From: Litoreibacter ascidiaceicola
GTDB taxonomy: Bacteria > Pseudomonadota > Alphaproteobacteria > Rhodobacterales > Rhodobacteraceae
Direction of reading: 5' to 3'
Assembly: GCF_900129235.1 (NCBI RefSeq)
Contig: NZ_FQUV01000001.1
Location: 1 to 64,000 of the forward strand
Length of the DNA stretch: 64,000 nucleotides
The notes under the pieces were generated by a model, which worked only from the letters and a program-made list of their open reading frames with translations, was not told the origin of the DNA and did not search any database. Positions 1-64,000 of this stretch are shown here, piece by piece (position 1 is the first letter of the stretch; each line of letters starts with the position of its first letter). The translations under genes and the position numbers were made by a program.

Positions 1-88
1 GCATTGCAGCCTCCAACGCAAGTTAACATGCTGTAATGTAACACAAAAAAACGGACAAACGAAGCTAAATCACGCGATCACTTGGGAA

Positions 89-754
89 ATGTGGGCTCGG
101 AAAACCGCGCCGCGAAAAGTCAACAGCCCTGTCCTCCTGACAGGGTTGGCCACATGCGCTAAATGCGGGTCCGGTTTGATACTTCGGACGGGCAAGAGCG
201 GGAGATATCGCTATTACACGTGCAGCACACAAGCGCGGAAAGGCAAATCAGTCTGCAAGGGTCAAAGTCTGCCTATGGCCGAGCTCGATGATTTGATTTC
301 GAACGTTGCCACTGAGGCTATTATCAACAGAGAGCATTGCGAAGGTGTTCTTTTGGAATTGGCCGAACGTAACGATGCTCGTGATTTTGAGGCACGAAGA
401 AGGTCAAATGAGCTGGCGCGTGAGAAATCCGATGCGGATAGCGCTGTTGCTCGGCTGTATCGGATGGTCGAGACGGGAATGGCCGACCTCGATGATCCGG
501 AATTTGTTGCCCGTTTCAAAAGGGTCAAAGATGAGCGTGATATCATTGCGGCCAAACTCGACCGTTTGGCGGTGCTCAAAAGCGAACGTATTTCCGTAAC
601 CCCTGATCAGCTTAACGAGTTCGCTGAATTTCTTAGTGCAAGGATTACCACGGGACCTATGACGTTCCGCAAATCTTACCTGCGCGCATTCATCGACGAA
701 GTCCGGGTCGATGGTGACAGGATCGAGATCATTCCCCGCTTTGAAGCCGCATAA
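89..754 (+). pseudogene. Serine site-specific recombinase, C-terminal remnant (zinc-ribbon and coiled-coil part)
   Basis: The protein has the zinc-ribbon of large serine recombinases: CAKC near residues 23-26, then TCST and VCKG, with the typical stretch LLTGLATC and RTGKSGRYRYYTCST. A charged coiled-coil region and a C-terminal tail follow (221 residues). The catalytic resolvase domain with its active serine and the main recombinase domain are absent. The frame stays open to the left edge of the window, but the translation before about position 95 does not look like this family, so the gene seems cut near there rather than merely continuing off the window. It is probably the broken recombinase of the island that carries the restriction genes. 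Family call is firm; whether an intact copy lies further left cannot be seen. Confidence 0.75.
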
Positions 755-811
755 TCATGTTCACGGTGTCGTGGGGGAGCCTGTGAACCCCACGAGCTCC
801 GCGGAACATGA
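755..811. repeat. Two-tier inverted repeat directly after the recombinase stop
   Basis: An outer pair of perfect 8-base arms (TCATGTTC at 755-762, GAACATGA at 804-811) encloses an inner perfect pair (TCGTGGGG at 769-776, CCCCACGA at 788-795). The structure begins at the base after the recombinase stop codon and has no T-run after it, so it is not a standard intrinsic terminator. It could be a recombination or attachment site remnant, or a transcript-stabilising hairpin. Confidence 0.5.
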
Positions 812-1032
812 TGTCGCACTAAAGAAAAAAACTAAGTCAGTTTCGAGTCGCCCTGAAAATTGTAGGCATGGACTCCGCCGAGCGCGGACAGCACGGCAAC
901 CTGTGTTATTTTATTTTACCGCTCTTGGAAGAGCTGCTCGCTGCCTGACGCGAGCGACGGTCAGCCGTTCTTCAGCTGGCTGCTTGTATGGGCTGACATT
1001 CACGTCGCGCCCAAAAACAAAGGGAAAGCATA

Positions 1033-1437
1033 ATGACCCAAAAATCAGTTGATGAATTAGCATACTCATGCTTGCGTCTGGGGCGCGCATTCGGCGAAGC
1101 ATGTGAGCTTACCAACATTGAGATGCCGCCGCATCTTGCCAAAGACTATCGCCGCCTACTGGAACGTCTATTGACGGGAGAAATTCTCTGCATCCAGGAG
1201 CTCGAGACAATCAAGGTGGTGGCACGTGCCCTTCGAACTTCGATGAACAAGAGAAGCCCCGGTTACGGCGATCATACTTTCCTGCGTCATACTGACGAAG
1301 ACATCATCTTCGACCGAGATCTCGAGCTAATGAGAAAGGCTGCTGAACGCTACAAGAGGCTCATAGAGGCCCACGAGGTGCTCAAGGACCGATTAACAGC
1401 GTTGAGTTGGGCTAATTTCAAGTTGGCACAAGCATAG
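1033..1437 (+). CDS. Hypothetical protein, 134 residues, mostly helical
   Basis: No family is recognised. The start ATG is preceded by an AAGGGAAAG purine stretch at a suitable distance. The product is soluble, has no signal peptide or membrane segment, and is rich in Leu, Arg and Glu with two long predicted helices (about residues 8-70 and 95-130). The composition is a plausible protein rather than a shadow of another gene, since nothing else is coded here. It sits alone between the recombinase remnant and the restriction genes, so it is probably island cargo; a DNA-binding or regulatory role for the neighbouring restriction genes is possible but nothing in the sequence proves it. Confidence 0.6.
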   Translation: MTQKSVDELAYSCLRLGRAFGEACELTNIEMPPHLAKDYRRLLERLLTGEILCIQELETIKVVARALRTSMNKRSPGYGDHTFLRHTDEDIIFDRDLELMRKAAERYKRLIEAHEVLKDRLTALSWANFKLAQA

Positions 1438-1782
1438 GCCGCTCGTAACTTCGCCAAGTCCCAAAAGGAAAATTTCTTGATGACCGCCACCGGCTTTTTC
1501 CGATGGCGGCATCGATGGACTGAAGGGAAAAAACCGGCCGAAATGTCAAAGATCGATGATCTTCAAGCTCAGGGATGGGCGTGGCTCGCCGGGACAATCT
1601 TGGCAAAGCTTGAACCGGACTGAAATTCCTTACTCGTCTCAGCAACGAACATACTCTGTTCCGTAGATTTTTCCGAATGCAGGTCAGGAATTTAGCGTCC
1701 ACTTCCTTCAATCACTGATTGCGCAAGGACGAGGTGGTCAATAGTCTGGTCTCAAACAAATAATTCAAAGAATTGAGCCAAC
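1438..1782. other. 345-base intergenic stretch before hsdM, possible 47-codon reading frame
   Basis: No known gene or RNA is visible. A short forward reading frame at 1480-1623 (ATG to TGA, 47 codons) has a purine-rich AAAAGGAAAA about ten bases upstream, and its last part (MSKIDDLQAQGWAWLAGTIL) reads like real protein. It is too short to trust. The stretch should also contain the promoter of the hsd operon, but no convincing -35/-10 pair stands out. Confidence 0.25.
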
Positions 1783-3315
1783 ATGCTGACAGGCGCCATC
1801 CGCACGCAAATCGATCAAATCTGGAACGCCTTCTGGTCTGGCGGAGTTTCCAACCCCTTGTCGGTCATCGAACAGCTGACTTTCCTGCTGTTCATCAAGC
1901 GCCTCGATGAGTTGCACACCAGGGAAGAAAGCAAAGCCGAGACACTTGGCATCGAGATGGAGCGCCGGATTTTCCCAGAAGGCAACGACCCCAAGGATGA
2001 GCCTTTCGAAAACCTCCGCTGGTCACGTTTCAAGAATTTTGAATCGCGAGAGATGATGCGCATCGTGGATGAACACGTTTTTCCCTTCCTGCGTGATCTG
2101 GGCGAACAGGGATCATCCTACGGCACCCACATGAAAGACGCGCGGCTTGGGTTTTCCAATCCGAACCTGCTCGCCAAAGTTGTTCAGATGCTCGACGAGA
2201 TCGACATGGACGACCGCGATACAAAGGGCGACGTGTTTGAATACATGCTCGGCAAGATCGCCAGCGCCGGCCAAAACGGCCAATTTCGCACACCGCGCCA
2301 CATCATCCAGCTGATGGTCCACCTGATGGCGCCCAAGCCGGCGGATACGATCTGCGACCCTGCGGCGGGCACCTGCGGCTTCCTTGTCGCGGCTGGGGAA
2401 TATCTGCGCGAAACGCACCCCGAATTGCTGCGCAACAAGGAACAACGCGACCACTTCCACAATACCATGTTCCACGGCTTTGACTTTGACAGCACCATGC
2501 TGCGCATCGGCGCGATGAACATGACGCTGCACGGGGTCGATAACCCTGACATTTCCTACCGCGACAGCCTGGCAGAGGAACACGGCGAAGACGAAGGCCG
2601 CTATTCCCTGATCCTTGCCAACCCGCCTTTTGCCGGATCGCTCGACTATGACACCACGGCCAAGGACCTGCTCAAGGTCGTGAAGACCAAAAAGACCGAG
2701 CTGCTGTTTGTCGCGCTTTTCCTGCGTCTTATGCGCACCGGCGGGCGGGCTGCGGTGGTTGTGCCTGATGGGGTGCTGTTCGGCTCCTCCAAGGCGCACA
2801 AGGACATCCGGCGCATGTTGGTAGAGGATCACCAGCTTGAAGCCATCATCAAGCTGCCCTCGGGCGTGTTCCGCCCCTATGCGGGCGTGTCCTGCGCCAT
2901 CGTGATCTTTACCAAGACCAACAGCGGCGGCACCGACAACGTCTGGTTTTATGACATGGCCGAGGACGGCTACACGCTGGACGACAAACGCACGCCCAAG
3001 CTGGATGAGGATAAGCTGGGCGTTACGGCAACGCTGACCGAAGAAGAGCACGCCAAGAACAACCTGCCGGACATTCTGGCGCGATGGGGCGAACTGGAGG
3101 CCGAGGCAGAGCGCCCCCGCACCGCGCAAAGCTTTATGGTGCCAGCCAAGGAGATCATCGCCACTGGCAGCTGGGACCTGTCCCTGAACCGTTACAAAGA
3201 GATCGAGCACGAAGAGGTCGAGCATGATGACCCCAAGGACATCATCGAGGAGTTGCGCAAGATCGAAGAAAAGATCGCCAAAGGGCTGGATAAGCTTGAG
3301 GGGATGCTTGGATGA
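1783..3315 (+). CDS. hsdM: Type I restriction-modification system, methyltransferase subunit HsdM
   Basis: N6-adenine DNA methyltransferase that, with HsdS, methylates the recognition site and forms the core of the type I restriction complex. Residues 1-150 are the helical HsdM N-terminal domain. The S-adenosylmethionine motif DPAAGTCGF lies at residues 192-200 and the catalytic NPPF at 280-283, both intact. Length (510 residues) is normal. The gene overlaps hsdS by four bases (ATGA at 3312-3315), showing translational coupling, and heads a cluster ending in hsdR. Base composition of this gene is noticeably more G+C-rich than that of the downstream island genes. There is no sign of damage, so the methyltransferase should be active. 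Confidence 0.97.
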   Translation: MLTGAIRTQIDQIWNAFWSGGVSNPLSVIEQLTFLLFIKRLDELHTREESKAETLGIEMERRIFPEGNDPKDEPFENLRWSRFKNFESREMMRIVDEHVFPFLRDLGEQGSSYGTHMKDARLGFSNPNLLAKVVQMLDEIDMDDRDTKGDVFEYMLGKIASAGQNGQFRTPRHIIQLMVHLMAPKPADTICDPAAGTCGFLVAAGEYLRETHPELLRNKEQRDHFHNTMFHGFDFDSTMLRIGAMNMTLHGVDNPDISYRDSLAEEHGEDEGRYSLILANPPFAGSLDYDTTAKDLLKVVKTKKTELLFVALFLRLMRTGGRAAVVVPDGVLFGSSKAHKDIRRMLVEDHQLEAIIKLPSGVFRPYAGVSCAIVIFTKTNSGGTDNVWFYDMAEDGYTLDDKRTPKLDEDKLGVTATLTEEEHAKNNLPDILARWGELEAEAERPRTAQSFMVPAKEIIATGSWDLSLNRYKEIEHEEVEHDDPKDIIEELRKIEEKIAKGLDKLEGMLG

Positions 3316-4424
3316 CGACTGCCCAATTTGTTCAGTTTCTTGACATCTGCGATATCCAAGGGGGAACACAGCCTCCAAAAAGCACTTTTATCGAAGAGCC
3401 AAACGAAGGTTATGTTCGCCTTTTGCAGATCCAAGACTTCAAAACCGATAAAAAAGCAGTCTATGTTCCGGACAAACAAACTCTTAAGAAGTGCACTGCT
3501 GACGACATTATGATCGCACGGTATGGGGCATCGCTCGGCAAAATACTGTCCGGTCTTGAAGGTGCTTACAATGTCGCGCTGGTCAAAACCATTCCCGACT
3601 TGGAACGATTAGACCGCGCCTACTTCGCACACTTCTTGCGAGCAGACGCATTTCAAAGCTTCATTCTCAATCTTGGCGGACGCGCCGCACAGGCTGGCTT
3701 TAACAAAGCCGACCTTGAACGGATCACAATACCCCTCCCGCCGCTGGAGGAGCAGAAGCGGATTGCGGGGATATTGGATCAGGCGGACACCCTGCGCCGC
3801 CTCCGCACCCGCGCCCTCGACAAACTTAACACCCTCGGCCAAGCGATCTTTCATGAGATGTTTGGTCCTCGCGCGCAGGATTGGGAATCTTGGCCAATAG
3901 TTCCGTTGGGTGAGTTGGCAGAAAATCTTGACGGCAAGCGTATCCCCTTGAAAAAGGCAGATCGTGAGAAGCGCAAGGGCAATGTCCCATACTACGGCGC
4001 TTCAGGAATAATTGATTTTGTCGATGAATTCTTGTTCGAAGGAACACATCTGCTTGTTGGTGAGGATGGTGCAAATCTTCTCGCTCGAAGCTCGCCAATA
4101 GCCTTCACGGCTGAAGGGAAATTTTGGGTAAATAACCATGCGCATGTTTTGCGTCCCAATGGCAGATCAGAATTACGATTTCTTCAGTATCACCTCGAGA
4201 GTATTGATTTGAAGCCGTTCGTAACTGGTAGCGCTCAACCCAAGTTAAACCAAAAACAACTAAATAGAATTCCAGTGAGGCTGCCGCCAAAGTCGCTCCA
4301 AAAGAAGTTCGTTGCTGCCTTAGATCAAAGGCGTTCGATAATCGGAACACAGGCGGGTTTGCTCAGTCAATCTGAAAAGCTCTTCGCCTCTCTCCAGCAC
4401 CGTGCCTTCCGAGGAGAACTCTGA
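3312..4424 (+). CDS. hsdS: Type I restriction-modification system, specificity subunit HsdS
   Basis: Determines the DNA sequence recognised by the type I enzyme. It has two target-recognition domains, about residues 1-138 and 188-340, joined by a conserved helical spacer at about 139-187 that contains PPLEEQKRIAGILDQADTLR. A second, weaker spacer copy (LPPKSLQKKFVAALDQRRS) lies near the C-terminus. Length (370 residues) is typical. The spacer is G+C-rich like hsdM, whereas both recognition domains are A+T-richer, the mosaic pattern expected when recognition domains are swapped by recombination. The start overlaps the hsdM stop; the next gene begins two bases after the stop. The recognised sequence cannot be predicted. 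Confidence 0.95.
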   Translation: MTTAQFVQFLDICDIQGGTQPPKSTFIEEPNEGYVRLLQIQDFKTDKKAVYVPDKQTLKKCTADDIMIARYGASLGKILSGLEGAYNVALVKTIPDLERLDRAYFAHFLRADAFQSFILNLGGRAAQAGFNKADLERITIPLPPLEEQKRIAGILDQADTLRRLRTRALDKLNTLGQAIFHEMFGPRAQDWESWPIVPLGELAENLDGKRIPLKKADREKRKGNVPYYGASGIIDFVDEFLFEGTHLLVGEDGANLLARSSPIAFTAEGKFWVNNHAHVLRPNGRSELRFLQYHLESIDLKPFVTGSAQPKLNQKQLNRIPVRLPPKSLQKKFVAALDQRRSIIGTQAGLLSQSEKLFASLQHRAFRGEL

Positions 4425-4426
4425 CT

Positions 4427-5260
4427 ATGAAGGGCGAGTTCCTACCCGTTTGGCCTGAGATGTGGCGTCGTGTTTGGAAGCCGCTTTCTGATCACCCCAA
4501 AGCGCCCGACGATCTTTTCGTTGAGCTTTTTCGAGAGTTGGAAACGGTGTTTGTCGACCGCCTCGATGCCGCAACGGAACTTGCCGCCATCGTTGATGAC
4601 GTGGATCAATCACGCGCGGCCTTTCGCGGCACGAAGTCAGCCCAGATCAAGGGCGAAGTTGCACTTGTTGCGTTTCTGACCGAAGCGTTCGACATCATTG
4701 AAGACTTCGGTGGCGACGCTCTGGCCAACCGCTATTTCAATTTGGTCGACGCGTTCATTGGACGTTATAGCGTGCGATATGATCTGCGGCGCTCTTTCCA
4801 GCTCAACCCAACGCTGCCTGGAATGTTTGCTCGACTGGTTAATGACCTTAAAAGCGCTGCATCTGCGGACCCAGCTCTGAGTGGTTTGCTCCGAGATTAT
4901 GAAGAGGCATTTGGTGACTTAGGGCATGGCGCGACCGAAGGGCGGATGGCGACATGTTTCAACAAGCAATTCAACCTTCTTGAGGCACTGGCTGCTTTGC
5001 ATCCGGAAGCGAAACAGAAGACGCTTGGAAAGATATGCGATGAATTGGACGTCTGGCCTCACGCCACCGTTCGAGAGGCGGCAAAAAAGGTATATGGGTT
5101 TCGCGCTTTCCCTGGTGTCGGCCACGGAGCAGGAAGCGGTGCGTTGCGACCAATTGAAATGAAAGACCTTGTTGCACTATCGGTGATGCTGACCGCCTTT
5201 GTCCCTTATGTCTCTGACAAGTTCAACGCAGATGTCATATACGCGGCGGGTGAAGCATGA
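4427..5260 (+). CDS. Unknown helical protein inside the type I restriction operon (tentatively Abi/HEPN-like)
   Basis: No family is firmly recognised. The 277-residue protein is soluble and largely helical. Its last 60 residues (FRAFPGVGHGAGSGALRP followed by a hydrophobic helix) resemble the C-terminal part of some abortive-infection proteins, in which a YPGIRH-like turn precedes a helix; this is a loose impression, not a domain assignment. It starts two bases after hsdS and overlaps the next gene by four bases (ATGA at 5257-5260), so it is translated with the restriction operon. A defence accessory or toxin-like role is inferred only from that location. Confidence 0.7.
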   Translation: MKGEFLPVWPEMWRRVWKPLSDHPKAPDDLFVELFRELETVFVDRLDAATELAAIVDDVDQSRAAFRGTKSAQIKGEVALVAFLTEAFDIIEDFGGDALANRYFNLVDAFIGRYSVRYDLRRSFQLNPTLPGMFARLVNDLKSAASADPALSGLLRDYEEAFGDLGHGATEGRMATCFNKQFNLLEALAALHPEAKQKTLGKICDELDVWPHATVREAAKKVYGFRAFPGVGHGAGSGALRPIEMKDLVALSVMLTAFVPYVSDKFNADVIYAAGEA

Positions 5261-6132
5261 ACGTCTTTTTCACCTACGTTTATGCCTCCCATGGCAAAGA
5301 CGACTTAGAAGGAGCCGTTAAAAAAATCGGCTGGCCTTTGACCTTTAGCAGCAAGAGCGGCAGGTCGATGGCCAGAAATATGGTCAAGGAAGGCGACATA
5401 GTCTTTGGCGTCGTGAGCAGTAGCCCAGGCCATGATGTGATCGTCCCTGAAGAATTCAAAGGGCGTGTGAAGTCCGCTTGGCAGGTTACGCGGCAAAACG
5501 CTTTGCTTACGGACTACAAGGTCAATGCAACGGACTGGGACCTGCAGTGGCCTTATGCTCTTCAACCTATTCGAACATGGGAAATTCTGGATGCGCCGCT
5601 TTTTCGTGAGCTTGATGGATATGATGCGAAAACCCACACACTGAAGTCGGTCAGTTCAGTTGAACACGTGAACGAGGAACTCGCCGGTAGCCTGCTTGGC
5701 ATCATGAAAGCGCAAGGCAACGAAATCCCAATGGCTGAGTTTCGTTTCACATCGATGCAGCAACGGAACCTGGCTTTGCGTCAGAAACACCCAGTTCGAA
5801 TTGAGGGGTATAGCGTCGAGCCTATCGACAGTGACGAATTGAACTACGTCTACATAGCGACACTGGGCAAGGGCACCAAAAACCTGAAAATTGGTCATTC
5901 TTCCACCCCGAACGAACGTGTCGAGCATTTCAATAAATACCGGCTCAGCGATGAAAAACAATGGCAGCTCCATACCGCACAGCCAATGGGTTCAGTGCAG
6001 AATGCGGTCAAAGCCGAGGCGACTTTAGGCGAAGTGTTCGCCAAGTTTCGCACCGAGGTGAACAACAATGAAATCTATGTCGGCCTGGACGCCATGGATG
6101 TCTTGGCGAGGTTGGCGACGATGAGAGGGTAA
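5257..6132 (+). CDS. Protein with C-terminal T5orf172/GIY-YIG-like domain and possible EVE/PUA-like N-terminus
   Basis: The C-terminal third (about residues 198-291) fits the T5orf172 group of GIY-YIG-related nuclease domains: YVYIATLG, then LKIGHS with PNERVEHFN, then a conserved Glu in KAEATLGEVFAKFR and a terminal EIYVG. The N-terminal half has GDIVFGVVSS followed by a W-rich stretch (WDLQWPYALQPIRTWEI), reminiscent of EVE/PUA-like folds that read modified bases; this part is tentative. The gene is coupled to its upstream neighbour by a four-base overlap and lies between hsdS and hsdR. A modification-dependent nuclease accompanying the type I enzyme would fit. Catalysis has not been shown for this family as a whole. 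Confidence 0.65.
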   Translation: MNVFFTYVYASHGKDDLEGAVKKIGWPLTFSSKSGRSMARNMVKEGDIVFGVVSSSPGHDVIVPEEFKGRVKSAWQVTRQNALLTDYKVNATDWDLQWPYALQPIRTWEILDAPLFRELDGYDAKTHTLKSVSSVEHVNEELAGSLLGIMKAQGNEIPMAEFRFTSMQQRNLALRQKHPVRIEGYSVEPIDSDELNYVYIATLGKGTKNLKIGHSSTPNERVEHFNKYRLSDEKQWQLHTAQPMGSVQNAVKAEATLGEVFAKFRTEVNNNEIYVGLDAMDVLARLATMRG

Positions 6133-6228
6133 GGCTGTGACTTGTGGTGAACGCTTATGGCAAGACAATGATTATTGGATTGTGGACAATTTTCCACCGT
6201 TCTTGTGAATTATTTTGGGTGAATTGAT

Positions 6229-9200
6229 ATGAGCCAATTTCAGTTTCTTTCGGAAGAATTTCCCAATCTCTTGGGGCCTGCGCAAAAGGCGGAGGCCGCT
6301 GCGCTGTCGGACCCACGTGGCGCATGTTTTTATTAGCGACTGACGCTTGAGATCGCATTGAAGTGGCTCTATCGACGCGACCCAGCGTTGCGAAATCCTT
6401 ATGATCGCACGCTGGCGGCGCTGATCGCTGAACCGACTCTTGAGAAGCTCGCTGGGCCGAAGATTGTAACTAAAGCGCGCTACATCAAAGACCAGGGCAA
6501 CCGTGCCGCGCACGACAGCGCCAAAAAAATCAGTCCGCAGGATGCGGCCACAACAGTCCGAGAACTCTTTCATGTTTGTTACTGGATCGCGCGGACCTAC
6601 GCGACCGGTGCCAAGCCCAATCCGGCTCTGACGTTTGATATTGGGAAGCTGGAAAAGACGCTAACCATCACTGCGAGCACCGTGCAGCAGATCAAAGACC
6701 TCGGTGACAAGCATTCAGCGGCTCAGAAGGCCTTGGAAGCTGCAGAAGAGGCCCGCAGAGCCTCCGAGGATGGCAGAAAGGCACTTGAAGAGGAATTGGC
6801 CCGTCTGCGCGCTGAAGTGGCTGCTGCGCGCTCAGCGAACCAAGCCGTCACCGACGATCATGACTACAATGAAGCCGCAACCCGAGATGCATTTATCGAT
6901 CTACTGCTGGCTGAAGCAGGGTGGCCGCTTGATCAGGAGCGAGACCGTGAATTTCCAGTTCAGGGGATGCCGAGCCAGTCGGGTGACGGGTTTGTCGATT
7001 ACGTGCTTTGGGGGGACGACGGCAAACCATTGGCAGTTGTTGAAGCAAAGCGAACCAAGAAAGATAGCCGAACTGGGCAACAGCAAGCCAAACTCTATGC
7101 CGACTGTCTTGAAAGGATGTATGGCCGGAGACCGGTGATATTCACGACGAATGGCTACGATCATTGGGTCTGGGATGATCAAATGTATCCGCCAAGGCAA
7201 GTCTCAGGGTTCTTGAAAAAGGATGAACTGGTTCTGCTTCATCAACGTCGCGGCACTCGCAAGCCACTTGGAAAAATCAACGTCGATGAAGATATCGCTG
7301 GTCGGTTCTACCAACAGCGTGCGATTCGACGCGTTGGAGAAGCGTTTGAAAAAGACCGTCAACGCAAGGCACTGCTTGTTATGGCTACCGGAAGCGGGAA
7401 AACGCGGACCGTCATCGCATTGATTGATCAGCTCATGCGCGCAAACTGGGTGCGTCGAGTTCTGTTTCTTGCTGACCGAGTCGCCTTGGTCAAACAAGCG
7501 CACGGAGCTTTCAAGACGCACATGCCATCAGCGCCCAGTGCGAACCTCCTGGAAAAGCATGATCCGGCGAAAAATGACCATGCAGGTGCAAGGGTGTTTT
7601 TGTCGACTTACCCTACTATGATGGGCTTGATCGATGAAGTTAAAGGCGGCGAGAAACGTTTTGGACCCGGTCATTTTGATCTGATCGTCATCGATGAAGC
7701 GCACCGATCAGTATACCGAAAATACCGCGCAATTTTTGAATACTTTGACAGCCTTCTGATCGGGCTTACCGCGACCCCACGAGACGAAATCGACCGTGAC
7801 ACATACTCGCTTTTCCAGCTGGAGCGAGGTGTGCCGACAGACGCTTACGATCTGGACGATGCGGTGGCTGATGGATTTCTTGTCCCCCCCAAGTCGATAT
7901 CGGTGCCTCTGAAATTTCAACGCGACGGCATAGAGTATGATCAACTCTCTGAAGAAGAAAAAGACGAGTGGGACAATCTCGAATGGGATGAGGAAGGTAG
8001 CATCCCTGACCGCGTTGACTCTTCGGATCTGAACAAATGGCTGTTCAACAAGGATACCGTCGACAAGGTCCTAAAGCACTTGATGGAGAACGGCATCAAA
8101 GTTGCCGGAGGTGATAGGCTCGGCAAAACAATCGTCTTCGCAAAGAGCAGCAGACACGCCCAATTCATCGTTGAGAGATTCAATCAAAATTACCCGCACT
8201 ACGAAGGAAAATTTGCGCAATTGGTCGACTACAGCGTGTCCTATGCTCAGTCACTGATCGATGATTTTTCGGAAGCGGAAAAGGCGCCTCACATCGCTGT
8301 TTCTGTCGACATGATGGACACGGGGATCGACGTCCCGGAAGTCGTAAACCTCGTGTTTTTCAAAATCGTCCGGTCAAAAACGAAGTTTTGGCAAATGGTC
8401 GGCCGTGGAACCCGTTTATCGCCTGACTTGTTTGGGCCCAATGAGGACAAGGAAGAATTTCTGATTTTCGACTTTTGTCAAAACTTGGAATTTTTCCGCG
8501 AAAACCCTGCGGCTATCGATGCCCCAGTTGCTCGTCCAATCGGTGAGCGGCTGTTCGTGACGAGAGTTGAGCTCGTTGGTGCACTTCAATCCGCGGATGA
8601 GCCACATGTGGCTATTCTTTCCGATGTAAAGACGCGTCTATTTGACGAGGTTCGTGGGATGAACTTGGAAAATTTCTTAGTCCGGTCGAAGCGACGTTCT
8701 GTAGAAAAGTTCCAAAAGCCAGAGAGCTGGGATGCGATCGATCTCGACGCCCGAATTACGCTCAACGAAGAAATTGCAGGACTGCCTACGTCTTTTGAAG
8801 ATGACCCTCTGCCGGCCAAGCAATTTGATCTTCTTATATTGAACGCCCAGCTGCTTTTGCTTCAGGGCGACGCCGAATTTTCCGCTCTTCAGCGTCGGAT
8901 CATTAAGTTCGCCTCTGCGTTGGAGACACTTTCGAATGTTCCAGTCGTAGCAAGAGAAATGCCATTGATTCTGGACGTTCAGACCGATGATTTTTGGACT
9001 GATGTTACGATCGAAATTCTCGAAGATATTCGGAAACGCCTGCGTTTATTGGCGGGTCTGATTAAGCCTACAGAACGCAAGGTCGTGATCACTGACTTCG
9101 AAGACGAGATAGGAAGTGGCGACGAGATCTCGCTGCCGGAGGTCGGAACCGGCTTCGATAAAGCACGCTTTAAGATGAAAGTCCGCCGATTCATCGATGA

Positions 9201-9624
9201 TCATGCAGATCATATAGCTCTCCAAAAAATTCGTCGCGGCCGCCCCATCACTCAGCAAGACCTTGATGAACTTGAAGCGATGTTAGTGGAGCTTGGGGTT
9301 TCGGATCGAGAAGAGTTGGAAGAAATAGAAAATTCTGTAGGGCTGGCCGGTTTCTTACGTCAATTGACGGGATTGGACCGAGCGGCCGCAAAAGAAGCTT
9401 TTTCCGAGTTTGCTTCGGAGAATTCGTTGTCAGCAGATCAAAGTGAGTTCATGGATTTGCTTGTAGATTTCTTGACGGAAAACGGAACTGTTGACCCGAG
9501 ATTGTTTTACGAAAGCCCTTTCACTGACATTGACGATATGGGCGTCGTAGGGGTCTTTCGTAAACCTCAAATACGAGAGCTTATCGAGATCGTTGAACGT
9601 TTGAACCAAGTCGTTGCGTCCTGA
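6229..9624 (+). pseudogene. hsdR: Type I restriction enzyme, HsdR subunit, interrupted by an amber codon at codon 36
   Basis: The motor and nuclease subunit of the type I enzyme. An in-frame start at 6229 gives the expected family N-terminus (FLSEEFPNLLGPAQKAE, then GACFY), but codon 36 is TAG (6334-6336); the frame then continues as RLTLEIALKWLYRRD without any further defect to 9624. Numbered on the full frame, the nuclease motif is D257...E272-A-K274, Walker A ATGSGKT is 386-392, DEAH is 489-492, and the helicase VGRGTR motif follows. A coiled-coil rich in Ala and Glu lies near residues 165-210. Restart at the TTG at 6358 would lose 43 residues. The stop may be a real mutation, a suppressible codon or a sequencing error. 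Confidence 0.9.
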
Positions 9625-9718
9625 TCTGTCAAAAAACGGGCGACACTTCAGGGCGGATTCCTCAAACTGGAAGTTGATAAGTAATCCTTTGACCTGAACA
9701 AGAGTTTTTGATCCAACA
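9625..9718. other. Short A+T-rich gap after hsdR
   Basis: No gene, clear hairpin terminator or repeat is visible between the hsdR stop and the truncated fragment on the opposite strand. Confidence 0.3.
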
Positions 9719-10019
9719 TCAGTTGGCTTCTCTGAGTAAGAGGCGCCGGATGGCGCGATCTACTGCGACGAATGCTTGCTGCTTACTTACTCCGGTTTCG
9801 ACAAGAACTTGATTGCGAATATCCATTCGGAATTCCGCCAGTTTGCTCGGTTCGAATTCTTCCCTTCGAAGTTCTACGAGCTCTTCAGCACGACGACGCT
9901 GCGGAGATAATGAAGCTCCCCTGCGGTCCGACCAAGGAAAAGGTCCCTTTATTTCAATAGTATAGAGGTGCCCACTTTTATCTCGATTGGCCCGCCACTT
10001 TAGCTTCCAGTTTACGTTA
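9719..10019 (-). pseudogene. Truncated hypothetical reading frame abutting the 3' end of gloB
   Basis: The minus-strand frame gives about 97 plausible residues (NVNWKLKWRANRDKSGHLYT to the C-terminus RAIRRLLLREAN). No start codon is present between the gloB stop and the first credible residue; further upstream the frame runs into gloB, where the translation is only a shadow of that gene. The fragment therefore seems to have lost its 5' end at the junction with gloB. No family is recognised. It is A+T-richer than gloB and probably belongs to the island. It may alternatively be non-coding. Confidence 0.4.
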
Positions 10020-10772
10020 AAAATTATCCTTACGGCGACGCAACTCGGCGAACACCTCAGCGTCGCTAGCCTGCTCCATCCCAAGCTCCGCACGAAGCGA
10101 CGGATCAGCGCAGCGCAAGAACGGGTTGGTCGCAAGTTCCGCCGCTATGGTGGACGGGACGGTCGGGTCGCCCTGCTCTCTCAGTTGCTCCACCTCGATA
10201 GCGCGATTGCGCAGTGCCATGTTGCTCGGGTCAACGGAGACTGCAAAACTTGCATTCGACAACGTGTATTCATGCGCGCAATAGACTTTGGTTTCCTCGG
10301 GCAAAGCCATCAGTTTTTGCAGGCTCGCCCACATATCCGATGGCGCCCCTTCGAACAGGCGGCCGCAGCCCATCACGAACAATGTATCCCCTGTGAAAAC
10401 AATGCCTTCCGATGCGATATGAAAGTTGAGCATATCCATCGTGTGCCCCGGGGTGTGGATGATATCGACCTTTCGTCCCGCGAAAGACATGCTGTCACCG
10501 CCGGCCAGAACGCGGTCAACCCCGTCAATGCCCGCAGGGCCGTAAACCGTGGCCCCGCTTGCCTCTTTCAACGCCAGCAACCCGGTGATGTGGTCATGGT
10601 GGTGATGCGTCACCCAGATTTGGGTCGGCGTCCAGCCGGTTTCCGCGATCGCAGCCAGATAGGACGGGCCGTGCCCTGCATCGACTGCCGCGGTCTCGCC
10701 CGTGTCAGGGTCGTGGATCAACACCCCATAGTTTTCGAGGGGCGGATGGGGGAATTGGTGGATTTGCAGCAC
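10017..10772 (-). CDS. gloB: Hydroxyacylglutathione hydrolase (glyoxalase II)
   Basis: Hydrolyses S-lactoylglutathione to lactate and glutathione, the second step of methylglyoxal detoxification in the cytoplasm. The metallo-beta-lactamase fold is marked by THHHHDHITG (about residues 54-63), the HTPGHT loop, FTGDTLF with the bridging Asp, and CAHEYT. The C-terminal glutathione-binding extension of glyoxalase II is present, ending RRRKDNF. Length (251 residues) is normal. The start is GTG, supported by CCGGAGG eight bases upstream. Its 3' end is the point where the ordinary chromosome meets the restriction island. Confidence 0.95.
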   Translation of the reverse strand: MLQIHQFPHPPLENYGVLIHDPDTGETAAVDAGHGPSYLAAIAETGWTPTQIWVTHHHHDHITGLLALKEASGATVYGPAGIDGVDRVLAGGDSMSFAGRKVDIIHTPGHTMDMLNFHIASEGIVFTGDTLFVMGCGRLFEGAPSDMWASLQKLMALPEETKVYCAHEYTLSNASFAVSVDPSNMALRNRAIEVEQLREQGDPTVPSTIAAELATNPFLRCADPSLRAELGMEQASDAEVFAELRRRKDNF

Positions 10773-10801
10773 GGAACGGCCTCCGGAGTGTAAGATGGGT
10801 G

Positions 10802-11560
10802 TTAAGGCGTAAAGCTCTTGGCGCAGTCACGCAAGGCAGCGCTGAGCAGCGCCACATCCGAGGCAACGGCCACCATCGTGGCCCCCATCTCTACATAATG
10901 CGCGGCGCGCTCCGGCTTGAAGCTTAACGCGCCCGCGATCTTGCCAGACGCCGCGATCCAGCGCAACGCGTCGTCGATCGCTGCTTGCACTTCCGGTGCA
11001 TCCAGATCGTGCAAATAGCCCATGGAGGCCGCCAGATCGGTAGGACCGATAAACGCGCCGTCAACACCCTCCACCGCGCAAATCGCGTCGAGGTTTTTCA
11101 ACGCGGTGACGCTTTCGATCTGAACGATCAGGCACACACGATCGTTGGCCTGCGCGATGTAATCGGTGTCATGGTTGTAACCGGACGCCCGCACCAAAGC
11201 CGCCCCGATCCCACGGGTGCCTTGCGGGAATGACTTCGACGGGTAGCGCATGGCGCAGGCCATTTCATCGGCCTGCTCGGGTGTGTCGACCATCGGCACC
11301 ACCACCGTGTGTAGCCCCAGATCAAGCACTTGCTTGATCATCCAGACTTCAGCTTTTGGAACCCGCACGCAGGCCTCCGGCCCGAGTACCCGCGCCTGTT
11401 CGGCTATGGCCGCAATGTCGTAAGGGCCGTGTTCGCCGTCGATCAGGCACCAGTCAAAGCCCGCGGTCGCGGCAATCTCGGCACTGGCGGCATTTCCAAG
11501 GCCAAGCCACACCCCGCGCTGAACCAGTCCCGAGCAGAGCCTCGATTTCAGTGATGCCAT
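10802..11560 (-). CDS. HpcH/HpaI family aldolase
   Basis: Class II metal-dependent aldolase of the 4-hydroxy-2-oxoheptanedioate/2-keto-3-deoxy sugar-acid aldolase family, cleaving a hydroxy-oxo acid to pyruvate and an aldehyde. Family motifs are visible: WCLIDGEHGP, the hinge VVVPMVDTPEQADEM, the metal-ligand segment QIESVTALKNLD, and FIGPTDLAASMG. Length with the chosen ATG (252 residues) is that of the family; a longer frame upstream adds unrelated sequence. It is divergent from a TRAP transporter operon, suggesting that the imported organic acid is degraded by this enzyme. The true substrate cannot be told from sequence. Confidence 0.9.
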   Translation of the reverse strand: MASLKSRLCSGLVQRGVWLGLGNAASAEIAATAGFDWCLIDGEHGPYDIAAIAEQARVLGPEACVRVPKAEVWMIKQVLDLGLHTVVVPMVDTPEQADEMACAMRYPSKSFPQGTRGIGAALVRASGYNHDTDYIAQANDRVCLIVQIESVTALKNLDAICAVEGVDGAFIGPTDLAASMGYLHDLDAPEVQAAIDDALRWIAASGKIAGALSFKPERAAHYVEMGATMVAVASDVALLSAALRDCAKSFTP

Positions 11561-11631
11561 GACACAAACCTTTCGCAACAAAACGGGTTGAACCCGAGGG
11601 CAATTAATCACATGCTCTGTCTCACAAAAAT

Positions 11632-11646
11632 GGATGAAATACATCC
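11632..11646. promoter_or_regulatory. Possible operator: inverted repeat GGATG-N5-CATCC before dctP
   Basis: A perfect 5-base inverted repeat with a 5-base centre lies just upstream of the dctP ribosome-binding site, in the divergent region shared with the aldolase gene. It could bind a dimeric regulator of the transporter. Five-base arms can occur by chance, so this is weak. Confidence 0.25.
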
Positions 11647-11662
11647 TGTCTGGGAGGACTCT

Positions 11663-12676
11663 ATGAATAAACTTTTGAAAACCACCTCGGTGGTGGCTCT
11701 TACCTTTGCATTCGTCGGCGAAGCTGCGGCGACGGAATGGAATGTCTCTGTCTGGGGCAAACGCCGCGCGTTTACCGAGCATGTGGAGAAGCTGGCCGAA
11801 CTGGTTTCCGAGAAGACCGGCGGCGAATTCACCATGAATGTCAGCTATGGCGGCCTGTCCAAGAACCGCGAGAACCTTGACGGCATCTCCATCGGCGCGT
11901 TCGAGATGGCGCAGTTTTGTGCGGGCTATCACCCCGATAAAAACCGCGTGGTGACTGTGCTGGAGCTGCCGTTCCTTGGTGTGTCCAATCTAGAGGAAGA
12001 AGTTGCCGTTTCGCGCGCTGTTTACGCGCACCCCGCTGCCACTGAAGAAATGGCACAGTGGAATGCGAAGCTGCTGATGACCTCGCCGATGCCGCAATAC
12101 AACATCGTCGGCACCGGTGAGCCGCGCGACACCCTTGAAAAGATGCAAGGCATGCGCGTTCGGGCAACGGGCGGTCTTGGTGCCGCCTTCGAAGCTGCGG
12201 GCGCTGTCCCGACATCGGTGACCGCGACCGAGGCCTATCAAGCGATGGAATCCGGCGTGGTCGACACGGTGGCCTTCGCGCAACACGCGCACCTGTCCTT
12301 CGGCACCATCAACCAAGCCGACTGGTGGACCGCCAACCTGAACCCCGGCACGGTGAACTGCCCTGTGGTCGTCAACATCGACGCCTACGAGTCGCTGTCT
12401 GACGTCGAACGCGAGGCGCTCGACAGCTCGATCCCCGAGGCACTGGACCACTACCTCGCCAACTATGGCGAGCTGCTGAAGAAGTGGGATTCGGTTCTGG
12501 AAGAAAAGGGCGTGCAGAAAGTCGAGATCGACCAATCCGTGATCGACGAGTTCCGCGCCAAGGCCGCCGATCCGGCGCGTGATGCGTGGATCGCCGACAT
12601 GGAAGCCCAAGGCATTCCGGGCCAGGAGCTGTATGACCTCGTGATCAAAACGCTCGCCGACACGCGCGGCAGCTAA
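11663..12676 (+). CDS. dctP: TRAP transporter, periplasmic substrate-binding subunit (DctP family)
   Basis: Periplasmic solute receptor that delivers an organic acid to the DctQM membrane pair. A Sec signal peptide (MNKLLKTTSVVALTFAFVGE, cleaved after AAA) leads into the DctP fold; the family segment RVRATGGLGAAFEAAGAVPT with the carboxylate-binding Arg is about residues 160-180, and VDTVAFAQHAHLS follows. Length 337. The start at 11663 has GGGAGGA close upstream and gives a clean signal peptide; the longer frame from 11588 does not. First gene of a dctP-dctQ-dctM operon. The substrate is unknown; the divergent aldolase suggests a hydroxy- or keto-acid. Confidence 0.93.
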   Translation: MNKLLKTTSVVALTFAFVGEAAATEWNVSVWGKRRAFTEHVEKLAELVSEKTGGEFTMNVSYGGLSKNRENLDGISIGAFEMAQFCAGYHPDKNRVVTVLELPFLGVSNLEEEVAVSRAVYAHPAATEEMAQWNAKLLMTSPMPQYNIVGTGEPRDTLEKMQGMRVRATGGLGAAFEAAGAVPTSVTATEAYQAMESGVVDTVAFAQHAHLSFGTINQADWWTANLNPGTVNCPVVVNIDAYESLSDVEREALDSSIPEALDHYLANYGELLKKWDSVLEEKGVQKVEIDQSVIDEFRAKAADPARDAWIADMEAQGIPGQELYDLVIKTLADTRGS

Positions 12677-12683
12677 AGACAAA

Positions 12684-12707
12684 GCGGCGCCCTATTGCGG
12701 GCGCCGC
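12684..12707 (+). terminator. Hairpin between dctP and dctQ (attenuator-like)
   Basis: Perfect 9-base stem GCGGCGCCC / GGGCGCCGC with a 6-base loop, followed by ATCTTTATT. Such hairpins between the receptor gene and the membrane genes commonly lower expression of the latter and protect the receptor transcript. Confidence 0.75.
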
Positions 12708-12730
12708 ATCTTTATTCGGGGGAAGTTTAT

Positions 12731-13360
12731 ATGGCCGGATCAGCCGCAGTGCTGGAAGATTCCAGCATTCTAAGCAGGCTCGACCGCGCATTGGTACCAC
12801 TGGAGCGCTTCTTCGCGTTGGTGTCGGGACTTGCGGTTTTTTCCTTGATGTTTTTGGCGGCCTATTCGGTCACGGGGCGCAAGTTCTTTAACGCGCCGCT
12901 GTCTGGCTATGTCGATTACATCGAAGCCGCCATGCCTTTGATCGCCTTCATGGGCGTGTCCTACGTGCAGCGCGCGGGCGGACATATCCGCATGGATATC
13001 GTGATCTCGGCCCTGAGAGGCCGCGCGATGTGGTTGTTCGAGCTGATCTCCGTGCTGCTGATCCTTATCCTCATCATCGCACTTATCTGGGGCAGCTGGG
13101 CCCATTTCGACCGCAGCTTCGATATGAGCAAGCCGCTCTGGAGCCGTGACAGCTCCATCGACATCGGCCTGCCGATCTGGCCCTCAAAGCTGCTGATCCC
13201 CGTGGCGTTTTCGGTATTGGCCCTGCGACTAGTCTTGCAAGCATGGGGCTACGCTCGTGCGTTTGTCCTGAACCTTGAAAACCCCGTCGCCGTGCCGTTG
13301 ATACTGACGGTCGCCGAACAGGCCCGTTTGGAAGCCGAGCAGCTTGAGGGGGCAGACTGA
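12731..13360 (+). CDS. dctQ: TRAP transporter, small permease subunit (DctQ family)
   Basis: Four-helix membrane protein that pairs with DctM in substrate/sodium symport. Hydrophobic segments lie near residues 30-55, 65-85, 105-130 and 150-175; the family feature YIEAAMPLIAFMGVSYVQRAGGHIRMD is split here only for description and lies in the second helix and following loop. Length 209. The ATG at 12731 follows GGGGGAAG and gives the family-like N-terminus. The stop TGA shares its A with the ATG of dctM, so the two are translationally coupled. Confidence 0.92.
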   Translation: MAGSAAVLEDSSILSRLDRALVPLERFFALVSGLAVFSLMFLAAYSVTGRKFFNAPLSGYVDYIEAAMPLIAFMGVSYVQRAGGHIRMDIVISALRGRAMWLFELISVLLILILIIALIWGSWAHFDRSFDMSKPLWSRDSSIDIGLPIWPSKLLIPVAFSVLALRLVLQAWGYARAFVLNLENPVAVPLILTVAEQARLEAEQLEGAD

Positions 13361-14760
13361 TGGATGAAATCACCATCGGCCTGTGGGTCTCGGGGTTCAT
13401 GCTGGCAATGGTCGTTCTGGGCATGCGGGTGGCCTTTGCCGCTGCAATGGCGGGATTGCTTGGGTTGATTTGGCTGCGCTGGAACGGGTTCGATTACGCC
13501 CCCGACCGGCTTTGGAAATCCATCGAGATCAGCGTGAAAATCGCGGGGCAAGTGCCCCACTCCAAGGTGTCTTCCCAAGCGCTGAGCCTGATCCCGACCT
13601 TCATCCTAATCGGCTATCTGGCCTATTACGCCAAATTGACCTCGGCGCTGTTTGAGGCTGCAAAACGCTGGATCGCATGGGTTCCGGGCGGGCTGGCGGT
13701 ATCGACCGTGTTCGCCACCGCAGGCTTTGCCGCCGTGTCCGGCGCTTCTGTTGCGACCGCTGCGGTCTTTGCCCGCATCGCGATCCCCGAGATGTTGAAG
13801 ATCGGCTACAACAAACAATTCGCCGCGGGTGTCGTGGCTGCGGGCGGCACGTTGGCGTCGCTGATCCCGCCCTCGGCCATCCTCGTGATTTACGCGATCA
13901 TTGTGGAGCAGGACGTGGGCAAGCTGCTGCTCGCGGGCTTCATTCCCGGCGCGTTTTCGGCCGTGATCTATGCGCTCCTGATCATCGGGATTGCCGTTGT
14001 GTTCAAAAATGTAGGCCCGCCGGTATCCGGCTTCACGTGGCGCGAGCGGTTCGAGTCCCTGCCACCTGCCCTACCCATCGTCGCGGTGGTCGTGATTATC
14101 ATCTTCTTCGTCTACAACCCGTTCGGTGACGCGTGGGGTACCCCGACCGAGGGCGGTGCCGTCGGCGCGTTCATCGTGTTCCTGATGGCGCTCTACCGCG
14201 GGATGCGGATGACCCAGTTAAAAGAGGCTTTGATTGAGACGGCCAAGCTGACGGTGATGATCTTCACCATCATCTGGGGGGTGCTGATTTACGTGCGCTT
14301 CCTTGGGTTTGCCGATTTGCCGGGCGCATTTTCGGACTGGATTACCTCGCTTGAGACATCGCCGATGTTGATCCTAGTCTGCATCCTGCTGGCCTACGCC
14401 GTGCTGGGCATGTTCATGGACGCGATTGGGATGCTTCTCTTGACCCTGCCGGTGGTCTATCCGGCGGTCATGGCGCTGAACGGTGGCGAGGCCGTGACAG
14501 CGGCAGAGAGCACCTTCGGTATGTCCGGCACCATGTGCGCGATCTGGTTCGGGATATTGGTGGTTAAGATGGCCGAGTTTTGTCTGATCACGCCGCCCAT
14601 CGGGCTGAACTGTTTCGTTGTGGCCGGTGTGCGGGACGATCTGACCGTACAGGACGTGTTCAAAGGCGTGACGCCGTTTTTCATCGCCGACGGGTTGACC
14701 ATCGCCGCTTTGGTGGCCTTTCCGGGGATCGTTCTCTGGCTGCCGTCCCTTGCGGGGTGA
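13360..14760 (+). CDS. dctM: TRAP transporter, large permease subunit (DctM family)
   Basis: The transport channel of the TRAP system, a polytopic inner-membrane protein with about a dozen helices. Family motifs include GASVATAAVFARIAIPEMLK in the first repeat, with GGTLASLIPPSAILVIYAI close behind, and MFMDAIGMLLLTLPVVYP in the second. Length 466, somewhat longer than the commonest forms; the extra lies in the loop near residues 195-260. The start overlaps the dctQ stop by one base. No hairpin terminator follows; a dispersed repeat lies just downstream and the next gene converges. Confidence 0.95.
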   Translation: MDEITIGLWVSGFMLAMVVLGMRVAFAAAMAGLLGLIWLRWNGFDYAPDRLWKSIEISVKIAGQVPHSKVSSQALSLIPTFILIGYLAYYAKLTSALFEAAKRWIAWVPGGLAVSTVFATAGFAAVSGASVATAAVFARIAIPEMLKIGYNKQFAAGVVAAGGTLASLIPPSAILVIYAIIVEQDVGKLLLAGFIPGAFSAVIYALLIIGIAVVFKNVGPPVSGFTWRERFESLPPALPIVAVVVIIIFFVYNPFGDAWGTPTEGGAVGAFIVFLMALYRGMRMTQLKEALIETAKLTVMIFTIIWGVLIYVRFLGFADLPGAFSDWITSLETSPMLILVCILLAYAVLGMFMDAIGMLLLTLPVVYPAVMALNGGEAVTAAESTFGMSGTMCAIWFGILVVKMAEFCLITPPIGLNCFVVAGVRDDLTVQDVFKGVTPFFIADGLTIAALVAFPGIVLWLPSLAG

Positions 14761-14765
14761 TGTCA

Positions 14766-14790
14766 GTTTTTGAGTATTTGGAACCAAATG
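14766..14790. repeat. Dispersed intergenic element, short form (copy 1)
   Basis: Reads GTTTTTGAGTATTT, then two variable bases, then AACCAAATG. It matches the element at 21709-21734 in inverse orientation in nearly every base. It lies between the convergent dctM and sugar dehydrogenase genes. Elements of this type recur at gene ends in Rhodobacteraceae genomes. Confidence 0.6.
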
Positions 14791-14824
14791 GAGACATGGG
14801 GTGTGCTGCGGTCGATAGGTTGGT

Positions 14825-15913
14825 TTACGGGGTGATCTGGTAAAGCGCGCCGTCATTGACCGACAGGAACCAAATTTCACCGTTCGGGCCTTCGACCACG
14901 TCACGGACACGACCCGTCTGGGTGGATTGCAAGCGCTCTTCCTTGAGCGTTTTGGCATCCAGGCGCGAGATCATATCGAACTTCAACGAGCCCGTGAAAA
15001 AGTCGCCTTTCCAGTTTGGCCAGAGCTTGCCCGAGTAGATCATCAGACCCGACGGGGCGATTGACGGGTCCCAGTAACGATCGGGTTGCTCCATTCCGTC
15101 CTTGGACGTCCCTTCGCCAATTTTAGCGCCGGAATAGTGACGCCCGTAGCTGATCACCGGCCAGCCATAGTTTCCACCGGGTTTGATGGCGTTCAATTCG
15201 TCCCCGCCGCGCGCACCGTGTTCGACCACATAGAGGTTGCCGTTCAGATCCAGCGCCGCGCCTTGGGCATTTCGGTGACCGTAGGAATATATCTCCGGCT
15301 CCGCCCCGGGCAGACCGATGAACGGATTGTCCGGCGGCACCACGCCGCTGCGGCGCAGGCGCACGACGGTGCCGTTGTGATTTTGCAGGTCTTGCGCTTT
15401 GGGGCGTTCGCCACGCTCACCGATGGTCAGGAAGATCGTGCCATCGCGTGCTTCGACGATGCGCGAGCCGAAATGCTTGGCGGCATCACTTCCGCGCGCT
15501 TGCTGGAAGATGCGTTTGAAGCCGACAAGGGCTGTTCCGTCAGAGTTCAGTTTGCCACGACCGAGCGCGGTCCCGTAGCTGGCCCCATCCCTGTTGGCAT
15601 AGCTCAGATACACCTCTCGAGAGGTCTCGAAATCACGCGGGATCATGATGTCGAGCAGCCCGCCCTGTCCGCGATCGACCACCTTCGGTACGCCTTTTAC
15701 CTGAACGCGGCTTCCATCGGCGCGCAGATGCGTGAGCGCCCCCCCGCGCTCGCTGACCAGAATCCCGCCGTTTGGTAGGGCTTCGACGGACCAAGGCTCG
15801 TCAAACCCGTCGGCAAGTTTGGTGACCTTCAAGTTACCGGCGCTGCTGTCGAGCGCCAGCGCGGGCGGGGCAAAAGCCAAAAGGGCGGAAACTGCGAGTA
15901 TTTTCGGGTTCAT
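14825..15913 (-). CDS. PQQ-dependent aldose sugar dehydrogenase (YliI/Asd type)
   Basis: Periplasmic beta-propeller quinoprotein of the glucose/sorbosone dehydrogenase family, oxidising aldose sugars with pyrroloquinoline quinone. A Sec signal peptide (KILAVSALLAFAPPALALD) is followed by the family opening WSVEALPNGGILVSERGG. Blade motifs include DRGQGGLLDIMIPRDF, LTIGERGERPKAQDLQNHNG, SYGHRNAQGAALD and EHGARGGDELNAIKPGGNYG. Length (362 residues) is normal. It is monocistronic and divergent from livK. Whether the strain makes PQQ cannot be judged from this window. Confidence 0.92.
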   Translation of the reverse strand: MNPKILAVSALLAFAPPALALDSSAGNLKVTKLADGFDEPWSVEALPNGGILVSERGGALTHLRADGSRVQVKGVPKVVDRGQGGLLDIMIPRDFETSREVYLSYANRDGASYGTALGRGKLNSDGTALVGFKRIFQQARGSDAAKHFGSRIVEARDGTIFLTIGERGERPKAQDLQNHNGTVVRLRRSGVVPPDNPFIGLPGAEPEIYSYGHRNAQGAALDLNGNLYVVEHGARGGDELNAIKPGGNYGWPVISYGRHYSGAKIGEGTSKDGMEQPDRYWDPSIAPSGLMIYSGKLWPNWKGDFFTGSLKFDMISRLDAKTLKEERLQSTQTGRVRDVVEGPNGEIWFLSVNDGALYQITP

Positions 15914-16109
15914 TGATCACTCCACAAGCATTTGTCAGGAAGATAGCACAGCCCTCGACGGCATCCATCCCGCTAACCTGATCGTGAAGAGCCACCACGG
16001 CTTCGCGCTTCAACCTGCCGTAGAGGAAAGCCTTCCAAGCCCCCTTTTCTTTTAGGGAATCGCTGCGTAGTGTTCAGTCCATAAAAAGTTACGATCAGGG
16101 AGATCACTC

Positions 16110-17303
16110 ATGAAAAAACTGCTGCTTGCAACAACCGCCACGGCCCTTTTGGCTGGCGCTGCATTCGCTGACGGTCACGCCAAAGACGTGAAAATCGGCA
16201 TCATTCTGGGCTTCACCGGCCCGCTGGAATCGCTGGCTCAACAGATGGCTGGCGGCGCTGAAGCTGCGATCAAGGAAGTGTCTGAATCCGGCATGCTGCT
16301 GGACGGCGCAACCGTCACAGGTATCCGCGCAGACAGCACCTGCGTCGACGCGGCCGCTGCAACTTCGGCTGCGGAACGTCTGGTCACGTCCGACAAGGTC
16401 AACGCCATCATGGGCGCCGACTGTTCCGGTGTCACCGGCGCGATCCTGTCCAACGTGGCTCTGGCCAACGGCACCGTGATGATTTCGCCCTCCGCGACAT
16501 CCCCGGGCCTGTCCACTGCCGAAGATAACGGATTGTTCTTCCGCACCGCCCCGTCCGATGCCCGCCAAGGCGTTGTGATGACTGAAGTGCTGATGGAGGA
16601 AGGTATCAAATCCGTCGCTCTGACCTACACCAACAACGACTACGGCAAAGGTCTGGCCGATGCGTTCCAGTCCGCCTACGAAGCTGCTGGCGGCACCGTG
16701 ACCATTTCTGCCGCGCATGAAGACGGCAAAGCCGACTATTCCGCTGAAGTTGGTGCTTTGGCATCTGCTGGTGGTGATCGTCTGGTCGTTGCAGGCTATG
16801 TGGACCAAGGCGGCTCCGGCATTGTGCGTGCAGCATTGGATTCCGGTGCGTTCGACACGTTCCACTTCCCTGACGGCATGATCTCCGACAAGCTGGTCGA
16901 GAACTTTGGCGCAGAGATCAACGGCTCTACAGGTCAAAACCCGGGCACAGACAGCCCCGGCGCGCAGAAGTACCAAGAGCTGATTGGCGACGCGTTCAAT
17001 GCGACCTCGCCTTTCTCGGCAGAAAGCTATGACGCGGCGGCATTGATCATGCTGGCGATGCAGGCTGCCGGGTCCTCTGACTCCTCTGCACTGAAAGACA
17101 AGGTCATGGACGTTGCCAACGCTCCGGGTGAGAAGATCTACCCAGGTGAATTGGCCAAGGCGCTGGAACTGCTCAAAGCAGGGACAGATATCGACTATGT
17201 CGGCGCGTCGGCAGTTGAGCTGATCGGCGCGGGCGAGTCTGCTGGCAACTACCGCCAAGTGACCTTCACCGATGGCGCGCTGGAAGTGGTCAAGTACCGC
17301 TAG
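16110..17303 (+). CDS. livK: Branched-chain amino acid-type ABC transporter, substrate-binding protein
   Basis: Periplasmic receptor of a Liv/HAAT family ABC transporter. The signal peptide (KKLLLATTATALLAGAAFAD) is clear, followed by VKIGIILGFTGPLE and the Peripla_BP_6 fold. Ligand-contact stretches include SPSATSPGLS and TYTNNDYGKGLADAF. Length 397. Start has CAGGGAGA at the right distance. It heads the livKGF-HM operon but is separated from livG by a terminator hairpin, giving higher receptor expression. The ligand need not be leucine; linkage to two demethylase-type oxidoreductases hints at a methylated amine or amino acid, but this is inference. Confidence 0.93.
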   Translation: MKKLLLATTATALLAGAAFADGHAKDVKIGIILGFTGPLESLAQQMAGGAEAAIKEVSESGMLLDGATVTGIRADSTCVDAAAATSAAERLVTSDKVNAIMGADCSGVTGAILSNVALANGTVMISPSATSPGLSTAEDNGLFFRTAPSDARQGVVMTEVLMEEGIKSVALTYTNNDYGKGLADAFQSAYEAAGGTVTISAAHEDGKADYSAEVGALASAGGDRLVVAGYVDQGGSGIVRAALDSGAFDTFHFPDGMISDKLVENFGAEINGSTGQNPGTDSPGAQKYQELIGDAFNATSPFSAESYDAAALIMLAMQAAGSSDSSALKDKVMDVANAPGEKIYPGELAKALELLKAGTDIDYVGASAVELIGAGESAGNYRQVTFTDGALEVVKYR

Positions 17304-17326
17304 GTTCCAACGACGAAGAATTGAAG

Positions 17327-17354
17327 ACAGCCCGGAGCAATTCCGGGCTGTTTT
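17327..17354 (+). terminator. Rho-independent terminator/attenuator after livK
   Basis: Perfect 10-base stem ACAGCCCGGA / TCCGGGCTGT with a 5-base loop, followed by TTT. It lies between the receptor gene and the ATPase genes of the same transporter. Confidence 0.85.
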
Positions 17355-17371
17355 GCTAGGGGGAGACAAAA

Positions 17372-18151
17372 ATGATCGTCGTAGACGACTTACACAAACA
17401 TTTCGGCGGCTTTCACGCTGTTGATGGCGCAAGCCTGACCATTCAGGAAGGATCAATCACCGGATTGATTGGACCAAATGGCGCAGGAAAAACCACCCTT
17501 TTCAACGTGATAGCGGGCGTACTTCCACCAACCTCCGGCAAGGTCACGATGGCCGGCGAAGACATTACCGGACTGCCGCCGCACACGTTGTTTTCCAAAG
17601 GATTGCTCCGGACATTCCAGATTGCGCATGAGTTCTCCTCCATGACCTTGCGCGAAAACCTGATGATGGTGCCGGGCAACCAGTCTGGCGAAAAGCTGTG
17701 GAATACATGGTTCGGCCGCAAACGGATTGCGGATGAAGAGCGGGCGCTGGCGGCCAAGGCCGACGAGGTGCTGGAGTTCCTGACAATCGACCACATCAGT
17801 GACGAGCGGGCGGGCAATATCTCGGGCGGGCAAAAGAAGCTGCTGGAGTTGGGGCGCACCATGATGGTCGACGCCAAGATCGTGTTCTTGGACGAGGTCG
17901 GCGCAGGCGTGAACCGCACCCTGCTCAACACCATTGGCGACGCGATCATCCGCCTGAACAAGGAACGCGGCTACACCTTCGTCGTGATCGAGCATGACAT
18001 GGATTTCATCGGTCGCCTCTGCGACCCTGTGATCTGTATGGCTGAGGGCCGCGTATTGGCAGAAGGCACGCTCGACGAGATCAAAGCCAACGAGCACGTG
18101 ATCGAGGCCTATCTGGGCACCGGTCTGAAGAACAAGGTCGCAAACGCATGA
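17372..18151 (+). CDS. livG: Branched-chain amino acid-type ABC transporter, ATP-binding protein LivG
   Basis: Cytoplasmic ATPase of the Liv transporter. Walker A GPNGAGKTT (about residues 34-42), signature SGGQKKLLELGR, Walker B IVFLDEVGAGVN and the switch His in VIEHDMDFIG are intact; the last is the LivG form. The Walker B motif has DEVGAGVN rather than the usual DEPxAGLN, a tolerated change in this family. Length 259. Strong GGGGGAG ribosome-binding site. Overlaps livF by four bases (ATGA). Confidence 0.95.
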   Translation: MIVVDDLHKHFGGFHAVDGASLTIQEGSITGLIGPNGAGKTTLFNVIAGVLPPTSGKVTMAGEDITGLPPHTLFSKGLLRTFQIAHEFSSMTLRENLMMVPGNQSGEKLWNTWFGRKRIADEERALAAKADEVLEFLTIDHISDERAGNISGGQKKLLELGRTMMVDAKIVFLDEVGAGVNRTLLNTIGDAIIRLNKERGYTFVVIEHDMDFIGRLCDPVICMAEGRVLAEGTLDEIKANEHVIEAYLGTGLKNKVANA

Positions 18152-18984
18152 GCAATGACAGCTACTCCGGCCGCGGCAACAAGGATGCGTCCTTGGGCAA
18201 GAATCCAACAAAAGCAGTTGGCGGCACAATCGAGACGCAAAAAACCAAACACGCCCCGACCAAAGGCGCACCTGACGAGCCCTATCTGATTGGCGACGCC
18301 ATGTCCGGTGGCTACGGCCAAGGACCCGACATCCTGCACGATTGCACCATCGCTGTGAACAAGGGGGAGATCGCGGTCATCGTCGGCCCCAATGGCGCAG
18401 GCAAGTCCACTGCGATGAAGGCCGTTTTCGGCATGTTGAACGTCCGCCAAGGGGCCGTGCGCCTGAATGGCGAGGACATCACATCCCTGACCCCGCAAGC
18501 CCGCGTGGCCAAGGGGATGGCCTTCGTGCCGCAGACCTCTAACATCTTCACGTCTATGACCGTCGAGGAAAATCTGGAGATGGGCGCCTTCCTGCGCCGC
18601 GACGACATCCAGAAGACCATTCAGCAGGTCTACGAGCTATTTCCGATCCTAGGCGACAAGCGCCTGCAACCGGCGGGTGAATTGTCTGGCGGTCAGCGCC
18701 AGCAAGTGGCCGTGGGCCGCGCGTTGATGACCCAACCGCAGGTTCTGATGCTGGACGAGCCAACAGCGGGCGTCTCTCCCATCGTCATGGACGAGCTGTT
18801 CGACCGGATCATCGAGGTCGCCCGCACCGGCATTTCCATCCTCATGGTAGAACAAAACGCCAGACAAGCGCTTGAAATTGCGGATAAAGGCTACGTTCTG
18901 GTTCAAGGTGCCAACCGCTTCACCGATACCGGACAGGCCTTGCTGCACGACCCCGAAGTTCGCAAAAGCTTTTTGGGGGGATGA
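18148..18984 (+). CDS. livF: Branched-chain amino acid-type ABC transporter, ATP-binding protein LivF
   Basis: Second cytoplasmic ATPase of the Liv transporter. Walker A GPNGAGKST, signature LSGGQRQQVAVGRALM, Walker B VLMLDEPTAGVSP and MVEQNARQALEIAD (LivF type) are intact. Length 278, about 40 residues longer than usual because of a polar N-terminal extension (about residues 1-45, rich in Gly, Lys and Thr, ending with PDEPYLIGD). The start is fixed by its overlap with livG, so the extension appears genuine. The stop is one base before the next ATG. Confidence 0.94.
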   Translation: MSNDSYSGRGNKDASLGKNPTKAVGGTIETQKTKHAPTKGAPDEPYLIGDAMSGGYGQGPDILHDCTIAVNKGEIAVIVGPNGAGKSTAMKAVFGMLNVRQGAVRLNGEDITSLTPQARVAKGMAFVPQTSNIFTSMTVEENLEMGAFLRRDDIQKTIQQVYELFPILGDKRLQPAGELSGGQRQQVAVGRALMTQPQVLMLDEPTAGVSPIVMDELFDRIIEVARTGISILMVEQNARQALEIADKGYVLVQGANRFTDTGQALLHDPEVRKSFLGG

Positions 18985-18985
18985 G

Positions 18986-19336
18986 ATGAAACCGATACTG
19001 ATACCCCTCGCTTCATGTGCCGCACTTCTCGGCACCCCCGTGCTGGCGGACACCTGCACCTTCACCACCGAATGTTTCGAGGCGGAGGCCTGCGCTGACA
19101 GCGCCTTTAGCGTTGCGATAGAGCAAAAAGACGGCGCAACCTTGTTGGTGAGCGACGCCGAAAGCTTCCCCGTCAGCGTTGGCGGCAGTGACGCCGTTCG
19201 CATCTATGTCGGCGTGACCGAAAGCGCCTTTCACCTGATGAGCCGCGCGACAGATGGCACCGCACGCTACTCCACACATCTCTATGACGGGCCGTTGATG
19301 GTGAACTATCTCGGCAACTGCGAAGGGGCAGACTGA
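18986..19336 (+). CDS. Small secreted cysteine-containing protein encoded within the liv operon
   Basis: No family is recognised. The 116-residue product has a signal peptide (PILIPLASCAALLGTPVLA, cleaved before D22). The mature part is acidic and holds four cysteines (24, 30, 36, 112), an even number that could form two disulfides in the periplasm. The gene starts one base after livF, and its TGA stop shares its A with the livH start, so it is translated as part of the transporter operon. A role as an accessory or quality-control partner of the periplasmic receptor is possible but unproven. Confidence 0.8.
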   Translation: MKPILIPLASCAALLGTPVLADTCTFTTECFEAEACADSAFSVAIEQKDGATLLVSDAESFPVSVGGSDAVRIYVGVTESAFHLMSRATDGTARYSTHLYDGPLMVNYLGNCEGAD

Positions 19337-20346
19337 TGGACTTTCTGAACGCCATTGTGGCCTTTGCCAATTTCGTACTGGTGCCCGGTACCGCTTACGG
19401 CGCGCAGCTAGCGCTCGGTGCGCTTGGGGTAACCTTGATCTACGGCATCCTGCGCTTTTCCAATTTCGCCCATGGGGACACCATGGCGATCGGTACCATG
19501 TTCGTCATTCTGATCACATGGGGCTTCCAAAGCGTCGGGATCAGCTTCGGCCCACTTCCGACGGCATTGCTCGCCCTGCCCTTCGGCATCGTGCTGACGG
19601 GTCTGGTTCTGGTGGGCACCGACAAGGTGGTCTACCAATTCTACCGGCAACGAAAGGTTAAACCCGTTGTTCTGGTGATGGTCTCGCTGGGCGTCATGTT
19701 CATCATGAACGGCCTGACGCGTTTCATCATCGGCCCCGACGACCAACGCTTTGCCGATGGTGAGCGGTTCATTATTTCGGCCCGGAACTTCAAAGTAATG
19801 ACAGGCCTGGACGAAGGCCTGGCGATCAAGACGACCCAAGGGATCACTGTCGTCACCGCTGTGATCGTCGTGGCAATCCTGTTCTGGTTCCTCAACAAAA
19901 CCCGCACCGGCAAGTCCATGCGCGCCTATTCCGACAACGAGGATCTGGCGCTGCTGTCGGGCATCAACCCCGAACGCGTCGTCCTTTACACATGGTTAAT
20001 CGTCGCCGCTTTGGCGACCGTTGCAGGCACGCTTTACGGGCTCGACAAGTCTTTCAAGCCGTTCACCTATTTCCAGCTGCTGCTGCCAATTTTCGCCGCG
20101 GCCATCGTCGGAGGTTTGGGCAATCCCTTGGGCGCCATCGCGGGCGGCTTCGTCATCGCGTTCTCCGAGGTGACCGTCACCTACGCGTTTAAAAAGGTCG
20201 CCACCTATGTGATGCCCGAAGCGCTGGCCCCCGATGGGCTGCTTCAATTGATGAGCACGGATTACAAGTTCGCCGTGTCCTTCTCGATCCTGATTATTGT
20301 GTTGCTGTTCAAACCGACCGGCCTGCTGAAAGGACAATCCGTATGA
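19336..20346 (+). CDS. livH: Branched-chain amino acid-type ABC transporter, permease LivH
   Basis: Inner-membrane permease of the Liv transporter with about eight to nine hydrophobic segments. Family motifs are YGAQLALGALGVTLIYGILRFSNFAHGD near the N-terminus (quoted here in part: GVTLIYGILRFSNFAHGD) and MRAYSDNEDLALLSGINPER, the cytoplasmic loop contacting the ATPases, at about residues 195-215. AAIVGGLGNPLGAIAGGFVI follows. Length 336. Start coupled to the preceding small gene by a one-base overlap; the stop overlaps the livM start by four bases. Confidence 0.93.
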   Translation: MDFLNAIVAFANFVLVPGTAYGAQLALGALGVTLIYGILRFSNFAHGDTMAIGTMFVILITWGFQSVGISFGPLPTALLALPFGIVLTGLVLVGTDKVVYQFYRQRKVKPVVLVMVSLGVMFIMNGLTRFIIGPDDQRFADGERFIISARNFKVMTGLDEGLAIKTTQGITVVTAVIVVAILFWFLNKTRTGKSMRAYSDNEDLALLSGINPERVVLYTWLIVAALATVAGTLYGLDKSFKPFTYFQLLLPIFAAAIVGGLGNPLGAIAGGFVIAFSEVTVTYAFKKVATYVMPEALAPDGLLQLMSTDYKFAVSFSILIIVLLFKPTGLLKGQSV

Positions 20347-21647
20347 CCCGTCGCGATGCACTGCTTTTCGTTTTCGTAGGGTTCCTGATCATCGGCACGG
20401 GGTTCACCCAGTCGTGGAATTCGGCGCTGCTGATCCTGAATATGGGGCTGATCTCGGCCATTATGGCCTTGGGGGTTAACCTGCAATGGGGTCTGGCTGG
20501 CCTGTTCAACGTGGGCGTCATGGGTTTCGTCGCCCTTGGCGGCCTTGCCACCGTCATCACCGCAATGCCCGCCAACGCCGAAGAATGGAGCGTCGGTGGC
20601 GTCCGCGTTCTGGCCGGCCTGCTGCTGGGTGCTGGTACGGTCATCGCGGCGATCATGGTTCACCAAAAGCTGCCCGCCGGACGGCCCCGCACGCTGACTA
20701 TGCTGGCCACCCTCATCGGGGGCTTTTTCCTGTTCCGCTTCGTCTTCGATGGTGGTGTCGAGGCCGTAGAGGCCGTGAACCCCGCAGCGACAGGCTATCT
20801 CGGCGGGCTGGGCTTGCCGATCCTGGTTGCCTGGCCTGTGGGGGGCTTGCTGGCCGCGGGTGCGGCCTGGATCATCGGCAAAACCGCCCTCGGCTTGCGC
20901 TCCGATTATCTGGCGATTGCAACCCTCGGCATCGCTGAAATCATCATCGCGGTCATGAAAAACGAGGACTGGTTGTCCCGCGGCGTCAAAAACGTCGTGG
21001 GCCTGCCCCGTCCGACCGGCGTGCCTTACGAAATTGACCTACAAGAGGATGCGGGCTTTGTAGAAACAGCAGCCGGTCTGGGCCTCGACCCTGCAACCGC
21101 GTCAACGCTCTATGTGAAGCTTGTCTATGCGGCACTGTTCGCGATCGTTTTGATCATCCTGCTCTTTCTCGCCCAGAAGGCCCTCAGCTCGCCTTGGGGC
21201 CGGATGATGCGCGCCATTCGCGACAACGAAGTCGCCGCCGAGGCCATGGGCAAGGACGTGACCGCGCGCCACCTGCAGGTGTTCATCCTCGGATCCGCCA
21301 TATGCGGTATCGCAGGGGCGATGATGACGACGCTGGACGGCCAACTCACCCCGACCGGATATCAGCCATTGCGTTACACATTCCTGATCTGGGTCATGGT
21401 GATTGTCGGCGGCTCCGGCAACAATTTCGGCTCGGTGCTGGGCGGATTCCTGATCTGGTTCTTATGGGTTCAGGTCGAACCTATGGGCCTTGCCCTGATG
21501 CAACTGATCACGGCGGGCATGTCCGACGGCTTCTGGCTGAAACAACATCTTATCGACAGCGCCGCACATATGCGCCTGCTCACGATGGGCGTGGTGCTTC
21601 TTCTGGTGCTCCGGTTCAGCCCGCGCGGCTTGATCCCCGAAAGATGA
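20343..21647 (+). CDS. livM: Branched-chain amino acid-type ABC transporter, permease LivM
   Basis: Second inner-membrane permease. Motifs include LNMGLISAIMALGVNLQWGL, GLRSDYLAIATLGIAEII, and the ATPase-coupling loop MMRAIRDNEVAAEAMGKDV. VGGSGNNFGSVLGGFLIW lies near the C-terminus. Length 434 is long for LivM; the extra is mostly an additional hydrophobic region with a loop around residues 75-160. Last gene of the operon, followed by a strong terminator. Confidence 0.93.
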   Translation: MTRRDALLFVFVGFLIIGTGFTQSWNSALLILNMGLISAIMALGVNLQWGLAGLFNVGVMGFVALGGLATVITAMPANAEEWSVGGVRVLAGLLLGAGTVIAAIMVHQKLPAGRPRTLTMLATLIGGFFLFRFVFDGGVEAVEAVNPAATGYLGGLGLPILVAWPVGGLLAAGAAWIIGKTALGLRSDYLAIATLGIAEIIIAVMKNEDWLSRGVKNVVGLPRPTGVPYEIDLQEDAGFVETAAGLGLDPATASTLYVKLVYAALFAIVLIILLFLAQKALSSPWGRMMRAIRDNEVAAEAMGKDVTARHLQVFILGSAICGIAGAMMTTLDGQLTPTGYQPLRYTFLIWVMVIVGGSGNNFGSVLGGFLIWFLWVQVEPMGLALMQLITAGMSDGFWLKQHLIDSAAHMRLLTMGVVLLLVLRFSPRGLIPER

Positions 21648-21675
21648 TACCGGTCTTCACGCGGCATTAAGGTTA

Positions 21676-21707
21676 ACGCGCCCCCGATTCAATCAGGGGC
21701 GCGTGTT
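21676..21707 (+). terminator. Rho-independent terminator after livM
   Basis: Stem ACGCGCCCC / GGGGCGCGT with an inner GATT/AATC pairing across a single-base loop, followed by GTTT. It ends the liv operon. Confidence 0.8.
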
Positions 21708-21708
21708 T

Positions 21709-21734
21709 CCATTTGGTTAAAAATACTCAAAAAC
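21709..21734. repeat. Dispersed intergenic element, short form (copy 2)
   Basis: Inverse orientation of the element at 14766-14790: CCATTTGGTTAAAAATACTC, then AAAAAC. It lies between the convergent livM and oxidoreductase genes, directly after the terminator. Confidence 0.6.
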
Positions 21735-21752
21735 CCGACTGGCAAACATATG

Positions 21753-24164
21753 CTATGCCCGCAATTTTTTCCCGTCCGGATCAAACGGAGGCACTGCCAG
21801 AACCACGCCGCGATGCGGGCGTCCAAGGATCATAACATCAACCTCCGCCCCGGCCCCCACGCCCTTCAAAAACCCGAGTGCCAAAGACTTGCCAACTGAG
21901 TAGCCGTAGGTCCCCGAGCTGACCCGCCCGACCGGCGTTCCATCCGGCAGAAACACCGGCTCACCGCCCGTCGCGTCAGCCTCTTCCACCTCCAACACTT
22001 CGATGATGCTCAATTTCTCGCGCGGCGCATTGTCCTTGAGCGCCGCATATGCGGCTTTGTTCAAAAACTCTTTGTCCATCTTGATCAACCCGTCCAAGCC
22101 AACTTCCTGCGGCCAGTATTCCGGACTGTATTCACGCGACCAGCTGCCATAGCCCTTTTCAACTCGCAGCGACATCAGCGCGCGCGATCCGACAGGTCCG
22201 GCCCCGAAGGCGCGGCCCGTCTCGATCAACGCATCATATAACCGCTGCTGGTCTTCGCTCTTGCAATGCAACTCCCATCCCAAATCGCCCGTGAACGACA
22301 CTCGCAGCGCAATCAAATCCACCCCTGCAAGGGTGATCGTCTGGGACCGCATGAAAGGGAAATCTTCCGTCGCCAGTGATGCGTTGGTCAAGCGCTCTAA
22401 CATCGCACGGCTTTCCGGCCCCGCAACGTTGAAGCCGCACATAGCCTCGGTCTGGCTCTCGAAACTAACCGTATCAGGACGCTCAACCATATTGAAGAAG
22501 CGCAGGTGATACCGCTCCGCCATGCCGGAACCGATGATCAAAAAGTCCTCGTCGTCCAGTTTGGTCACGGTGAAATCGCCCGCGATCCCGCCCCGCACAC
22601 CGATCAGCGGCGTCAGGCAGGAGCGCCCCACGGCTTTGGGCATATTATTGGCAAAAATCGCGTTCAACCAGTCCGACGCCCCCTGCCCTGTGACGCTGTA
22701 TTTCGCAAAGTTGGAGATATCGATAATCCCCGCCTTGTCCCGCAACATCCGGCACTCTGCGCCGACAGGCTCGAACCAGTTCTGGCGCGTGAACCCGTTG
22801 GTGTCCTTAGTGCCGGGCGTGTCAGCAAACCACAAAGGATGCTCCCAGCCGTAATTCAGCCCGAACACCGCGCCCATGGCTTTCTGCGTCTCGTAGATCG
22901 GACGCACCCGTGCGGGACGCCCGGCCGAGCGTTCCTCGTTCGGGAAGTGGATCGAAAAGCGGTTGGCATATTGTTCGCCAACTTTCGCCTTGGTAAATTT
23001 CTTGTCCGCCCAAGCCCCGAAACGCGCCATATCCCACGGGAACATGTCCAGATGCGGCTCGCCTGTAACAATCCATTCCGCTGTCAAAGATCCGAGCCCG
23101 CCCGATTGCGAGAACCCCGGAATGATGCCGTTGCAGCAGAAATAGCCTTTCAACTCCGGCACCGGACCGAACAATGCATTCGCGTCCGGCGACCAGATCA
23201 TCGGGCCGTTGATCACCCGTTTGATCCCTGCGGTGCCAACAACCGGTACGCGGTCGATGGCGCGCATCATATTGTCCTCGATCCGCTCCAGATCGTCGGC
23301 GAACAACTCGTGGCCGAAGCCCTGCGGTGTGCCGTCCTCGGCCCAGAACCGGACGTCTTTTTCATAGGCCCCCACCAACAGGCCCTGCCCTTCTTGGCGC
23401 AAATAGTATTCCCCGTCGCGATCCGCGACCGAGGGCAAGCGACGGTCCAGTGCGGCGATCTCCGGAATGGTCTCGGTCACGAAATACTGATGCTCCGTCG
23501 GCTGCAACGGCAACGCGATGCCTGCCATCGCGGCAACTTCGCGCCCCCAAAGACCTGCCGCGTTAACCACAACGGGCGTCACAATATCGCCTTTGGGCGT
23601 TTTCACGACCCATGTGCCATCAGACTGCTGGTCCGTCGCCGTCACAGGCGTGAAGCGGTAAATCTCCGCTCCGTTTTGCCGCGCGCCGGATGCATAGGCA
23701 TTGGTCACGCCAGATGGGTCCACGTTGCCACCGGACGGCTCATACATGATGCAACGGATGCCGTCGTAATTGACCAGAGGATGCAATCGCTCCGCTTCAG
23801 CGCGGTCCACCTCGTAAAAGTTCAACCCGTAATATTCGGCCTTCGCGGCCTGCAAACGCAGCTGGTGTTCACGCGCTTCGGTTTGTGCCAGATACAGAGA
23901 CCCCGGTTGGAACACCCCGCAGGATTGGCCCGTCTCGGCCTCCAATGCGTTATACAAATCCATCGTATAATTCTGGATACGGGTAATGTTGTTGTTGTCA
24001 TGCAGCCCGTGAATATTTGCCGCCGCATGCCAAGTGGAGCCGGAGGTCAACTCGTCCCGCTCCAGTAGCACAACATCGGTCCAGCCCAGCTTCGTCAGGT
24101 GGTACAAAATCGAGCAGCCGATAACGCCGCCCCCGATAACAACAGCCTGCGCGTGGGTCTTCAT
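21753..24164 (-). CDS. FAD-dependent oxidoreductase with C-terminal GcvT domain (dimethylglycine/sarcosine dehydrogenase type), paralogue 1
   Basis: Cytoplasmic flavoenzyme predicted to demethylate an N-methylated amine or amino acid, passing the C1 unit to tetrahydrofolate. The N-terminal DAO domain has the dinucleotide motif GGGVIGCSILYHL (residues 11-23) and SGSTWHAA, where His46 matches the residue that carries covalent FAD in dimethylglycine and sarcosine dehydrogenases. The FAO_M linker follows near 370-430, and the GcvT-like folate-binding domain fills the second half, with YTGDLGWEL-type motif (SFTGDLGWELHC) near 620-640. Length 803, normal for the class. It shares this layout with the gene at 25709. 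Exact substrate unknown. Confidence 0.9.
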   Translation of the reverse strand: MKTHAQAVVIGGGVIGCSILYHLTKLGWTDVVLLERDELTSGSTWHAAANIHGLHDNNNITRIQNYTMDLYNALEAETGQSCGVFQPGSLYLAQTEAREHQLRLQAAKAEYYGLNFYEVDRAEAERLHPLVNYDGIRCIMYEPSGGNVDPSGVTNAYASGARQNGAEIYRFTPVTATDQQSDGTWVVKTPKGDIVTPVVVNAAGLWGREVAAMAGIALPLQPTEHQYFVTETIPEIAALDRRLPSVADRDGEYYLRQEGQGLLVGAYEKDVRFWAEDGTPQGFGHELFADDLERIEDNMMRAIDRVPVVGTAGIKRVINGPMIWSPDANALFGPVPELKGYFCCNGIIPGFSQSGGLGSLTAEWIVTGEPHLDMFPWDMARFGAWADKKFTKAKVGEQYANRFSIHFPNEERSAGRPARVRPIYETQKAMGAVFGLNYGWEHPLWFADTPGTKDTNGFTRQNWFEPVGAECRMLRDKAGIIDISNFAKYSVTGQGASDWLNAIFANNMPKAVGRSCLTPLIGVRGGIAGDFTVTKLDDEDFLIIGSGMAERYHLRFFNMVERPDTVSFESQTEAMCGFNVAGPESRAMLERLTNASLATEDFPFMRSQTITLAGVDLIALRVSFTGDLGWELHCKSEDQQRLYDALIETGRAFGAGPVGSRALMSLRVEKGYGSWSREYSPEYWPQEVGLDGLIKMDKEFLNKAAYAALKDNAPREKLSIIEVLEVEEADATGGEPVFLPDGTPVGRVSSGTYGYSVGKSLALGFLKGVGAGAEVDVMILGRPHRGVVLAVPPFDPDGKKLRA

Positions 24165-24276
24165 GGGTCCAAATCCTTATCCGGTTCCCGCAAGAGTGGC
24201 CGTTCGGGTCCGGCTGGTCATCCCTCCAAGACGACAAAACTTTCCCCACTGCGACAAATCACACTTAAGCGTAGCG

Positions 24277-25608
24277 CTATTCGTCGCCCTCAACCTCTTG
24301 CAGAACCACACGCGCGGTGGAGCGGCGCAGACGCTCGACATCCGGCTCGAACTGCAGTGATGCTTTCGCACGCCGAAACTCGAGACAGGCCGCAATCCGC
24401 GCAGCCTTCGCCATTTCGGGGCAATCATGTTCCATCAAACGCGACAGGGCCGATTGCAGCCGTTGCTGCACCTCAATGAGCTTCGAGCCGTCCCGCGCAA
24501 GCGCGCCAAACCCGTCCTCGACCAAATCCTTAGGATCGAGGGGGCGCACCCACAGGCGGTCATGTTCGGGCGGCTCTTTCGATTTCGTTTCGTCCTGATA
24601 CAGCGATAAAACCCGCGCGACGCGGGTGATGACATCAATAGCCGTTCCCGGATCATTGATCCCCGGCGACAGGGCCTTGGACGCGATTTCCCCCAAGACC
24701 ATCAAACCGAACCGGGGGTCTTGATCGTAGGTTCGGACATCGCCGATCTGGATATGCGAGCGGACGATGTCGACCAGATCGCCCTCATCGGAGTTGTCCG
24801 CGTCGCCCTTGGGAACGCAATATGCGATCGCCTCGCCCTTCATCACGAAGCTGCCAACAGCGGCGCAAATGTAGATATCCACCCCGCACGCCCGCGCCGC
24901 CTGATCCAGCGATTCCTCGTAATATTGTTGGATATAGCCAGTCTCTGACGCCCGAACAGTTTCGGCTCCGTCCGGCACCTGAACATCCGCCGTCCATGGG
25001 TTCGCCCCAAGGCAGGGTTTGGACAGACGTGCTTCGAACTGCTCACAGGTGATCGCTTCGATTTGGCGCGTTGTATCCATCAAACTGCCGAATGTTTGCA
25101 GGTGCAAAACCCAGCGGATCAACGAGACGACGACATAGGCCAGCACCAACACCGTGGTCGCAAACAGCACCGCCGCCCGCTCGTCAGCAAAAACGCCAAG
25201 CTCGCGCATAATGATCCCGATCAACGCATACACATAGGCGCCGATAAAGGCTGCCAGCGTGTTTTGGGTGGTCGGGTCTTGAATGATCAACCGGTGCAAA
25301 CGCGGGGTGAACTGCGTCGACGAGCTGCGATAGACCGTCACCATCACAGTGAGCGAAAACGTCGTGACCACCAGCATCGCGTTGGCGATGATGCTCAGTA
25401 AACGGTCCGCCGCTTTGCCCGAAACATATCCGTTAAGCTCGCTTGGCAGGAAATGACCGATTGTCTGCGCTAACCCCAAAGCCACAATCGCAAAGCAGCC
25501 CATGACCACGACCCGCACCCAAAGCTCGCGCCACAGCTCCCCTGCAAACCGCAGCAACGTCTTTGGCCACGCCGTAAAATTGCTGATAACTGACTTTAGT
25601 TGTTCCAT
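24277..25608 (-). CDS. DUF2254 family membrane protein
   Basis: Predicted inner-membrane protein of unknown function. Hydrophobic segments lie near residues 30-52, 72-95, 115-137 and 140-165; the conserved family stretch SIIANAMLVVTTFSLTVMV with YRSSSTQFTPRL follows in the N-terminal half. The rest is a cytoplasmic domain with DPRFGLMVLGEIASKALSPG and NDPGTAIDVITR, typical of the family. Length 443. Transcribed in the same direction as the downstream oxidoreductase (112-base gap) and divergently from the other one, so co-regulation is possible. No enzymatic role is known. Confidence 0.88.
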   Translation of the reverse strand: MEQLKSVISNFTAWPKTLLRFAGELWRELWVRVVVMGCFAIVALGLAQTIGHFLPSELNGYVSGKAADRLLSIIANAMLVVTTFSLTVMVTVYRSSSTQFTPRLHRLIIQDPTTQNTLAAFIGAYVYALIGIIMRELGVFADERAAVLFATTVLVLAYVVVSLIRWVLHLQTFGSLMDTTRQIEAITCEQFEARLSKPCLGANPWTADVQVPDGAETVRASETGYIQQYYEESLDQAARACGVDIYICAAVGSFVMKGEAIAYCVPKGDADNSDEGDLVDIVRSHIQIGDVRTYDQDPRFGLMVLGEIASKALSPGINDPGTAIDVITRVARVLSLYQDETKSKEPPEHDRLWVRPLDPKDLVEDGFGALARDGSKLIEVQQRLQSALSRLMEHDCPEMAKAARIAACLEFRRAKASLQFEPDVERLRRSTARVVLQEVEGDE

Positions 25609-25708
25609 ATCGGAGCCTCGGCCTTAATCGACATTCCGCGTCGCTTTCATGCAATTCGGCGGGTCGTTATTTCTTACAGTAGTTCAAAACGAATAGTGAG
25701 GAACTTCC

Positions 25709-28117
25709 ATGCAAACTACCACCCGTGTCTGTGTCATTGGCGGCGGTGTCGTCGGATGTTCCGTCTTGTATCACCTCACGAAGCTTGGCTGGTCCGATGT
25801 CATGCTTGTAGAACGCTCCGAGCTGACCTCCGGTTCCACATGGCACGCAGCGGGCGGGTTCCACACGCTGAACGGCGACACCAATATGGCGGCGCTGCAA
25901 GGCTACACGATCAAGCTCTACCGCGAGTTGGAAGAAATCACCGGCATGTCCTGCGGGCTGCATCACGTCGGTGGCGTGACGCTGGCCGACAACAAAGACC
26001 GCTTCGACATGCTCGTGGCCGAGCGCGCCAAGCACCGCTATATGGGGCTGGAGACGGAAATCGTGTCGCCAGAGGAGATCGCCAAGATCGCACCGATCAC
26101 CAATCTGGATGGCATCGTCGGCGGGTTGTATGACCCGCTTGATGGCCATCTCGACCCCTCCGGCACGACCCATGCCTACGCCAAGGCGGCCCGCATGGGC
26201 GGCGCGACCATCGAAACACATGTGAAAGTAGAGGCCACGACGCAGCGCCCTGACGGCACATGGGATGTGGTGACCAACAAAGGCACCATCCACGCCGAGC
26301 ATGTCGTGAATGCAGGCGGTCTGTGGGCGCGTGAAGTCGGGGCCATGGCGGGCGTCTACCTACCGCTTCATCCGATGGAGCACCAGTATCTGGTGACCGA
26401 GGAAACCCCGGAAATCTACGAGCGCGATACCGAGCACCCGCATGTCATGGACCCCGCAGGTGAGTCCTATCTGCGCCAAGAAGGCCGCGGGTTGTGCATC
26501 GGTTTCTACGAACAACCTTGCCGACCATGGGCCATCGACGGCACGCCATGGGACTTCGGTCACGAGTTGCTGCCCGATGATTTCGACAAGATCGAAGACA
26601 GCATCACCTTCGCCTTCAAGCGCTTTCCGGTTCTGGAACGCGCAGGTGTCAAAACCGTCGTCCACGGCCCTTTCACCTTCGCACCCGACGGCAATCCACT
26701 GGTCGGCCCCGTGCCGGGCCTGCGTAACTATTGGTCCGCCTGCGGTGTCATGGCCGGCTTTTCGCAAGGCGGCGGTGTCGGCCTGATGCTGGCCCAGTGG
26801 ATGATCGAGGGCGAGACCGAGCGCGACACGTTCGCCATGGATGTCTCCCGCTTCGGCAACTGGATCACACCGGGCTACACGCGGCCCAAGGTGATTGAAA
26901 ACTACCAGCGCCGCTTCTCGGTCAGCTACCCGAACGAGGAGCTTCCCGCCGCACGCCCCCACCGCACGACGCCGATGTACGACATTTTCACGGAAATGGG
27001 CGCTGTCTGGGGCCAGCAATTCGGGCTGGAGGTCGCCAACTACTTCGCCCAAGGCGACGAGCCGACATTCGAAACCCCAAGCTTCCGCCGCTCCGACGCC
27101 TTTGACGCCACCGCGCGCGAGGTCAAAGCCGTGCGCAGCAAGGCAGGCATCAACGAGGTGCAAAACTTCGGCAAATTCCGCGTCACCGGCGAGGGTGCGC
27201 GCGCATGGCTGAACCGTATCATGGCGGGCCGCATCCCGACCCAAGGTCGCTTGTCACTCACCCCGATGCTATCCCATAAGGGCCGTCTGATCGGAGATTT
27301 CACCGTCTCCTGCGCGTCAGAAACCGAGTTCTACCTCACGGCCTCTTATGGCTCGCAATCTTACCACATGCGGTGGTTTGAGCAGAATGCGCTGGACGAT
27401 GTGAGGGTCGAAAACATCTCCGACACACTCACCGGTTTCCAGATCGCAGGCCCCCTGTCACGCGACATCCTGCAAGCCTGCACCCGCGATGATGTCGCCT
27501 CCATGCGCTTCATGGATGTGCGCGAGATGACCGTGGGACAAGTCGCCTGCCGCGTGCAACGCGTCAGCTACACCGGCGATCTGGGCTTCGAGATTTACTG
27601 CAACCCCATGGATCAGCGCCAGCTTTGGCAAACGCTCTGGTCTGAAGGCCGACCCAAAGGCCTGACCCCGTTCGGCATGCGCGCAATGATGTCGCTCAGG
27701 CTCGATAAGTTCTTCGGCTCATGGTTGTCGGAATTTTCCCCCGATTACACTGCGGCCGAAACCGGTATGGACCGTTTTATCAGCTTCAAGAAAAACACCA
27801 ACTTCATCGGTCGCAAAGCGGCCGAGGCCGAGCGCGCAACTCCACCAGACCGCCAACTCTGTGCCTTCGAAATTGACGCGGATGATGCCGATGTCATGGC
27901 CTACGAGCCGGTCTTTATTGACGGCACGGTGCAAGGCTTCTGCACATCAGGTGGCTATGCGCACCATTCGGCCAAATCCATCGCACTCGCGCTCATTCCA
28001 CGCGATCAGGCAAAAGACGGCTTAAAGGTCGAGATCGAGATCTTAGGATCCCTACGCGCTGCAACGCTTATCTCAACGCCTCCATTCGACGCTGACGGCT
28101 CTCGCATGCGCGGCTAG
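25709..28117 (+). CDS. FAD-dependent oxidoreductase with C-terminal GcvT domain (dimethylglycine/sarcosine dehydrogenase type), paralogue 2
   Basis: Same architecture as the gene at 21753: dinucleotide motif GGGVVGCSVLYHL (residues 11-23), SGSTWHAA with the putative flavinylated His46, FAO_M linker, then a GcvT-type domain with RVSYTGDLGFEIYC near residues 615-630. Length 802. The two proteins are clearly homologous along their full length but diverged, for example HGLHDNNNITRI versus FHTLNGDTNMAAL after the His, so they should differ in substrate. Start ATG has GAGG upstream. Its end is followed by a dispersed repeat and a terminator that serves the opposing gene. Confidence 0.9.
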   Translation: MQTTTRVCVIGGGVVGCSVLYHLTKLGWSDVMLVERSELTSGSTWHAAGGFHTLNGDTNMAALQGYTIKLYRELEEITGMSCGLHHVGGVTLADNKDRFDMLVAERAKHRYMGLETEIVSPEEIAKIAPITNLDGIVGGLYDPLDGHLDPSGTTHAYAKAARMGGATIETHVKVEATTQRPDGTWDVVTNKGTIHAEHVVNAGGLWAREVGAMAGVYLPLHPMEHQYLVTEETPEIYERDTEHPHVMDPAGESYLRQEGRGLCIGFYEQPCRPWAIDGTPWDFGHELLPDDFDKIEDSITFAFKRFPVLERAGVKTVVHGPFTFAPDGNPLVGPVPGLRNYWSACGVMAGFSQGGGVGLMLAQWMIEGETERDTFAMDVSRFGNWITPGYTRPKVIENYQRRFSVSYPNEELPAARPHRTTPMYDIFTEMGAVWGQQFGLEVANYFAQGDEPTFETPSFRRSDAFDATAREVKAVRSKAGINEVQNFGKFRVTGEGARAWLNRIMAGRIPTQGRLSLTPMLSHKGRLIGDFTVSCASETEFYLTASYGSQSYHMRWFEQNALDDVRVENISDTLTGFQIAGPLSRDILQACTRDDVASMRFMDVREMTVGQVACRVQRVSYTGDLGFEIYCNPMDQRQLWQTLWSEGRPKGLTPFGMRAMMSLRLDKFFGSWLSEFSPDYTAAETGMDRFISFKKNTNFIGRKAAEAERATPPDRQLCAFEIDADDADVMAYEPVFIDGTVQGFCTSGGYAHHSAKSIALALIPRDQAKDGLKVEIEILGSLRAATLISTPPFDADGSRMRG

Positions 28118-28119
28118 GG

Positions 28120-28156
28120 TTTCATCTTGGCAGAAATATTCCCGCCGGAGGCATCC
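28120..28156. repeat. Dispersed intergenic element, long form (copy 1), with hairpin
   Basis: Starts TTCATCTTGGCAGAAATATT and ends with CCCGCCGGAGGCATCC. It matches the copy at 39548-39583 almost base for base. Its second half pairs with the following CCGGCGGG to form an 8-base hairpin stem (28141-28148 with 28157-28164). Confidence 0.65.
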
Positions 28157-28173
28157 CCGGCGGGCTTCAAAGA

Positions 28174-28190
28174 AAACCCCTTTTCGGGGT
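28174..28190 (-). terminator. Rho-independent terminator of the alaS-DUF1330 transcript
   Basis: On the minus strand ACCCC-GAAAA-GGGGT followed by TTTC begins within the last codon of the DUF1330 gene and ends the alaS transcript. The stem is short but perfect. Confidence 0.65.
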
Positions 28191-28480
28191 CAATCCAACT
28201 CTTCAACGATCATCAGGTCCCGCTCTGCGGCACCTTCTGCAAACTTTAAGGCTGCCTGATAAGCCTCTGAATAATAACATTCATGTGCGCGCTGCAACGA
28301 CGGAAACCGTGCCACGACATTCCGTGCGCGGTCGTTGCCTTCCAGTTGTTCATACGCCCCGTTGCGCGCCAGAAACACACCCTGATGATCGGCAATAGCC
28401 GCCGTGGCGCCCGCCGCGTATTTGGCATAGCGCTCCGCGTCGGTGACCTTCACATGGGCGATCCATAAAGCTGTTGGCAT
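28190..28480 (-). CDS. DUF1330 family protein
   Basis: Small cytoplasmic protein of 96 residues with the dimeric alpha-beta barrel fold of DUF1330. It opens TALWIAHVKVTDAERYAKYA and continues HQGVFLARNGAYEQLEG, with the family's conserved VARFPSLQRAHECYYSEAYQ and a terminal ERDLMIVEE. Start at 28480 is fixed by GGAGG just upstream; a longer frame would run back into alaS. The stop of alaS lies only two bases from this start, so it is the downstream member of an alaS operon. Function unknown. Confidence 0.9.
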   Translation of the reverse strand: MPTALWIAHVKVTDAERYAKYAAGATAAIADHQGVFLARNGAYEQLEGNDRARNVVARFPSLQRAHECYYSEAYQAALKFAEGAAERDLMIVEELD

Positions 28481-28481
28481 T

Positions 28482-31130
28482 CTATCCTCCAATGACGGCC
28501 TTGGCCGCGCTGATTGCTGCGTCTGAATTCTCGGCGCTCGCGCCGCCGCCTTGTGCCATGGCTGGACGGCCACCGCCACCTTTGCCACCCAACTCGGCCA
28601 CTGCCGCGCGCACCAGATCGACCGCCGATAAGTCTGCGGTCAAATCATCCGTAACGCCAGCCGCCACTGCCGCTTTGCCGTCTGCATCCGCGATTAACAG
28701 CACCGCGCCAGACCCCATCCGCGCCTTGTGCTCGTCGATCAGCGCGGGAAGGTCCTTGCCAGATACGCCCGATAGCACTTGCGCAAAGAATGCCGTCCCA
28801 CCGATATCTTCATCCGCCACCTGAGCCGCACCGCCGCTCATGGCCAATTCGCGACGCAAAGCTGCAACCTCGTTTGACAAGGCCTTGCGTTCCTCCAGCA
28901 GCGCTTTGACACGGGCAGGCACGTCTTCCGCCGACGCCTTCAGTGTCAAAGCCGTTTGCGCCAAACGCGCATCCTGGGCGCTCAGATAGTCAAACGCCGC
29001 CTGCCCTGTCAAAGCTTCGATCCGGCGCACGCCCGCGCTGGACGCAGTATCGCCCAAGCTCACAAACATCCCGATGTCACCGGTCTGTTTCACATGCGTT
29101 CCGCCACACAGCTCGATCGAATAGGTCTGCCCGTCAGCGCCTTTACCCGTTGCATCGCGCCCCATGGAGACCACCCGCACCTCGTCACCATATTTCTCGC
29201 CAAACAGCGCTTGGGCCCCAATCTCACGCGCGTCATCCGGTGTCATAATCCGCGTCTCAACCGTGCTGTTCTGACGGATGAAGCGGTTCACATCCGCCTC
29301 GACCTGACGCAGTTCGTCCAAGGACAAGGCCTTGTTGTGGCTGAAATCAAACCGCAAACGGTCATCTGCATTCAATGACCCGCGCTGCGCCACATGATCC
29401 CCCAAGGCTTCGCGTAGGGCTTCGTGCAGCAGGTGCGTGGCCGAGTGGTTTGCACGGATCGAACTCCGGCGCGCGTGGTCCACAACCAGTTCCGTTCCCG
29501 CGCCGACGCGCAGCACGCCGTCCGTCACATCAGTAAAGTGAATAAACACACCCGCCGCCTTGCGCGTGTCAGTCACGGTCCCTGAGCCAGTATCCGTCTT
29601 GACTGTTCCGCTATCGCCAACCTGACCGCCGCTCTCGGCGTAAAACGGTGACTGGTTGAAGACCAGCTGCACCGTTTCGCCTGCGGTCGCAGCCTCCACC
29701 AGCGCGCCGTCCTTCAGAATGGCCAGCAGCTGCCCTTCCGCCTTCTCGGTGTCATATCCCAGAAAATCGGTCGTCCCGTGCTTGTCCGCAACATCAAACC
29801 AGACGGTGCTATCGGCAGCCTCGCCCGTCCCGGCCCAAGATGCGCGGGCCTTGGCTTTCTGTTCAGCCATAGCCGCGTCGAAGCCGTCCGTGTCGACGCT
29901 CCGTCCTTTTTCGCGCAAGGCATCCTGAGTCAGATCCAGCGGAAACCCGTAGGTGTCATAGAGTTTGAACGCGGCCTGCCCCGGCAACTCGGCACCCTCG
30001 GCCAACCCGTCCAACTCGTCGTCCAGCAAGCGCAATCCGCGCTCCAGCGTCTGCTTGAAACGCGTTTCTTCTGCGCGCAGAGTCTCTTCAATCAATGCCT
30101 GCGCCTGACCCAGTTCCGGATACGCTGCCCCCATCTGACCCACCAGTGACGGAACAAGCTGATACATCACAGGGTCTTTCGCCCCCAACAAATGCGCATG
30201 TCGCATCGCGCGACGCATGATCCGGCGCAGCACATACCCGCGCCCGTCATTGGACGGCATCACGCCATCCGCAATCAGGAACGAGGTCGAGCGCAAATGG
30301 TCTGCAATCACCCGATGATGCACATTAAGATCGCCAAACGGATCAGTGGAGGTGGCATTGGCCGACGCCTCGATCAGCGCTATGAACAGATCGGTATCGT
30401 AATTGTCATGGCTTCCTTGAAGCAGCGCGGCAATCCGTTCCAGACCCATTCCGGTATCAATGCTTTGCATATCAAGCGCACGCATGGAGCCGTCCTCGAA
30501 CTGCTCGTTCTGCATGAAAACGATGTTCCATATCTCAATAAAGCGGTCGCCATCTTCCTCTGGGCTGCCGGGCGGGCCGCCCCAAATATGGTCGCCATGA
30601 TCATAGAAAATCTCGGTGCAAGGACCACAAGGGCCAGTCGGGCCCATTTGCCAGAAATTGTCGGAGGTGGCGATACGGATGATCCGGTCCTCCGGCACGC
30701 CCATTTTCTTCCAGATGTCGTAGGCCTCGTCATCGGTATGGTAAACAGTGACCGTCAGGCGGTCCTTGTCGATGCCAAAATCCTTGGTGATCAATTCCCA
30801 AGCGAACGCAATTGCCTCGTCTTTGAAATAATCACCGAAGCTGAAATTCCCCAGCATTTCGAAAAACGTGTGGTGCCGCGCGGTATAGCCGACATTGTCC
30901 AGATCGTTGTGCTTGCCACCTGCGCGTACGCATTTCTGTGCTGTCGTCGCCCGTTTGTAATCCCGCGTCTCAACCCCGGTGAACAGGTTCTTGAACTGAA
31001 CCATTCCCGAATTCGCAAACATCAATGTCGGATCATTGCGTGGCACCAACGGGCTGGAAGGTTGCACCGAATGGCCCTGCTTTTCAAAGTAGCGCAGGAA
31101 GGTCGAGCGGATATCGTTCAGGCTGGGCAT
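28482..31130 (-). CDS. alaS: Alanine-tRNA ligase
   Basis: Charges tRNA-Ala in the cytoplasm. It opens [20 protein letters not shown] as usual for the enzyme; the class II motif 3 segment [13 protein letters not shown] is near residue 230-245. The editing domain with zinc-type residues [11 protein letters not shown] and [13 protein letters not shown] (near 560 and 665) and a C-terminal DHHA1 domain ending with [16 protein letters not shown] are present. Length 882 with the ATG at 31130; an upstream in-frame GTG at 31139 would add three residues. Complete, no anomalies. Confidence 0.97.
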
Positions 31131-31220
31131 AAGGATCACTTTGCATTGTTTGCACCAGCAAATATCCCCCCACGTCGTGCAGGTAAAGCCATCCCCTGCG
31201 AAATGCCGCTGTGAAACGAA

Positions 31221-31246
31221 AAAGGACGGCCCGAAAGCCGTCCTTT
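31221..31246 (-). terminator. Rho-independent terminator of recA
   Basis: Perfect 10-base stem AAAGGACGGC / GCCGTCCTTT with a 6-base loop; on the minus strand the stem ends in CCTTTTTC. It lies 40 bases after the recA stop. Confidence 0.9.
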
Positions 31247-31286
31247 AGAATTTCCCGACATCACAGGGCGTAACCCTGCTGCCGTG

Positions 31287-32399
31287 TTATCCTTCGATCA
31301 GACCGTCCGTATCATCATCGGACAAGGTGTCTTTTTCGATCGCAGCTTCTTTTTCAATTTCAGGCATGTCGAATTCTAGCCCGTGCGCTGCGCGGATTTT
31401 GTCTTCAATCTCCAACGCGATGCGATTGTTTTCCTTCAGGAAAGTTTTCGCGTTTTCACGGCCTTGCCCGATCCGGTCATCCCCATAGCTGAACCAGGAC
31501 CCCGACTTTTCGACCACGCCAGCTTTGACACCCAGATCAAGCAACTCGCCCATCTTGGAGATGCCTTCGCCATACATGATGTCGAATTCAACCTGCTTGA
31601 ACGGCGGGGCCACCTTGTTTTTCACCACTTTCACGCGGGTCTGGTTGCCGACAACTTCGTCACGATCTTTCAAGGCGCCGATACGGCGGATGTCGAGGCG
31701 GACCGAAGAATAGAATTTCAAGGCGTTACCGCCAGTCGTCGTTTCAGGGCTGCCAAACATAACCCCGATTTTCATCCGGATCTGGTTGATAAAGATCACC
31801 ATACAATTGGAGCGCGAGATCGAGCTTGTCAGCTTCCGCATGGCTTGGCTCATCAGGCGTGCATGCACCCCGACGGAACTGTCGCCCATATCGCCTTCAA
31901 GTTCCGATTTCGGCGTTAACGCCGCAACGGAATCGACAACAACCATGCTGACGGCCCCTGAACGCACCAATGTGTCAACGATTTCCAGCGCCTGCTCGCC
32001 CGTGTCAGGCTGCGAGATCAGCAATTCGTCCAGATCAACACCAAGCTTGCGTGCGTATTGCGGATCCAACGCGTGCTCGGCATCGACGAACGCGCAAACA
32101 CCACCTTTTTTCTGCGCTTCTGCGACACAATGCAGAGTAAGCGTTGTCTTGCCCGACGACTCGGGGCCGTAAATCTCAATCACCCGCCCTTTGGGCAGAC
32201 CGCCAATACCAAGCGCGATATCCAGGCCCAGCGACCCCGTCGAGATTGACTCCATTTGCTGAATGGCATTTTCGCCGCCCAGCTTCATGATGGAACCTTT
32301 GCCGAACTGTCGTTCGATCTGCGCCAGCGCCGAATCCAGCGCTTTTTGTTTATTGCTCTGATCTTTAGGGTTCATTTTGAGGAGTTCTGCTGTTGCCAT
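31287..32399 (-). CDS. recA: Recombinase RecA
   Basis: ATP-dependent strand-exchange protein and co-protease for LexA. Walker [10 protein letters not shown], the loop segments [18 protein letters not shown] and QIRMKIGV, and an acidic C-terminal tail ([14 protein letters not shown]) are present. Length 370. The ATG at 32399 gives the usual short N-terminal leader before [20 protein letters not shown]; a longer frame to 32498 would run through the LexA box and is rejected. Expression should be SOS-induced through that box, about 50 bases upstream. Confidence 0.98.
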
Positions 32400-32449
32400 G
32401 GTTTCGTCCCTTATTTCACACCGCCCTATATGCGGCAATGACTGCTTAT

Positions 32450-32464
32450 GTTCGCCTCTTGTTC
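32450..32464. promoter_or_regulatory. LexA (SOS) box upstream of recA
   Basis: GTTC-N7-GTTC (GTTCGCCTCTTGTTC), the direct-repeat operator recognised by alphaproteobacterial LexA. On the recA strand it reads GAAC-N7-GAAC and lies 50 bases before the recA start. Confidence 0.9.
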
Positions 32465-32578
32465 TCGGATGTATGAGCACAAAAAGAGAACACTTCAAGT
32501 AAAATCTTTAGCTATCTTTTCCGGAGCAGGGTTAAGGAGTAGTTTAAAACTCAATAAAAACAGGCAGGCGCACAGTAG

Positions 32579-33193
32579 ATGATGATATTCTTTAAAGAAC
32601 GGCTGGCCTTTCTTGCTGTTCCTAAAACCGGAACATCGGCCCTCGAGAACGCACTTGGCCCGAAAGCATCGGTCATTTTTCGCGACCCACCGGGAATCAA
32701 GCACACCAACGCCCGCAGTTTTGAAGCTAAATATCGCCAGCTTTTTGAGCGCGGGAATTTACCACCACTCGAGACGATGGCTGTAATGCGCGAACCGGTG
32801 GAGTGGTTGGGAAGTTGGTATCGCTATCGGCAACGACCGGCTTTGAACGGCCATCCGAATAGCACGGCAAGTCTTAGCTTTGACGACTTTGTCGCTGCCT
32901 ATCTGGCAGACGCGCAACCTGCATTTGCAAATGTCGGCCAGCAATCCCGCTTTGTGACAGACCAAAGCGGCGATCTCTTGATCAATCACCTGTTCTCTTA
33001 TCACGACCTTGCCGCAGCAATCCGGTTTCTGGAAGACCGGCTGGATCGACAAATCAGTCTCAAATCAATTAACCAATCGCCAAAACAAGAAATCTCGCTG
33101 TCGCCGACCTTGTCTGCGGAGTTACGCAAAACATGCGCGCTCGATTTCGAGATTTATCAAGCGCTGCAGGATGGCCCGCTCTCGATTGCCTAA
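32579..33193 (+). CDS. Sulfotransferase-like protein
   Basis: Probably transfers sulfate from PAPS to an unknown acceptor. The 5'-phosphosulfate-binding loop AVPKTGTSALENAL is near residues 13-26, and the 3'-phosphate motif MREPVEWLGSWYRYR near 69-83; both are typical of bacterial sulfotransferases. Length 204 is short, lacking part of the C-terminal region. The start is the first of two adjacent ATGs; no clear ribosome-binding site. A+T content is higher than in flanking recA and cckA, hinting at an independent origin. Such genes occur commonly in roseobacters and often act on polysaccharides or glycoproteins. Confidence 0.75.
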   Translation: MMIFFKERLAFLAVPKTGTSALENALGPKASVIFRDPPGIKHTNARSFEAKYRQLFERGNLPPLETMAVMREPVEWLGSWYRYRQRPALNGHPNSTASLSFDDFVAAYLADAQPAFANVGQQSRFVTDQSGDLLINHLFSYHDLAAAIRFLEDRLDRQISLKSINQSPKQEISLSPTLSAELRKTCALDFEIYQALQDGPLSIA

Positions 33194-33207
33194 GCCTTTT
33201 GGGCCGG

Positions 33208-35562
33208 TCAGGCAGCAGAGCTTAGATGACGTCGCACTGTTGACGTCAGTTCATCAAGCGAGAAAGGTTTCGGTAAAAACGCAGATTCCGGAATGGTGAG
33301 CTGTTCTTCCACCGTGCTGCCATCCGCGTAGCCGGACATGAAGACGACCCTCAACTGCGGGCGTAATTTGCGGGCTTCTTTGACCCAGGTGGGTCCATCC
33401 ATGCCCGGCATAATGACATCTGTCAGCACGATATCGATATTCAGTGCCTCGTCCCCGAGAAGATCAAGCGCCGTCTCGCCGCAATCGGCCTCAACGACCT
33501 GAAATCCACGGTATTGCAACGCGCGGCTTGCGAAGGCACGGACCGGCGCTTCATCTTCGACGAGAAGCACAACACCGTCTGCGGGCCCCACGTCCAAAAG
33601 GATTGGAGCCGGTTCCGACACTTTGGCAATCTCAATGGGTTTATCATGAGTCGGGAAGTAAATTGTGAAGACGGTTCCCCGCTCCCATTCGCTGTCCGCG
33701 AAGATAAACCCGCCCGACTGTTTGATAATCCCGTAGGCTGTCGACAGGCCCAAGCCTGTCCCCTCGCCCGTTTTCTTGGTCGTGTAAAACGGCTCGAATA
33801 TCTTGGGGAGCTTTTCGACCGGAATGCCGCATCCGTCATCGCTGACTTTCACCAGAACATAGTCACCGGCAGGAACCACCGCGCGGTCGCGTCGCAATTC
33901 AGACGTGAGTTTGACATTGCGCGTTTCGATATTGATCTCGCCTTGCCCGTCTAATGCGTCACGTGCATTCACCACGAGGTTCATCAGCACCTGTTCCAAC
34001 TGCCGACGATCCGCGCGCACCGACATCAGGTTCGGATCGTGCCGCAATGTCAGTGAAATCTGTGCACCAACCAACCTGTTCAGCAGGTGCGTCAGGTCTG
34101 ATAGCGTGTCCCGCATATCCAGAACTTCAAGCTGAAGGTTCTGTTTGCGCGAAAACGCAAGAAGCTGGCCTACCAACGACGCTGCGCGGTTGGCGTTCTG
34201 GTTGATCTGTTCAAGGTCCGCGTAATCGGAATCGCCTGAATCATGGCGAAGCATCAACAAGTCGCAATGACCCGAAATCGCAGTCAGCAAGTTATTGAAA
34301 TCATGCGCAACGCCGCCTGCCAATTGACCAATTGCCTGCATTTTCTGGCTCTGCACAAACTGCTTTTCCAAGGACTTGAGCTCGGTGGCATCATTGATAA
34401 GCGCAATCAGGGAGACTTCACCATCATGGATCACACGGCCGAGCGTAACCTGAACATACATTTCGTCAGAACCGCGCCGACATTTCAAAACTTCGGGACG
34501 GTGCAGCCCCCGACCTTCGGCCGCGTCAGCAAGCCAATCGCTCACCGGACGGCCAAGCCCCTCGATCAAGTCGTTCAAGCTGTCGGCCGGATCGTCGTCA
34601 AGCGCCAGCAAAGCCCGCGCGATACGGTTGGAATCACGCACCCGCCCGTCCCGCTCAAGCTCAAGCAGCGCGATCGGGAAATCCTCCAACTGCGCCATCG
34701 TTGTTTTCGCGGCAATGACGTCGGAAATAGGTGCTAGGAAAAACTCGGTGCGGCCCAAAGCGCTTTCCAAGATGACCACCATAACATCAACAAGACCGTT
34801 CGGGCTATTGACGACGGCATGCTCACCAGATGTCGTCGGTACCTCGGTGAAGATGCTACTCAGTGACTTCACCCGACCACCAACAAGTTTTCGCATCGCC
34901 TCGTTCATAAACAAAACAGACCCCGACCCGCCAACGGTGAACATCGGCAGCGAAAGTCGTTCAGCAGCGTGCCCCTTGCCCGCTTGGTCAGTCTGGCTAT
35001 GAACCCGCCAGATAATATCTTCGGAATTTGCGACCCGATGCGCCGAGATGCGAAAACTTCCGCGACGCGTAACAACGTCTTCATGCGCTGCGTTGGTTTT
35101 TTGCGCTTTGGCCTGAAGACGGAACACGATTGCGCCTGCATTGCTCATCAGCTGAGCAAGCACCTGTTCCAGCGCTTCACCGTCGGCGGTTGGCAGTAAT
35201 TTTTGAGCTGCCGCGTTTCTGGACAGAACAACCCCGCTGGAGTCCGTCACAAAAACGGCCCGTTCCTCATAGGCAATCAAATCCTCAACGGACGCCGCTG
35301 TTGGAACGTCTTGAGCTGTACGTTTCTGTATCATAACCACGGCAATCCCCGCGAAACCGCTGATTACCAGACCAATCAGAAGCCCGCGAACGTCAGGGAC
35401 AAAGAGCAACGACATTCCGAAAACTACTGCAAGAAGCACCGGAAGCTTGGAGCGCGATGCATATCCACTGCGTATCCGACGTGCAGCGCCGCTTGCCTCC
35501 ACCAGTTGGTCCAAACCTGCACTCCCGTTAGAATCAATCCCTAAGACCATCCCCCAGAACAA
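33208..35562 (-). CDS. cckA: Hybrid sensor histidine kinase CckA
   Basis: Membrane-bound kinase/phosphatase that, through ChpT, sets phosphorylation of CtrA (motility, gene-transfer agent and cell-cycle control). Two transmembrane helices (about residues 40-80) precede PAS-like sensor regions (about 95-400). HisKA has GGVAHDFNNLLTAI with phospho-accepting His420, followed by the ATPase domain (LMNLVVNARDAL, DGCGIP, GTGLGLSTAYGI) and a receiver domain with Asp715 (VLTDVIMPGMDGP). Length 784. Start is TTG at 35562 because AAGGAG lies seven bases upstream of it; the in-frame ATG at 35550 has no spaced ribosome-binding site. Complete. Confidence 0.94.
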   Translation of the reverse strand: MFWGMVLGIDSNGSAGLDQLVEASGAARRIRSGYASRSKLPVLLAVVFGMSLLFVPDVRGLLIGLVISGFAGIAVVMIQKRTAQDVPTAASVEDLIAYEERAVFVTDSSGVVLSRNAAAQKLLPTADGEALEQVLAQLMSNAGAIVFRLQAKAQKTNAAHEDVVTRRGSFRISAHRVANSEDIIWRVHSQTDQAGKGHAAERLSLPMFTVGGSGSVLFMNEAMRKLVGGRVKSLSSIFTEVPTTSGEHAVVNSPNGLVDVMVVILESALGRTEFFLAPISDVIAAKTTMAQLEDFPIALLELERDGRVRDSNRIARALLALDDDPADSLNDLIEGLGRPVSDWLADAAEGRGLHRPEVLKCRRGSDEMYVQVTLGRVIHDGEVSLIALINDATELKSLEKQFVQSQKMQAIGQLAGGVAHDFNNLLTAISGHCDLLMLRHDSGDSDYADLEQINQNANRAASLVGQLLAFSRKQNLQLEVLDMRDTLSDLTHLLNRLVGAQISLTLRHDPNLMSVRADRRQLEQVLMNLVVNARDALDGQGEINIETRNVKLTSELRRDRAVVPAGDYVLVKVSDDGCGIPVEKLPKIFEPFYTTKKTGEGTGLGLSTAYGIIKQSGGFIFADSEWERGTVFTIYFPTHDKPIEIAKVSEPAPILLDVGPADGVVLLVEDEAPVRAFASRALQYRGFQVVEADCGETALDLLGDEALNIDIVLTDVIMPGMDGPTWVKEARKLRPQLRVVFMSGYADGSTVEEQLTIPESAFLPKPFSLDELTSTVRRHLSSAA

Positions 35563-35598
35563 TTAACTGCTCCTTAACGGGCGACTTAGGCTCGACTA

Positions 35599-36780
35599 TT
35601 AACTTGGTTTGGGTCTCGTCAAGTAAGCAATATAGAACCCGTCCCCACCTTCCAGCGGTGAATATCTGCGTTCAAACGAGCAGTGCCAGCCATCATTGTC
35701 ATCACAAAACTTGGCGATTTGATCTTCGTTTTCACGCCTGAACACAGAGCATGTTGCGAAAGCCAGAACGCCATCAGGGGCCACCAGAGGTGCAGCTTCA
35801 CGCAGTATTTCCTGCTGAACGACCAGTAAATCGGCAAACGCATCGTGGGTAAGCGCCCATTTGCCTTCGGGCGACCGCCGCCAGGCACCACTCCCCGAAC
35901 ACGGGACGTCACACAACACCAGATCGAACGGTGCCGCAGTCTTGCAAGCTTCCGTTGTTAATACCTGAACCTTCAAACCCGCCCGCTTCGCGCGTGGCCC
36001 CAAATCCCGCAATCGTTGCGGATTGGCATCATGGGCAAACAACGCAGCTTTGTTTTTATCGCCATAAGCCAACACTTTACCGCCGCCGCCTGCGCAGTAA
36101 TCGAGCATTCTGTTGGCCGCTGGAAGGCCTTCGCACAAGGATTGAGAGGCCGCATCCTGCAGCTCGACCAGCCCCGAAATATACGCCGTACTCGCCGCGA
36201 TTTTTCTTGGGTTTTCAACAACTTCCAATGCAGTCTTCGCCAAATCGTGCGGGATCGCGATAACGCCGTCCTTCGCAAGCAGGCCAATGGCGTTTTTCAA
36301 AGACCATCGCGAAAGGTTAACGCGCAGGAACGTGGTAGCGCGCTCGGTCAATCCGCTTGCAATCGCCTCAGCACCAGCCCCGACAGACGTTTTCAGCTCT
36401 TCGCTCAGCCATTCCGGCATGTTGTAGACCGCTTCAACCGAGTCCCTCGGCGAGGTTGAAATCAGCGCTACTCTCTCCTCCGCCACCAACGCGGATGGGG
36501 CATGCCCCTCACCCGAGAAAAGGTCGCTAACCTCTTCAACTGACGTGCTTTTCGCAGCAGCATGGCAAATCACCAAACCGCGCCCCGTCAATTCTAACCG
36601 CGCATATGCCCCCCGCTTGCGCAGGCAGTCGAACACGATATCACGTACCGCCGCGCGATCTTTGGATCCGGCAAAGCGCGAACGCCGCGCCCAGTTGGTT
36701 AGAGCCTTCTCGGCGGCGGTGCCTGACAAATACTGGTCAAGCACCTCAATCGCCGCCGACAGGCGCGCCGCAGGGGTCAT
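35599..36780 (-). CDS. RsmB/NOL1-NOP2-sun family RNA cytosine-5 methyltransferase
   Basis: S-adenosylmethionine-dependent RNA m5C methyltransferase, likely acting on 16S rRNA like RsmB. Residues 1-70 are a helical NusB-like domain (ARRSRFAGSKDRAAVRDIVF); the catalytic part has YCAGGGGKVLAYG, then DVPCSGSGAWRRSPEGKW and LAFATCSVFRREN, giving the two Cys of the family. Length 393 is shorter than E. coli RsmB. It directly follows guaB (stop to start with no gap) and is likely its operon partner. Exact target position not provable. Confidence 0.88.
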   Translation of the reverse strand: MTPAARLSAAIEVLDQYLSGTAAEKALTNWARRSRFAGSKDRAAVRDIVFDCLRKRGAYARLELTGRGLVICHAAAKSTSVEEVSDLFSGEGHAPSALVAEERVALISTSPRDSVEAVYNMPEWLSEELKTSVGAGAEAIASGLTERATTFLRVNLSRWSLKNAIGLLAKDGVIAIPHDLAKTALEVVENPRKIAASTAYISGLVELQDAASQSLCEGLPAANRMLDYCAGGGGKVLAYGDKNKAALFAHDANPQRLRDLGPRAKRAGLKVQVLTTEACKTAAPFDLVLCDVPCSGSGAWRRSPEGKWALTHDAFADLLVVQQEILREAAPLVAPDGVLAFATCSVFRRENEDQIAKFCDDNDGWHCSFERRYSPLEGGDGFYIAYLTRPKPS

Positions 36781-38271
<1,491 letters not shown>

Positions 38272-38342
38272 TCATGGATTTCTCGGATGCGAAAGGGCAG
38301 ATTTTGTGGCAAAGGGACGCAAACACGTCCGGAGCACCAAAT

Positions 38343-38798
38343 ATGCCCTCTATTCTCGTCGATGCAGATGCCTGTCCCGTCAAAGAGGAGGTCTTCAAGG
38401 TCGCCTATCGTTTGAACACGCCCGTAACCTTGGTCGCCAACAGCTACCTGCGCACGCCGAACCATCCGCTGATCTCCATGCAGGTGGTCTCAGACGGGTT
38501 TGACGCCGCTGATGACTGGATCGCCGAAAACGCCACGCCATCCTGCGTGGTGATCACCGCCGACATCCTGCTGGCAGGTCGCTGCATCGAGGTCGGCGCC
38601 ACGGTTCTGGGGCCAACGGGCAAGCCGTTCAACTCGTCCAATATCGGTGGGGCTATTGCGACCCGCGCCATCATGGCGGACCTGCGCGCGGGGCTTGAGC
38701 AAACATCCGGACCCGCACCGTTCTCCAACAAGGACCGCTCGCAGTTTCTCAACGCGCTGGACCGCGAGTTGCAACGGCTCAAGCGCGAAGGTCTTTAG
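38343..38798 (+). CDS. yaiI: YaiI/YqxD (DUF188) family protein
   Basis: Small cytoplasmic protein with a PIN/NYN-like fold; function not established. It opens [20 protein letters not shown] and has the family segments [21 protein letters not shown] and [16 protein letters not shown]. Length 151 with the ATG at 38343, which begins exactly at the family N-terminus. It is divergent from guaB and its last four bases overlap the end of the convergent rlmE gene. Confidence 0.92.
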
Positions 38799-39538
38799 AC
38801 GTCGCGCCCCTTAAACCCTTGGGCTACCACGAACTTCTCGGAACTGTCGGACCGGCTGGCACCCGGCTTGAAATTCGCCACTTTCTTGAAACGCTGTTTC
38901 AGGATGTGCTGCAACTCGCCCTCAGCGCCACCAGCCAGAACTTTGGCAACAAAAACGCCGCCCTCTTCCAGCACGTCAAAGGCAAAATAGGCCGCTGCCT
39001 CGCAGAGCGCGATGATGCGCATGTGGTCGGTTTGCTTATGTCCGCAGGACGCCGCCGCCATATCGCTCATCACGACATCAGCAGGCCCGCCAAGCCATTC
39101 CTTCACCTTGTCGTCAGCGCCTTCGTCCAGAAAATCCAGAACGTGCAACTCGCAACCTAGAATCGGCTCGACCTCTTGGATGTCGACCCCAAGCACATAA
39201 CCTTGCGCCTTGCCTACGCGGTCGCCCAACGCGTTCACACGTTTGGCGGCGATCTGGCACCATCCTCCCGGCGCACAGCCAAGGTCGACCACCCGCTTGC
39301 CCGGCGTCAGGAAGCGGTACTTGTCGTCAATCTCGGAAATCTTGAACGCAGCCCGCCCGCGCAGCCCTTCGGCTTTGGCGCGTTTGACATAAGGGTCATT
39401 CAACTGGCGTTGCAGCCACAACGTCGACGACATGGTGCGCCCGCGCGCAGATTTCACCTTCACCTTCAGGTCGCGCTGCCCGCGCCCCGAGGTGTTTCCA
39501 GCCTTACTGCCGTTTGGTCCGGTTGGTGATTTGGCCAT
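38795..39538 (-). CDS. rlmE: 23S rRNA 2'-O-ribose U2552 methyltransferase (RlmE/FtsJ)
   Basis: Methylates the 23S rRNA A-loop late in 50S assembly. A basic N-terminal extension (residues 1-35, many Lys/Arg/Gly) precedes the RrmJ domain: [23 protein letters not shown] motif [13 protein letters not shown], catalytic-region [13 protein letters not shown] and [14 protein letters not shown] with the catalytic Lys. Length 247. Downstream of ppx/gppA on the same strand, with a dispersed repeat in the 73-base gap. Confidence 0.94.
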
Positions 39539-39547
39539 GCTCTCAAC

Positions 39548-39583
39548 TTCATCTTGGTAAAAATATTCCCGCCGGAGGCTTCC
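39548..39583. repeat. Dispersed intergenic element, long form (copy 2)
   Basis: TTCATCTTGGTAAAAATATT then CCCGCCGGAGGCTTCC. Same element as at 28120-28156 with only a few differences. Here it lies between ppx and rlmE, inside a probable operon, without the extra hairpin arm. Confidence 0.65.
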
Positions 39584-39611
39584 CTACCCCTCCTGACGCG
39601 CAAAGGCCAGC

Positions 39612-40754
39612 TTAGTAAGGCCCTTCCTCCAACACCCCGTCACTCGACATCTGCGCATAGAGGAGTCCTTCACGTAAGCCACGATCCGCCACAGACAAGC
39701 GGTCGGTGGGCCAAACCCGCAGCAAAGCCTGCAAAATTGCCGCCCCCGACATGATCAGTGCATGTCGGTCCTTGCCGATACGCGGATCGGTGCGGCGGCC
39801 CTCAGGCCCCATATGGAGGTAGCTCTGGATTACGTGGTCGATCTGGTCCGATGTCATCCGAAGCCCATCAACCTTATTACGGTCGTAACGCTTCAACCCT
39901 AGATGGGACGCGGCCACGGTGGTTACGGTCCCCGACGTGCCGACGATCTGGAACCCCGCCCTGACCTGATCCGCGTCGATATACGGCGTGAACTCGGCCA
40001 GATTCTCCTCGAAGAACCACGACATCAACGCGAACCGCGCCCCGTCATCATTCACATCGTTGAACTGGTCGCGCAAAGTTGCAACGCCCAACGGCACCGA
40101 TATCCAGTCCACCACTTTGGCGGCCGGAAACTCGCTGTCCTTGCTGTCAAACCCCGTGTGCAGCCGCATGATTGCGCGCGGCCGATCCACTTTGGGCACA
40201 CGGCTCAGGTCGATCCACACCAACTCGGTGGAGCCACCACCAATGTCGACAACCAGCAATTGCTCGGTATTCACAGACACCAAGGGCGCGCAGGATATCA
40301 CCGCGAAGCGGGCTTCCTCCTCCGGCTTGATAATCTCCAGATCCAGCCCCGTCTCACGGGTCACCAGCTTCAGGAATTCTTCCGAATTGGTTGCGCGCCG
40401 ACAGGCCTCCGTCGCGACGAGGCGCATACGCTTCACCTCATGGTGGCGCAGTTTTTTCTGACAAATCTTCAGCGCCCCGACCGTGCGCGCCATGGAATTG
40501 CGCGACAGCTTGCCAGTGCTCTCAAGCCCCGCTCCAAGCTGCACCGATTTGGAAAAGCTGTCGACGACGTGAAACTGGCTGCCTTTGGGTTGGGCAATCA
40601 GCATCCGGCATGAATTGGTACCAAGATCCAGCGCCGCATAGAGGTCAGCCGGGTCTGGTTTGCCTGCGGGTGCAGGCTGTGTCGCGGGCCGCGCGGTCGG
40701 CACAAGGGCCGGTTTGACGAACGGGCCCGCACTGTGCGGCGGACGTTTCGCCAT
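39612..40754 (-). CDS. Ppx/GppA family phosphatase
   Basis: Exopolyphosphatase or pppGpp phosphatase of the ASKHA fold. Phosphate-binding motifs AALDLGTNSCRMLIA (about residues 39-53) and LVVDIGGGSTELV, and the conserved ATEACRRATNSEEFL, are present. The N-terminal 38 residues are Pro/Ala-rich and variable. Length 380, the short single-domain form common in alphaproteobacteria. It is followed by rlmE, a conserved pairing in this group. Which of the two substrates it uses cannot be decided. Confidence 0.9.
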   Translation of the reverse strand: MAKRPPHSAGPFVKPALVPTARPATQPAPAGKPDPADLYAALDLGTNSCRMLIAQPKGSQFHVVDSFSKSVQLGAGLESTGKLSRNSMARTVGALKICQKKLRHHEVKRMRLVATEACRRATNSEEFLKLVTRETGLDLEIIKPEEEARFAVISCAPLVSVNTEQLLVVDIGGGSTELVWIDLSRVPKVDRPRAIMRLHTGFDSKDSEFPAAKVVDWISVPLGVATLRDQFNDVNDDGARFALMSWFFEENLAEFTPYIDADQVRAGFQIVGTSGTVTTVAASHLGLKRYDRNKVDGLRMTSDQIDHVIQSYLHMGPEGRRTDPRIGKDRHALIMSGAAILQALLRVWPTDRLSVADRGLREGLLYAQMSSDGVLEEGPY

Positions 40755-41019
40755 GGCGCAGGGCCTCCTAAACTCAGGGTTACCCCCAACGTAGGAGTGC
40801 TAACGCTTTGAAGCAAGCATAGACCTTGTTCCAACCTCATAAAAACCATGAGAAATATGAGACGGGTGATAGCTGGCCCCTATTCGCAAAGCCCCTTAGC
40901 TAAGGGCGCGACGGATCAGGGTCGCTCTGCCTTGTTCAAATGTCGAAAACGCACCTCGGCTACCGCCCTCAGACGCCTAGTGTCGGTAAAACGGCGCGCA
41001 ATACGAAGGATTCGACCCC
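40755..41019. other. 265-base divergent intergenic region, nothing recognised
   Basis: Lies between ppx and the small gene heading the methyl-transfer cluster. I looked for SAM-II, S-adenosylhomocysteine and cobalamin riboswitch signatures because of the downstream metF and corrinoid genes, and saw none. A small imperfect hairpin (CCCCTTAGCTAAGGG at about 40900-40914) is the only structure noted. Confidence 0.4.
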
Positions 41020-41319
41020 ATGCCTGATGTGACAATAGTTTACTGGCGCGACATTCCTGCTCAGGTCATCGTGGGCAAAGGCCGTCGCGGCCATAAAGTC
41101 CAGCTGGAAGAACGCTTCGAGCAGGCCATCGACCGCGCGGCAATGAAAGTTGGTGCCAAGGATGCCGATGCCTATCTGGCCGATTGGCGGAAGGCTGCAC
41201 CTTACGAAGTCGATGGCGACCCTCAAGAGGTCGCAAAAGCCGAAGCGGCGCGGCTGGAGGCCGAATACGACACCGACAGGATCAAGCAGCTGATCGCGAA
41301 TGACGGCAATGCCGCCTGA
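41020..41319 (+). CDS. Small 'virulence factor' family protein upstream of metF
   Basis: 99-residue cytoplasmic protein of a conserved alphaproteobacterial family annotated only as virulence factor. It opens PDVTIVYWRDIPAQVIVGKG and has RGHKVQLEERFEQAIDRAAM and the Trp-containing YLADWRKAAPYEVDGDP. There is no evidence for virulence; the steady link of this family to metF and corrinoid methyltransferase genes suggests a role in methyl transfer or methionine synthesis. The metF start follows 31 bases after its stop, so they are probably co-transcribed. Confidence 0.8.
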   Translation: MPDVTIVYWRDIPAQVIVGKGRRGHKVQLEERFEQAIDRAAMKVGAKDADAYLADWRKAAPYEVDGDPQEVAKAEAARLEAEYDTDRIKQLIANDGNAA

Positions 41320-41350
41320 CACGATCACAACGCGCATTAGGGAGGGGCTC

Positions 41351-42274
41351 ATGGCCTTGCTGAACTTTAAACGCACCGCACCGGCTCAAGAGGTCACGGT
41401 GAACCCACAGGTGGAAACCTTCCTGAAGGATTACTCCATCGAGGTGATGCCCCGCACCGCCGAGAAGGTTGAAGACTTCCGCGAGTTGCTGCCCGAAGGC
41501 ACCCGCGTCTACATCGCGCATATCGAAGGCACGCCGATCGAGGAAATGGTCGCCACCGCCGCCCGTCTGAACCGCGACGGCTACAAGGTAATGCCGCACT
41601 TCCCTGCGCGCATCATCAAAGACAAGGCCACCCTGTCCGACTGGATTTCCCGCTATCAGGGCGAGGCTGACGTCAATCAGGCGCTGCTACTGGCCGGTGG
41701 CGTAGCGCAGCCGCACGGTGAGTTCGACAGCTCCATGCAGCTGCTGGAAACCGGTCTGTTTGGTGACTTTGACCGCCTGCACGTCGCGGGTCACCCTGAA
41801 GGCAACCGCGACATCGACCCCAAAGGCGGCATGAAGAACGTCGATGAAGCTCTTGCTTGGAAACAGAAGTTCTCGGAAACGACTGATGCCAAAATGGCAT
41901 TGGCCACGCAGTTCGCCTTTGACGCCGACCCGATTATCGCTTGGGCGAACTCCATCAAGGCGGCAGGCATCGACCTACCCGTCCATATCGGCATCGCCGG
42001 CCCTGCCAAACTGCAAACGCTGATCAAGTTCGCCATCGCCTGCGGCGTCGGCCCGTCCCTGAAAGTGCTGCAAAAGCGCGCCATGGACGTCACCAAACTG
42101 TTGTTGCCTTACGAGCCGACCGAGGTGATCAACACCCTCGCCGCGCACAAGGCTGCAAACCCCAACTTCAACATCGAATCCGTTCACTTCTTCCCGCTTG
42201 GCGGCATCAAGACCAACGCCAACTGGGCCATCGCCAATGGCGGCGCCTCCGGCGTTCCAGCAGACCAAGCATAA
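41351..42274 (+). CDS. metF: Methylenetetrahydrofolate reductase family protein
   Basis: Reduces 5,10-methylenetetrahydrofolate to 5-methyltetrahydrofolate with FAD in the cytoplasm. The TIM-barrel is recognisable from YIAHIEGTPIEEMVATAARL, YKVMPHFPARIIKD, LLLAGGVAQPHGEF, VAGHPEGN, and FAFDADPIIAWAN (the folate/FAD region). Length 307. The ATG at 41351 follows GGGAGGGG at good spacing. It is divergent from the E. coli type and belongs to the form found with corrinoid methyltransferase genes. Next gene starts 13 bases later. Confidence 0.88.
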   Translation: MALLNFKRTAPAQEVTVNPQVETFLKDYSIEVMPRTAEKVEDFRELLPEGTRVYIAHIEGTPIEEMVATAARLNRDGYKVMPHFPARIIKDKATLSDWISRYQGEADVNQALLLAGGVAQPHGEFDSSMQLLETGLFGDFDRLHVAGHPEGNRDIDPKGGMKNVDEALAWKQKFSETTDAKMALATQFAFDADPIIAWANSIKAAGIDLPVHIGIAGPAKLQTLIKFAIACGVGPSLKVLQKRAMDVTKLLLPYEPTEVINTLAAHKAANPNFNIESVHFFPLGGIKTNANWAIANGGASGVPADQA

Positions 42275-42287
42275 GAGAGATCAGTTA

Positions 42288-43370
42288 ATGACCCGCACGA
42301 TCGTCGAATCCAAAACCAAAACCGCCATTATCGGCTTTGACCAACCGTTCTGCGTGATCGGGGAGCGGATCAACCCGACAGGGCGCAAGATCCTCAACGA
42401 GGAGCTGGAAAAAGGCGACTTCTCCCGCGTCGAAGCCGATGCGATTGCCCAAACGCTGGCGGGCGCGAACATTCTCGATATCAACTCCGGCGCCGTGTTC
42501 TCCAACAAAATGGCCGAGGACCCGCGTTACGCCGACAACAACTTCGTCGAGCCGACCTTGATGAAGGAACTTGTCGAGCGTGTTCAGAAGGTTACCGACA
42601 TTCCTTTGTGCATCGACAGCTCCGTTCCCGGCGCGTTGGAAAACGGCCTTGCTGCTGCTGAAGGCCGCCCGCTGTTGAACTCCGTCACGGGTGAAGAAGA
42701 ACGTCTTGAGCTGGTCCTGCCACTGGTCAAGAAATACAATGTCCCCGTCGTGGCAATTTCCAACGACGACACCGGCATTTCCGAAGACCCCGACGTGCGT
42801 TTTGCCGTCGCTAAGAAGATCGTCGAGCGTGCCGCTGACTTCGGCATCCCCGCACATGACATCGTCGTTGACCCGCTGGTTATGCCCATCGGCGCGATGG
42901 GCACCGCGGGCTTGCAGGTTTTCACCCTTGTGCGCCGTTTGCGCGAAGAGCTGGGCGTGAACACCACCTGCGGCGCGTCCAACATCTCGTTCGGCCTGCC
43001 CAACCGTCACGGCGTTAACAATGCGTTCCTGCCAATGGCAATGGCTGCTGGCATGACATCGGCCATCATGAACCCCGTCGCCCTACCCGTCGGTCCAATC
43101 AAGATGCAGGAAAAGCTGGACGCGCTGGCGAAGGCTGGCATCATCGTTCCAGACGACATTGACCCCGAATTGCTGGCGCAACTGACGGGCCTCGGCTCCA
43201 CCAAGCCGCAACCCGGTAAGGAAATGGAGGCGATCCGGGCCGCCAACTTCCTGATGAACCAAGACCCGTCCGGCGGTGCTTGGATCAACTTCAACAAGCC
43301 CAAAAACGCAGACGGCTCTGACGCTGCCGCCCGTGGTGGCCGCGCAGGTGGGCGTCGCCGTCGGGGCTAA
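42288..43370 (+). CDS. Methyltetrahydrofolate:corrinoid methyltransferase-like protein (pterin-binding domain of split methionine synthase)
   Basis: Pterin-binding (DHPS-like) TIM barrel, matching the folate domain of MetH. Motifs: VIGERINPTGRKILNEEL, ILDINSGAVFSNKMAEDP, PLCIDSSVPGALENGLA, LLNSVTGEEERLELVLPLV, VVDPLVMPIGAMGTAG and TTCGASNISFGLPNRHGVN. Length 360 with a basic Gly/Arg tail. No homocysteine, cobalamin or activation domain is present, so it must work with separate partners. Known precedent: methionine synthase split into separate proteins in Phaeobacter. With metF upstream and the RamA-like gene nearby, it probably supplies methyl groups for methionine synthesis; catabolic demethylation is the alternative. 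Confidence 0.87.
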   Translation: MTRTIVESKTKTAIIGFDQPFCVIGERINPTGRKILNEELEKGDFSRVEADAIAQTLAGANILDINSGAVFSNKMAEDPRYADNNFVEPTLMKELVERVQKVTDIPLCIDSSVPGALENGLAAAEGRPLLNSVTGEEERLELVLPLVKKYNVPVVAISNDDTGISEDPDVRFAVAKKIVERAADFGIPAHDIVVDPLVMPIGAMGTAGLQVFTLVRRLREELGVNTTCGASNISFGLPNRHGVNNAFLPMAMAAGMTSAIMNPVALPVGPIKMQEKLDALAKAGIIVPDDIDPELLAQLTGLGSTKPQPGKEMEAIRAANFLMNQDPSGGAWINFNKPKNADGSDAAARGGRAGGRRRRG

Positions 43371-43385
43371 TCCAAGCCAAAACAA

Positions 43386-43415
43386 CAGGCAAAGCGGCAT
43401 ATTTCGCTTTGCCTG
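43386..43415 (+). terminator. Hairpin after the corrinoid methyltransferase gene
   Basis: Perfect 11-base stem CAGGCAAAGCG / CGCTTTGCCTG with an 8-base loop, 15 bases after the stop. No T-run follows, so it may end transcription only partly or stabilise the upstream message. Confidence 0.6.
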
Positions 43416-43464
43416 ACTGACAAGATGCGGCAAAACCCTGCTATTCTTTAAGGAGTTTTATCCC

Positions 43465-44607
43465 GTGTCATTTATCCGCCGTCTGAAAACAGAACTAGAA
43501 CGCCCGCGCGAGGATCGCCCCTTTGGCAGCGGCTGGCTGTCGGGTGGCGGGGCGCTGTTGGCAGGCCTTACCGCGGCGGCCATTCTTGCGGTCATGTATT
43601 TCCCAGGCCTGTTCTCGACGCCCGATCTGTCGAAGGTCGTCACCCAAGCGCATCTTCAATTGCTGCTGCAAGTGGTGCTGCTCGTCGGCTACGCCTTCGC
43701 GTTGCTATCCTTGCTCTTGTCCCGTGACAAAATCCTTGGTTGGACGGCGCTGTTCATGATCGTCATAGTCTCGCTGATCGGGACGCCGGATGACGGTTCC
43801 ACCCTGACAGCACCGCTTTATTTCGGCCTCGACTTCTTCATTCTAAACGTCGTCTTCCTCGGCTTCCTCTTCGTCCCGCTGGAACGCTATTTCCCGCAGG
43901 ACCAAAACCAGACCGTCTTCCGACCCGAATGGCAGGAGGATATGTTCTACTACCTCGTGTCCTCGCTGATGGTGCAGGTCCTGACTTTCCTGACGCTGAT
44001 GCCGTCGAACCTGATCACTGGCTATTTCAACATGAGCGGCATTCAGGAATGGATCTTCGCCCTGCCCTTCGTCGTGCAGCTTTTCCTGATCATCCTGTTC
44101 TCCGACTTCGTGCAATACTGGGTGCATCGCCTGTTCCATACCGTTCCGGCGCTATGGCGGTTCCATGCGGTTCACCATTCCGCCAAGAAGCTGGACTGGC
44201 TGGCGGGCTCGCGCATGCATTTCATTGAAATCGCCATCCTGCGCGGCTTCACTGCGATTCCGATGTTTACACTGGGCTTCGATCCGGCGGCCATTCAGGC
44301 CTATGTTCTGATCGTGTATTTCTATTCCCATTTCATCCATTCCAACATCGGCTGGAACCTGAAACCTATCGAGAGCACTTTCGCCACGCCCCGCTTCCAC
44401 CACTGGCATCACGGCGCCGAGCGCGAGGCCATCGACGTCAACTACGCCATCCACTTCCCGATCCTCGACCGCCTGTTCGGCACCTACCACATGCCCGAAG
44501 GCCGCTGGCCTCAACGCTACGGCGTGGCGGGAGAGCAGGTTCCACGTGGATTCGTGAAACAGTTCCTGCACCCGTTCACCAAAAAGAAGGTGCCCGAGGC
44601 GGAATAG
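43465..44607 (+). CDS. Sterol desaturase/fatty acid hydroxylase superfamily membrane protein
   Basis: Integral-membrane di-iron oxygenase family. About seven hydrophobic segments; the histidine clusters HRLFH, HAVHHSAKK and HHWHHG (near residues 220-320) form the expected metal-binding boxes, along with DVNYAIHFPILDRLFGTYH. Length 380. The start is GTG at 43465, supported by AAGGAG nine bases upstream. It lies between two methyl-transfer genes without obvious functional link. In bacteria such proteins hydroxylate or desaturate lipids, carotenoids or hopanoids; the substrate is unknown. Confidence 0.85.
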   Translation: MSFIRRLKTELERPREDRPFGSGWLSGGGALLAGLTAAAILAVMYFPGLFSTPDLSKVVTQAHLQLLLQVVLLVGYAFALLSLLLSRDKILGWTALFMIVIVSLIGTPDDGSTLTAPLYFGLDFFILNVVFLGFLFVPLERYFPQDQNQTVFRPEWQEDMFYYLVSSLMVQVLTFLTLMPSNLITGYFNMSGIQEWIFALPFVVQLFLIILFSDFVQYWVHRLFHTVPALWRFHAVHHSAKKLDWLAGSRMHFIEIAILRGFTAIPMFTLGFDPAAIQAYVLIVYFYSHFIHSNIGWNLKPIESTFATPRFHHWHHGAEREAIDVNYAIHFPILDRLFGTYHMPEGRWPQRYGVAGEQVPRGFVKQFLHPFTKKKVPEAE

Positions 44608-44731
44608 GCGCTGACCTGATCCCATTCATGAAAACCATGCGTATTCTTGCAAGATCAGGTCGCAGACAGCCATTGCGGACAGGGGCCGAAGCCCTACAAC
44701 TCTAAGCAGAAACAACTGCTTCGGTGTGCCC

Positions 44732-46765
44732 ATGTCCGACAAAGACCCACTCGTGATCTTCACCCCCTCCGGCAAGCGCGGGCATTTTCCGGTTGGGACT
44801 CCGGTGTTGACGGCCGCGCGCCAACTGGGTGTTGATCTGGACTCGGTCTGTGGCGGACGGGGTATCTGCTCTAAGTGCCAGATCACGCCGTCCTATGGTG
44901 AATTCCCAAAACACGGCGTTACGGTCAAAGATGGCGCTCTAAGCGATTGGAACAGCGTCGAGCAACGCTATGACGACAAGCGCGGGTTGGCCAAAGGCCG
45001 CCGCCTTGGCTGTCAGGCGCAGGTCAAAGGCGACATCGTCATTGACGTCCCTGAAAGCAGTCAGGTCCACCGTCAGGTCGTCCGCAAACGTGCAGAAGCG
45101 CGGGACATCACCCTGAACCCGTCCACAAAGCTGTTTTATGTCGAGGTGGAGCAACCCGACATGCACGAACCCTCCGGCGATCTGGAACGTCTGATCAAAG
45201 CGCTGCGCCATGACTGGGATCTGCCTGAATTGGAGGCCGATCTGGGTCTTTTGAAAATCTTGCAACCGACCTTGCGCAAGGGAGATTGGAAAGTCACCTG
45301 CGCCGTGCATCTGGGTGACGCCATGTTCGGGCCGCGCATCATGCATATCTGGCCGGGCTTCTATGAAGGCACTGTCTACGGGCTGGCGGTCGATCTTGGC
45401 TCCACCACCATCGCGGGCCATCTGTGTGACCTTGCCACCGGCGAGGTCGTGGCGTCCTCAGGGATCATGAACCCGCAAATCCGTTTCGGCGAAGACCTGA
45501 TGAGCCGCGTCAGCTATTCCATGATGAACCCCGGCGGGGCCGAGGAAATGACCCAAGCCGTGCGCGAGGGCATGAACGCGCTGTTCGTCAACATCGCGTC
45601 GGAAGCCGGTATCGACCGCAATCTGATCGTGGACGCCGTGTTCGTATGCAATCCGGTGATGCACCACCTGTTCCTTGGCATCGACCCGTTCGAGCTGGGT
45701 CAGGCACCTTTCGCGCTTGCTACATCTGAGTCTTTATCGTTGCGAGGCATAGAGTTAGGCCTCAACCTTCATCCTGCGGCCCGCGTCTATCTGCTGCCCT
45801 GCATTGCGGGTCATGTCGGCGCGGACGCCGCTGCTGTGGCCTTGTCCGAAGCCCCTGATAAATCCGACGACCTTGTGCTTGTCGTCGATGTCGGCACCAA
45901 CGCGGAAATCCTGCTCGGGAATAAAAACAAGGTGCTGGCTTGCTCCTCGCCGACCGGACCGGCCTTTGAGGGCGCACAGATCAGCTCCGGCCAGCGCGCC
46001 GCCCCCGGCGCGATTGAGCGCGTAGAAATAGACCCCGTGACCAAGGAACCCCGCTTCCGCGTCATCGGCTCCGATGTCTGGTCCGACGAGGACGGCTTTG
46101 ACGAGGTCATCGCCAGCACCGGCATCACGGGCATCTGCGGCTCCGGCATTATCGAAATGGTGGCCGAGATGCGACTGGCGGGCATCGTCGATGGACCTGG
46201 CCTGATCGGATCACCTGAACAAACCGGCACAAGCCGTTGTTTTCTAGACGGAAGAACATATAGCTACATGGTGCATGACGACCCCGAGCGGCCCATCACC
46301 GTCACCAATCGCGACATCCGCGAAATCCAGATGGCCAAGGCCGCGCTCTATTCCGGTGCGCGGCTGCTGATGGACAAGTTCGGCGTCGACAAGGTCGACC
46401 GCGTTGTGTTGGCCGGCGCGTTCGGCGCGCATATCAGCCCGAAACACGCCATGGTGCTGGGAATGATCCCCGACGCGCCGCTCGACAAGGTCACCTCTGC
46501 CGGTAACGCCGCAGGCACAGGAGCGCGTATTGCGTTGCTGAACACAAAGGCTCGCAGGGAAATCGAAGAAACGGTTCACAATATTCACAAGATCGAAACC
46601 GCCATCGAGCCACGGTTCCAAGAGCATTTCGTAAACGCGTCAAACATTCCAAACGCGGTGGAGCCGTTCCCGATCCTGAACTCTATCGTGACCCTGCCCG
46701 AGGTGAACTTCAACACAGGTGGCGGGGACAAAGAAGGCGGTCGCCGCAGGCGCAGACGCTCTTGA
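44732..46765 (+). CDS. RamA-like corrinoid-activating protein (2Fe-2S ferredoxin + ASKHA/DUF4445)
   Basis: Reductive activator of corrinoid proteins, using ATP to return oxidised Co(II) to Co(I). The N-terminal ferredoxin domain has SVCGGRGICSKCQ (about residues 38-50) and later Cys at GCQAQ, completing the plant-type 2Fe-2S set. The C-terminal part is the ASKHA domain: AVDLGSTTIAGHLCDLATGE, LVVDVGTNAEILLGN, GSGIIEMVAEM and LAGAFGAHISPKHAM. Length 677 with an Arg-rich tail. ATG at 44732; an in-frame GTG six bases earlier is possible and neither has a clear ribosome-binding site. It fits as the activator of a split methionine synthase. Confidence 0.88.
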   Translation: MSDKDPLVIFTPSGKRGHFPVGTPVLTAARQLGVDLDSVCGGRGICSKCQITPSYGEFPKHGVTVKDGALSDWNSVEQRYDDKRGLAKGRRLGCQAQVKGDIVIDVPESSQVHRQVVRKRAEARDITLNPSTKLFYVEVEQPDMHEPSGDLERLIKALRHDWDLPELEADLGLLKILQPTLRKGDWKVTCAVHLGDAMFGPRIMHIWPGFYEGTVYGLAVDLGSTTIAGHLCDLATGEVVASSGIMNPQIRFGEDLMSRVSYSMMNPGGAEEMTQAVREGMNALFVNIASEAGIDRNLIVDAVFVCNPVMHHLFLGIDPFELGQAPFALATSESLSLRGIELGLNLHPAARVYLLPCIAGHVGADAAAVALSEAPDKSDDLVLVVDVGTNAEILLGNKNKVLACSSPTGPAFEGAQISSGQRAAPGAIERVEIDPVTKEPRFRVIGSDVWSDEDGFDEVIASTGITGICGSGIIEMVAEMRLAGIVDGPGLIGSPEQTGTSRCFLDGRTYSYMVHDDPERPITVTNRDIREIQMAKAALYSGARLLMDKFGVDKVDRVVLAGAFGAHISPKHAMVLGMIPDAPLDKVTSAGNAAGTGARIALLNTKARREIEETVHNIHKIETAIEPRFQEHFVNASNIPNAVEPFPILNSIVTLPEVNFNTGGGDKEGGRRRRRRS

Positions 46766-46800
46766 CGCCATCGCGCGGCTCACTTAACTCAAAGCTCAAG

Positions 46801-46874
46801 GCGGGTATGGTGAAAAGGTATCACGGCAGCTTCCCAAGCTTTAGTTACGAGTTCGATTCTCGTTACCCGCTCCA
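46801..46874 (+). tRNA. tRNA-Gly (CCC anticodon)
   Basis: Cloverleaf with acceptor GCGGGTA/TACCCGC, D stem GTGA/TCAC, T arm ACGAG-TTCGATT-CTCGT and encoded CCA. Anticodon CCC is 46833-46835. The anticodon stem GCAGC/GCTTT has a C-U mismatch (46827 opposite 46841) next to a G-U pair, which is unusual. The next gene starts six bases after the CCA. Confidence 0.93.
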
Positions 46875-46880
46875 AATCTT

Positions 46881-47354
46881 ATGAAAAATATTCCCTATCA
46901 TACCCCGCTGGACGCCGATACGTTGCGTGCGCTTGGAATACCGGAACCTTGGGCTTTCGGGGTCGCAGACCGCACACGTTTCAGCGAGTTGGATCCCTTG
47001 GGTCACATCAATAACGCGGCCTATCTGGCTTGGTTCGAGAGCTTTCGCATCCAGTATATGCAAGCCTATGGCATTGGCTACTCGGGGGCGGATGCTCCGC
47101 AATTGGTCTTGCGTCAGGTGCAGGTGGATTACCTCGCCGAAATGAAACTGGCCGAGGATTACATCGTGACGGGGCGGGCCAGCGTATTGCGCACCTCCAG
47201 CTTCAAGATGGACTATGCCGTGTGGTCCGGTGGCAGTTTGCGCACCACGTCCCACGCCATCATCGTGCTGCTGAACGCGGACGGCACCAAACGCGCAATC
47301 AGCCCCGAGCTACGAGACATGCTAAAGACCCGTGACGGCGCAACCGACGCCTAG
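46881..47354 (+). CDS. Acyl-CoA thioesterase (4-hydroxybenzoyl-CoA thioesterase type hotdog protein)
   Basis: Hotdog-fold thioesterase hydrolysing an acyl-CoA in the cytoplasm. The motif [20 protein letters not shown] (about residues 35-54) has the catalytic Asp-containing DxxGHx[20 protein letters not shown] follows. Length 157. The ATG is only six bases after the tRNA-Gly CCA and has no ribosome-binding site, since the tRNA occupies that place; tRNA processing would leave an almost leaderless message. The last four bases overlap the end of pgi on the other strand. Confidence 0.85.
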
Positions 47355-48949
47355 TTCGACCGAAGGTAGCTCAGAAGCAATCGGGTCGAGCTGTCTTTGC
47401 CCTCTTCCGACGCCTCCCCACGCAGCACCGGCGTCAGCGCATTGGCCAGTTCCTTGCCAAGTTCCACGCCCCATTGATCGTAGGAATTGATCCCCAGCAT
47501 TACGCCTTCCACGAACACACGGTGTTCATAGAGCGCTATAATCTGGCCCAGCACAAACGGCGTTAGCTTTGGATAGACAAGCGTGGTCGACGGGCGGTTC
47601 CCCGGAAATACCCGATGACGCGCTTGGCGATCCAGTTCCGTTCCGGACAGGCCACGTTTGGCCATGATCGCCGTCGCTTCTTCGAGGCTGCGGCCTACCA
47701 TCAAGGCTTCTGATTGGGCCAGACAATTCGCCACTAGCAACTCATGCTGATGCGCAAGCTCCGGCTCATGACCTTCCCGCGCCACCATAAATTCGCATGG
47801 CACGACCCGCGTACCTTGGTGGATCAATTGATAGAAGGCGTGCTGCCCGTTGGTCCCCGGCTCGCCCCAAACGACGGGGCCGGAGTTCACCTCCAAGGTC
47901 GAGCCGTCCATCGCCACAGATTTGCCGTTGCTCTCCATTTCAAGTTGTTGAAAATATGCCGGAAGCCGCGTCAGGCGTTGATCATAGGGCAGCACCGCGC
48001 GAGTTGCATGGCCGCAGCCTTGGTTGTTCCAAACCCCGACCAAAGCCAGCATCACTGGCAGGTTCTGATCCAGCGGCGCGTCGCCGAAATGGCAATCCAT
48101 GTCATAGGCCCCGCGCAGGAAGGCATCAAAGTCATCCGCGCCGATGGCAATTATCAGCGACAGCCCAATCGGGCCCCACAAGGAATAGCGCCCGCCGACC
48201 CAATCCTCGAACCCGAACACCCGCTCCGGCGCTATGCCGAACTCGGTCGTCTTTTCTTCGGCGGTCGATAGCGCTGCAAACTGGGCACCAGTGTCGGTAA
48301 CGCGCGTCGCCATCCATTCCTGCGCGGTTCTGGCATTGGTCATCGTCTCGATGGTGGTGAAGGTCTTCGAGGCCACGATGACCAGCGTCGTCGCAGGATC
48401 GAGCCCGCGCAGCGTATCCGCGATATCCGCGCCATCCACATTGGAAACAAAATGCACCCGTGGCCCATCGTGATACGGTGCCAGTGCCAGCACAGCCATC
48501 GCAGGGCCAAGGTCCGAGCCGCCAATGCCGATATTGACCACATCCGTGATCGCGCCGCCCTGCCCTTTGACAGCGCCAGATCGCACAGCCTCGGCGAAAT
48601 CAGCCATGCGCGCGCGGGTCTCGCGCACGCCCTCCATGACGTCTTCGCCGTCGACCTCGATTGCACCGTCGCTCATGTTGCGCAACGCAGTATGGAGCAC
48701 TGCACGCCCTTCGGTCTCGTTAATCTTCATGCCCGAGAACATGGCCTCGCGCCGTGCCGCAACGTCAGCGTTCGCTGCCATTGATAAAAGCAACGCTCGG
48801 TCCTCCACGCCAATCTGGGTTTTGGAGTAGTCGAACAGCATGTCGCCATGCTGCACGGAATACTCCTGCGCACGGCTGGGGTTTTCCCCGAAAAGATCTG
48901 CGAGCGTTGCGCGCTGTTCGGCACGGGTTTTCAGGTCTGTCCAATTCAT
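47351..48949 (-). CDS. pgi: Glucose-6-phosphate isomerase
   Basis: Interconverts glucose-6-phosphate and fructose-6-phosphate. Signature parts are present: [25 protein letters not shown], and the C-terminal [14 protein letters not shown]. Length 532 with the ATG at 48949, whose A is shared with the pgl stop (TGATG), so this start is preferred over one at 48961 four codons earlier. It is the third gene of zwf-pgl-pgi and links the Entner-Doudoroff/pentose phosphate entry to fructose-6-phosphate. Confidence 0.96.
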
Positions 48950-49596
48950 CACGGTGCCCAATGTACTGTTGCAGTCGCAAGGACGGTCCGGATCGGGGCC
49001 TCCATGCGGGTTGCGTGGGTGGCACGATCCAGTGCCTCACGCTTTTCTTTGCCAGCGATCAGAACATGGCTGCTCATGGCCTCCTCCAACACGCGACCGC
49101 TCAGTGTCACGCGCGGTTCCAACCCGTCAGAGGCCTCGACCATCATCAGGTCCGGCGCATTAGAGGCCAACGCGGCTTCCAGGTCAAGCGAGCCCGGAAA
49201 CAGCGATGCGGTATGCATGTCAGCCCCCATCCCCACAACAAGAACCGACAAAGGCAGATGCGCCGAGATATCGGGCAACGTATCCCCATCCGGCCTGATC
49301 GACACATAATTCGCAGCCGCAGCCCGCGACGTCAGAAGACGCGCGCGGATCATACGCTCATTGGACCGCTCATGGTCCGCAGGCACCCGCCGCTCGTCCC
49401 CGACCAATACGGTCACGCGGCTCCAATCAAGGTCGGCTGCACACAAGGCATCAAACACCGGACCGGGTGTCGAGCCGCCCGGCACAGCAAAGCTGACCTG
49501 ATCATGGGTCATCAACGCTTCGTTCAACTCCCCCGCCAGATGATTGGCGAGGTCGATCATCATCAGATCGCGGTCCGGATATTCGATTAATTCCAT
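48949..49596 (-). CDS. pgl: 6-phosphogluconolactonase
   Basis: Hydrolyses 6-phosphogluconolactone to 6-phosphogluconate. Motifs [37 protein letters not shown] and [16 protein letters not shown] are those of the DevB/Pgl family; the last is the usual GMGxDGHTASLFP with small changes. Length 215, slightly short. Coupled on both sides: the zwf stop TAA shares its A with this ATG (TAATG), and its own stop shares its A with pgi. Confidence 0.94.
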
Positions 49597-51047
49597 TATT
49601 TAATCTCCCGCCAGCGGCGCCCGTCGCGGTGCAACAGCATCAACGCATCTTCAGGACCCGTTGTTCCCGGCTCGTACTGAACCGGTTTATCGCCACGGTT
49701 CTGCCAGCCTTCGATAATCGGATCAGTCCACGCCCAAGCTGCTTCGACCTCGTCGCCGCGCATGAACAAGGTCTGGTTACCACGGATCACGTCCATAATC
49801 AGCCGCTCATAAGCGTCCGGTACATCCGCGCCTTCCGGCCCGAGTGCGTCGGCAAAGGTCATATCCAGCGGCACGTCGACCAAGCGCATGCCCCCCGGCC
49901 CCGGCTCCTTGATGGTCACACGAAGGTCCATCCCCTCGTCCGGTTGCAGGCGGATCGCCAACACGTTGGCTTTACTGCCTGCATCTTCCTCAAAGATGGA
50001 GTGCGGCACGTCTTTGAATTGAACCACGATCTCCGACATTCGTCCCTTAAGTCGCTTGCCCGTGCGCAAGTAGAACGGTGTGCCTTTCCAGCGCCAGTTG
50101 GAGATATCGACCTTCATCGCAATGAAGCTCTCGGTCTTGCTCGCGGGGTTCTCGGAATGCTCAATATAGGACGCTTGATCCTTATCCGCCGCATACTGAC
50201 CACGCACGATATTCTCGGACGGCACCGGATCCAGCGCGCGGATCACTTTCAGCTTCTCGTCGCGCACCGCGTCGGGATCGAACCGCGATGGAGGCTCCAT
50301 CGCGGTCAAGCAGAGCAACTGCATCAGGTGGTTCTGGATCATATCCCGCATTGCGCCGGATTTGTCATAGTAGCCCCCGCGTCCCCCGACGCCCACTGTC
50401 TCGGCCACCGTAATCTGCACATGGTCAATATACTGGGCATTCCAGAGCGGCTCGAACAGCATGTTGGCAAAACGCACGGCCATAAGGTTTTGCACGGTTT
50501 CTTTGCCAAGATAGTGATCGATGCGGTAAATCTGGTGCTCGTCAAAGCTGTCCGCCAGTACAGCGTTTAGCGCTTTGGCGCTTTCCAGATCGCGGCCAAA
50601 AGGCTTCTCAACCACGATACGGCTGTCCGGCGTCGCGATCTTGTGCTTGTGCAACCGCGTCGCCAGATCACCGAACAGGCTTGGCCCCACCGAGAAATAG
50701 AACGCCTGAACCACATCCTTACGCACGAGTTTGGCAAGCGTTTCCCAGCCACCAGAGCCTTTCGCGTCGATTGGCGTGTAATGCAGCTGTGCCAGAAACG
50801 CGTCCACGGTTTTCGGTTTGCGCTTCTTTTCCGGTACGAATTCTTCAATAGACTCGCGTATGAGTGCTCTGAAGCCGTCATCGTCAAGCTCGCTTCGTGC
50901 GGCCCCGATGATGCGCGCATCTTTGGGCATCTGCCCTGCCAAAAAACGACGATATAGCCCCGGCAGGATTTTTCGGCGCGCCAGATCACCGGTGCCGCCA
51001 AAGATCACAAGATCAAAGCTCTCTACAGGAATGACGCGTGAGACCAT
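49596..51047 (-). CDS. zwf: Glucose-6-phosphate 1-dehydrogenase
   Basis: Oxidises glucose-6-phosphate with NADP+ or NAD+, entry to the Entner-Doudoroff and pentose phosphate routes. Nucleotide motif IFGGTGDLARRKILPGLYR near the N-terminus and the catalytic RIDHYLGKETVQN are intact. Length 483 with the ATG at 51047, preceded by GAAGGG; a longer frame to 51140 would cover the operator palindrome. First gene of the coupled operon. Confidence 0.97.
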   Translation of the reverse strand: MVSRVIPVESFDLVIFGGTGDLARRKILPGLYRRFLAGQMPKDARIIGAARSELDDDGFRALIRESIEEFVPEKKRKPKTVDAFLAQLHYTPIDAKGSGGWETLAKLVRKDVVQAFYFSVGPSLFGDLATRLHKHKIATPDSRIVVEKPFGRDLESAKALNAVLADSFDEHQIYRIDHYLGKETVQNLMAVRFANMLFEPLWNAQYIDHVQITVAETVGVGGRGGYYDKSGAMRDMIQNHLMQLLCLTAMEPPSRFDPDAVRDEKLKVIRALDPVPSENIVRGQYAADKDQASYIEHSENPASKTESFIAMKVDISNWRWKGTPFYLRTGKRLKGRMSEIVVQFKDVPHSIFEEDAGSKANVLAIRLQPDEGMDLRVTIKEPGPGGMRLVDVPLDMTFADALGPEGADVPDAYERLIMDVIRGNQTLFMRGDEVEAAWAWTDPIIEGWQNRGDKPVQYEPGTTGPEDALMLLHRDGRRWREIK

Positions 51048-51083
51048 CGGGATACCCTTCTTTCCGGTATGACGTTGCCAACC

Positions 51084-51097
51084 TGTTAGCGCTAACG
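51084..51097. promoter_or_regulatory. LacI-family-like operator upstream of zwf
   Basis: Perfect 12-base palindrome GTTAGCGCTAAC (51085-51096), in TGTTAGCGCTAACG context, 38 bases before the zwf start. The central GCGC and flanking AG/CT match operators of LacI-family sugar regulators in alphaproteobacteria. The shared divergent region also precedes the radical SAM gene. Confidence 0.65.
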
Positions 51098-51239
51098 AAG
51101 CCACAATTCCAGTGAAAATTGTTCCACGATATTCTAACACCCCACACGTTGGTCACAACCGTGTCAGATGATACTTTGAGCACTTTCTCTTCACACCGCA
51201 ACACGCTAGCCATAGCAGGCAGGCCATGGAGAAGACTGG

Positions 51240-52199
51240 ATGAAAGACCAAATTGACGCCGCATTGCAGGCAAATGCGGGCAAATTCACGGACCCGTTCG
51301 TCACTGCAAAGGGCGAAACCCGTGCGTCGGTGGCCTTGTCAAACCCGCAAACGCTTTGGTTCAACACCGGTACGCTGTGCAACATCGAATGCGAGAACTG
51401 CTATATCCTGTCGTCGCCCAGCAACGATGCGCTAGTCTACTTAACCACCTCAGAAGTGGAGGACTATCTCGACCAGCTGGAAACCCGCAGATGGGGTGTT
51501 CGCGAGATTGCCTTCACCGGTGGCGAGCCATTTATGAACCCGGACATGGCCGATATGACCCGCGCCGCTCTGACGCGGGGCTATGACGTCCTGATACTAA
51601 CCAACGCGATGCGCCCGATGATGCGCAAAACCGTGCGCGTGGCGCTGACTGCGCTCATCACAGAATTCGGTGACAAACTGACCTTCCGCATCTCGCTCGA
51701 TCATTGGTCGCCAGAGGTGCATGACAAAGAGCGCGGCAAAGATGCATTCGCAAAGACCATCGAGGGCATGGAGTGGCTCCGCGATCAAGGTGCGCGCATG
51801 GCCGTTGCAGGCCGGTCCGTTTGGGCCGAAAGCGACGCAGCCGCGCGCGCTGGGTATGCTGGAATAATTGCAAAATATGACTTCAACATCGACGCACAGG
51901 ACCCTGCTTCTACGGTTCTTTTCCCCGAAATGGATGAAACCGTCGAGGTGCCGGAGATCACCACGGAGTGTTGGGACATACTGGGCAAGTCGCCTGATGC
52001 GGTGATGTGTTCGTCGTCGCGCATGGTTGTCAAGCGCAAGGGGGCTGACAAACCGGCTGTTCTTGCCTGCACCCTGCTCGCCTATTCGCCGGAATTCGAA
52101 CTGGGAACGACGCTGGAAGAGGCCGAGACTGACGTGAAGCTGAACCACCCGCATTGTGCGAAGTTTTGCGTCCTTGGCGGGGCCAGCTGTTCAGCTTAA
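51240..52199 (+). CDS. Radical SAM protein with C-terminal cysteine cluster, function unknown
   Basis: The 4Fe-4S motif is C-NIE-C-EN-C (TLCNIECENCYIL, about residues 47-56), followed by IAFTGGEPFMNPDM for S-adenosylmethionine binding. The C-terminal part has further Cys at about 262, 280, 309, 313 and 320 minus one (VMCSSSR, LACTLLAY, HCAKFCVLGGASCSA), suggesting an auxiliary cluster as in SPASM-like proteins. Length 319. Start ATG follows GGAGAAGACTGG. It is divergent from zwf and nine bases before a metal exporter gene. No substrate can be assigned; no precursor peptide gene is seen nearby. Confidence 0.88.
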   Translation: MKDQIDAALQANAGKFTDPFVTAKGETRASVALSNPQTLWFNTGTLCNIECENCYILSSPSNDALVYLTTSEVEDYLDQLETRRWGVREIAFTGGEPFMNPDMADMTRAALTRGYDVLILTNAMRPMMRKTVRVALTALITEFGDKLTFRISLDHWSPEVHDKERGKDAFAKTIEGMEWLRDQGARMAVAGRSVWAESDAAARAGYAGIIAKYDFNIDAQDPASTVLFPEMDETVEVPEITTECWDILGKSPDAVMCSSSRMVVKRKGADKPAVLACTLLAYSPEFELGTTLEEAETDVKLNHPHCAKFCVLGGASCSA

Positions 52200-52208
52200 A
52201 CACCTGCC

Positions 52209-53111
52209 ATGCCACATGACCATCATCACCACCACATAAGTCCGGAGGACGGCGACGCGCGGGTGGCTTGGGCCATTGCCGTCAATATGGGCCTCACCGT
52301 TTTGCAGGTTGTCGGTGGTATCTTGTCGGGCAGTCTCGCGTTGATCGCCGACGCACTTCACAACTTTTCCGACGCCATCGCATTGATCATCGCCTTTGCG
52401 GCGCGCAAAATCGGTCGTAAACCCGCTGACGCCTCGATGACCTTCGGCTACAGACGCGCCGAAACCGTCGCTGCGCTGATCAACTACACAACGCTGATCG
52501 TGATCGGCCTGTATCTTCTGTATGAGGCCACCCTGCGCGTCTGGAGCCCCAGCCCCGTCGACGGCTGGTTGGTCGTATGGATCGCGGTTGCAGCTTTGGT
52601 CGTGGATCTCGTGACCGCGGCGCTTACCTATTCAATGTCCAAATCGTCGATGAATATCAGGGCCGCATTTCTCCACAATCTCGCGGATGCGTTGGGCTCC
52701 GTTGCGGTCATCATCGCCGGTACGACAATCCTGTTGTTCGACTGGCCGTTGATTGATCCGCTAATTACCTTCCTGATCGCGGGCTACATCCTGTGGCAAT
52801 CCATCCGCGAAATCGGCCCTGTGATCCGCGTCCTTATGCTTGGCACGCCACCGCAATTGGATATGGAGGCGTTGCTGTCGGACATCCGCGACCATGTCGG
52901 TGTCGAGGATGTGCACCATCTGCATGTCTGGCAAATGGAAGAGGATCAGACAGCTTTAAGCGCGCATATCGTGACGTCGGATACATCAATTGCAGTTCGT
53001 AAATCCTTGAAAATACTTCTTAAAAAGAACCACGGCATATCCGAAATCATTCTGGAACTCGAACACCCGTCTGATGCCTGCGTGGGTGCTGAAACCATCG
53101 GCCACGCCTAG
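52209..53111 (+). CDS. Cation diffusion facilitator family metal exporter
   Basis: Proton-driven efflux of divalent metal, probably zinc or a related ion, across the inner membrane. A His-rich N-terminus (PHDHHHHH) precedes about six transmembrane helices; the metal site residues are in ADALHNFSDAIALI and HNLADALGSVAVI (HxxxD in helices 2 and 5), the zinc-type arrangement. The cytoplasmic C-terminal domain has HHLHVWQMEEDQTALSAHIV. Length 300. It begins nine bases after the radical SAM gene; the last four bases overlap the convergent HNH gene. Confidence 0.93.
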   Translation: MPHDHHHHHISPEDGDARVAWAIAVNMGLTVLQVVGGILSGSLALIADALHNFSDAIALIIAFAARKIGRKPADASMTFGYRRAETVAALINYTTLIVIGLYLLYEATLRVWSPSPVDGWLVVWIAVAALVVDLVTAALTYSMSKSSMNIRAAFLHNLADALGSVAVIIAGTTILLFDWPLIDPLITFLIAGYILWQSIREIGPVIRVLMLGTPPQLDMEALLSDIRDHVGVEDVHHLHVWQMEEDQTALSAHIVTSDTSIAVRKSLKILLKKNHGISEIILELEHPSDACVGAETIGHA

Positions 53112-53692
53112 CTTTCAAGCTCGGCGTCCCAATACAGGAAATCTATCCAGCTTTCATGCAGGTGGTTTGGCGGGAATTTACGCCCGACATTCAACAACTG
53201 CCCCGCGCTTGGCCGACCCGGCGGCTTGCGCAAAGACATGCCGGAGCGGTGCAACCATTGTGACCCTTTGCGCAGGTTGCATTTGGAGCACGCCGCCACG
53301 ACGTTTTCCCACGAGGTGATCCCACCATGGGCGCGCGGCACGACGTGATCGAAGGTCAAATCACCCCGCGCACCGCAATACTGGCAGCAAAATTCGTCGC
53401 GTAGAAACAGATTGAACCGCGTGAAAGCCACCTTCTTTTGTGGCTTCACATAATCCTTCAACACCACGACGCTGGGAATGCGTATTTCCATCGAGGGGGA
53501 GCGGACAACATCGTCATACTCGCTCAGAATTGTGACGCGATCCAAAAACGCCGCCTTCACCGCCTCCTGCCACGTCCATAATGACAATGGAAGGTAGGAT
53601 AAGGGCCGATAGTCTGCGTTAAGCACCAATGCCGGATTGTGCTTCAAACACCCCGGCTCATGTACAAAATCATGCCTGAAGTCGCCGTCCAT
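53108..53692 (-). CDS. HNH endonuclease family protein
   Basis: Contains an HNH nuclease domain: CQYCGARGDLTFDHVVPRAHGG (given here as CQYCG...FDHVVPR) with the zinc CxxC pair and the second pair in CSKCNLRKG, about residues 97-150. The N-terminal part (ALVLNADYRPLSYLPLSLWT) is the conserved leader of this group. Length 194. Solitary, without a methyltransferase partner. Proteins of this type are widespread single-copy genes in Rhodobacterales; the role is not known and may be DNA repair rather than restriction. Confidence 0.88.
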   Translation of the reverse strand: MDGDFRHDFVHEPGCLKHNPALVLNADYRPLSYLPLSLWTWQEAVKAAFLDRVTILSEYDDVVRSPSMEIRIPSVVVLKDYVKPQKKVAFTRFNLFLRDEFCCQYCGARGDLTFDHVVPRAHGGITSWENVVAACSKCNLRKGSQWLHRSGMSLRKPPGRPSAGQLLNVGRKFPPNHLHESWIDFLYWDAELES

Positions 53693-53921
53693 AGAGAAGA
53701 GGTCTCCTGCTCTGTAGTGCCGTTGCGAACACCAGAGCGGGGAGCCCCGCCCCAGTCCTGAAAAAACTATATATCGTTATTCTCACCTGACAAGCCCCGC
53801 CATATGGCAGGTCACGGCGGGAGCATGGCCTCCTTGCGTGACGGGCATGTGACGATTCTGCACAGCGGATTAAGCAGCCAGACTCGCTAGGCTCAACTCA
53901 CGCATCGATAGGGATCACAAA
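53693..53921. other. 229-base divergent intergenic region with a strong GC hairpin
   Basis: No gene seen. A G+C-rich palindrome GCGGGGAGCCCCGC (about 53739-53752) lies upstream of the HNH gene. It might be a leader structure of that gene. I could not identify a known small RNA. Confidence 0.3.
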
Positions 53922-54437
53922 ATGCCATCTATCTCGACGCCACCCCTACCCGAAGACGCGCTGTTGCGCCGCTATGAAAACGGCGCGGGCCATTATACTG
54001 ATTGCTTTATGGTCACCGTCCCCGGGACCGTTGAACTTCCGCAATTCATCGAAGCGTTCTACACAGCCCCATTGTTTCGCAGCGAACGAGTCATCCTGAA
54101 ATACGCCGTCAAACGCCCGTCTACGGACAAGGATGCTTCCGACATCGCATATGGCCGCACCGTGGCGTTTGCCGCATGGACTGTAGAAGTACGCACTGAA
54201 AACCAACTGCTGATGTGCGATATGGCTTCCAAGACAAGATCGTGGTTCATGGTCGATAAGGTGCGTGATGGTACGCGTCTTTATTTCGGCTCCGCCGTCA
54301 CGGCAGACAAGAAAACAGGGAGGTTAGGTTTCCTGTTCAATGCCTTGTTGCCACTCCATAAATTGTATTCCAGAGCTTTGCTTAAAGGCGCCACTACGCA
54401 TCTCAACCAAGGTCTAGCCCAAGCTGCTGCCCAATAA
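53922..54437 (+). CDS. Hypothetical protein, 171 residues
   Basis: No family is recognised with certainty. The product is soluble, with alternating strand-like segments (TDCFMVTVPGTVELPQFIEA, FAAWTVEVRTENQLLMCDM, TRLYFGSAVTA) and a C-terminal helix, roughly as in SRPBCC/DUF2867-like folds. No signal peptide or membrane helix. Start ATG has AGGGATC upstream. The 3' end overlaps the convergent esterase gene by 35 bases, so the last dozen codons of each are constrained by both. Confidence 0.7.
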   Translation: MPSISTPPLPEDALLRRYENGAGHYTDCFMVTVPGTVELPQFIEAFYTAPLFRSERVILKYAVKRPSTDKDASDIAYGRTVAFAAWTVEVRTENQLLMCDMASKTRSWFMVDKVRDGTRLYFGSAVTADKKTGRLGFLFNALLPLHKLYSRALLKGATTHLNQGLAQAAAQ

Positions 54438-55074
54438 ACGACAACGCCACGCCAAGGCCGTCTGGCGCGATGCCGTGACCGGTGCCCTTCATGACATGAC
54501 CATAAACGGGAAACCCCGCCTCTTGCAGCGCGTCGCCGGCTTCCGGCATGGAGATGGGTGGTACGACGTCATCCTGATCACCGTGGATCAAAATCACCGG
54601 TGGTTTGGATTTCGCCTCATCGGCCAAAAGTTCGGGGCGCAACAGGCGACCAGAGAACGCGACGACGCCCGCGAACTGGTCCTCACGACGTGGTGCGATA
54701 TGAAGGGCCATCATGGTCCCTTGCGAGAACCCGACCAAAATGGTCTCGGCCTCTGACACGCCCTCTTCTTCCATTGTCGCGTCGATATAGGCGCTCAAGT
54801 CCTCGACCGCCTGCATCATGCCACGCTCGGATTCCTCCTCGGAGGAGCCGTCAATCCAAGGAATCGGGAACCATTGAAAACCCATCGGGTTGCCTGTGCA
54901 TTGCTCCGGCGCGTTCGGGGCCACGAATACGGTATCCGGCAAATGCTCCGACAACGGGTCCGCCAGACCCAACAGATCGGCACCATCCGCGCCATATCCG
55001 TGGAGAAAGATCACCAGCGAGCTGTCCTCGCCCGATTTCGATGCCTTGCGGCTGCTTTCCAAAACCCGTGTCAT
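54403..55074 (-). CDS. Carboxylesterase/phospholipase family alpha/beta hydrolase
   Basis: Cytoplasmic serine esterase of the YpfH/acyl-protein thioesterase group. The nucleophile is the Ser of LVGFSQGTMMAL, the acid is in LIHGDQDDVVP, and the His in GTGHGI; the oxyanion segment is FLHGYGADGADLLGLA. Length 223 with the ATG at 55074, which overlaps the stop of the upstream glycosylase by four bases (ATGA). Physiological substrate unknown. Confidence 0.9.
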   Translation of the reverse strand: MTRVLESSRKASKSGEDSSLVIFLHGYGADGADLLGLADPLSEHLPDTVFVAPNAPEQCTGNPMGFQWFPIPWIDGSSEEESERGMMQAVEDLSAYIDATMEEEGVSEAETILVGFSQGTMMALHIAPRREDQFAGVVAFSGRLLRPELLADEAKSKPPVILIHGDQDDVVPPISMPEAGDALQEAGFPVYGHVMKGTGHGIAPDGLGVALSFIGQQLGLDLG

Positions 55075-55694
55075 GTGATCCCTTCTCGATCTTTTGCCAC
55101 CCTGTAATAGGCCCACAAGATGCGGGCGGCAACGCTTTGCCATGGTGACCAGTCCAACGCCATCTGGCGCATCTCTTTTTCTTTGGGGCGATCCGGCAAT
55201 TCAAACAAGATGCGTGCCGCCTCCTGTAAGGCCAAATCACCCGACGCGAACACATCCGCATGGCCCAGAGAGAACATGGCGTAGATCTCTGCCGTCCATG
55301 AGCCGATGCCCGGCACAGCCGTTAGTGTCTGTATGACGTCCGACGTACTTTTGTCGCGTAACGCATTGAAATCAATGCCGGACGTGGCAAGCGCATGGGC
55401 ATAGCGGATTTTCTGCCGCGAGAGACCACAAGCTCGAAGCTCGTCCTCACTGGCCGCAGCAACCGCGCGCGCGTCGATCAATCCCGCGTCACGCAACCGC
55501 CCGTTAATGGCCGCCGCAGAGGCAATCGAGACCTGCTGCCCCATTATCGCCGACAAAAGCTCCGAAAACCCCTCCGGCTTCAGCCTCAAGGGCAGTTTTC
55601 CCACCTGCGTTAAGGCCTGCGCAAACCGTGGCTCACGCTCGGCCAGCCATGCCGCGCCTTCCGCGACGCAACGATCACCCTTGATAATGCGCAT
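55071..55694 (-). CDS. DNA-3-methyladenine glycosylase, AlkA-type HhH-GPD protein
   Basis: Base-excision repair enzyme removing alkylated purines. The helix-hairpin-helix is AVPGIGSWTAEIYAMFSLGH, followed by the catalytic Asp in FASGDLALQEAA (about residue 148). The opening LLSAIMGQQVSIASAAAI is typical of the family. Length 207, the short form without the N-terminal AlkA domain. It overlaps the end of cobK by 20 bases and the esterase start by four, so all three are in one transcript although functionally unrelated. Confidence 0.92.
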   Translation of the reverse strand: MRIIKGDRCVAEGAAWLAEREPRFAQALTQVGKLPLRLKPEGFSELLSAIMGQQVSIASAAAINGRLRDAGLIDARAVAAASEDELRACGLSRQKIRYAHALATSGIDFNALRDKSTSDVIQTLTAVPGIGSWTAEIYAMFSLGHADVFASGDLALQEAARILFELPDRPKEKEMRQMALDWSPWQSVAARILWAYYRVAKDREGIT

Positions 55695-56412
55695 CTAGCC
55701 ACTCTAAAGCCGCGTCCACGCTCGTGACAATCGGGCCGTCCGGCGGCGCTGTCCGGTTGATCATCAATACGGGCAGGCCGATCTGGCGGGCTGCGTCCAG
55801 TTTGGAGCGTGACATCACCCCGCCCGCATTCTTGACCACCAACCAGTCAATTTTCAGATTGGTGAACAGCTGCACCTCGTCTTCGATCGAAAACGGTGGT
55901 CGCCCGACCAGAAACTCTCCGTTCTCAAACGGGAACGGTTCTTCGGGCGGATCAATCTGGCGGCATATCAACGTGCACGACGACAAGCCGGCGAACTGCT
56001 CCAAGGTCTGCCGGCCCGTTGCCAAAAACACCTTTGATCCGGTTTGGATCACGCTTTCTGCCTGCGCGGGATGGTCAATAAAGGTCCAGTTGTCACCGTC
56101 AGCCGGCCCCCAAGGATCGCGCCGCAATTGCAGATGCTCAAGCTTCACGTCCGCGCAAACACGCGCCGTGCGGTCAGTGATTTGAACAGCGAACGGGTGT
56201 GTCGCATCAATGACCAGATCAACGGGATGCGCTGCCAGCCAGTCGCGAAAACCCTGTTCGCCCCCAAATCCGCCAATCCGTGTCTCGCATCCCAGATCGC
56301 GCGGCGCACGGGTCGCCCCGACCAATGACGCGGTGACCTGATGGCCCCGTTCTACCAACGCATGCGCCAGATTGCGCGCCTCGCTGGTACCGGCCAGAAG
56401 TAGAATTCTCAT
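55675..56412 (-). CDS. cobK: Precorrin-6A reductase (CobK/CbiJ family)
   Basis: NADPH-dependent reduction of precorrin-6A (or its cobalt form) in corrin ring synthesis. Opens RILLLAGTSEARNLAHALVE with GCETRIGGFGG, DLVIDATHPFAVQITDRTA, VFLATGRQTLEQFAGL and LVVKNAGGVMSRSKLDAA, all family marks. Length 245. Start overlaps the cbiD stop by four bases. Confidence 0.93.
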   Translation of the reverse strand: MRILLLAGTSEARNLAHALVERGHQVTASLVGATRAPRDLGCETRIGGFGGEQGFRDWLAAHPVDLVIDATHPFAVQITDRTARVCADVKLEHLQLRRDPWGPADGDNWTFIDHPAQAESVIQTGSKVFLATGRQTLEQFAGLSSCTLICRQIDPPEEPFPFENGEFLVGRPPFSIEDEVQLFTNLKIDWLVVKNAGGVMSRSKLDAARQIGLPVLMINRTAPPDGPIVTSVDAALEWLDAHYQG

Positions 56413-57452
56413 AGCCCCGCCGTCGCCAGAACCGTGCCCGCACGATCGATGATCACGATGCTCGGCTGCACAGGGGCGTCCTTCAATATCAGTTTCACTT
56501 GTTGCAATGCCTCTTGCGCGACGCGCGCGGCCAATTCAGGTGCTATTGTTACGGCCTCAAGCGCTGTGTTGGAGGTTGAAATGTCTGCTTTAACCCATTC
56601 ATTCAGCGCCTTAAAATCAACTTGCGACCTCTTGGAATGCAAGTCCCGCGCACCTTGTGCCAGCTTGGTGATTTTGCCGATGCCACCGCCGATGGTGATC
56701 CGCTCGATAGGATGTCGGGACAGGTATTTCAGCAACCCGCCTGCAAAATCCCCCATGTCGAGCATCGCGTGATCCGGCAAATCCAGCATGTCTTGAACGA
56801 CCCGCTCCGAGGTCGATCCCGTGCAGCCCGCCACATGCGATAAACCCACGGCACGCGCAACGTCTATCCCGCGGTGGATCGAGGCGATCCAGGCAGAGCA
56901 CGAGAACGGCCTGACCACCCCCGTGGTTCCCAAAATCGACAAGCCGCCTTCAATGCCCAAACGGGGATTCCACGTTTTCTTGGCAATTTCGGCCCCGTTC
57001 ACCACGGAAACCGTAATCTCCACATCCGGCATCTGTCCGAATTCGCTGGCCATTTCGGCGACCACCTCGTCCATCATGGCACGCGGCACAGGGTTAATTG
57101 CTGGCTCCCCCACGCCGATCGGCAAACCCGGCTTGGTGACGATCCCGACGCCCTCTCCGGCGCAAAACTTCACGCCACCCGTCGAGGGCGCAACCCGCGC
57201 TTTAATGATAGCGCCGTGGGTCACATCAGGATCGTCGCCTGCGTCTTTCTCGATGCCAACCTCGACCCAGCCTTCACCCTGAACTACCGAAGCCAACGCG
57301 AAGACAGGTGTTTCCCCTTTGGGCAAGGTAATGGTCACGTCCGGTGGCACCGTGCCGCCCCACAATATTTGCAGCCCGGCCTTGGTGGCCGCCGTAGCGC
57401 ACGCGCCCGTGGTCCAGCCACGGCGCAATTTGGGAAGGGTGTCGTCAGTCAT
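56409..57452 (-). CDS. cbiD: Cobalt-precorrin-5B C1-methyltransferase (CbiD)
   Basis: Methylates C1 of the corrin ring and contracts it. The N-terminal GWTTGACATAATKA matches the family GxTTGxCA motif; EINPVPRAMM, SILGTTGVVRPFS and VGGGIGKITKLAQG-like segment (TIGGGIGKITKLAQG) follow. Length 347 with the ATG at 57452; a longer frame adds 12 residues not typical of the family. Divergent from cobA by 97 bases, in which no cobalamin riboswitch is visible. Confidence 0.92.
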   Translation of the reverse strand: MTDDTLPKLRRGWTTGACATAATKAGLQILWGGTVPPDVTITLPKGETPVFALASVVQGEGWVEVGIEKDAGDDPDVTHGAIIKARVAPSTGGVKFCAGEGVGIVTKPGLPIGVGEPAINPVPRAMMDEVVAEMASEFGQMPDVEITVSVVNGAEIAKKTWNPRLGIEGGLSILGTTGVVRPFSCSAWIASIHRGIDVARAVGLSHVAGCTGSTSERVVQDMLDLPDHAMLDMGDFAGGLLKYLSRHPIERITIGGGIGKITKLAQGARDLHSKRSQVDFKALNEWVKADISTSNTALEAVTIAPELAARVAQEALQQVKLILKDAPVQPSIVIIDRAGTVLATAGL

Positions 57453-57549
57453 GCGCGCGACCTTAGCGTCACGTCCCCGCGCCGCCAATGGCCATTGCGG
57501 CGTCGCTCTTTCGCTTTTGCACGGGCGGGTTACGGGTCATAAAGGCCCC

Positions 57550-58401
57550 ATGAGCGACTCGATGCCCCTTCCCCAAGGCCAATGGCCTGTTTTGCAGCCC
57601 GGCTGGGTCTGGCTGTGCGGCGCAGGCCCCGGTGATCCCGGCCTGCTGACCTTGCACGCGCTCAACGCGCTGCGGCAGGCGGATGTGGTGATTTACGATG
57701 CGCTGGTACAGGAGGCGATCCTAGACTGGGCCCCTCAGGCCGAACATATTTACGCAGGCAAACGCGGTGGCAAACCTTCGGCCAAGCAGCGCGATATTTC
57801 TCTGCGACTGGTCGATCTGGCGCGTGAGGGAAAACGTGTTTTGCGGCTGAAAGGCGGCGATCCCTTCGTGTTCGGGCGTGGTGGCGAAGAGGCCCAAACC
57901 CTCGTTCAACATGGCGTCCCTATCCGGATCATCCCCGGCATCAGCGCGGGCATTGGCGGGCTGGCCTATGCGGGCATCCCTGTCACCCACCGTGACGTGA
58001 ACCAGTCGGTAACCTTTGTGACGGGCCACGACCAATCCGGCAACGCCACGGGCAGTCTTGACTGGCAGGCTATCTCCAAAGGGTCACAGGTCATCGTGAT
58101 CTACATGGGCATGAAGCATATCGCCCATATCACGGCGCAACTGCTGGCCGCAGGCCGACCCGCCACCGAACCGGTTGCGATTGTCACCACTGCCACGACC
58201 GAGCATCAGCAGGTGCTGGAAACCACTCTTGGCACCTGCGTCGCCGACATCGAAGCGTCCGGTGCCGAGCCACCGGCAATTATCTGCGTTGGTCGCGCTG
58301 TCGCGATGCGGCAGGTGCTGGACTGGCAAGGACAGATCGCAGGTGAGGCCCCGCGAAATCTGGACCCCTTGGGCCGAGGCCGTCCGGCCGAAAGCGCATG
58401 A
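57550..58401 (+). CDS. cobA: Uroporphyrinogen-III C-methyltransferase
   Basis: Makes precorrin-2 by two S-adenosylmethionine-dependent methylations, the branch point to cobalamin and siroheme. Motifs: WLCGAGPGDPGLLTLHALNA, GKRGGKPSAKQRDIS, VLRLKGGDPFVFGRGGEE, and GIPVTHRDVNQSVTFVTGHD. Length 283 with the ATG at 57550; a longer frame upstream reads through the divergent cbiD region and is rejected. No CysG-type oxidase domain. Overlaps cobB by four bases. Confidence 0.94.
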   Translation: MSDSMPLPQGQWPVLQPGWVWLCGAGPGDPGLLTLHALNALRQADVVIYDALVQEAILDWAPQAEHIYAGKRGGKPSAKQRDISLRLVDLAREGKRVLRLKGGDPFVFGRGGEEAQTLVQHGVPIRIIPGISAGIGGLAYAGIPVTHRDVNQSVTFVTGHDQSGNATGSLDWQAISKGSQVIVIYMGMKHIAHITAQLLAAGRPATEPVAIVTTATTEHQQVLETTLGTCVADIEASGAEPPAIICVGRAVAMRQVLDWQGQIAGEAPRNLDPLGRGRPAESA

Positions 58402-59681
58402 TCCCCGGCCACGGCTTGCTGATCGCCGCCCCCGCATCGGGCACGGGCAAAACCACTGTCACACTGGGACTGCTCCGCGCCTTATCGCGGCGCGGTGCGG
58501 TGCGCGGGGCCAAGTCCGGCCCTGACTATATTGACCCACGCTTTCATGAGGCCGCATGCGGGCAAGCGTGCGTCAATCTGGATGCGTGGGCCATGCAGCC
58601 CGGCCGCATCCGCAGTCTGGCGCAAGGTCTCGGAAATGATTTTCTGGTCGTCGAAGGTGCAATGGGATTGTTTGACGGCGCTATGCCCGACGGCAAAGGC
58701 TCCGCCGCAGATGTCGCTGAAATCCTTGGAATTCCGGTCGTTCTGGTGATTGACGGCTCCGGCATGGGGCAAAGTGCGGCGGCAATTGCCGAGGGCTTTG
58801 CGCGGCACCGCCCAGGCGTCACAGTCGCGGGCGTTATCCTCAACAAGGTTGCCAGTCCGCGCCATGAAGCCATGCTGCGACGTCATTTCCCAAGCGAGCT
58901 GCCTGTTTTGGGTGCCCTGCCACGCCGCGCTGATCTTGGCCATCCGTCCAGACATTTGGGGTTGGTGCAGGCGTCCGAGCGGCCGGACCTCGACCAATGG
59001 CTAGACGACATCGCAGACTTGGTTGAGGCGCATGTTAATATGGACGCCCTCCCCTCAAGCCCCGTCACCAGAACAGAGTTTCACCCCACCCGAGCTTTGC
59101 CCTATGCCCGCATCGCCGTAGCACAGGACGAGGCGTTCGCTTTTGCCTATCCTCACATGCTGGAGGATTGGAAAGCCGCTGGATCCACGATCCACACCTT
59201 CTCGCCGCTAAAGAACGAGGCCGTACCTGCATGCGATTTTGTATTTCTACCCGGCGGGTATCCGGAGCTGCATGCGGAACGTCTTGCAACTAATTCTAAT
59301 TTTATGGACAGCTTGAGAGAAGCGTCACAGGCCTCTGATATATATGGAGAATGTGGTGGTTACATGATGTTGGGCGAAACCCTGACCGACGCCGAGGGTA
59401 CCGTGCACAAGATGGCTGGACTCCTCGCGTTGCAAACCAGCTTTGCCGAGCGGAAGCTGCATCTGGGCTACCGGAATTTAAACGCCGGCGATGGCCCAAT
59501 GGCCGGACACTTCAAAGGGCATGAATTTCACTACGCAACCACGTTGAAAGCCCAAGGTGCCCCACTGTTCCATGCCACGGACGCCGAAGGCACGACGCTC
59601 CCTCCCATGGGCCTGCGTCAGGGGCGGGTCTGCGGCTCTTTTGCACATGTCATCGACCGTCTGGACACCCCTCAAAACTAG
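58398..59681 (+). CDS. cobB: Cobyrinic acid a,c-diamide synthase
   Basis: ATP- and glutamine-dependent amidation of the a and c side chains of the corrin ring. The P-loop-like GLLIAAPASGTGKTTVTLG is at residues 5-22, followed by FLVVEGAMGLFDGA; the C-terminal class I glutamine amidotransferase domain has FLPGGYPELHAERLA and the catalytic Cys in YGECGGYMMLGE. Length 427. Gene start overlaps cobA. Confidence 0.95.
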   Translation: MIPGHGLLIAAPASGTGKTTVTLGLLRALSRRGAVRGAKSGPDYIDPRFHEAACGQACVNLDAWAMQPGRIRSLAQGLGNDFLVVEGAMGLFDGAMPDGKGSAADVAEILGIPVVLVIDGSGMGQSAAAIAEGFARHRPGVTVAGVILNKVASPRHEAMLRRHFPSELPVLGALPRRADLGHPSRHLGLVQASERPDLDQWLDDIADLVEAHVNMDALPSSPVTRTEFHPTRALPYARIAVAQDEAFAFAYPHMLEDWKAAGSTIHTFSPLKNEAVPACDFVFLPGGYPELHAERLATNSNFMDSLREASQASDIYGECGGYMMLGETLTDAEGTVHKMAGLLALQTSFAERKLHLGYRNLNAGDGPMAGHFKGHEFHYATTLKAQGAPLFHATDAEGTTLPPMGLRQGRVCGSFAHVIDRLDTPQN

Positions 59682-59697
59682 GCGTAGCGATAAGCGC

Positions 59698-60930
59698 ATG
59701 ACTGACGCAACCAATGCCCCCGCCCGCTCCGACCCCCGCACCCGCCGCAATGTGGCGGTTCTTGTCGGTGCTCAAGCCATTCTTGGCAGCCAGATGCCAA
59801 TGCTGTTCGTGGTGGGTGGCCTTGTCGGCAATACGCTAACGCCAAACCCCTGCCTCGCGACGCTACCGATTTCGATGATCGTTTTCGGCTCGATGACCAC
59901 AGCGCCATGGATCAGCCCGTTGATGCAGCGCCAAGGCCGTCGCAACGGCTTTATCATTGGTGCACTTGCGGGCGCTTTGGGGGCAGCAGTCGCGGGCTAC
60001 GGCCTCTATATTGGCTCGTTCCTGATGCTGCTTTTAGGCAGCTATATCAGCGGCATATATATGTCTGCGCAAGGTTTCTACCGCTTCGCCGCTGCCGACG
60101 GTGCGTCCGAGCAGTTCCGTCCCAAAGCGATTTCCTATGTGATGGCGGGCGGGCTGATGTCGGCGATCATCGGGCCGCAGCTTAACAAGGTCATGTTTGA
60201 CTTCAGCGTCATTCCTTTCCTCGGCAGCTATGTCGCCATCGTGGTGCTGAACTTGGTCGGATTGTTCTTGTTCTTCCTGCTGGACCTGCCCAACGCCGCC
60301 GCATTGGCTGCTGCGAAAACCAACGACGCTGTCCGCTCCAAGTTGGAACTGCTCAAGACCCCGCGCGTGGCTGTGGCGATCATTTGCGGCATGGTTTCCT
60401 ACGCGTTGATGAACCTCGTGATGACCTCCACTCCGCTGGCGGTCATGGGCTGCGGCTTTGAGGCAGACAGCGCCAACGACATCGTGTCAGCCCACATGCT
60501 GGCAATGTTCGTGCCGTCCTTTTTCACCGGCCACCTGATCAACCGCTTCGGTGTAGAAAAGATTGTCGCCACCGGTCTTGTGATCCTCGGCCTTGCCGGA
60601 GCAGTGGCCTTGACCGGAGTGACGCTTGCCAACTTCTTCATCGCCCTGATCCTACTGGGTCTTGGCTGGAATTTCGGCTTCATCGGCGCAACGACGATGT
60701 TGGCTTCGTCGCACACTGTCTCCGAGCGGGGCGTGGTGCAGGGTCTCAACGACTCGATTGTGTTCGGCTGTGTCACACTCGCGTCATTGGCTTCGGGCGG
60801 GTTGATGAACTGCTCCGGCGGCTCCGCGGTCGAGGGCTGGAACGCGGTCAACATCGCGATGATCCCGTTCCTGACCTTGGCGGGCGGCGCGCTGATCTGG
60901 CTGGCCTTACGGCCAAAATCAGCACGTTAA
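59698..60930 (+). CDS. MFS transporter linked to cobalamin genes
   Basis: Integral-membrane transporter of about 410 residues with about eleven to twelve hydrophobic helices. The short loop SPLMQRQGRRNGFIIGALAG is the MFS signature between helices 2 and 3. The start is the ATG at 59698, 16 bases after cobB, so it is probably in the cobA-cobB transcript. The substrate is unknown; similar transporters with a Cys-containing loop (LTPNPCLATLPISM) are common in roseobacters. Overlaps the convergent downstream gene by four bases. Confidence 0.85.
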   Translation: MTDATNAPARSDPRTRRNVAVLVGAQAILGSQMPMLFVVGGLVGNTLTPNPCLATLPISMIVFGSMTTAPWISPLMQRQGRRNGFIIGALAGALGAAVAGYGLYIGSFLMLLLGSYISGIYMSAQGFYRFAAADGASEQFRPKAISYVMAGGLMSAIIGPQLNKVMFDFSVIPFLGSYVAIVVLNLVGLFLFFLLDLPNAAALAAAKTNDAVRSKLELLKTPRVAVAIICGMVSYALMNLVMTSTPLAVMGCGFEADSANDIVSAHMLAMFVPSFFTGHLINRFGVEKIVATGLVILGLAGAVALTGVTLANFFIALILLGLGWNFGFIGATTMLASSHTVSERGVVQGLNDSIVFGCVTLASLASGGLMNCSGGSAVEGWNAVNIAMIPFLTLAGGALIWLALRPKSAR

Positions 60931-61679
60931 CTGAAGAGCAACCGCCAGCGCTTGCCAAATTCGCTGAGCCCCAGCGTTCCATCTGCAACACGCGTCGGGT
61001 TGGAAATGGCTTGCTTTAGAAGCGCCCGCGCCTGCCAGCCTTCAGTTAAAACCGACGCCGCATCACGCCCCAAGCGGCGCTTCAGCGCAGATTGTTTGGG
61101 CATCTCCGCCAAAATGCGAATGCAGAGTGCTGCGATGGCTTTAGGCCGCCCGTCGACAAGCGGTCGGCGACCACGAGCCTCCAATTCAGGTGCGGCTTTC
61201 AAAAAGCGGGAAAGTCCGACGGCGCGGGCGAAAGCGACCACCTCGCCCCGCACATCAACAGGCGCGCCAAGAGCCGAAGCCCCCGCCCACATCAAGCCGC
61301 CTGCCGTGTCGTCAAGATAGCCAAGCAATGCGGCCTCGTCGTCAAACGCGTCATTGTAGATATCCCACCGTCGCGCCTGTACCAGACGATCCAGCTGCAA
61401 TGCCTCCCCCGCCCCGATAGACGCGGCCAGCGCCGTGGTGACCTCATGCCCGCGCACCGGTTTGCCTTCGGCAATTTCCTCCAGCGCGTCGCGCCACCAT
61501 TGCAGGCGCATTTCGGCGATCATCGGCTCTTGGGTGACCCATGGCGCGCGACTGACCTCAACATTCATCGCATAGAGTGGCCAGAGCACCTTCTGCGCGG
61601 CTTCGGTACCAAGCTGTGCTGCGGAAAACCGTTCAGGATCAGCACGTTCCACGAGGGAGCGGCAGGCCTCAAGAGACAT
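60927..61679 (-). CDS. Squalene/phytoene synthase family protein, probably non-carotenoid (NDUFAF6-like)
   Basis: Helical isoprenoid-synthase fold of 250 residues. Conserved WPLYAMNVEVSRAP, MRLQWWRDALEEIAEG and LDDTAGGLMWAGASALG are present, but the twin Asp-rich motifs of active phytoene and squalene synthases are only partly kept, as in the mitochondrial complex I assembly factor NDUFAF6 and its alphaproteobacterial relatives. It overlaps the 3' end of cimA by 11 bases and there are no carotenoid genes nearby, so a biosynthetic role is doubtful. Confidence 0.8.
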   Translation of the reverse strand: MSLEACRSLVERADPERFSAAQLGTEAAQKVLWPLYAMNVEVSRAPWVTQEPMIAEMRLQWWRDALEEIAEGKPVRGHEVTTALAASIGAGEALQLDRLVQARRWDIYNDAFDDEAALLGYLDDTAGGLMWAGASALGAPVDVRGEVVAFARAVGLSRFLKAAPELEARGRRPLVDGRPKAIAALCIRILAEMPKQSALKRRLGRDAASVLTEGWQARALLKQAISNPTRVADGTLGLSEFGKRWRLLFS

Positions 61680-63288
61680 GCGCACCCTCTTGCACCAGCT
61701 TCCAGTTGATCGCGTCCAGCAGTGCTTCGAAAGACGCATCGACAATGTTTGGCGATACGCCCACGGTGGACCAGCGGCGGCCCTTGCTGTCAGCGCTGTC
61801 GATGATGACACGGGTCACGGCCTCGGTGCCGCCTTGGGTGATACGGACCTTGAAATCCACCAGCCGCATGTCGTCGATCATCGCAGAATATGGCCCCAAA
61901 TCCTTGGCCAGCGCTTTGGACAAGGCGTTCACCGGACCACGGTCAGAGCCGGTTTCGTCCATGCTCTCAGACACCGACAACATCTTGTCTCTGCCCACTT
62001 TTACCACGACGACGGCCTCGGACAGGCTGATCATCTTGTCGTATTTATTCTTCCGCCGTTCCACCGTAACCTTGTAACGCTTCACCTCAAAGAACTTTGG
62101 CAAAAGGCCGAGTTCACGGCGGGCCAAAAGCTCGAACGAGGCTTGGGCGGTGTCGTAGGAATACCCGTCATCCTCGCGCTGCTTAATCACATCAAGAATT
62201 CGCGGCAAGGCATTGGTATCAATATCTTTCAGCCCCATTTCAGCAAGGCGTTTACGCAGGTTGGACTGCCCCGCCTGATTGCTCATCGGGATGATGCGGG
62301 AATTGCCGACGACGGCAGGGTCGATATGCTCGTACGTCGTTGGATCCTTTAGGATTGCTGACGCGTGGAGGCCTGCCTTATGCGCAAACGCGGAAGCCCC
62401 CACATAGGGCGCGTGTTTGTTGGGAACGCGGTTCAGGATGTCGTCCAGCTTGCGCGAGGCCAGTGTCAGCAAGTGCAGGTTTTCTGCTTTGACACCAATG
62501 GCATAGCGGGACTTGTACGGCTCTTTCAGCAGCAGCGTCGGGATCAGGGAAGTCAGGTTGGCGTTGCCGCACCGCTCCCCCAGACCGTTCAGGGTGCCTT
62601 GGATGTGGCGCGCGCCTGCGTCTACGGCGGCCAAGGAGCCTGCGACGGCGTTGTCGGTGTCATTATGCGTGTGGATGCCAAGACGGTCACCGGGTATGCC
62701 GCTGGCGATGACTTTTCCCACGATTTCAGTGATTTCCGCAGGGAGGGTGCCGCCATTGGTGTCGCATAAAACCACTAAAGCACCTGCGTCGAAGGCGGCG
62801 TGGATGCAGGACAGGGCGTAGTCGGGATTGGACTTGTAGCCGTCGAAGAAATGCTCCGCGTCGAACAGGGCTTCGCGGGATTGGCTGACAATATGCTGAA
62901 AACTTTTCTCAATGTTTTCAAGGTTTTCGTCGAGGGTGATACCGAGGGCGGTTTTCACGTGGAAGTCATGGGTCTTGCCGACAAGGCAGACGGCGGGGGT
63001 ATTGGCGTTCAGGACAGCGGCCAGAACATCATCATTCTCCGCCGATCGCCCCGCGCGTTTGGTCATGCCGAAAGCGGTCATGGTGGCGGAAGTCTTAGGC
63101 GCGTTGGAGAAAAACTCGCTGTCGGTGGGGTTCGCCCCCGGCCAGCCGCCTTCGATATAATCCACCCCAAGCTGGTCGAGCATCTTGGCGATCTCGATCT
63201 TTTCAGGGGTCGAAAACTGCACCCCTTGCGTCTGCTGCCCGTCGCGCAGGGTGGTGTCGAACAGGGTGAGGTGTTCGCGAGGACTCAT
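61669..63288 (-). CDS. cimA: Citramalate synthase
   Basis: Condenses acetyl-CoA and pyruvate to (R)-citramalate, a threonine-independent route to isoleucine. Opens LTLFDTTLRDGQQTQGVQFS; further marks are YIEGGWPGANPTDSEFF (typical of CimA rather than LeuA), HTHNDTDNAVAGSLAAV, GLGERCGNANL, and a C-terminal LeuA regulatory domain. Length 539, normal for this CimA class. The start overlaps the cysS stop by four bases. Confidence 0.94.
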   Translation of the reverse strand: MSPREHLTLFDTTLRDGQQTQGVQFSTPEKIEIAKMLDQLGVDYIEGGWPGANPTDSEFFSNAPKTSATMTAFGMTKRAGRSAENDDVLAAVLNANTPAVCLVGKTHDFHVKTALGITLDENLENIEKSFQHIVSQSREALFDAEHFFDGYKSNPDYALSCIHAAFDAGALVVLCDTNGGTLPAEITEIVGKVIASGIPGDRLGIHTHNDTDNAVAGSLAAVDAGARHIQGTLNGLGERCGNANLTSLIPTLLLKEPYKSRYAIGVKAENLHLLTLASRKLDDILNRVPNKHAPYVGASAFAHKAGLHASAILKDPTTYEHIDPAVVGNSRIIPMSNQAGQSNLRKRLAEMGLKDIDTNALPRILDVIKQREDDGYSYDTAQASFELLARRELGLLPKFFEVKRYKVTVERRKNKYDKMISLSEAVVVVKVGRDKMLSVSESMDETGSDRGPVNALSKALAKDLGPYSAMIDDMRLVDFKVRITQGGTEAVTRVIIDSADSKGRRWSTVGVSPNIVDASFEALLDAINWKLVQEGAHVS

Positions 63289-64000
63289 TTGAGGGCCTCG
63301 AGCTTGGAGGAGTCGAAGTTGGGGCCTCTTTCAGCCCAATAGGAGCCGTCTTTGCTATATTTTAGCAAGAGACCATTTTCCTCGGCAAGTGTTCGTAGCC
63401 GATCTGCTTCGCTCCATTCTTCGCTGCTTCGAAACGACTTCCAAAGTTCAAGAATACGATCCGTCTGGCATTGAATCACATCAGCATTTTCGTTGCCGTG
63501 GATCGTCGGTGTGAACTTAAATCCAGTCGCGTCATCCTCAAACTGCGCCAAATCCTTTGCTTCAAAACCCAAAAATATAAGTCCATTCGCAAGATCGGAT
63601 TTCTGCCCAGACCCTGCGAGCCGATGCAAAACTGAGAACGCACCCGGAGTATTGAGATCATCGGAAACCGCTGAGAGTACATCTGGGTGGAGATTTCGCG
63701 AGGCTTCGACATCCAACGTAAGTCTTGCCCACTTCCGCAGCGTCTTCTCTGCCTCAACCCGCTTCTTCTCCGTCCAGTCCATCGGCTTGCGGTAGTGCGT
63801 GCTCAACATCACAAACCGGATCACCTCGCCCGGCACGCCTTGGTCCAGCAAGTCCCGAACGGTGAAGAAATTGCCCAAGCTCTTGGACATTTTCTTGCCC
63901 TCGACCTGTAGCATCTCGTTATGCATCCAGACATTCGCGAAATCGTGGCCTGCGCATCTGCTCTGAGCGATCTCGTTTTCGTGGTGCGGGAAGGTCAGGT
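63285..64000 (-). CDS. cysS: Cysteine-tRNA ligase, C-terminal part (runs off the right edge)
   Basis: Class I aminoacyl-tRNA synthetase. The visible part begins LTFPHHENEIAQS at the right edge, then KKMSKSLGNFFTVRDLL (KMSKS loop), then the helical DALR anticodon-binding domain and C-terminus. The upstream catalytic part lies outside the window. No defect is seen. Confidence 0.95.
   Translation of the reverse strand, partial: LTFPHHENEIAQSRCAGHDFANVWMHNEMLQVEGKKMSKSLGNFFTVRDLLDQGVPGEVIRFVMLSTHYRKPMDWTEKKRVEAEKTLRKWARLTLDVEASRNLHPDVLSAVSDDLNTPGAFSVLHRLAGSGQKSDLANGLIFLGFEAKDLAQFEDDATGFKFTPTIHGNENADVIQCQTDRILELWKSFRSSEEWSEADRLRTLAEENGLLLKYSKDGSYWAERGPNFDSSKLEALK

Follow-up and report, generated by a model that had tools for sequence, protein, structure and literature searches.

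The closest described precedent for the locus reported here is Staphylococcus aureus RN4220, whose Sau1 type I system is defective through a premature hsdR stop, as passages of one report describe (PMC5399793). Parts of another report describe truncated hsdR in type I systems of natural Staphylococcus epidermidis isolates (PMC6918075); in strains ATCC 12228 and 14.1.R1, on that account, hsdM is missing too, whereas hsdM and hsdS are both full length here. A third paper (PMC7557576) was set aside as a precedent, since those of its passages that deal with stop codons concern hsdS. RN4220 is Gram-positive and has a different HsdR, while the present stop lies at codon 36 of an island-borne locus in an alphaproteobacterium, Litoreibacter ascidiaceicola. 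Beside these cases, the interruption is unremarkable as gene losses go and has good precedent.

In architecture the nearest relatives are EcoEI-like HsdR proteins with a DUF4145 (HEPN) domain. Passages of PMC3710099 count DUF4145 among the HEPN families and describe proteins that join it to REase and SF-II helicase modules, as well as HEPN domains fused to EcoEI-like helicases. The protein examined here has the same domains (DUF4145, HSDR_N, ResIII, Helicase_C and EcoEI_R_C), but its gene, unlike theirs, is interrupted.

The window, by which we mean the whole stretch of DNA analyzed, comprises the first 64 kb of contig C7 in a 3.74 Mb genome of 22 contigs that is rated 99.98% complete and 0.03% contaminated. 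Five genes of a type I locus, all on the forward strand, occupy positions 1783-9624 in the order hsdM, hsdS, accessory gene, T5orf172 gene and hsdR. The features are as follows.

2-754, forward strand: serine recombinase C-terminus (Zn_ribbon_recom) where the contig begins; part of the island
1783-3315, forward strand: hsdM, N6 DNA methylase, 510 amino acids, full length
3312-4424, forward strand: hsdS, specificity subunit, 370 amino acids, full length, two Methylase_S stretches
4427-5260, forward strand: accessory gene between hsdS and hsdR, 277 amino acids
5257-6132, forward strand: T5orf172 (GIY-YIG-like) gene directly 5′ of hsdR
6229-6333, forward strand: 5′ part of hsdR, 35 codons; helix 1 and the start of helix 2 of the DUF4145/HEPN-like domain
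6334-6336, forward strand: in-frame TAG, codon 36; alanine in homologues, rarely serine, glycine or threonine
6337-9624, forward strand: rest of hsdR, with the remaining DUF4145, a long helix, the HSDR_N nuclease, ResIII, Helicase_C and EcoEI_R_C
6358-6360, forward strand: TTG, codon 44, first possible in-frame restart after the amber codon
9991-9992, no strand: right island end; similarity to an island-free relative (G001) begins at 9992

The hsdR frame opens at ATG 6229-6231 with the residues MSQFQFLSEEFPNLLGPAQKAEAAALSDPRGACFY, meets the in-frame TAG, and then resumes as RLTLEIALKWLYRRD..., remaining open for 1,095 codons to a stop at 9622-9624. Residues ahead of the TAG align with the equivalent stretch of HsdR homologues, and the frame 3′ of it can be aligned over its whole length with HsdR proteins, at up to 82% identity. 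Because both sides align with homologues, the frame is not a chance one. Downstream of the TAG, HSDR_N, ResIII, Helicase_C and EcoEI_R_C all score above their Pfam cut-offs; the match to EcoEI_R_C (83.5 bits against a cut-off of 24) indicates that the C-terminal domain of EcoEI-like HsdR is present. The portion after TTG 6358 falls below the cut-off of the EcoAI/FtnUII HsdR equivalog NF046051 of NCBIfam (269.5 against 550 bits). In full-length numbering, there is a PD-D/ExK-like stretch at residues 257-274, GSGKT at 388, DEAH at 489 and GRGTR at 725, which we take to be the nuclease and helicase motifs of HsdR. The nuclease and SF2 translocase domains are thus present, but the TAG interrupts the frame between them and the family start. 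The amber stretch occurs once, identically, in its own assembly, which rests on the same data and so gives no independent read check.

A preliminary description of this DNA had reported a single amber codon splitting hsdR after a family-like N-terminus, with about 1,095 open codons and the nuclease and helicase motifs retained beyond it. Its coordinates for the ATG and the TAG proved exact, and the other elements were recovered as well. In our judgment, made from sequence, hsdR here is probably a nonsense allele that arose recently in an acquired type I system with an EcoEI-like HsdR; methylation is predicted to be on and restriction off. The hsdM-hsdS-accessory-T5orf172-hsdR locus is carried by an island that adjoins the 3′ end of a tRNA-Ser(CGA) gene. 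In the proposed course of events, translation of hsdR would end after 35 residues, leaving little or no HsdR; HsdM2S would keep methylating its target, and restriction would be off or strongly reduced. Because no gene of the set follows hsdR, the stop should exert no polar effect on hsdM or hsdS. The state foreseen earlier, in which the locus still methylates but restricts less or not at all, agrees with the early stop and with the full-length hsdM and hsdS.

HsdM matches N6_Mtase (197.9 bits) and HsdM_N (67.3 bits) above the Pfam cut-offs and contains DPAAGT and NPPF; it stays below the cut-off of the NCBIfam hsdM equivalog TIGR00497 (65.3 against 242.75). HsdS matches Methylase_S at 125 bits in its two stretches, which points to two target recognition domains. 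Methylation activity of HsdM is likely, judging from these matches, but not assured, because 23 relatives agree at 270 columns and the protein differs from them at five of these (a count that has no leave-one-out control), three times with an unlike residue (A394E, L406K and A489E).

The gene at 4427-5260 has no match in Pfam, NCBIfam or PADLOC. Homologues accompany 15 of 100 related hsdR loci, a minimum because many flanks are short, and R117, Y118, D119, R121, R122 and H233 are invariant in 13 aligned sequences, several of them partial. Its protein was modeled with a mean pLDDT of 71.5. The gene appears to be a conserved restriction-linked accessory. The complete five-gene order, including T5orf172, recurs at one of 100 loci, that of Tateyamaria omphalii (L038; 64% identity).

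The residue that the family carries at the amber codon was read from homologues in two ways. A genome scan kept 80 HsdR relatives of 264 confirmed, and among 394 genomes of the family 19 others gave matches, several of which look like the same genes as those of the scan. For 68 of the 80 loci the upstream sequence was read without any motif requirement, the other 12 being mostly matches whose first aligned residue is not residue 1. The N-terminal stretch is there in every one of the 68, and the amber column holds alanine in 61, serine in five, glycine in one and threonine in one. A motif search whose pattern demands the N-terminal stretch covered 101 loci (L032-L131 and L003). It left 85 readable and missed 16, where the contig or match stops short of the position or the pattern was too strict; L066, L103 and L111 were missed in this way, though they have alanine in the motif-free reading. 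The distant loci L125-L129 (38-40% identity) lie outside the reading of this position.

The alignment of homologues at this codon, which the preliminary description had recommended, gave alanine in 75, serine in seven, glycine in two and threonine in one of the 85 readable loci, and neither glutamine nor a stop in any of them. The C-to-T change from CAG that it had offered as the origin of the stop is not supported, because the column holds no glutamine and the nearest relatives have alanine, and we have rejected it. These relatives come from a tree of 33 N-terminal halves, where the window groups with Tritonibacter aquimaris L032 and Pseudophaeobacter L057 at modest support (85/79); both have an alanine codon, from which TAG is two substitutions away. 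It is one substitution from a serine codon such as that of L042 and L058. A natural later start of HsdR, which the preliminary description had named as counter-evidence, was likewise rejected: no homologue starting after the TAG was seen in the 68 loci (of 80) read upstream without a motif. The 85 rows of the motif search cannot bear on this point, because their pattern itself demanded the N-terminal stretch.

The stop falls within a folded domain. With the stop read as alanine, residues 20-111 match DUF4145 at 37.6 bits, whereas the sequence from TTG 6358 onward scores 22.0 bits, under the cut-off of 23.1, and covers profile positions 41-85 of 88. A structure model of residues 1-210 built from 39 aligned sequences is all helical (mean pLDDT 90.0, pTM 0.68) and places both the stop and the TTG inside helix 2 (residues 29-50). 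Around the stop, D28, R30, C33, F34, R37, L40 and E41 are identical in all 38 relatives chosen for alignment. A fold search with the N-terminal model returned nothing at E ≤ 0.001, its two best matches being HEPN proteins at E values of 0.19 and 0.31. The likeness to HEPN domains therefore rests mainly on the DUF4145 match and on the literature (PMC3710099). The same 38 relatives all have a GNxAxH motif (window 6496-6513, residues 90-95, placed by eye), with glycine where HEPN RNases carry arginine. This suggests that the HEPN domain of this HsdR branch is non-catalytic, and a role as an RNase is doubtful.

The remainder of hsdR shows little sign of decay. The comparison used 82 full-length rows including that of the window, with the short rows L058, L122 and L130 left out; 38 other rows are more than 60% identical to the window, and 32 of these remained after removal of near-duplicates. 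Among 370 columns invariant in these 32 relatives, the window departs at one (leucine to isoleucine at 837), and leave-one-out treatment of the other HsdR rows gave between 0 and 18 departures. Because of this single departure the stop looks young, and it is probably recent, as the preliminary description had thought plausible. Decay appears hardly to have begun, a pattern that a young stop and a still-used shortened protein would fit equally. Analysis of dN/dS yielded no date for the stop, as synonymous sites are saturated between the window and the relatives compared, and no clear relaxation was seen in the 35 codons ahead of it. A broken gene of the same family occurs in Phaeobacter sp. J2-8 (L058, match 6001-9250), where hsdR is disrupted near codon 307 and matches in two frames. 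This is one of 83 motif-search rows that could be traced to a stop, and two rows ran off their contigs. Breakage of hsdR is uncommon, but not unique.

The alternative that survives best is that translation resumes at TTG 6358 or further downstream and yields a shortened HsdR, leaving restriction reduced rather than lost, and we regard it as unlikely. The TTG is in frame 21 bases past the stop, the nuclease and helicase domains lie wholly 3′ of it, and the near-perfect agreement with the invariant columns would be expected of a protein in use. Restart would, however, remove helix 1, most of helix 2 and the best-conserved motif of the DUF4145/HEPN-like domain, identical in the 38 chosen relatives; it would keep the nuclease and helicase yet break this domain. 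The N-terminal stretch is retained by all 68 loci that were read upstream. Moreover, the corresponding column in relatives (valine 21, leucine 10, methionine 4, isoleucine 3) indicates no conserved start codon. The predicted Shine-Dalgarno pairing of the TTG (-2.7 kcal/mol) falls in the range typical of 1,000 randomly chosen positions (median -2.2, lower quarter -3.3), although that of the native ATG is also weak (-3.7). Because the TTG is unremarkable and the ATG little better, initiation signals do not decide the matter. The preliminary description had allowed for rescue from this TTG, and the proposal emerges weakened by the ordinary Shine-Dalgarno and the loss of conserved helices, with the similarly poor native signal speaking in its defense. 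A further elaboration, that the stop uncouples HsdR from its HEPN-like domain and that low-level restart supplies a tuned-down or differently controlled enzyme under selection, strikes us as very unlikely.

It is quite unlikely that the gene is really intact and that sequencing or assembly produced a false TAG. Such an error would account for a lone lesion in 3.4 kb, for an allele known from one genome and for the conservation of the remaining hsdR. Against this, the lesion is a clean in-frame codon rather than an indel, the genome is rated as nearly complete and almost free of contamination, and two wrong bases would be needed starting from alanine as in the nearest relatives, or one from a codon a single step away.

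Read-through by a suppressor tRNA or a programmed mechanism is barely credible: the frame does continue cleanly past the TAG and the set of tRNAs read is incomplete, but none of the 35 different anticodons among 39 tRNA matches is CTA, TAG closes 9 of the window's 42 long open frames as an ordinary stop would, and no homologue has a stop at this position. The list also lacks tRNA-Tyr, tRNA-Ile and tRNA-Ala(TGC), so the suppression envisaged in the preliminary description is weakened by the missing CTA anticodon to the extent that such a list allows. Searches for tRNA-Tyr or an amber suppressor with an anticodon-arm pattern, a T-loop pattern and the tRNA-Tyr of a relative gave nothing usable and were insensitive; the anticodon-arm pattern reached tRNA-Tyr in one of 21 genus genomes (G012), and one empty tRNA-Tyr search had no positive control, so that these misses show little. 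With a pattern of that sensitivity, tRNA-Tyr was not found even in this 99.98%-complete assembly.

The preferred reading, a recent nonsense allele in an acquired system, agrees with the setting of the locus. A same-genus relative (G001) has in one continuous run what the genome studied here has on two contigs: C11 as far as 595414, shortly after tRNA-Ser(CGA), and C7 onward from window position 9992. The left flank was compared in this relative alone, and on the right the similarity starts at about the same place in three others (G011, G003 and G008). The island, made up of window positions 1-9991 and the C11 stretch, is thus split over two contig ends, with the sequence between them unassembled, and contains several serine-recombinase-like frames. 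Past the tRNA (C11 595415-598665), frames of 575 and 342 amino acids resemble a large serine recombinase by eye. G+C content is 0.52 in window positions 1-9991 and 0.585 in the rest of the window, with hsdM alone (0.58) close to the latter. No hsdR orthologue was found in the 20 same-genus genomes: 19 have no match, three of these being less than 90% complete, and G003 has two matches at 32-34% identity that are not orthologous. Most simply, the hsdR locus is island cargo gained by transfer at the 3′ end of tRNA-Ser(CGA), in line with the horizontal transfer that the preliminary description had suggested. A search of a plasmid collection returned five records, the best of which cover no more than 21% of the query, and hence there is no near plasmid copy in that collection. 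Viral contigs hold two relatives at 55% identity.

This would be a further natural example of a type I system that, after its transfer on an island, probably retains only the methylating half of its function. Foreign DNA may enter the strain more easily than the gene list would lead one to expect, and a bipartite type I methylation motif should still be present in the genome. Where a gene caller places the start at TTG 6358, HsdR would be reported as nearly complete, and the lesion could go unnoticed.

Elsewhere in the assembly, at C22 109850-110100, positions 105-155 or so of the extracted locus (L207) hold a tRNA-like 3′ fragment with an anticodon arm, a T arm and CCA by eye; it has no Rfam or ARAGORN match and perhaps marks another integration site. 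In the tree of hsdR genes, a sequence from a Verrucomicrobia metagenome-assembled genome (L047) shares 98% identity with the row closest to it and clusters with Celeribacter L046 and Lutimaribacter L097, a placement for which mis-binning or transfer is a possible cause. Three Acetobacteraceae copies (L045, L050 and L055) nest within the rhodobacteral hsdR tree, indicating transfer.
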